From Candidatus Peribacteria bacterium (GTDB taxonomy: Bacteria; Patescibacteria; JAEDAM01; Absconditabacterales; Absconditicoccaceae), in NCBI GenBank assembly GCA_031261265.1, contig JAISKI010000044.1:1-24865 (forward strand): a stretch of 24,865 nucleotides of DNA, given 5' to 3'. The position numbers and the translations under genes were made by a program. A model generated the notes under the pieces. That model was not told where the DNA came from. It did no database searches and was given only the letters and a program-made list of their open reading frames with translations. Shown here in pieces: positions 1-24,865 of the stretch (its first letter is position 1; every line of letters starts with the position of its first letter).

Positions 1-323
1 CCTTCATACTCATCATCTGCTCTCATTAACATGATCATCACATCCCCTCTGATGATATTCACATCAGGATTGTTTGTCACCTTTATGATCCCTAACGCAT
101 TCAATGCGTTCAAGTGGGCAGCATAGTACGGATTACTTACGTTGTCATACTTGTCCCCAAACAAGATCCTTGATAAAATCGTCGCAAACTCACCCCTTGA
201 TAACGTGTCATCCGGTCTGAAGTTCTCTATCCCTACTCACATGATCCCTAACTGCGCTGATCTTATAATCGCTTCCGCTAAGAAAAAAAGAAAAAAGTCT
301 GCTTTACTATAAAGAGGGAATAC
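1..323 (-). pseudogene. S-layer-homology (SLH) domain fragment, truncated at both ends
   Basis: Read from about 281 down to 1 with TGA as Gly, the strand encodes an SLH-like module: a helix [14 protein letters not shown], then ENFRPDDTLSRGEFATILSR, then a second helix region HLNALNALGIIK and RGDVMIMLMRA. This pattern is typical of the SLH surface proteins of Absconditabacteria and Gracilibacteria, which anchor exported proteins to the cell surface. A TGA codon at 237-239 falls in the GIMG turn, so it reads as glycine. Upstream the frame stays open only to a TAG at 324-326, with no ATG before the domain and a low-complexity stretch (FFLFF) in place of the expected start of the module. The fragment therefore lacks its N-terminus and runs off the window on the other side. 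It may be a decayed copy or an assembly junction in a multi-copy family. Confidence 0.65.
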
Positions 324-337
324 CTATATTACATAGC

Positions 338-1033
338 ATGTATGCTACCCTCCTTGCGACCTTACAATCCTATGCCTCTCCAGAAAAAGCGAAAATTTTG
401 CAACGTTTTTTCAAAACAGGGAAAGGGGAGTATGGAGAAGGTGATAAATTTCTCTGAATCGTAGTCCCTCAGACGAGAAAAATTGCCAAAGAGTTTAAAA
501 CCTTATCCCTCCACGAAGAAGAAAAGCTTCTTCATAGTGAGCGACACGAAGCGAGACTCTGTGCTTTATTGATTCTTATCGAGCAAACGAAAAAAGAGGG
601 GGTTTCTGAAGAAGTTATTCAGCTTTATTTAAGGAATACGAGGTATATTAATAATCGAGATTTGGTTGATCTCACGGCACCAGAGATTGTAGGTTGCTAT
701 TATTTTTCCACGGATCGTTCTAAACTCTATCAGCTTGCGGTTTCTGATCTGTTGTGGGAGAGGAGAATTGCAATATTAGCAACTTTCTATTTTATTAAAC
801 AAGGACAATATCAAGACACGTTCAAACTCGGTCAACTCTTGCTCACGGACAAAGAAGATTTAATGCAAAAAGCTGTTGGGCGAATGCTTCGCGAAGTAGG
901 AAAAAGAGTAGATATGAATCTACTCCGTTGTTTTCTAGATACTTATGTGCTTGAAATGCCTAGAACCATGCTTCGCTACGCGATAGAAAAATTTCCTGAA
1001 GAGGAAAGAAAATCCTATTTGCAAAGAAGATAG
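338..1033 (+). CDS. DNA alkylation repair protein, AlkD family (HEAT-like DNA glycosylase)
   Basis: Predicted 231-residue all-helical glycosylase that excises bulky or cationic alkylated bases. Family signatures are [17 protein letters not shown] near residue 37, NNRDLVDL (103-112), [36 protein letters not shown] and [16 protein letters not shown], the usual AlkD C-terminus. A TGA at 455-457 (residue 40) encodes the conserved Gly of FLGI. A standard-code reading would discard the first third of the protein. The catalytic Asp of DLVD is present (D111), but the aromatic residue normally preceding it (NNWDLVD) is Arg here (R107). ATG 338 is chosen because it begins the family N-terminus and the next in-frame ATG is too far in. 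It ends in TAG, one base from the convergent rpsB stop. Confidence 0.93.
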
Positions 1034-1034
1034 C

Positions 1035-1697
1035 CTAAGATAAGATATTTTTTATTACGAAATCTACTGCCTTGTGGGAATTGATATTTGCCATAATGAT
1101 TTTATTTTCATCCCAGTATCTAGGGAAATTGGTAGAAGCGATCACAATAGTCTCCAATCCTGCAACTTTTTTCGCTTCATCCAGCAATACTCCGAGCATA
1201 GCTCCATCTAATACGATTACAATATCTGGTTTTTTAGTAAGTTTAGTCACACCTCTATAGATCTTATTTACTCTCGCAAATTTTCTCTTGTAAATGAGCT
1301 GTTCCTTTTTAGTCAAGGTAGTGTAAGCATCACTTTCCATAAATTTTTCCATATCATTGATGGTATCTATTCTTTTTTTGAAGGTGGCAAAGTTAGTCAA
1401 GAATCCTCCAGGGATTTTGTAATCTAGATAAGAAAATCCAGCCTTTTTAGCATGATCTGCTAAGTCCTGAGCATACATTTTCTTTTCAGATACTACCAAG
1501 ATTTCTTTACCAGCTTTTTTAGCCTCTTGTAAGTATTCGTGAAGGGTATTGATTTGATTAGCGATAACTTCTGGGTTGATCACTACCAATCCTTTGGTAA
1601 TCTCCGCTCGATAGGGAGAAGTTTTTGGATGAGATTCGTTTTTGAGCGAACCGAGGTGGGCGTTAGCGTCCACTACTTGTTGTGCAGTCACTGCCAT
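1035..1697 (-). CDS. rpsB: 30S ribosomal protein S2
   Basis: 220-residue S2 of the small ribosomal subunit. Recognisable elements are ANAHLGS near the start (the AHxG motif, residues 12-17), ITKGLVVINPEVIANQI, KKMYAQDLADHAKKAG, GGFLTNFATFKKRI (the GGxLTN motif), KRKFARVNKIYRGV and the late DGAMLGVLLDEAKK with IASTNFPRYW, corresponding to the usual EAxxLxIPxxxxxDTN region. It is slightly short for the family. It contains no UGA glycine codons, consistent with codon bias in a highly expressed gene. It ends TAG, convergent with the AlkD gene. No tsf follows, unlike the common rpsB-tsf order. A long leader of about 100 bases separates it from a TA-rich promoter-like region near 1807-1836. Confidence 0.96.
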   Translation of the reverse strand: MAVTAQQVVDANAHLGSLKNESHPKTSPYRAEITKGLVVINPEVIANQINTLHEYLQEAKKAGKEILVVSEKKMYAQDLADHAKKAGFSYLDYKIPGGFLTNFATFKKRIDTINDMEKFMESDAYTTLTKKEQLIYKRKFARVNKIYRGVTKLTKKPDIVIVLDGAMLGVLLDEAKKVAGLETIVIASTNFPRYWDENKIIMANINSHKAVDFVIKNILS

Positions 1698-1806
1698 AAT
1701 AGAAGGGAATAAGAAGATAAATCAGAGTGAAAGTTTGCCGATCAATTCATACATCGTGTGCTTAAAATTGACCGCTTCACATTTCATCCCTGTGAAATAA
1801 CAGTAT

Positions 1807-1836
1807 AATATATACTGATTTGCTTGGAAATTTCAA
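1807..1836 (-). promoter_or_regulatory. Putative promoter of rpsB
   Basis: On the minus strand TTGAAA (1831-1836) is followed after 18 bases by TATATT (1807-1812), inside a longer TATATATTATACT run. It lies about 110 bases upstream of the rpsB start and just downstream of the tRNA-Ser gene. The exact -10 is ambiguous. Confidence 0.4.
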
Positions 1837-1863
1837 GCTTTTTGCCTTTAGGGGCTAAGACAT

Positions 1864-1949
1864 CGGAAGATTAGGGATTCGAACCCTAGATCCGCATAAC
1901 GGATACACGTACTCCAAACGTGCGCCTTCGACCACTCGGCCAATCTTCC
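1864..1949 (-). tRNA. tRNA-Ser (anticodon GGA)
   Basis: Minus-strand cloverleaf. The acceptor arm GGAAGAT (1943-1949) pairs with ATCTTCC (1865-1871), with discriminator G at 1864, the serine identity base. The D-arm is TGGCCGAGTGG. The anticodon stem CACGT/ACGTG encloses TTGGAGT, giving anticodon GGA (UCC/UCU). A long class II variable arm has stem TCCG/CGGA. The T-arm carries GGTTCGAATCC. The 3' CCA is not encoded. Neighbours are rpsB downstream on the same strand and murD divergent. Confidence 0.95.
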
Positions 1950-2050
1950 AAGTTCCAGCGGAAACCACTATACAGAATTAGAAGTTTTTTTCAATTGTTT
2001 TTTTATGGTGCTTGTATATAGTGAGAATGTTTACTTCTCTAAAAAGCTGA

Positions 2051-3421
2051 ATGGATCTCACGAGTTGGCATACTAAAAAGATAGCAATCCTCGGATACGG
2101 AGCGGAAGGAAAATCTACGCTCAGATTTTTATTGAACCATTGAGTGCTCCCTGAGCAAATCACAATTTTGGATAGTAAGGAAATTCAGGAAAAAGCTGTT
2201 CGTACCATTTCAGGAGAACAGTATTTGCAAGATCTTGCTGACTATGACCTCATCTTTAAATCAGCGGGGATCCCCTATTTCCCAGAGATTCAAGCCGTTG
2301 CCGATAAGGTCCTCACGCAAGTGCAGTTTTTCTTTGATCATTACCAGGGGAAAGTTATCGCTATCACGGCGAGTAAGGGGAAAACTACCATGACTTCACT
2401 TGCTGGTGAGGTAGTAAAAAATGCTGGATACCGCGTAAAAGTAGTTGGAAATATCGGGAAACCTGTGCTAGAGGAGATCGATTTCGAAACGGAGTATGAT
2501 TATGTAGTGATCGAGCTGTCGAGCTATATGTTGCAGACGCTGAAAAAGCAGAATTTTATTTCGATTCTTGGAGCGATCTTTCCAGAGCATTTGGATCGAC
2601 ACGGAGGGATGGAAGAATATGTAAAATCGAAGCTCAGGATTTTAGAAGGGAGTGAAGTAAATATTGTGTTTAGTTCGACAGTTAACAACCCCCTGCTCCC
2701 CTTCGCAAAGCTCGGGGTCGCCGTCCCCCTCACAGGGGACAAAACTTTATTGAGTGGAGAGGGAACAGAGTATTATTGGGACTCAGACTTTTTTTATGTT
2801 TGAGAAAGGAAGGTGTTTCCTTTAAGTGACGTGCAACTTTTGGGAGAGCATAATCTCTGGAATATCAGTGCAATCGTAGCGTTGGCGGATGTTCTTCATA
2901 TTGATGATGAGGTATTGCAACAGACGGTGAAGGAATTTCAGCCTGTGCGTCATAGGCTACAAAAGGTTTGAACGTTTCAAGGGATTACCTTTTATGATGA
3001 TGCAATTTCTACCACTCCTGACTCTACTATTGTTGCACTTGATGCTTTAGGAGACCAGGTAGAGACGATCTTTTTAGGGGGACTGGATAGAGGATATGAT
3101 TTTTCTCCGTTGGTAGAAAAAATAAAAAAAAGTCAGATTAAAAATATCGTGTTTTTCCCAGAGAGCGGGAAAAAAATAAAAGAAATGTTAGCCCGTAGGG
3201 AAAGGGCTTGTCCCTTTCCGAATACATCAACCCCCACAGTTAATACCCTTGAAACCACCAGTATGCAAGAGGCAGTCGCTTTCGCCTATCAGCATACCTC
3301 ACCAGGAAAAATTTGCCTGCTTTCTACAGCTTCTCCAAGCTATACCGTATGGAAAAATTTTGAAGAAAAGGGCGATTTATTCCAGAAATTTGTAGTACAG
3401 CAATCTGTTGGTTCCTTATAA
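2051..3421 (+). CDS. murD: UDP-N-acetylmuramoyl-L-alanine--D-glutamate ligase
   Basis: 456-residue Mur ligase adding D-glutamate to UDP-MurNAc-L-Ala in the cytoplasm. It has an N-terminal Rossmann segment KIAILGYGAEGKSTLRF (10-26), and a P-loop TASKGKTT at 106-113 (usual form TGTNGKTT). These are followed by GNIGKP, VIELSSYML, FPEHLDRHGG, the GEHNLWNISA motif, RHRLQKVGTFQGITFYDDAISTTPDST and GGLDRGYD. In-frame TGA codons at 2141-2143, 2801-2803 and 2969-2971 must be read as Gly; the last lies in the conserved HRLQxVG. ATG 2051 directly precedes the first beta strand. Two GC-rich palindromic insertions interrupt poorly conserved loops (2688-2741 and about 3193-3222). Because murD is essential and complete with code 25, it argues strongly for recoding rather than decay. 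Confidence 0.94.
2688..2742 (+). repeat. GC-rich palindromic insertion inside murD
   Basis: A GC-rich block in AT-rich coding sequence. It contains GTCCCC-ctcaca-GGGGAC (2724-2741, 6-bp arms) preceded by CCCC...GGGG around a TTCGCAAAGCT core. It encodes PLLPFAKLGVAVPLTGD, in a loop where Mur ligases are variable. It is probably an inserted repeat that was kept in frame; homology to the other palindromes here is not evident. Confidence 0.45.
3195..3222 (+). repeat. In-frame palindromic element inside murD (copy A)
   Basis: GTAG flank, then GGAAAGGG (3199-3206), loop CTTGT, CCCTTTCC (3212-3219) and GAA. The perfect 8-bp stem encodes RRERACPFPN in the murD frame. The same architecture and reading frame occur in uvrC at about 5655-5682, on the opposite strand. 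Confidence 0.7.
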
Positions 3422-3449
3422 CCCTATTTATATCTCTACTTGATATCCT

Positions 3450-5255
3450 ATGTCAAACCTTACAACTACCCGAACCTTCGAAGAATTACTCCCCTCCCAA
3501 TATCCCAACTACCGAGCAGAAAAGAGAAAAGAGGTTGAACAGCTTTTTTCTGACTTTGTGAAGAAATGGGGAGATAACCAGATCTATTTGAGTGATGCTC
3601 ATGCTCTACGTGAAGCTCTGGATGAGTATGAAATACTTCAAGGAGGCAATGGACCGAGCACAGGAGATGATTTTGGTGTCATTGGAGCGGAAAGCTATTA
3701 TTTTTGGTTGCAAAAGCAGATTCATTCTGATCGTGAGGAGATCCTCTCAGGTGCCAATAAAGCTGATGAATTTGCGGTGAAGATGCAAAATAAACTCCTC
3801 TTTTTTGAGCTTTCACTTTCTATGATTTCTCCTGAAAAGCAAACAGAATTTTTGAATACTCCGCTTTTAGAGCCATATCGTCACTTTTTGGAAAAGAAAT
3901 TTGCAGAAGCAAAACATTTACTCACTCCAGAAGGCGAAAAAATTCTCAATATTCTCTCCAAAACTTCCTATGAAAATCGGGTGAGTATGGTGGAAAAGCT
4001 TTTGGCTGAGCGTGAAGTCGAGGGACTCTCTTTTGAACAACTGCTTCATCTCTGTGGAGATCAAGAAGAGGAAAAAAGAAAGCGGGCTGAGAAGCAAGTG
4101 CATGAAATTTTGGTTGAGCTTGCTCCCATTGCAGAAAATGAACTTAATGCGGTATTGGAATATAAAAAAGAGGTGGATCAGCTTCGTAGCTTTTCTTCCC
4201 CTGAGGCTTCAAGATTTTTCAATGACGATATAGGATCCGAAGTGGTAGAAGCGATGGCGAGCCAAGTCGAGTCCTATTATTCCCTTTCTCAAGCATTCTA
4301 TCAGTTAAAAGCCAGATTGCTCGGGAAAGAGAGCCTAACTTATGCAGAAAAAACCCTCAAATATGGATCTCTAGATAAGGAGTATTCTTTTGAGGAAGCG
4401 GTTGATGTAGTTCGCGAGACGATCAATGCCTTAGATCCTATATTTTGAGAGATTTTTGAGGAGTTCCTGAATACGGGAAAAATTGATGTCTATCCTGGGA
4501 AAGGCAAAAGAGGAGGAGCTTTTTGTTCTGATACCACGAAATCGCTTCCTGTCTATCTTATGCTGAATTACACAGGGAAAATCAGGGATGTCTCTACCCT
4601 CATTCATGAGCTTGGGCACGGGATCAATGCTATTCTGCAACGTAAACAGAATGCTCTCAATTATGGAGCGGTAATTTCTACTGCTGAGGTGGCAAGTACG
4701 TTTTTTGAGAATGTATTGGTCAGGAAACTTTCCGCGGATTTGGAAGGGGAGGAGCTTCTGACCTTTCGTATGTCGGTACTAGATGATATGGTGGCTACCG
4801 TGCAAAGACAAATAGCTTGTTTCCGCTTTGAACAGCATTTGCATACTGCTTTTCGTGAAGAGGGCTATCTCACAAGTCAAAAAATCTGACAGCTTTTTCT
4901 CTCTAGTATGCAAGCCTATCTGGGAGATTCCATTGCTTTTCCTGAGGGAACTCAATATTGGTGGGTGTACTGGAGTCATATTAGGTTCTTTTTCTATGTA
5001 TATTCGTATGCTTCGGGGGATTTGATCTCTAAGTCTATGGAATCCCTCCTTCATACGGGGCAGATTTCTATTGAGCAGATTAAAGACTTTCTCTCTGCGG
5101 GAAGAAATGCTTCACCAAAGGAGACTTTTTTGAAGATGGGGATTGATATCGCTCAGCCAGAGTTTTGGAAGGCGGGGTTGGAGGAAATGCAGAAGTATTT
5201 GGTAGAGACGGAAGATTTGGCGAGAAAATTGGGGAAAAAGTGTGATATTGAATAA
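3450..5255 (+). CDS. pepF: M3 family oligoendopeptidase (PepF-like zinc peptidase)
   Basis: 601-residue cytosolic metallopeptidase, probably cleaving short peptides, including those taken up from outside. The zinc site HELGH is at residues 386-390 (LIHELGHGINAIL), with the third ligand probably E413 in STAEVASTFFEN. The upstream KRGGAFCSDT and downstream FRFEQHLH and YWWVYWSHIRFFFYVYSYASGD match the C-terminal half of the M3B oligoendopeptidase family; the helical N-terminal domain (about 1-330) is as expected. TGA codons at 4446-4448 and 4887-4889 read as Gly. Without recoding, the catalytic and C-terminal parts would be split off. It starts 28 bases after murD on the same strand, so co-transcription is likely. 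It ends TAA and is convergent with uvrC. Confidence 0.93.
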
Positions 5256-5281
5256 CAATTTTGGCACAAATTTTGTAATTT

Positions 5282-6967
5282 TTATTTTGAAAAGGTGAGT
5301 TCTTTACTCATTTGTTGCTTTCTATAATAGTTTGAAAATCTGTGAGCTTCATCACGGAGTTTTATCAGAAGTTTGTCCGCTTGATCATAGATCAGCGGGA
5401 TTTCAATGATGTTCCAGTTTTCATCGAAGCGATAGATATGTTCACCGACAATATCCTGAGTTGAGCGGGTAGAGTGTGAACCGATAGCAGATTTTTTTCT
5501 GGCTTCTCCTTTTCCGAGGGCGATAAATTGGAGGGTCTCAAAGATCGATCTAAATTTTTCATTTTCTTCATAAAGCTTTTTCACAACCCCTAATTGCCCC
5601 TTTCCTCCATCGAGAATGAAAAGATCTGGTGACTCCCTTTCAACGGCTTCGCCGTTCGGACGGGTTCAAGACCCGTCCCTACGTGGTTCGTTGTATTTTA
5701 ACCTCCTTTCTAATACTTCTTTCAAGGACGCGTAATCATCACTCTGCCCTTTCACGCTCTGGATTTTATATTTACGATAGCCTTTTTTTTCAAGTAATCC
5801 TCCTATCATACAGGTCAATCCTCCACTGATCCAGCTTCCTGAGAGATGGGAAATATCCACACATTCCATGCGATAGGGAAACTTTTTCAGCCCATATCTT
5901 TTCTGCAGAGTTTGTAAAAGCTCATTCTGGAGATTATCCCCTTCGAAAGAGGCGGAAATAACATAAGAATCGAAAAACTTGTCCAACATCTGCTGGAGAG
6001 CTTGCTCTTCAGATTTTAGAAATTTCATACTTTGAGAATGGACGATCATCCCCTCTGCTCCGAGAGGGATCAACTCCCCTATTTCCATTTCAAATCCTGC
6101 GAGCATATGCGAAAAATCTCCTTCGTCCACCGAAACTTTTTCACGGATTACGTCAATCAACCTTCCCTCATAAAAATTGAGGAGAACGAAAACATTTCGT
6201 GTTCAGATTTGTCTGATTTCTACTACATATCCAGAAGTATTTTTGGGCAGTTCCACGTGCTGTTTTTCGACAAATTGCTCAATATGAAGATAGATGTCTC
6301 TCAATTTGGCGGCTCGCTCGAAGTTTTCCTGCTGGATGGCGAGGTCTATTTTCTGTTTCAGATCTTTTTCGATGGGTTTGGTGTTTCCTTTAAAAAAGGA
6401 AATAAAAAGCTGAAGGAGGGCTTTGTAGTCTGGCTGAGTGAGTCAGGTCATTGCGAGAGCACACCATCCCTTACACAAACCAAAATAAAAATCAGAACAC
6501 ACCTTCTTTTGTTTAAACTGAGAAATCGGGCAAGTACGATATCCTAAGACTTGACGGAGATATTGAAGCAGTTTTTTTAGCTCTTGGGTAGTATGTTTAG
6601 GTCCAATATAGGTTGCTTTATCATTCTTTTTTGTCCTCGTGAGGAGAATTTGTGGAAACGGATGAGAAGTCAGCTTAATATACGTATACCCATTCCCTCC
6701 TTTGAGCATCGTATTGTAAAACGGTTTGTGCTTTTTTATCAGATTATTCTCTAAATATAAGGCTTCATTCTCATTCTTCACTACCAAAAAATCCACTGCA
6801 TTCGCCTTGGCGAGCATTTCTTGTTTTCGGAGAGAACCAGGAGCGAAGTATTGGGACACTCTTTTTTGCAGATTTTTAGCTTTTCCTATATAGATAATCG
6901 TGCCACTAGCATCTTTGAAAAGGTAGACTCCTGGATCATTGGGGAGATGAGAAAGGTCGATGTGCAT
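5282..6967 (-). CDS. uvrC: UvrABC system protein C, lacking the C-terminal HhH domain
   Basis: 561-residue nuclease subunit of nucleotide excision repair. It has an N-terminal GIY-YIG nuclease (GVYLFKDASGTIIYIGKAKNLQKR, about 13-37), a Cys-containing linker, a UVR motif (KQKIDLAIQQENFERAAKLRD) and the RNase H-like C-terminal nuclease with CVDISHLSGSW, LFILDGGKGQL and LRDEAHRFSNYYRKQ. TGA codons at 6443-6445, 6203-6205 and 5666-5668 are read as Gly. The protein stops about 20 residues after RDEAHRF, exactly where the tandem helix-hairpin-helix domain normally begins, so that domain is absent. An extra loop RRDGSGTRPNGEAVER just before PDLFILDGG comes from a palindromic insertion. The start is 17 bases after the pilin-like gene upstream, suggesting one transcript. 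Confidence 0.94.
5643..5684 (-). repeat. In-frame palindromic element inside uvrC (copy B)
   Basis: Minus strand: GTAG flank, GGACGGGT, loop CTTGA, ACCCGTCC, GAA (stem 5658-5665 with 5671-5678). A second small palindrome follows (AACGGC-TTC-GCCGTT, about 5641-5656). It encodes RRDGSGTRPNGEAV and contributes one of the uvrC TGA codons, in the loop. It is structurally homologous to the element in murD. Confidence 0.75.
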
Positions 6968-6984
6968 AGTCCATATATACGGAT

Positions 6985-7578
6985 TTATGTTCCACTTGCA
7001 AGATACTGAATTAATCTGACGATTGCATAGGATGCAGAGACTAAAAGCAGACCGATAGCAGCGTTGATCATACCTGTTTGAGCGGTTTTTCTTTTAGTGG
7101 AATCCCCATCCCTTCCAGACATTACAAAGAGGACTCAACTTCGAATAAATGCGAGAGTGACAATAGTACCGATGAAAAAGGTGGCTGCGAGGACGAGGTC
7201 TTGGACAAAGGTAAGGACAGAAGTTCTATCGTCAGTCGGGGTTTGAGCTTTTAATCCAAGCATTTTTGCAACATCCATTTTACACCCGACCCCCTTCATA
7301 CATTCTGTGGTCATAGTGAGACCGATGGTACTTTGAGTTGTATTTCCTTCTTCTGATTTTTTTTTAGCTATTTCATCTGCTATTATTTTGTCTGATAATG
7401 CCTTCATTTCTGCCGAAAGTTCTTCTGGAGACTTAGTTTTGGTTTCTGGAACAGTTATTTGAGGAAGTGGCGTTGTAATTGGCTCCATGGTTGGAGGAGT
7501 TTGGGCTGAAATAAAATTTCCGCTTATCCCTAGAAATAAAGCTCAGATTAAAAGGAGTAGTGTAAGATATTTTTTCAT
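6985..7578 (-). CDS. VirB2/pilin-like exported small membrane protein
   Basis: 197-residue protein with an N-terminal signal peptide MKKYLTLLLLIGALFLGISG...SAQ whose core contains a TGA-encoded Gly (7543-7545). An acidic/Pro/Thr-rich stretch follows, then two hydrophobic helices (LTFVQDLVLAATFFIGTIVTLAFI and MINAAIGLLLVSASYAIVRLIQYLA). A short basic loop with a second TGA Gly (7135-7137) separates them and includes SGRDGDSTKRKTAQTG. Two closely spaced C-terminal helices with a K/R-rich turn resemble VirB2/TrbC-type pilins common in Patescibacteria. The assignment rests on architecture, not clear homology. Starting at the nearer ATG 7486-7488 would remove the signal peptide; ATG 7576-7578 is preferred (an adjacent ATG lies at 7579-7581). 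Its promoter resembles that of the VirD4-like gene at 20406. Confidence 0.72.
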
Positions 7579-7609
7579 CATCTACAAGTAAAAAACTAAA
7601 TACGCTCTA

Positions 7610-7638
7610 AGTATACTCATTTTCCTCAAAATTTGCAA
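7610..7638 (-). promoter_or_regulatory. Promoter of the pilin-like gene (and probably uvrC)
   Basis: Minus strand: TTGCAA (7633-7638), 17 bases, TATACT (7610-7615), within TGAGTATACTTAGAG (7605-7619). The same 15-mer occurs upstream of the VirD4-like gene (20440-20454). Confidence 0.7.
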
Positions 7639-7716
7639 AAAAAAACAGACTTTTTTTTAAATAACTGCAATATCTCTCAATTAAATCTTTCGTTTTATAA
7701 TTATAAAAAATTCAAT

Positions 7717-7755
7717 AAAAAAAAGTCCCCATTAGAACAAGTCTAACAGGGCTTT
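7717..7755 (-). terminator. Rho-independent terminator of the candidate small RNA
   Basis: Minus-strand stem AAAGCCCTGTTAGA / TCTAATGGGGACTTT (one bulged A, two G-U pairs) with loop CTTGT, followed by eight U residues. Confidence 0.75.
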
Positions 7756-7813
7756 CAATAGGGATAGAACCTCCAATAAAGACGAAACTTTATCAGAATT
7801 TCTATCATCTGGC
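7717..7813 (-). ncRNA. Candidate small RNA of about 95 nt
   Basis: A promoter-like sequence (7820-7847) points into about 90 bases with no convincing ORF, ending in a textbook terminator (7717-7755). Between them is the small hairpin ATAAAG-tttcgt-CTTTAT. I do not recognise a known RNA: no 4.5S/SRP GGAAGNAGC-type core, no RNase P and no tmRNA elements. It could be a free-standing regulator or the leader of a lost gene. Confidence 0.45.
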
Positions 7814-7819
7814 ACTTGA

Positions 7820-7847
7820 AGTATACTCAAAAAAATCCAAAATGTAA
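7820..7847 (-). promoter_or_regulatory. Promoter-like sequence for the candidate small RNA
   Basis: TTACAT (7842-7847), 16 bases, TATACT (7820-7825). The -10 context TGAGTATACTT matches the pilin-like and VirD4-like promoters; the -35 is weak. From here to 7929 I see no gene. Confidence 0.5.
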
Positions 7848-7929
7848 GGGAAAATGATTTTTTGTGTACCAGCAGAGTTAAAATGACAGTAGTAGGCAAA
7901 AATAAAAATGTCAGATTTACAAAATAACT

Positions 7930-8482
7930 AGCCCCAAGGGGGCGACACAAATTAGCACAGGGCAACGCCCTGTGTATTCTGTAAAATTACGGGATAAGCC
8001 ACGAAGTGGCGAAATAATTAGTTCCAGAGATATTTTGCATCATAATCCACATTATATTTTTCCAGAAATAATAACAATTCATCCTTATAATCCTGTTTTA
8101 TGTGATGATTTTTTTGACTTTGTATATATTGAATAACTTTATCAGTTTTAGTTCTTCAATCAATTTCATCTGACTAATTTTTCTAGATAAGAGACATAAA
8201 ATATGAATGTGGTCATTAAACCCTCAAACTTGAATTACAGAACATTCTAGTGCATTGCAAATTCCTGCTAAATAAGCCCAAATTTTAGGTTGAATGGTCT
8301 CATCAATGTCTGGACTACGATGTTTTGTGCTAAATGTAATATGAGCATACATTTTTGATAGAGATTGAGCCATAAGGTATTGATAACTTATAAATTATTA
8401 CGCCACTTCGTGGCTTGTCTTAGGGTATTCTACCCTACACAGGGCGTTGCCCTGTGCTAATTTGTTAAACCCCTTTGGGGTT
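7930..8482. mobile_element. Degenerate REP/RAYT-type element (IS200-like transposase remnant between palindromic arms)
   Basis: A roughly 550-bp unit with two inverted arms flanking a Y1-transposase pseudogene. The left arm (7931-8010) carries hairpins CCCC-aa-GGGG, CACAGGGC-aac-GCCCTGTG and GCCAC-gaa-GTGGC. The right arm (8402-8480) carries the same three in reverse order, plus TAGGGTA-ttc-TACCCTA. A 26-base segment (7949-7974 and 8438-8463) is identical in inverted orientation. Transposase plus multi-hairpin REP-like arms is the layout of REP-associated tyrosine transposase units. From 8483 to 8591 I see nothing beyond AT-rich spacer. Confidence 0.75.
8018..8373 (-). pseudogene. IS200/IS605-like Y1 transposase (TnpA/RAYT), internally deleted and frameshifted
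   Basis: It begins MAQSLSKMYAHITFSTKHR, the usual start of this HUH nuclease family. It continues through AYLAGICNALECSVIQVGG and FNDHIHILCLLSRKIS, which contains the HIH metal-binding pair. TGA 8224-8226 supplies a Gly. After QMKLIEELK the frame is lost near 8143-8149. In another frame the sequence resumes at DKVIQYIQSQKNHH (containing the likely catalytic Tyr) and ends FLEKYNVDYDAKYLWN. The missing middle is the roughly 40-residue SSKW...WQxGYGAFSVS segment of intact relatives, so the copy cannot be active. The internal TGA shows it was maintained in a code 25 genome before decay. Confidence 0.85.
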
Positions 8483-8591
8483 ATTGGTGTTTTAAAGATA
8501 TGATCATAAAAAATCAATTGATTTTAACTTTTACTAGCATTTCTATTATTGGGAATTTACTGACATTTCTATTTTGCTACAAAAGACAAGT

Positions 8592-8626
8592 AAAAAAAAG
8601 GGCCCTCAGAAATGAAAGTCCTTTTT
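8592..8626 (-). terminator. Bidirectional-looking terminator after the 8634-9907 gene pair
   Basis: Minus-strand stem AAAAAGGaCUUUC / GAGGGcCCUUUUU with a six-base loop and a run of Us, directly beyond the stop codon at 8634. Confidence 0.75.
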
Positions 8627-8633
8627 ATAGTTT

Positions 8634-9293
8634 TTAGAGATTATCTTGACGTCTATAATCTCCACTCAGGTAAGCCGAATACGGATAAGCATCTTTTTCA
8701 GGATCGTAAGCTTTGTGAAATTTATTCCTCTCTTTTGCATACTTAACCGCTTTCTTTATCGTCTTTTCCAAAGAGTCATAGATTGGGAATTTTTTCCAAA
8801 AGTCTTCGCAAAGATTTACATGAATTTGATCCAGTCCCGAGAATCCCTTTTCTGCCCCAAAGATAGGATGAGCCCCTTGTATAAATGCCTTCATTGACCA
8901 ACGACCAATTTCGCCATAGGTTTCTCTAGCATAAGGTCCATCCTCTTTCTTCCGTGGATTTTTTGGATCTTCGATAGGAAGCCAAAAGATAATACATCCA
9001 TGCATAATAGCTTCACGCAAATAATACCGTTCCCACAAGGTCTGCCGTTCAAAAAACAAACAGTGGTCATTTGATGCCATTTGATAGGGAAGCAACGATG
9101 CTTCTTTCTGATACCAACAAGGGCAGGCGACATAACACCCTGGATCATAGTCCATCAAAAGCTGAATCGCTTTTTTTTGCCAGTCTCCACCACCTCGGAT
9201 AGGACCAGCTAAGAAATAAAGTCTATACTTCCCATTCTCAGGAAGGAGAACACCTTCTTTCGGTAATAGTAATTTTGTTTCTGTTTTTTTCAT
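8634..9293 (-). CDS. Nucleoside 2-deoxyribosyltransferase-like protein
   Basis: 219 residues. YRLYFLAGPIRGGGDWQKKAIQLL (24-47) matches the start of nucleoside 2-deoxyribosyltransferase-like domains (FLAGPI..G..DWQ). The later IIFWLPIEDPKNPRKKEDGPYARETYGEIGRW matches their WLP...R...E.G block with the predicted catalytic Glu. Such enzymes exchange bases on deoxynucleosides or hydrolyse deoxynucleotides; substrate and activity here are inferred only. It follows the phosphoesterase gene by 5 bases on the same strand, probably sharing its promoter at 9944-9971. It has 16 glycines and none is UGA. It ends TAA right before a terminator. Confidence 0.75.
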   Translation of the reverse strand: MKKTETKLLLPKEGVLLPENGKYRLYFLAGPIRGGGDWQKKAIQLLMDYDPGCYVACPCWYQKEASLLPYQMASNDHCLFFERQTLWERYYLREAIMHGCIIFWLPIEDPKNPRKKEDGPYARETYGEIGRWSMKAFIQGAHPIFGAEKGFSGLDQIHVNLCEDFWKKFPIYDSLEKTIKKAVKYAKERNKFHKAYDPEKDAYPYSAYLSGDYRRQDNL

Positions 9294-9298
9294 TTTTT

Positions 9299-9907
9299 TT
9301 ATTCTTTAGTTTTCCACAAATCTACTCTTGCTTCCCCATCGTAATAGCCTTTTGTTAAGGCATCATACTGATGTTGGATAAATTCCTCGCTTACGAGGCA
9401 ATGCCAAGCATCGATTCCCACATTAATAATCGGGAACCCCTGCGGTGTCATTTGAGACCTCCAAATATCGTGAACATGTCCACAGAGAATTGGAGTTTGA
9501 TTAGCAAACAAGGAGGTAGGAACATGTCCCATCGTCCAATGTCGTCCATTCACCTCTACAGAATCAGAAATGCTGATCTTTTCGAAAAGATCCAGTTTCC
9601 CAATTTCTTCCAGAAATTCTTCTTGAGAGAAAAATTTACTCTTATACTCCTTATCGCCCATGATAAGGATCTTTTTGCACGGAGGAAGGGCTTTGTATAC
9701 CTGCCAATCTTCCAATCTCAACGCCATATCCCCCAGAAAAAACAAAGTATCCTCAGAAGTCAGTTTTCCCCAACATTCTTGGATCCATTGTTCGATTAAG
9801 GTGTCCGTTCGTGCTGGACGGAGATAAGAATGTGTTGCACGGAGGCTTGGGATATTCTCCAAAACTTCTCCTGCGTGCCAATCTGCTGTAAAAAATTTCT
9901 TTGCCAT
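9299..9907 (-). CDS. Calcineurin-like metallophosphoesterase
   Basis: 202 residues with the metal-binding blocks of the family in order: FTADWHAGE (D and H at 8 and 10), FLGDMAL (GD), ILIMGDKEYK (in the place of GNHE, with the Asn replaced by Asp), TMGHVPTS and CGHVHDIW (GHxH). It is probably a phosphodiesterase or nucleotidase acting on an unidentified substrate; small stand-alone versions are common in phages and accessory regions. It is the first gene of a two-gene unit with the deoxyribosyltransferase-like gene, which suggests a nucleotide-related role. No UGA among 12 glycines. Promoter TTGATA-16-TATAGT lies about 40 bases upstream. Confidence 0.85.
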   Translation of the reverse strand: MAKKFFTADWHAGEVLENIPSLRATHSYLRPARTDTLIEQWIQECWGKLTSEDTLFFLGDMALRLEDWQVYKALPPCKKILIMGDKEYKSKFFSQEEFLEEIGKLDLFEKISISDSVEVNGRHWTMGHVPTSLFANQTPILCGHVHDIWRSQMTPQGFPIINVGIDAWHCLVSEEFIQHQYDALTKGYYDGEARVDLWKTKE

Positions 9908-9943
9908 TTTGCTATTGTTTTAATGTTTTTATTTTACATTGAC

Positions 9944-9971
9944 ACTATAACAATTCGCATATATATATCAA
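9944..9971 (-). promoter_or_regulatory. Promoter of the phosphoesterase/deoxyribosyltransferase unit (TA-spacer class)
   Basis: TTGATA (9966-9971), 16-base spacer starting with alternating TA, TATAGT (9944-9949). It is a weaker member of the shared promoter family. Confidence 0.65.
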
Positions 9972-9997
9972 GAGCTTTTTTTGGATTACCCCTAGTC

Positions 9998-10609
9998 CTA
10001 AAATTTAGTAAAACTCGGATAGAGCCTCACTCGTACTTTCCCAATGAGGTGAGAATTTGGCACTACATAATTAGCTCCTTCATAACATTGAATCCCAAAA
10101 CAACAGAGAGAATCTGTGGTACGTCCCCTATTGTCTCCCATGACGAAATACCCTCCATTGACAGGAAACTCTTCTCTGCCACAAGAAGCGATGGTGGTAG
10201 TATATTGAGGTAAATAAGACTCAGAAAGCTGTTCACAATTTAGACCATCGGAAGTGGAGACTAAGGAACCTGCAGGAATATTTTCAGAACAAATATACAC
10301 ATTCCCATTTTGCACGAGCACGGTTTCTCCTGGAAGTCCAATAACCCTTTTAATATAAGGCACGTCTTTCCCTGGAGCAACGAAAACAATAACATCCCCT
10401 CTCTGGAAACTATCAAATCTCTGGGTCAATTTTTCTACGATGACTCGATCTTTTTCTGCGAAATTTGGCATCATACTTGATCCTATCACCGTATAGGGAG
10501 TAGCAATAAAAAATCTGATACACAAGATCACCCCAAATACCAATACCAAAAAAGCCAGAAGATCAAACACTTCAGCTCAGAATTTTATCAACTTATGTCC
10601 AGTAATCAT
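9998..10609 (-). CDS. lepB: Signal peptidase I
   Basis: 203-residue membrane-bound serine protease that removes signal peptides from Sec-exported proteins. An N-terminal anchor (FDLLAFLVLVFGVILCIRFFIA, 15-36) is followed by VIGSSMMPNF with nucleophile S45, GDVIVF, YIKRVIGLPGE with general base K87, and GDNRGRTTDS near the end (box E), where the usual GDNR-SxDSR is slightly altered. Starting at ATG 10607-10609 adds MITGHKLIKFGAE and requires TGA 10577-10579 as Gly; starting at GTG 10568-10570 would avoid it. I prefer the ATG. It lies 76 bases after ssb on the same strand. Confidence 0.92.
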
Positions 10610-10650
10610 CAGCGTAATAGTTCATTTCAATTAAAAAGAAGAGATACGAA

Positions 10651-10679
10651 TATCCTATGAAAGATAACCCAATAGGATA
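10651..10679 (-). repeat. Inverted repeat between ssb and lepB
   Basis: TATCCTAT and ATAGGATA (8-bp arms, 13-base loop), followed on the minus strand after a short gap by CTTCTTTTT. It may be an ssb terminator or attenuator; the T-run is not adjacent. Confidence 0.35.
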
Positions 10680-10685
10680 CCTTAC

Positions 10686-11090
10686 TTAGAAGGGCATTTC
10701 TTCGTCCAAGATTTCAGGTACTGTAGTTTCTACAGCTTCGATCTCTCCATCTCCTTCGGCTCTTGCGTCCAAGAAAATAAAGCTATCCACGATAATTTCC
10801 GTAGAAAATCTTTCAGCACCTTCGCTATCCTGCCATTTTCTAGTCCTCAAGCGTCCTTCAATGTAGACTCTCTTACCTTTGACTAGATATTTCCCCAATA
10901 CCTCTGCACCTTTACCATAGGCAACACATCTGTGGTACTCGGCATCTTCCATTGTATTGCCGTCTTTGTTTTTGAACTTTCTATTGGTAGCCACAGTAAA
11001 ATTCACTACCGGAGTACCTGTGGACTCAATGGTTTTCACCTGCAAATTGTTGGTGGAGCGACCAATGAGCATGACTTTATTCAAATCCAT
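10686..11090 (-). CDS. ssb: Single-stranded DNA-binding protein
   Basis: 134-residue SSB that coats single-stranded DNA and recruits replication and repair proteins. It has a clear OB fold: MDLNKVMLIGRSTNNLQVK, VVNFTVATNRKFKNKDG, AEYHRCVAYGKGAEVLGKYLVKGKRVYIEGRLRTRKWQD and TEIIVDSFIFL. A short acidic linker ends in EEMPF, the conserved C-terminal tip used for protein contacts. The linker is short compared with typical SSBs of about 150-180 residues. It contains no UGA glycine in about 11, like rpsB. It ends TAG/TAA-type, 76 bases before lepB. Confidence 0.97.
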   Translation of the reverse strand: MDLNKVMLIGRSTNNLQVKTIESTGTPVVNFTVATNRKFKNKDGNTMEDAEYHRCVAYGKGAEVLGKYLVKGKRVYIEGRLRTRKWQDSEGAERFSTEIIVDSFIFLDARAEGDGEIEAVETTVPEILDEEMPF

Positions 11091-11201
11091 TCGTGATAGT
11101 AGGATTAGGGGATAAAAATAACCTTAAAAAGCTATCTTACTTATGGTGTATATGTATCTTATCAGAAAAATCAAATGTTTTTTGAGTTTTTTCGCAGAGT
11201 T

Positions 11202-11235
11202 GAAAGAAAAACGTCAGTGATTTCACCAACGTTTT
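11202..11235 (-). terminator. Terminator after the 89-residue gene
   Basis: Minus strand AAAACGT...ACGTTTT (11207-11213 with 11229-11235), with an extended pairing GGTGA/TCACT in the loop, followed by a T-rich tract. Confidence 0.65.
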
Positions 11236-11263
11236 CAGATAAGTAATTTTTGTAGAAGAAACT

Positions 11264-11533
11264 TTATGCTTCTCCGAGCTCTGCGAGCCTTTCCCGCAAT
11301 GCTTGGTATAGGATAGCCATATTGCTTTCCATTAGATTCAGTTGTTCTACGTAGGGGGTTAACGTGGAGAATATCTCTGTTAACTTTTCTTCCCCTAAAA
11401 GAGTAGTCTTTTCATGTTTTAGCAATGCAATAGTTCTTTCTACTCTGGTACGGGTGCCCGTAAGCTGGCCTACTGTCTCTTCTAGACGATTTTTTGCATC
11501 GTTTAAGATGCCGATTGGGTCATTTTTTTTCAT
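11264..11533 (-). CDS. Hypothetical 89-residue helical protein
   Basis: I do not recognise it. The sequence is hydrophilic and helix-favouring (DAKNRLEETVGQL, RVERTIALLKHEKTTLL, EQLNLMESNMAILYQALRERLAEL), with heptad-like spacing suggesting a small coiled coil. It has an A-rich leader, its own strong promoter (11558-11585) and its own terminator, so it is a monocistronic unit. Five glycines, none UGA. It lies between ssb and folD but is read in the opposite direction to folD. Its promoter is nearly identical to those of several other small genes here. Confidence 0.75.
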   Translation of the reverse strand: MKKNDPIGILNDAKNRLEETVGQLTGTRTRVERTIALLKHEKTTLLGEEKLTEIFSTLTPYVEQLNLMESNMAILYQALRERLAELGEA

Positions 11534-11557
11534 TTTTTTAAATTTTATATTTACTCT

Positions 11558-11585
11558 ATTATACAGATATATATATTAAAGTCAA
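11558..11585 (-). promoter_or_regulatory. Strong promoter of the 89-residue gene (TA-spacer class)
   Basis: TTGACT (11580-11585), 16-base spacer TTAATATATATATCTG, TATAAT (11558-11563), about 25 bases before the ATG. Consensus -10 and near-consensus -35. Confidence 0.85.
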
Positions 11586-11683
11586 GTCTATTTTATAGTT
11601 TTTTTCTTATCCAATATTCCTTGATATTTTCCCTCATTTTCATACGCTAATCAACGTTATCTCTTTACTCTCTACATGTCTCC

Positions 11684-12574
11684 ATGCTCTTATACGGAAA
11701 ACCTCTCGCAGAAGAAACCAAAAGCAGACTGCTAGCCCAGAAAGTGCAACTTTTCTGAGACAGACTGGTTTATCTCGCGATTTTGATGTTGGGAGAGAAT
11801 AATCCTTCCCAAGTCTATGTGCAGAATAAGAAAAAGTATGCAGAATCTCTCGGCATTGCTTGTAAGATTATCGATGAGAATAGTATTACACTACCCTACT
11901 CCGTGGACACTCTCAAACAAACGATTCATCAACTCAATAGTGATCCTGACTGTATCGGGATTATCGTACAACTCCCCTTGCCAGAAGCTCTGCAACCGTA
12001 TAGGGACGAAATTTGTGCTTCGGTCCATCCATTGAAGGATATTGATGGATTGGGAGGGATCGTGAATGGTTGGAATCAGCTTTGACTCCTCTCTTTTTGT
12101 CCTGCGACTGCTAGGGCTGTTTTGGATTTGTGGGAGTATTATCAGTTGGGATCCATGAAAGGTCTCAAAATTGCTATCATCGGGCAAAGCAATGTATCTG
12201 GGAAACCACTCGCAATTGAGTGTCTCATGAGAGGTGCAGAAGTCAGAACCTTTACTGATCAAGACAGCCCAGAGGTGATTCAAGAATGGACGAAAAAAGC
12301 TGATGTGATTATCTCTTGTACAGGAGTCATTCATCTCATCACCAAGGAGTTTATCAATCCTAATGGAGAACAAATCGTGATTGACGTAGGATATGGTTTT
12401 TTGGAGGGGAAAGCCACGGGAGATGTGAAATTTGATGAAGTCGAGCCACTCGTGAAACATATTACTCCCGTACCTGGAGGGATATGACCTTTGACCGTTG
12501 CCAGTCTTTTTGCTAATATGGTTGGTCTTCAAGAGCAGAAAAATCTGATCGAAACACTTTTTTCCTCTCTATAA
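11684..12574 (+). CDS. folD: Bifunctional methylenetetrahydrofolate dehydrogenase/methenyl-THF cyclohydrolase
   Basis: 296-residue folate enzyme interconverting 5,10-methylene-, methenyl- and 10-formyl-THF. Motifs are YVQNKKKYAESLGI (catalytic Lys), IIVQLPLPEAL, PLKDIDGLG, IIGQSNVSGKPLA (NADP loop), ISCTGV and HITPVPGGIGPLTVASL. TGA codons at 11756-11758, 12083-12085 and 12485-12487 are needed; the last supplies the practically invariant Gly in PVPGGxGPxT, one of the clearest proofs of UGA=Gly in this window. ATG 11684 gives MLLYGKPLAEETKSRL, the normal N-terminus. It ends TAA at the base of a hairpin terminator. It is flanked by minus-strand small genes. Confidence 0.96.
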
Positions 12575-12865
12575 AAAATGGTCCCCTTGATAGGTTGGGA
12601 ACCATTTACTTTTGATAGAGAGAAGTCAGTCTTTGTAATCCGCTAGGACTGCACCAACCATTTCTCCTAAACAATGAGGAGGGACTTCGCGTGCAAATGC
12701 AGCGATCACCGTCTCTTCATCCACCTCCGTGATTACCTCGATGGAAGCTCCATCTTTCTTGGACTGAATTTCTCTCAAGGAGGCTTCCAGCACTTGGCTG
12801 GCGTCTTCATCTCGGCTGAAAGATTCTGCAGCCAAGACAAGGTTTGTAATTTTGTACCTTTTCAT
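12569..12865 (-). CDS. Hypothetical acidic protein (79 residues to a UGA; 98 if UGA is glycine)
   Basis: I do not recognise it. The sequence starts MKRYKITNLVLAAESFSRDEDASQVLEASL and is mixed alpha/beta in character, rich in Glu and Asp (EVITEVDEETVIAAFAREV). The natural-looking end is a TGA at 12626-12628 after LADYKD. In this organism's code the frame would continue as G-LLSIKSKWFPTYQGDHFL through the terminator hairpin to a TAG at 12569-12571, overlapping the folD 3' end by 6 bases. The tail is therefore probably not an evolved part of the protein. It has its own TA-spacer promoter at 12892-12921. No internal UGA among its three other glycines. Confidence 0.65.
12576..12612. terminator. 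Terminator shared by folD and the convergent small gene
   Basis: AAATGGTCCCC...GGGAACCATTT (12576-12586 with 12597-12607) with a nine-base loop, A/T tracts on both sides, directly after the folD stop. Confidence 0.75.
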
Positions 12866-12891
12866 ATGAATTTATTTTATTATACTTCTGT

Positions 12892-12921
12892 AGTATAAGA
12901 TATATATATATCAAAAGTCAA
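12892..12921 (-). promoter_or_regulatory. Promoter of the 79/98-residue gene (TA-spacer class)
   Basis: TTGACT (12916-12921, preceded by a second overlapping TTGACT), spacer of 18 with an alternating TA run, TATACT (12892-12897). A further TATAAT occurs at 12879-12884. Confidence 0.75.
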
Positions 12922-12951
12922 GTCAATTTAACATTCAATTAAACATTATAC

Positions 12952-12981
12952 AAAAAGCAGCCACCTTATAAAATGACCGCT
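12952..12981 (-). terminator. Terminator after the 176-residue gene
   Basis: Minus-strand stem AGCGGTCA / TGGCTGCT (8 bp with G-U pairs, 12974-12981 with 12956-12963) followed by TTTTTG. Confidence 0.65.
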
Positions 12982-12995
12982 CGCTTGTTCTTTCT

Positions 12996-13526
12996 TTAAC
13001 TATACTCCTCAATCAGAGCATTAAGATAATGCCCCTCTTGGGTGATCCCCTCCGAAAGCCTGAAGCCCCGCAAATCTGCAATAATTTCTCTGGGAGAGAT
13101 TCCCCAGATTTTTCCTTGAATGATACAGCTTATTACTGAGTCTTCAGCCCCCAATAAACCTGAGGTTGAAACAATTACCCAGAGATCAGGATTTTCTTCT
13201 TTTGATCCGTTAAAGGCGACTGCTCCTGGGAATCGGCAGAGTTTTTCTTCTGCTGACTCATCTGAAGTCATATCGTCAGATAAATCCGTCCTGACAGCTT
13301 TCTCTATTGAGAAGAATTGTGCTGCTTCGGATGGCTCACCTACTCGTAGTATGAGGAGATTGCGACTGCCAGGCACACAACAGAAAACTTGGACTCCCTT
13401 GCGTTCTTTTGTGTCAATTCGTACTTTCGGGTCTAGCCCGATAATCTTTTTGAAGAGTTCTTCAGCTAATATCTGAATTTCTTCCCTTTTTTCTGAGAGA
13501 GGTCTCTCAATACCGTTTTTAAACAT
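12996..13526 (-). CDS. Hypothetical 176-residue protein
   Basis: I do not recognise it. It looks like a soluble alpha/beta domain: an N-terminal helix (REEIQILAEELFKKIIG), beta-rich VQVFCCVPGSRNLLILRVGE, then EEKLCRFPGAVAFNG, DLWVIVSTSGLLGAEDSVISCIIQGKIWG, and a C-terminal helix HYLNALIEEYS. There is no signal peptide and no membrane segment. Fourteen glycines, none UGA. It is monocistronic, with a TA-spacer promoter upstream (13559-13586) and a terminator downstream, and lies next to argS on the opposite strand. Confidence 0.75.
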   Translation of the reverse strand: MFKNGIERPLSEKREEIQILAEELFKKIIGLDPKVRIDTKERKGVQVFCCVPGSRNLLILRVGEPSEAAQFFSIEKAVRTDLSDDMTSDESAEEKLCRFPGAVAFNGSKEENPDLWVIVSTSGLLGAEDSVISCIIQGKIWGISPREIIADLRGFRLSEGITQEGHYLNALIEEYS

Positions 13527-13558
13527 AATGATCTTTTTTAGTTTTTATTCTTTCGTAG

Positions 13559-13586
13559 AGTATACTTATATATATACGAAAGTCAA
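13559..13586 (-). promoter_or_regulatory. Promoter of the 176-residue gene (TA-spacer class)
   Basis: TTGACT (13581-13586), 16-base spacer TTCGTATATATATAAG, TATACT (13559-13564). Confidence 0.85.
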
Positions 13587-13681
13587 GTCTTAAAAAGAAC
13601 AAAGAATCAGGTGGAAATTTCTCTCCAAATCTCTATACTCTTACAAATGTTGATTTCTTTTATCTTTTTTCTCTGCCTCGT

Positions 13682-15433
13682 ATGCTTACGACCTATCAAT
13701 CTGCATTTGCACAACTCCTCGAAAAACATCTCGGCATTCTCTCTGAAGTTTTACAAGAACAAATTACCCTAGCTCCAGATACTATCGAAGGAGATCTCGC
13801 TTTCCCCTGCTTTAGAATCGCGAAGGACTTTGGGAAGAATCCCGCAGAATTGGCGAAAGACCTTGTAAGCAAGTTGAAACATGAAGAGACTCAGATTTTT
13901 TCTGCTTTTTTGGCGGTGGGACCGTATGTGAATGCAGTAATTAAGGAAGAGGTCCTCGCCAAAGAGGTCTTAACAGAAATAACAGAAAAGAAAGCTGACT
14001 ACGGACACGGCATCGCTACCTGAAAACAAGTGCTTATCGAGGGACGACAGCCCAACACCCATAAATCCGTTCATATCGGACATGTGAGAAATATTCTCGT
14101 CAGTGAAAGTATGTCTAGAATTCTCAAATTTGCGGGAAATACGGTCATCAAATGTTGCTATCCTGGCGACATCGGAGCCCATGTAGCGAAATGGATTTGG
14201 TACTATCTCAATTTTTATCCAGAAAAAGGAAACTTCCCCAGCAAAAATTTCACAAAGTGGGTAGGGGAACTCTATACTCTCGCCACCAAAAAAGTAGAGG
14301 AAAATCCTGACCAGTATAAAGCAGAAATCGGAGCACTTCAAAAAAAATTAGAAGACGGCGACCCAGAATTACAAAAAATTTGGAAGGAAACCAGAGAACT
14401 TTGCCTCATCGATATGAAGAAAATTTTTGCTGAACTCGGGAGTGGAGATATCGATAAACGATACTTTGAAAGTGAAGTGGAACAGCCTGGAATTCAGATT
14501 GTCCAGCAAATGCTTGCTGACGGCATCGCCCAATACTCCGAAGGAGCCGTGGCAATCAATTTGGAAGAGTGGAAACTTGGACGATTTCTCCTGCTAAAAT
14601 CCACGGGAGCATCGCTGTATTCCACCAAAGATATCGCCTTAGCATACAGAAAAAGGGAAGAATACCCTCATTACGATATTTCCCTCTATGTCGTGGGAAG
14701 CGAACAAGAACACCATTTTCAACAGCTTTTTAAGACCCTTGAACTCATCGGATTTGATTTTGATAAACTCCATCATCTTTCTTACGGATTATTGGATTTG
14801 AAGGACGGAAAAATGTCTTCTCGTGCGGGAAATGTGATTCTCTACGAAGATTTCCGCGACCAACTCCTAGAACAAGCAGAAGCCCTAATGGCAGACAGAG
14901 AAATCCCTGCAGAGCAAAAAAAGCAGACTGCGAGAGCGGTGGCATTTGGATCACTGAAATTTTGGATTTTATTGCAAGATAGTGAAAAGAAAATTCTCTT
15001 TGATCCTGAGCAAGCTCTTTCCTTTGAAGGAGAAACAGGACCGTATTTGCAATATACGTATGCCAGAATTAGCTCTATTTTAAGGAAAGCACAGCAGGAG
15101 ATGTTGCCCCCTGAGAAGGGGGAGGGAGCGAAGCGGAAGGGGGTTTCTATGCGGGGACTTCTCAATACCCCAGCAGACAAATCTCTCCTCCTCCAACTCT
15201 CAAAATTTAGCGAAGAAGTCCAAAAATCTGCCTCCTCTTACAAACCAAATTACATTGCACGCTTCTGCTTAGATACGGCTCAGCTTTTTAATAGCTATTA
15301 TCATAACCATAAAATCATCGATGAAACGAATCCTGACCTTAGCCAAGCACGTCTCCTTCTGATCCAAAGTGTACAACAGGTACTAAAAAATGGATTAGAG
15401 TTGCTCGGAATCGATACCGTAGAAAGTATGTAA
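13682..15433 (+). CDS. argS: Arginyl-tRNA synthetase
   Basis: 583-residue class I synthetase charging tRNA-Arg. It has the N-terminal additional domain (EGDLAFPCFRIAKDFGKNPAELAKDL, LAVGPYVNAVI), the HIGH-type motif HKSVHIGHVRN, a catalytic domain with YPGDIGAHVAKW and STKDIALAYRK, the KMSKS-type motif GKMSSRAGN, ETGPYLQYTYARISSILRKA, and the C-terminal anticodon-binding helical domain (LLQLSKFSEEVQKSA to the end). TGA 14021-14023 encodes Gly just before KQVLIEGRQPNTHK and would otherwise split off the N-terminal domain. A GC-rich insertion (15107-15149) adds PPEKGEGAKRKGVSMRG between the catalytic and anticodon domains. It is followed by a strong terminator. Confidence 0.95.
15107..15149 (+). 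repeat. GC-rich palindromic insertion inside argS
   Basis: CCCCCT-gaga-AGGGGG hairpin (15107-15122), followed by purine-rich GAGGGAGCGAAGCGGAAGGGGG. It sits in a variable inter-domain loop and stands out from the AT-rich gene. Probably an inserted REP-like sequence kept in frame. Confidence 0.5.
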
Positions 15434-15448
15434 AGAGAAGTATACAAA

Positions 15449-15480
15449 AAGATCGCCAGTTTGGCGATCTTAAGTTTTTC
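15449..15480. terminator. Terminator shared by argS and the convergent 69-residue gene
   Basis: Perfect 9-bp stem AAGATCGCC / GGCGATCTT (15449-15457, 15463-15471) with loop AGTTT, followed by AAGTTTTTC on the plus strand and by Us on the minus strand. Confidence 0.85.
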
Positions 15481-15690
15481 TTAGTTCCATGACCATGACA
15501 GGGAATTAAAGGGTTTTGCTAAGAGGACAACAACGAAGCCTCCTGCATAGAGCAAACAACATACCGCACATACCTCCGAATTCGAAGGAGAATTTGCAAC
15601 AGTCTCTATTTTCCCCAAATAGAATAATACGGACAAACAGAGAAATACCACCGTCAGGGCTCCGAAGAGCAGATTTTCAATTTTTTTCAT
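15481..15690 (-). CDS. Hypothetical 69-residue membrane protein
   Basis: I do not recognise it. It begins MKKIENLLFGALTVVFLCLSVLFYLG (one membrane helix). A short loop has Cys residues (EVCAVCC), and a second hydrophobic segment LLYAGGFVVVLLA precedes a short tail. The start is the ATG at 15688-15690. An upstream in-frame ATG (15730-15732) overlaps the promoter -10, so it cannot be the start if that promoter is used. It is expressed alone from a TA-spacer promoter. Four glycines, none UGA. Confidence 0.7.
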   Translation of the reverse strand: MKKIENLLFGALTVVFLCLSVLFYLGKIETVANSPSNSEVCAVCCLLYAGGFVVVLLAKPFNSLSWSWN

Positions 15691-15721
15691 GACTGTAATT
15701 TTTTTATTTTTTTCAATCTTT

Positions 15722-15749
15722 ATTATACTCATATATATATCAAAGTCAA
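15722..15749 (-). promoter_or_regulatory. Promoter of the 69-residue membrane protein gene (TA-spacer class)
   Basis: TTGACT (15744-15749), 16-base spacer TTGATATATATATGAG, TATAAT (15722-15727). Confidence 0.85.
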
Positions 15750-15862
15750 GTTAATTTTTCTTGCTTTTCTCAATGCTTTTTATAAAAGGAAATTATGGGC
15801 ATTACATTTTTTGTTGCTCCGTTATATAAACACCAATTCTTTATTTTCTCTTCCTAGTAAAA

Positions 15863-16573
15863 ATGTCCAAAGAAGCCTCTTTAGATAAGTGCAAAACTGC
15901 CAACATTACTATTCTCCCCAAAGGACCCTACGAAGTCTGCGGAACAGTCCCTATCAGACAAGAAAAAATGACCGTAGGCGAACACGGAGGCTCAGCTGAG
16001 CGAGAGAAATGAAAAGACTATCCCCACGAAGAAATCACCCATCTCTGCCGTTGCGGACATTCGCAAAATAAACCATTTTGTGATGGGACTCATGTGAAAA
16101 TCGGATTTGAAGGGACCGAATACGCTACTAAAGAAGAATATCAGGACGGGGCTCTTTTCTATCAGGGAGCAGAACTCTGACTTTTGGATAACGAAAAATA
16201 TTGTGCCGTAGCCAGATTTTGCCACCGTGGAAATGGGACCCGACAGGACACCAAAGACTCCGCCGACCCCGAAGCAAAAGAAAGAGCGATAAGAAGTGCG
16301 AGTAATTGCCCATGAAGACTTACCGCAGTAGATACAGAAGGAAATCTGATGGAACCTGCACTGGAGGCAGAAATCTGAATTGTAGAAGATTTGGGGAAAG
16401 ATCGAAAAGGTCCCCTCTTCGTGCAAGGAAGCATTGAAGTAGAAAGCAGTGATGGAGAAAGCTATCCCGTTCGTAATCGCCAGGCTCTCTGCCGTTGCGG
16501 TCAGTCGAGAAATATGCCCTTCTGTGATGCCTCTCATCTCAATTGTGAGCATATGAAGGGAGTCGATGAATAG
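15863..16573 (+). CDS. CDGSH-type iron-sulfur protein with two CDGSH motifs
   Basis: 236 residues. Two 2Fe-2S CDGSH motifs are visible: LCRCGHSQNKPFCDGTH (C62, C64, C73, H77) and LCRCGQSRNMPFCDASH (C210, C212, C221, H225). Between them a segment with CAVARFCHRGNG and SASNCPGRL resembles the divergent 4Fe-4S domain often fused to CDGSH domains. Such proteins bind redox-active, labile clusters and probably act in electron transfer or cluster handling in the cytoplasm. Four TGA codons are required (16010-16012, 16178-16180, 16313-16315, 16376-16378); the third gives the Gly of CPGRL. ATG 15863 follows an AT-rich leader. It ends TAG. A large inverted repeat separates it from the thioredoxin-fold gene downstream. 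Confidence 0.9.
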
Positions 16574-16582
16574 AAAACATCT

Positions 16583-16691
16583 CGTCATTGCGAGGAGTGA
16601 CCCAGAGCAAAGCGAAGGGAATCGACGAAGCAAACTACAAATCAAATAGACATTTAGATTGCTTCGTCCACTTCGTTCCCTCGCAATGACG
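16583..16691. repeat. GTCATTGCGAGG-type long inverted repeat (REP/MITE-like)
   Basis: Outer arms CGTCATTGCGAGG (16583-16595) and CCTCGCAATGACG (16679-16691), perfect over 13 bases. Inner arms GACGAAGCAA (16624-16633) and TTGCTTCGTC (16659-16668), perfect over 10 bases. Much of the sequence between can also pair. No coding potential. Repeats of this kind occur dispersed in many bacterial genomes. Confidence 0.8.
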
Positions 16692-16716
16692 CTTTACCCC
16701 TTACCCCACCTACCAA

Positions 16717-17232
16717 ATGCCCATTACCACCACCTCCACCGACCACATCCAAGGTCCTGCAACCGCTCCTATCACCCTCATCGAATACGGCGATTATGAA
16801 TGCTCCTATTGCTGAGAAACTTACTACACCGTCAAGACCCTCCAACAGCAACTCGGCGACAATCTTCGCTTCATTTTCAGAAACTATCCGCGACAGGAAT
16901 TACATCCTCACGCGTTCAATGCCTCGCTCGCAGTGGAGACTGCAGGATTGCAGGGGAAATTTTGGGAGATGCACGATCTCGTTTTTGAACATCAAGAAGA
17001 ACTGGATGACGCTTCTTTATTGCAATATGCCAGAGAACTTTGACTGGATGAAGTGCAATTCATCAGAGATTTCCAAAGTCAGGAAGTCTTGGATAAGGTA
17101 AATGCGGATATCTTATCAGGAGATAAAGCTGAAATTGAAGTGACTCCCACCTTTTTTATCAATGGTGAGCGTTATGAGGGAGACTGGGCAGATGAAAATG
17201 AATTTCTTTCAGATTTAGAAGAATTTTTATAA
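16717..17232 (+). CDS. DsbA-like thioredoxin-fold oxidoreductase
   Basis: 171 residues. [23 protein letters not shown] contains the CxxC site (C29, C32), and the following conserved Gly is a TGA (16813-16815, residue 33). Then [24 protein letters not shown], a helical insertion, and [15 protein letters not shown] with the cis-Pro loop. This is the DsbA/thioredoxin_4 layout of thiol-disulfide exchange proteins. A second TGA lies at 17041-17043. No signal peptide is seen from ATG 16717, so it may act in the cytoplasm, or the export signal may be missing. It lies downstream of the CDGSH protein in the same direction, which suggests a shared redox role. It ends 9 bases from the convergent VirD4-like gene. 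Confidence 0.9.
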
Positions 17233-17241
17233 ATCAAGAAC

Positions 17242-20200
17242 TTAGCTATCAGTAGTTTGATCTTCTGTCGTAGGCTGTTCCTGTGAATCGGTCGAAGCAG
17301 TCTCTGAAGAAGTATCGGCAGAAGGAACATTTTCTGAAACCTCTGAAGAAGGTACCTCAGGCAAGTTTTCTTCTTCGATTCCTAGTCAGAGTCTCGCTCT
17401 GGTTTCAGCATCTACAAATTCTCTTCTACGTCAGTATTTTTTTGCAGAGTATTCTTTGAGAATAGGGACAATCTTTTTATTTTGATAATCCTTGGTAAAG
17501 ATAGAGTTCATACTAAATACACGGGTGGTGGAGTTATCGATATTCAGCTTTACATAGGCTTTATAATTGGCAATTCCCACAATATCCTGAGGTCAGAGAA
17601 CGGGAGCATATTCTTTTTCCAGAAACTCAGCATCGGGTGCACCGACTTTAAAAGACATCATCGTTCCCACGTTACCAAATACTGCTGCCTTTACGTCAGA
17701 TTTTCCTCCTCCACTATCTCCCAATCCTTTTGCAGGATCAAGCTGTGCGATATACTGGTGAGCCATTATCAATCCAAGTCTATATTTTCTGGCTTCGGAG
17801 AGGATATCCGCAAAGGTACCTGATACAAAGTTTTGGAATTCATCGACATAGAGATAAAAATCTTTACGATCTTTTGCATCCATAGAGGCTCTTGCCATCG
17901 CTGAATTGTAGACTTTAGACACAATGATCATACCGAGCAATTGGGCATTCAATTCACCGATCTTACCTTTAGAGAGGTTGATAAGCAGAATTTTTTGATT
18001 ATTCATAATATCATCAAAGGTGAACGCTGATTTGGTTTGTCCGATAATATTACGGATAAGTCTATTGGTATTAAACGATACAAATTTTGAAGAGAAGTAA
18101 GGAATAATCTCCTGTTTTTCACGGTCTCCCATAGCATTATAGGTTTTTTCCCGCCAATTACGTACCACGGCATTCGTCACTTTTTTGAGTTTGAATTCAC
18201 GGAAAGCGTCATCAGTAAAAAGTCTGGTCACATCCAGTAAGGTCGGTCTGTCTTCGAAATCTTCTAGCAAGGTCAGACTTCCATATTTAAAATACTCCTG
18301 AATACGAGGTCCAAAGATTTCTGGACCAAACATTTTGAGAAAAATTTCTGTAGCATCATTTACGGTACGATCAGCTTGATCGAGATTATCGATTTCATAA
18401 AGATTGAGTCCCATCGGTCTTTCTTCATCTCCTGCCTCGAAGTAGACGACATCTTTGGCTCTTTCTTTAGGGATATAAGCAAGCATATCTTCTGCTAAAT
18501 CTCCATGCGGATCGATCAAACACAGTCCATCTCCATTTCGGATATCCTGGCGAGCAAGTGTTTGCAAGAATACGGATTTTCCCGTACCTGATTTTCCAAT
18601 ACAGTAGTGGTGTCTGGTTCTGTCCTCTCTTTTAATATACACAGGAGAAAAAACATTTCTATAAATATTTACTCCGAGAAGCACTCCATCTTTAAAGATT
18701 TTGTATCCTCTAATTTTTTTCTCTTCCGTAGTTTTTTCTCCGTTTTCTCCTTCTATTTCAACGGTATCTGTACGAGATCCTACTGCTCGCGTGTGTTCGT
18801 ACTCTTTCAAGATGGTAGACAGATTTCCTTTTTTATAATTTTCGGCAAGCACTCCAGAAATCACTTTTCCATTTCGCTGATCATCAGGAAAGGTTGGGAG
18901 ATTGGAAGGAGGAGCCACCACTTTGTATTGCATCCATTCGATAGCAGGAGCACGATTGTAGGTACCGTCAGGAAAATGATAGAGTGAAGTCAGCTCATTG
19001 GTAGAAAAATAAGAATACTTAGAAAAGAATCCTGTCAGATACACATTCACAGCTACCGTCCATAGCGGACGATAAATCCATCCGAAAATATCATGTTTCG
19101 TATTTGAAGCTTCGAGAGCATTACTATATTCGTCTGCATAGACATTGTAAGCAGTTTCCAGATTATTGAGGATTTCACGAGGTTTATTGGGGGTATTGGA
19201 AGAGGCTACTAGAGAGATACAGGAACGGAAAGCTGGATTCGCAGCTTCTTCACCCATCGCATTTCTACTATCTTCTTTGGCTTTCACCATACGTACCATA
19301 GTGACTCTTTCTTCTTCCTTTTTGCTAGAAACGAGTTTATCACTGGGTCAAAGGAACAGGAAGCTGAACCATTTGAGAGGATTGATCAGATTTTTTCGGT
19401 GTCGTCGCTTCGTCTCGTAGAGATCCAAATTTTTGTAGAGTCTATCAGCAGCAACCTGCCTTCTCGCATTAAAGCTAGGATTTTCTGGTTTTACGACTAC
19501 AATGATATTTACGGTATCTTCTGGGGAAACCTTTCCTACGGAGTCCAGAATATTATTGATCGGATCATCAGGCAGATTTTTGTAGAGTTTAATCGTATAA
19601 AGCGGGTCTTTAGCAGGTTCAAGTACCTCAATATCATAGTATTTCTTGGTGAAGAATTTGGGTTTAGCTACCCTTTCAATAGAAGCAGAAGCATATTGGG
19701 AAGCAATCGCACTTTCTACCATATGCTGATACTCTGGATACATTCCCACTAAACAGTGGATTTGTCCCTCTTCATACTGATAAATGAGAATAAGTTTCTG
19801 CTTTCCAAAGAATTTTCCCATAAGTTTTTCGTGGGTAGAAATATCTCCCATCTTGTAGAGATTATTGAAAACCTGAGACATTCTTCAGATTTTTTCTTTC
19901 ATATCTTTGGCAATTTCTTTTTCCTGTTCACGGTCGGCTTTCCCATCTCCACGAGGAAGGAGGACTTTGAGAAAAATTAATCTATGAGAATTGAGAAACG
20001 CATATCCATAACGGAAAGCTCTCTGGAGCATAGAAAATAAAATTCTGCTTCCTATAGCGATCACAAAGATAATCAAGACCCATTTTCCAAAGGTCGCAAT
20101 CCCATCAATGATTTGATCTTCTCGTTCCAAATCAGCTCCTGTTTGTGTAGTTTGCCCTGTGGTAGTAAGGGAAGAAGAGGCGGAAGGAACTCCGTGCTGT

Positions 20201-20406
20201 TCACTTGCAGGGATTTCGGCTTTATTAAGTTTGATCTGCTGGAGGAAGTTATTTACAGAGACCATCCCTCCCATCTCATTAATACAGGTATATTTATCTG
20301 CTCCCCAGGCATCTGAAGTCAGTTGTCCGATATTTTCTGCTTGAGAAAAACCTTTCAAAAACTGAGCTTCGAGTTGAGATTGACATACTGACTGCGTAAT
20401 TGCCAT
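17242..20406 (-). CDS. VirD4/TraG-like membrane-anchored ATPase, 1054 residues
   Basis: Large ATPase related to type IV secretion coupling proteins and conjugative HerA/FtsK-type motors. One membrane helix (KWVLIIFVIAIGSRILFSML, about 108-127) follows a roughly 105-residue N-terminal region. A roughly 450-residue middle region precedes Walker A GKSGTGKS (604-611), DPHGDL, Walker B YLYVDEFQNF (about 852-860), and GLIMAHQYIAQL. The tail is Ser/Thr/Glu-rich and probably disordered. Five TGA codons (19885, 19348, 17593, 17431, 17386) read as Gly; the standard code would break it into at least three pieces. ATG 20404-20406 follows a promoter that shares a 15-mer with that of the pilin-like gene at 7578. 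Together they suggest a CPR type IV secretion or DNA-transfer apparatus. Confidence 0.88.
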
Positions 20407-20444
20407 ATTTCAAGCAGAGAGGGAGATAAAAGAATCTATCTCTA

Positions 20445-20472
20445 AGTATACTCAGATTTGTTTTTTTTGCAA
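20445..20472 (-). promoter_or_regulatory. Promoter of the VirD4-like gene
   Basis: TTGCAA (20467-20472), 16 bases, TATACT (20445-20450), inside TGAGTATACTTAGAG (20440-20454), identical to the pilin-like gene's -10 region. Confidence 0.7.
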
Positions 20473-20490
20473 AAATTCAGAGAGATTTTT

Positions 20491-20525
20491 AAAAAAAGAG
20501 CCATCCCCACAAAAGGAATAGCTCT
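20491..20525 (-). terminator. Terminator of the BtpA/NadM-like operon
   Basis: Minus-strand AGAGCTATTCC...GGATGGCTCT stem followed by seven Us. Confidence 0.75.
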
Positions 20526-20547
20526 GAATTTGTTAGTTGAGAGATTT

Positions 20548-21270
20548 CTAATTTTTTTTAGAAGTTTTACCTCTATTTTTCTTGCTCCCGTGGAGCGGTT
20601 GGGAGCCTTTTATTTGCTCCTTCAACCTTTCGATCTCACGGTTTTGTTTTTCAAGCTCCAACTTATGTTTGTCGGAAAACTCTTGGAGAGCTTTTTTGAT
20701 CTTCTCTTCGGACTTCTCTTCAAACTGACGGGAGGCGACACGGAAATACCACGCTAAGGCCTTTGCTGTTTCCACCGAATATTTCGGTGGTTCAACAGAA
20801 GCTCTGTCTCGCCAAGCAGTACCTGAATCATTTTCCTCAGCGGCAAGTGCCTGCGTCGGATATATTCCCTTTGATTTCTCATAGAAGGGAATGAAGGAAT
20901 CCCGGCTACCGTAGAGTACCGCTGTTTCTCCTGGAAAGAGATGTCGCTTAATGGTTGCATCAATCTCTTTTGTCCAAGCTAAATCATCGCCTGGAACATC
21001 TTCTACCACCACAATATGATCGTGCTCTCGAAGTAGTTTTTGTAGCATCTGTCTTCGAAAGTCGAAGGTATACAGATTCTTCGAGTTAATCTCAGCATCT
21101 TTCGTTTGTCCTAAGATTATTAACAGGCGTTTGTGACGCTGTTGAATGGTCCGAGTAGTACTCTCATGACCAGCTGTTAGCTCTCCAACCTGCATTCTCG
21201 CTACGATCACTCCCATTTCCAAATCGTTTTTTAATAGCGTTCGGAAATTTTGTTCATTTTCTGTTCCCAT
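20548..21270 (-). CDS. NadM-like nucleotidyltransferase (adenylyltransferase family) with basic coiled-coil tail
   Basis: 240 residues. GVIVARMQVGELTAGHESTTRTIQQRHKRLLIILGQT (20-56) corresponds to the nucleotidyltransferase signature (GRFQ...HxGH) with TAGH in place of HxGH. FDFRRQMLQKLL, VVEDVPGDDLAWTKEID and VLYGSRDSFIPFYEKSKG follow the NMN-adenylyltransferase/Nudix-associated family. It would transfer AMP to NMN or a related phosphate; activity is inferred and no Nudix box is present. The last roughly 60 residues (QFEEKSEEKIKKAL onward) form a charged coiled coil ending in a Lys-rich tail, unusual for the family. The start is one base after the stop of the BtpA-like gene, so they are co-transcribed. 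Thirteen glycines, none UGA. Confidence 0.75.
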   Translation of the reverse strand: MGTENEQNFRTLLKNDLEMGVIVARMQVGELTAGHESTTRTIQQRHKRLLIILGQTKDAEINSKNLYTFDFRRQMLQKLLREHDHIVVVEDVPGDDLAWTKEIDATIKRHLFPGETAVLYGSRDSFIPFYEKSKGIYPTQALAAEENDSGTAWRDRASVEPPKYSVETAKALAWYFRVASRQFEEKSEEKIKKALQEFSDKHKLELEKQNREIERLKEQIKGSQPLHGSKKNRGKTSKKN

Positions 21271-21271
21271 T

Positions 21272-22030
21272 TTACTGCTGTCTTAATGTTTTTATTTTTT
21301 CTACTAACTCTTTCACATGGCTCTCCGATACTTCGCCTATATCCTTGTATGTATCCTTTAAGAAGGACCCTACAATACCAGCGTCTGCGATCGCCATCTG
21401 TTCTTGGCAGTTGTCTGCCGTCAATCCTGCCGCTACGACTAAGGGGAAGTCCCCTATTACCGAGCGGAAGTTTTTGATCTTCTGCAAGTTTGTTTCAATT
21501 CCTGTACCAGAACCCGTCACTGCAATTGCATCGCAACGTTGCATGCCGACTTTTAAGTCTTCTGCTTCTGTCCTACCCGAAAGCACCGACTGGTACTTGA
21601 ATCGCACCCCGCCAATGATAGGGATCTGATAAGTAGTCCGAAGTCCGTCAAGTTCTGCTGCAAATCTGCCATCTTGATCAACTGGCGTAGTGAGCAAATG
21701 CCCAGCTACAGAGTCGATTTGAATAAAATTTGCACCATACTCCCTCGCCAATTCAAAAGCCAGTAAGTCTGGCATATTTTTCGAAAGAATATTCACCCCA
21801 TATAGGGCATTTGGATGATGACTTCCTAGCCATTTGAGCGTATTTTCTACATCCCTAACCGCTCCGAAGTAGTTTTCTACTAGCACGGCATCAATGCCAT
21901 TTTCAAGCATGATATCCACTTCCAGTTCTGCACGATCCAAGATGTCTTCTCTTCCACTCCCCCAGAGGTGAATCATCCCGATAATCGGTTTCTTCACGGA
22001 GAAGATTGATAAAAAATCTGTTTTCTTCAT
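21272..22030 (-). CDS. BtpA/SgcQ family TIM-barrel protein
   Basis: 252 residues. KPIIGMIHLWGSGRED (14-29) matches the K.VIGMVHL..LPG start of the BtpA/SgcQ family. GIDAVLVENYFGA, YGVNILSKN, GANFIQIDSVAGH, IIGGVRFKYQ, AIAVTGSGTGIETNLQKIKN and VVAAGLTADNCQEQMAIADAGIVGSFLK complete the barrel with its phosphate-binding loops. Some members are linked to photosystem assembly, but the biochemical function is unclear; a role in nucleoside or sugar-phosphate metabolism would fit the adjacent nucleotidyltransferase. It is the first gene of a two-gene operon, with a strong promoter (TTGACT-16-TATAAT) and an A-rich leader. None of its 23 glycines is UGA, which is unlike the core genes here. Confidence 0.82.
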   Translation of the reverse strand: MKKTDFLSIFSVKKPIIGMIHLWGSGREDILDRAELEVDIMLENGIDAVLVENYFGAVRDVENTLKWLGSHHPNALYGVNILSKNMPDLLAFELAREYGANFIQIDSVAGHLLTTPVDQDGRFAAELDGLRTTYQIPIIGGVRFKYQSVLSGRTEAEDLKVGMQRCDAIAVTGSGTGIETNLQKIKNFRSVIGDFPLVVAAGLTADNCQEQMAIADAGIVGSFLKDTYKDIGEVSESHVKELVEKIKTLRQQ

Positions 22031-22076
22031 TTTTTTGTTTATTATTTGTTATTACTCTGATTTTTATTTTCTCTGT

Positions 22077-22104
22077 ATTATAGTTATTTACTATTTGAAG
22101 TCAA
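22077..22104 (-). promoter_or_regulatory. Promoter of the BtpA/NadM-like operon
   Basis: TTGACT (22099-22104), 16-base spacer TCAAATAGTAAATAAC, TATAAT (22077-22082). Same hexamers and spacing as the TA-spacer class but without the alternating TA run. Confidence 0.8.
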
Positions 22105-22106
22105 TA

Positions 22107-22856
22107 CTAAAGAAACAGCAAAATTTCCTCAACCATCTGTAGTGCCTTTTTTTGCTCCAAAAAATACGGAGAAGTCGCTATGGTCACCGCTACTGCATTT
22201 TCAGCGATGAGTTTTAATTGAGGTAAACATTTCTGGAGATCAATACTCATTTCAGGAGCCCAAAAATCTAGGTCAATATCGAGGATATAGCTTTCTTTTA
22301 GAAAATTCTCCCTTAGTGCGAAAAAAACACTCTCTGATCTGATTTGGATCACCTCTGAAATAAGTCCGCTTTTGAGAGCTGGTGGGAGAAAATTTCCTAC
22401 ATTGCAGTACTTTTGAGTAAACTGAAACACCTCTGGAGAGCGATCCGCAGCAAGTAAATCATCAGGAAGAGAAAACTGATTTTCCCAGAGATCGGAATGC
22501 TGATCGATATGGATGACTTTACAGATTTTGCGGGAGGTCAGATATTCCTGGTATCGAAAGAAGAGAGCGTGATTGTGATTATCAAAAAGGTAGATCCTCT
22601 GAGAGGGAGATTTTTCTCGACAGAGGAAGTTTTTTAATCCGTGGAAAGATAGGGTTTTTTGATTTTCGTCTTTTTCTGCGAAAGCAAACTTTTCTTCCTC
22701 TAAAGCCATATTTTTTTTCACTTCTGCAAAATCTTTCACAGAGAGCAGTGGAGCGACTCGTAAGGGTTGAGGAGACTGGGCGAAGAGCATATTTCCGTCT
22801 GTAGGAGAGAGGAAGAAGCCGTTGTAGTAGGGTTCCATGAGGAAAGTATAGAGCAT
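22107..22856 (-). CDS. UPF0489 family protein (arginase-fold, putative metal hydrolase)
   Basis: 249 residues. IYLFDNHNHALFFRYQEYL, followed by KVIHIDQHSDLWEN and later YILDIDLDFWAPEM, is the signature set of the UPF0489 family, which has a ureohydrolase (arginase) fold with metal ligands in DxH and DxD motifs. Some relatives act on arginine residues in peptides; the substrate here is unknown. The start may be ATG 22854 (MLYTFLMEPYYNGFF) or the in-frame Met six codons later. It ends TAG, next to the BtpA operon promoter. Only five glycines, so the lack of UGA is uninformative. Confidence 0.8.
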   Translation of the reverse strand: MLYTFLMEPYYNGFFLSPTDGNMLFAQSPQPLRVAPLLSVKDFAEVKKNMALEEEKFAFAEKDENQKTLSFHGLKNFLCREKSPSQRIYLFDNHNHALFFRYQEYLTSRKICKVIHIDQHSDLWENQFSLPDDLLAADRSPEVFQFTQKYCNVGNFLPPALKSGLISEVIQIRSESVFFALRENFLKESYILDIDLDFWAPEMSIDLQKCLPQLKLIAENAVAVTIATSPYFLEQKKALQMVEEILLFL

Positions 22857-22903
22857 TGTTTTGTGACTTCTGGAGACAAAAGAGTTTTAACTAACTTTTA
22901 AGT

Positions 22904-23722
22904 TTATATTTTTACACTATTGGCACATTGTTCCAGTGGATAAGTAGTAAACCCATTTAAGATAGTGCTAATATAATTTACGCTATTAGTGTAATTCTTA
23001 TAACTAAATCTTAGATTTCCTTCGTGTCCATAGATATCAGGAATATAATAATAACATCCTATTAGTTTCCAATTACCATCTTCCTCTAAAACAAACACGC
23101 TTTCTGTTCCTTCACCAGATCATCCTCCATTTCAGATAAGAACTACACTTAATAATAATCTTCCACTATCAATCCATAATGCGTAAGGAACGTTAGATTG
23201 ATATCCTATTTCTTTTGTTTGATCATACACTTCTAAAAACGGATACCAATGTTTATCCCCTTTTTTTGCAATAAGCACCCCATAAAAGGGTATTTCTTCA
23301 AAATGACCACTATCTTGTGATCTGATGCAAACAGGAAGATTTTGTATTCCTTGGGTGCCACAAACTGCCAAATAGTATTCTCAAATAGCATATAAGGGAA
23401 GTTCTACTCCTTCTCTAATGGTTCATAAAATTTCACTAACATTAGAAATAAGCGTAAGGGGAGAGTTTTTTTTGGAAAGAGAGATGATCCCATCTTTATA
23501 TTGCTGAATTTGGGGAGAGTGTTGTAATGTGTTTCGTGTATAGATATTCTCTATCTTTTTTTGAATGATATGAAAAAGCATGTTTATATTTTTTTTGTTG
23601 AATAAAATCTGATCGGGAACTGTTATAATATTCTCATCTACGACTTCTTGTTGAATGTTTTGAGACAAATACTCTTTATTTAAGAATATTCCACATGCTA
23701 GTAGCCAAATCAGTATATTCAT
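22904..23722 (-). CDS. Unknown exported protein, possible lipoprotein, rich in UGA codons
   Basis: 272 residues when four TGA codons are read as Gly (23423-23425, 23381-23383, 23132-23134, 23120-23122). It starts MNILIWLLACGIFLNKEY, a short hydrophobic stretch ending in a lipobox-like LLAC, but with no positive charge before it. The N-terminal third is helical and polar. The rest is beta-rich (VCIRSQDSGHFEEIPFYGVLI, YPFLEVYD, YALWIDSGRLLLSVVLIGNGGGSGEG, FVLEEDGNWKLIGCYYY). I do not recognise a family. GNGGGSGEG is half UGA-coded at its start. It lies downstream of the phosphodiester glycosidase lipoprotein, separated by a palindromic terminator. Two thirds would be lost with the standard code. 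Confidence 0.75.
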
Positions 23723-23815
23723 AAGACTATGCTTTACGATTAAAATATATTACTATAGTTATTTTTCTGAAGGTGAAATCAATTCGATTTCTTTCTATAT
23801 TTTTTCATCTATCAA

Positions 23816-23841
23816 TAAAGGGCGATAATTATCGCCCTTTA
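23816..23841. terminator. Perfect 26-base palindrome, probable terminator of the glycosidase gene
   Basis: TAAAGGGCGAT-AATT-ATCGCCCTTTA: 11-bp arms, with only a short T-run after it on the minus strand. It lies 15 bases beyond the gene's TAG. Confidence 0.65.
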
Positions 23842-23855
23842 ACCTTTGTTTCTAT

Positions 23856-24803
23856 CTAATTTATAGCAAATATAACTGGTAAAGTTCTAGAAGCATTTAG
23901 ATAATAATTAGTATTTCCTGATTTAAATTGAGTAGATCCGCCGCCATCAAACATAACAACATCGCTACATCCAAATACATCAGTTAAGATGGAGTTTGCA
24001 GCTGTTTGAGTTTTAGCACTGGCAACTAAAATATATACAGTTGATCCTCCTTGACTAGGTATACCTACCATGGTTCTCTGTACAGAACTAGTTTTTTGCT
24101 TATTATTCAAAAGTGGATCTAAACCAGCAAACACATTCTGATACGATTGAAATCTTTCTTGCATATCAGAATACGCATTTGTATTCCCTGTAAGATAACT
24201 TGTCCATTGAGCTCCCCCAATAAAAGCCGAACCAGTATTTCCACTATAGTTTATAGCAAAATACTTTCTTGGTTTTTCGCTATCAACATTTGAATAAGAA
24301 CTATATCCTGTACTAATAATTGCACCATCTTTTTTTAAGAAGAACGCTAAAGGAGTAGGATCATCCGAGACAGAGAAGAAAGAGGCATTTATTGCCGCCA
24401 ACCAACCATAACTACTCAGCGTAAAACTGTTAGTAGTCCTTCTATTAAATAAAGGCGATGGGGTGCTTACTGTTGCTTGTGTCGCTCCGCTTGCAAGTTC
24501 ATAATATGCTTTTATTTTTCTCCCTTGAGTTAATACCACTTCAAATACATACGTAGATTCATTTTGTTTCTTGAAAAGTATAACTCCTGTACCTAATTGA
24601 ACACTTTCCCAACCTAGAGGAGTATAACCTATTGATCGAAGTATTGGAGCTTCATTAAAAGAAGAATCAATGGCAATTTTCTCCAAAGGAATAGGATCGG
24701 GAAACACAACATCATCATCCTGAACACAAGATGAGAATACACACATCATTACTACGGCGAGAACTCCAAACGTTCTCCAGCCTTTTTTTAACAAATTTTT
24801 CAT
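23856..24803 (-). CDS. Phosphodiester glycosidase (NAGPA-domain) lipoprotein
   Basis: 315 residues. A lipoprotein signal MKNLLKKGWRTFGVLAVVMMCVFSSC has the lipobox FSSC, followed immediately by VQDDD. Then a beta-rich domain: SYGWLAAINASFFS (the N-A-S-F-F block), FLKKDGAIISTG, RTMVGI and the C-terminal SDVVMFDGGGSTQFK, diagnostic of phosphodiester glycosidase (NAGPA, PF09992) domains that uncap phospho-sugars in glycans. It is probably surface- or periplasm-exposed. Unlike its neighbour it has no UGA among about 24 glycines. The acidic residues right after the lipid Cys look like Bacteroidota surface-lipoprotein export signals. Both suggest recent acquisition. It ends TAG. Upstream, 24804-24865 holds an AT-rich leader without a clear promoter. 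Confidence 0.85.
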   Translation of the reverse strand: MKNLLKKGWRTFGVLAVVMMCVFSSCVQDDDVVFPDPIPLEKIAIDSSFNEAPILRSIGYTPLGWESVQLGTGVILFKKQNESTYVFEVVLTQGRKIKAYYELASGATQATVSTPSPLFNRRTTNSFTLSSYGWLAAINASFFSVSDDPTPLAFFLKKDGAIISTGYSSYSNVDSEKPRKYFAINYSGNTGSAFIGGAQWTSYLTGNTNAYSDMQERFQSYQNVFAGLDPLLNNKQKTSSVQRTMVGIPSQGGSTVYILVASAKTQTAANSILTDVFGCSDVVMFDGGGSTQFKSGNTNYYLNASRTLPVIFAIN

Positions 24804-24865
24804 TTTGTTTGAATTTATACCCTAGCAAATGTAGAACTAGAGTGGTTTTTATTTTTGTTTTAAAC

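Follow-up and report, generated by a model that had tools for sequence, protein, structure and literature searches.

Palindromic repeats of the GTAG superfamily (REPs) have a stem of 5-13 bp and a loop of 2-20 nt according to Table 1 of Di Nocera et al. 2013 (PMC3733652), which places GTAG REPs in Proteobacteria, Cyanobacteria, Chloroflexi and the PVC group. The accessible text of that paper also describes intragenic REPs, many of them in replication or repair genes, including uvrA and uvrB, and others in tRNA synthetase genes, and suggests that REPs are tolerated in flexible linkers or loops. RAYT transposases (TnpAREP) act on REP hairpins that carry a GTAG foot, binding and cutting them as single-stranded DNA (PMC8266576). 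REPs within the tnpAREP genes themselves have been described as a unique feature of TnpAREP subclass 2.4, in which GTAG palindromes lie in frame between the HuH and Y motifs; the subclass is said to abound in Cyanobacteria and Bacteroidetes, with scattered occurrences elsewhere (PMC6006769). Rickettsia palindromic elements (RPEs) measure 105-146 bp with 12-bp terminal repeats (PMC2229807), and the intragenic RPE-4 and RPE-6 are of the CGTC type (PMC3733652). Here, we follow up two in-frame palindromes in a stretch of 24,865 bases (hereafter the window; 39.6% GC), from an organism known here from this window alone. An earlier note, made from the sequence, had taken them for one family with compensating stem changes and likened them to RPEs. 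The joint explanation that we favour, with high confidence, is that one GTAG-type REP family, most likely copied by a RAYT, landed in murD and uvrC, where its copies are tolerated as loops.

The palindrome pair in murD and uvrC

Named UvrC and MurD homologues of the window are labelled SR1, Absconditabacteria, Gracilibacteria or Peribacteria, and the codons of the window fit a bacterium that reads TGA as glycine (code 25). Among seven TGA codons in murD and uvrC, one falls at a column with glycine in 6/6 orthologues, a second at a column with glycine in 6/8, and the other five at variable positions. Under code 25 the murD ORF occupies 2027..3418 on the forward strand (start at either 2027 or 2051; Pfam Mur_ligase_M and Mur_ligase_C) and the uvrC ORF 5285..6967 on the reverse strand (Pfam UvrC_RNaseH_dom, GIY-YIG and UVR).

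The murD palindrome (3195..3222, forward strand) has the form GTAG-GGAAAGGG-CTTGT-CCCTTTCC-GAA and the reading RRERACPFPN. The uvrC palindrome (5655..5682, reverse strand) has the form GTAG-GGACGGGT-CTTGA-ACCCGTCC-GAA, an in-frame TGA in its loop and the reading RRDGSGTRPN. Both have perfect 8-bp stems and 5-nt loops. The earlier note had given these positions, the plan of GTAG, 8-bp arm, CTTG-A/T, 8-bp arm and GAA with unlike but self-complementary arms, the shared frame, the two peptides and the TGA in the uvrC loop, and all of this is as it stated. Its plan is incomplete for uvrC, where a second hairpin, AACGGC-GAA-GCCGTT (5642..5656, reverse strand, coding NGEAV), is joined to the palindrome; the murD copy is without it. 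Judged by sequence, both palindromes would be classed as GTAG-type REPs, given that the GTAG foot is present and that stem and loop lie within the ranges of the superfamily, which gives the window two such copies within 24.9 kb.

Chance palindromes in coding sequence are one alternative, and the window does contain other palindromes: those with arms of at least 8 bp give 17 matches, several lying one inside another, where each shuffle gives 0-7. However, the pair itself is beyond chance. A scan for GTAG hairpins with a stem of at least 7 bp and a loop of 3-8 finds these two and no others in the window, and 0-2 in each of 20 shuffled windows, while the hairpin in its strict form (GTAG, a perfect stem of 8 bp, a loop of 5 nt) is present at two places in the window and at three in 300 Markov shuffles taken together. 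A match to a model built outside the window would speak against chance, and such a match is found: a covariance model from ten copies in the related genomes G017 and G003, with zero window copies, recovers the pair with scores of 44.2 bits (E 1.6e-20) and 47.7 bits (E 2.1e-22). The next-best window match of this model, at 11.3 bits, is the opposite strand of the uvrC palindrome, and beyond the pair nothing in the window scores higher. With these E-values, the strict-form shuffles and the copies in other genomes, chance is rejected as extremely improbable.

Dispersed copies, stem covariation and RAYT genes in relatives

Relatives were gathered by scanning genome contigs with a UvrC alignment, which gave 79 loci. 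The nearest genome found is G017 (locus L022, Candidatus Peribacteria bacterium Im510_bin22), with a UvrC 70% identical to that of the window, followed by G001, G002 and G003 (SR1 bacterium MS502-49). A first covariance model was made from five ungapped copies (two from the window and three from G017; an alignment with gapped rows was left out). Run with stricter filters over 49 genomes of the order, which record titles suggest to be Absconditabacterales, which may miss copies, it matches in 27/49 at E <= 0.5 and in 11/49 at E <= 1e-3, and the richest genomes at E <= 0.5 are G003 with 24 matches and G017 with 12. The earlier note had proposed such a search and had named the lack of further copies as an outcome that would refute it; copies are in fact dispersed in relatives, most of them in G003 and G017. 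For examination in context we used 39 copies (2 from the window, 14 from G017 and 23 from G003), leaving aside a partial match in G003 (C15) and, in G017, five weaker ones (E 0.008 to 0.31). The GTAG foot is invariant in the ten outside copies behind the second model, and a few weaker copies deviate from it, such as the uvrA copy with GTAT and G003:C37 with GCAG. No conserved base was found beside the insertion points among the copies lined up.

The REP stems covary. The alignment used here has 65 matches, 52 of them distinct, with some palindromes entered twice, once per strand. In it, 95.6% of stem cells hold standard pairs against 74.8% in shuffles, and 74 stem cells are double changes against 16.6 shuffled; neither value is reached in any of 500 shuffles. 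Weaker measures of covariation are the number of pairs with a double change, reached in 252/500 shuffles, and further pair types, reached in 29/500. Together with the copies in relatives, the stem covariation upholds the single family with compensating changes.

Covarying stems would also be expected of RNA regulatory elements acting on mRNA stability or on the control of transcription or translation, with their location in ORFs incidental, and both elements do fold as RNA, at -13 and -22.7 kcal/mol, the latter being the uvrC element with both of its hairpins formed. However, the z-scores are just -1.8 and -2.1, the hairpins sit mid-gene in unrelated genes with empty sites in orthologues (see below), and covariation is equally expected if a RAYT recognises single-stranded DNA. 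We therefore regard RNA regulation as very unlikely, and prefer a REP family moved as DNA.

The mover is likely a RAYT transposase. A RAYT profile built from five relatives' RAYTs matches in 16/49 genomes of the order (E <= 1e-5) and in 37 of 379 sampled in the phylum (E <= 1e-20). Against the PDB the profile finds TnpAREP 4er8 (E 3e-6), and one RAYT searched against the PDB by phmmer gave zero matches. The nearest genome, G017, has an open 308-aa RAYT ORF (Y1_Tnp) with an inverted REP pair inside it, directly after the HUH motif; these REPs differ in loop and frames from the dispersed copies of G017.

In the order, 12/17 RAYT ORFs have a perfect GTAG hairpin of at least 8 bp in the loop after HUH, where shuffling of the loops predicts 0.01; in the phylum sample 24/28 RAYT ORFs have one, where shuffling predicts 0.02, a sample that may lean toward REP-holding RAYTs because the profile was made from REP-holding RAYTs. 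The same kind of hairpin is found in the rest of the ORF in 1/17 (order) and 1/28 (phylum), in the 300 bases upstream in 1/17 and 5/28, and downstream in 0/17 and 6/28. The order set consists of 21 RAYT places tried, minus three without a recognised HUH and one with a truncated ORF, fragmentary places being left out; the phylum set consists of 29 new loci minus one without a recognised HUH. REPs inside RAYT genes are no novelty, having been described already for subclass 2.4 (PMC6006769).

It speaks against this account that G003, the genome richest in copies, has a RAYT match of just 38 residues and zero Y1_Tnp matches. The window has a Y1 transposase of its own (about 8025-8378), which is broken into two open pieces in different frames, only the first of which matches Y1_Tnp, and which lies between inverted repeats of another kind, not adjoining the REPs. 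Hence, it was set aside as a mover.

One reading frame and a second hairpin

Counting a copy as in a gene when it lies well inside a stretch that stays open for at least about 300 aa, 14/39 copies from the window, G017 and G003 are inside long non-transposase ORFs. Besides murD and uvrC of the window, these are in G017 leuS (twice), clpB (twice), uvrA, tex, a Rad50/SbcC-like gene, an ORF with a surface Ig-like domain and a 312-aa ORF, and in G003 leuS, murB and tex, where tex is named from its S1 and HhH (helix-hairpin-helix) domains. The 312-aa ORF ends at the contig end and matches no family.

All 14 of these copies are read on the GTAG strand and in one frame (xGT AGG GAC ..., for example RRDGSGNRPN), which supports the in-frame placement in conserved genes read from two copies. 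With 3 to 5 of the 6 frames open in each copy, and each open frame given the same chance, the probability of a single frame would be about 3e-9, a figure that counts two leuS copies, one each from G017 and G003 at the same site, that may be non-independent. The frame test was made without the two copies in the G017 RAYT ORF (which are in other frames), G017:C25:45222 (in a 464-aa open stretch, but upstream of the presumed start of a GalE-like ORF), G017:C17:222 (in the same frame, at a contig edge) and G003:C9:5439 (E 0.05, on the antisense strand of a 447-aa ORF). The frame used is the most hydrophilic open frame in 8/14 copies and the second most hydrophilic in 4/14. An in-frame TGA is present in 6/14 copies, which are thus open only where TGA is a sense codon; under the standard code these six would truncate UvrC, LeuRS, ClpB, Tex (in two genomes) and one unassigned ORF.

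In nine further genomes, 24 matches were examined in context, and the clear in-gene copies there are in RAYT genes; two copies close to the end of their open stretches (433 and 1024 aa; G036:C17 and G041:C5) were not counted as in-gene. Hence, the window, G017 and G003 are so far the only places where genes other than RAYT genes are seen to be decorated.

The second hairpin seen in uvrC recurs. The sequence AACGGCGAAGCCGTT, with at most one change and coding NGEAV or near it, follows 7/14 in-gene REPs (window uvrC, five in G017 and one in G003) and none of the remaining 25 among the 39 copies examined in context. Across the 880 kb of the window and G017 there is one further copy with one change, away from any REP and inside an ORF (L164:18500), and there are two more similar places with two changes each. 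Upstream, the uvrC REP adjoins the ten bases AACGAACCAC (5683..5692, reverse strand), which stand identically upstream of the second leuS REP of G017 and are possibly a further part of the element.

Empty sites, protein loops and the preferred account

Orthologues were aligned for six families, MurD, UvrC, LeuRS, ClpB, Tex and UvrA, leaving out murB, the Rad50-like gene and two other ORFs. Palindrome and peptide are absent from 8/8 MurD and 11/11 UvrC orthologues. The earlier note had asked for empty sites, and would have been contradicted by orthologues that lack the palindrome while keeping similar loop peptides; among these 8 MurD and 11 UvrC proteins there are none of that kind. Inserts are also absent from orthologues of ClpB (3), Tex (8) and UvrA (6), and LeuRS orthologues are without them except at one site, filled in both G017 and G003. 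The second ClpB site holds another, longer sequence in G001 and G008. In Tex, G017 and G003 are reciprocal: an insert near residue 610 is present in G017 and absent from G003, and one near the C-terminus is present in G003 and absent from G017. Judging from the alignments, these would be natural filled and empty orthologue pairs.

The exceptional LeuRS site is the loop before TTRIDTVFG, which in G017 and G003 is filled at the same codon with different stems, each self-complementary. The loop has another palindrome in G001, none in G002, sequences with GTCATTGC... in G008 and G009, GTCATCGCGAGG... in G013 and GTCATCCTGAG... in G014, and is short in G010, G020, G006 and others. The inserts of G008, G009, G013, G014 and G023 contain zero perfect 6-bp stems, and are thus repeat-like by sequence only. 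In the tree G003 pairs with G002 (support 100), apart from G017, and the position of G001 is weak (51); given this separation, the leuS insert may be either an old insertion followed by loss or the result of two insertions. As a separate observation, the string CGTCATTGCGAG recurs in an intergenic repeat of the window at about 16583.

In the AlphaFold2 model of MurD (mean pLDDT 87.9) the insert forms residues 382-391 of the C-terminal domain, running from the last residues of helix 372-386 into the segment ahead of strand 398-401, and pLDDT is 59 over block 381-390 and below 50 at 390-393. In that of UvrC (mean pLDDT 77.1, pTM 0.55) the insert forms residues 429-442, between helix 411-424 and strand 449-453, which leads to FILDGGKGQL, with pLDDT below 50 at residues 437-442. 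The modelled placement fits tolerance in a flexible loop, the inserts appear to be translated as extra loops, and their effect on the proteins is probably near-neutral.

A different reading is that the inserts are kept for a useful peptide: essential proteins would have taken up a small domesticated module (RRDGSGTRPNGEAV) in their surface loops. One frame and strand in 14/14 in-gene non-RAYT copies would agree with this, as would the NGEAV-coding hairpin after 7/14 of them and after 0/25 others. However, the copies are in unrelated proteins and differ in their residues (RRERACPFPN, GMDAPLVLPN, RRDAIIGSPN), orthologues have empty sites, and in other genomes the same LeuRS loop holds other repeat-like inserts, while the frame lock can be explained by purifying selection against the other frames. 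We consider a domesticated module improbable, if somewhat less so than RNA regulation.

On the preferred account, that of a RAYT-copied REP family, the elements would be non-autonomous DNA of roughly 28 to 41 nt, most likely copied as single strands by a HUH transposase of the RAYT (TnpAREP) kind, which would recognise the hairpin together with its GTAG foot. Copies would have landed in murD and uvrC, where the inserts would add 10-14 mostly hydrophilic residues to a helix-strand loop. With TGA as glycine several frames are open, and the one read would usually rank first or second in hydrophilicity. We propose that REPs survive in these two genes because they add these 10-14 mostly hydrophilic residues in such a loop and in an open frame.

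A bolder reading, which we offer tentatively and think rather doubtful, joins these observations further. The order might hold a gene-adapted REP subfamily, a two-hairpin unit of 41 nt (perhaps 51 nt, or 17 codons, with AACGAACCAC upstream) with a sequence shaped for translation, always in one frame and often only through TGA as glycine. Reassignment of the stop codon might then have given a mobile element access to protein-coding sequence, and the LeuRS loop before TTRIDTVFG and the UvrC loop before DGGKGQ might be landing places common to several unrelated palindromic repeats.

The preferred account would add a code-25 lineage to the known carriers of protein-decorating REPs and bring a strict, testable frame rule. 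It would also link a change of genetic code to the tolerance of mobile elements, and the filled and empty orthologue pairs could serve as material on how essential enzymes absorb new loops.

Compared with RPEs (PMC2229807, PMC3733652), the elements are likewise small palindromes that lie in frame in conserved genes and add peptides, and to this extent the likeness drawn in the earlier note stands. The affiliation does not: the GTAG foot, the 8-bp stem and a RAYT in the nearest genome point to the GTAG-REP superfamily instead. Membership of the Rickettsia type is ruled out by tag and by length (28-41 nt against 105-146 bp), and a CGTC-type REP like RPE-4 and RPE-6, with a CGTC tag and a stem beginning with AT pairs, does not fit a GTAG tag and a stem that begins GGA. 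TnpAREP subclass 2.4, as far as PMC6006769 is accessible, resembles the RAYTs of the order and phylum in its internal GTAG palindromes, a likeness confined to relatives' RAYTs; in contrast, murD, uvrC, leuS and the others are non-transposase genes. The subclass 2.4 stem foot (three consecutive G-C pairs, or GTAG...CTAC) is lacking in the window, where stems start GGA and the far end is without CTAC, and double feet GTAG...CTAC are present in phylum RAYTs.

The closest match is with the GTAG-tagged REPs of PMC3733652, which share the unpaired GTAG at one end, the 8-bp stem, the 5-nt loop, the compensating stem changes, the occurrence as singles and inverted pairs, and some intragenic copies. 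They differ in being from other taxa, and neither a fixed frame nor TGA read-through was found described in the accessible text of that paper. Among the papers listed by a literature search, which lay outside supplementary files and most subscription journals, we found none on such elements in Absconditabacteria or Gracilibacteria. The kind of element is thus known, and what appears to be new is its lineage, the single frame, the read-through of TGA and the gene-linked second hairpin.

Inserts in protein loops

The leucyl-tRNA synthetase (LeuRS) loop before TTRIDTVFG, which carries a REP in the nearest relative found (Im510_bin22) and in SR1 bacterium MS502-49, holds repeat-like inserts that differ between genomes and are all in frame, as seen in five other relatives (loci L325 in G001, L252 in G009, L328 in G008, L253 in G014 and L336 in G013). 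At the protein sequence level, three UvrC homologues (P0006, P0009 and P0020) have long unrelated inserts, for example PLWKEGDHEV..., in the UvrC loop that holds the REP in the window, and the MurD homologue P0164 has a longer loop at the murD site. In the window MurD, the loop after SSTVNN is several residues longer than in most aligned relatives because of a GC-rich stretch in murD (2690-2745), which is perhaps the remnant of another repeat.

Other repeats in the window

Within 7916-8496, an IS200-like Y1 transposase on the minus strand is broken into two open pieces in different frames and is flanked on both sides by long inverted repeats. One arm of these repeats matches Rfam RF01687 (Acido-Lenti-1 RNA), which hints that the sequences grouped in this Rfam family may be terminal repeats of Y1 transposons. 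Separately, an intergenic inverted pair (16583-16692, starting CGTCATTGCGAGG and ending CCTCGCAATGACG) resembles the CGTC-type REP superfamily, and the window thus has both GTAG- and CGTC-like repeats.

REPs and tandem repeats in RAYT genes and murB

Tandem 8-residue repeats adjoin REPs in two proteins of relatives: DENDLEKY units lie between the two REPs of the Im510_bin22 ORF (L334:926-1849) for RAYT (TnpAREP), the Y1/HUH transposase that is the likely mover of REPs, and YPGKNEHS units follow the REP in MurB of MS502-49 (L205). Across the phylum sample (loci L407-L435), 24 of 28 RAYT ORFs contain a GTAG hairpin within the loop after HUH, often with a double foot (GTAG...CTAC) and with varied stems. 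A GTAG hairpin within the RAYT ORF is an architecture already known in TnpAREP subclass 2.4.
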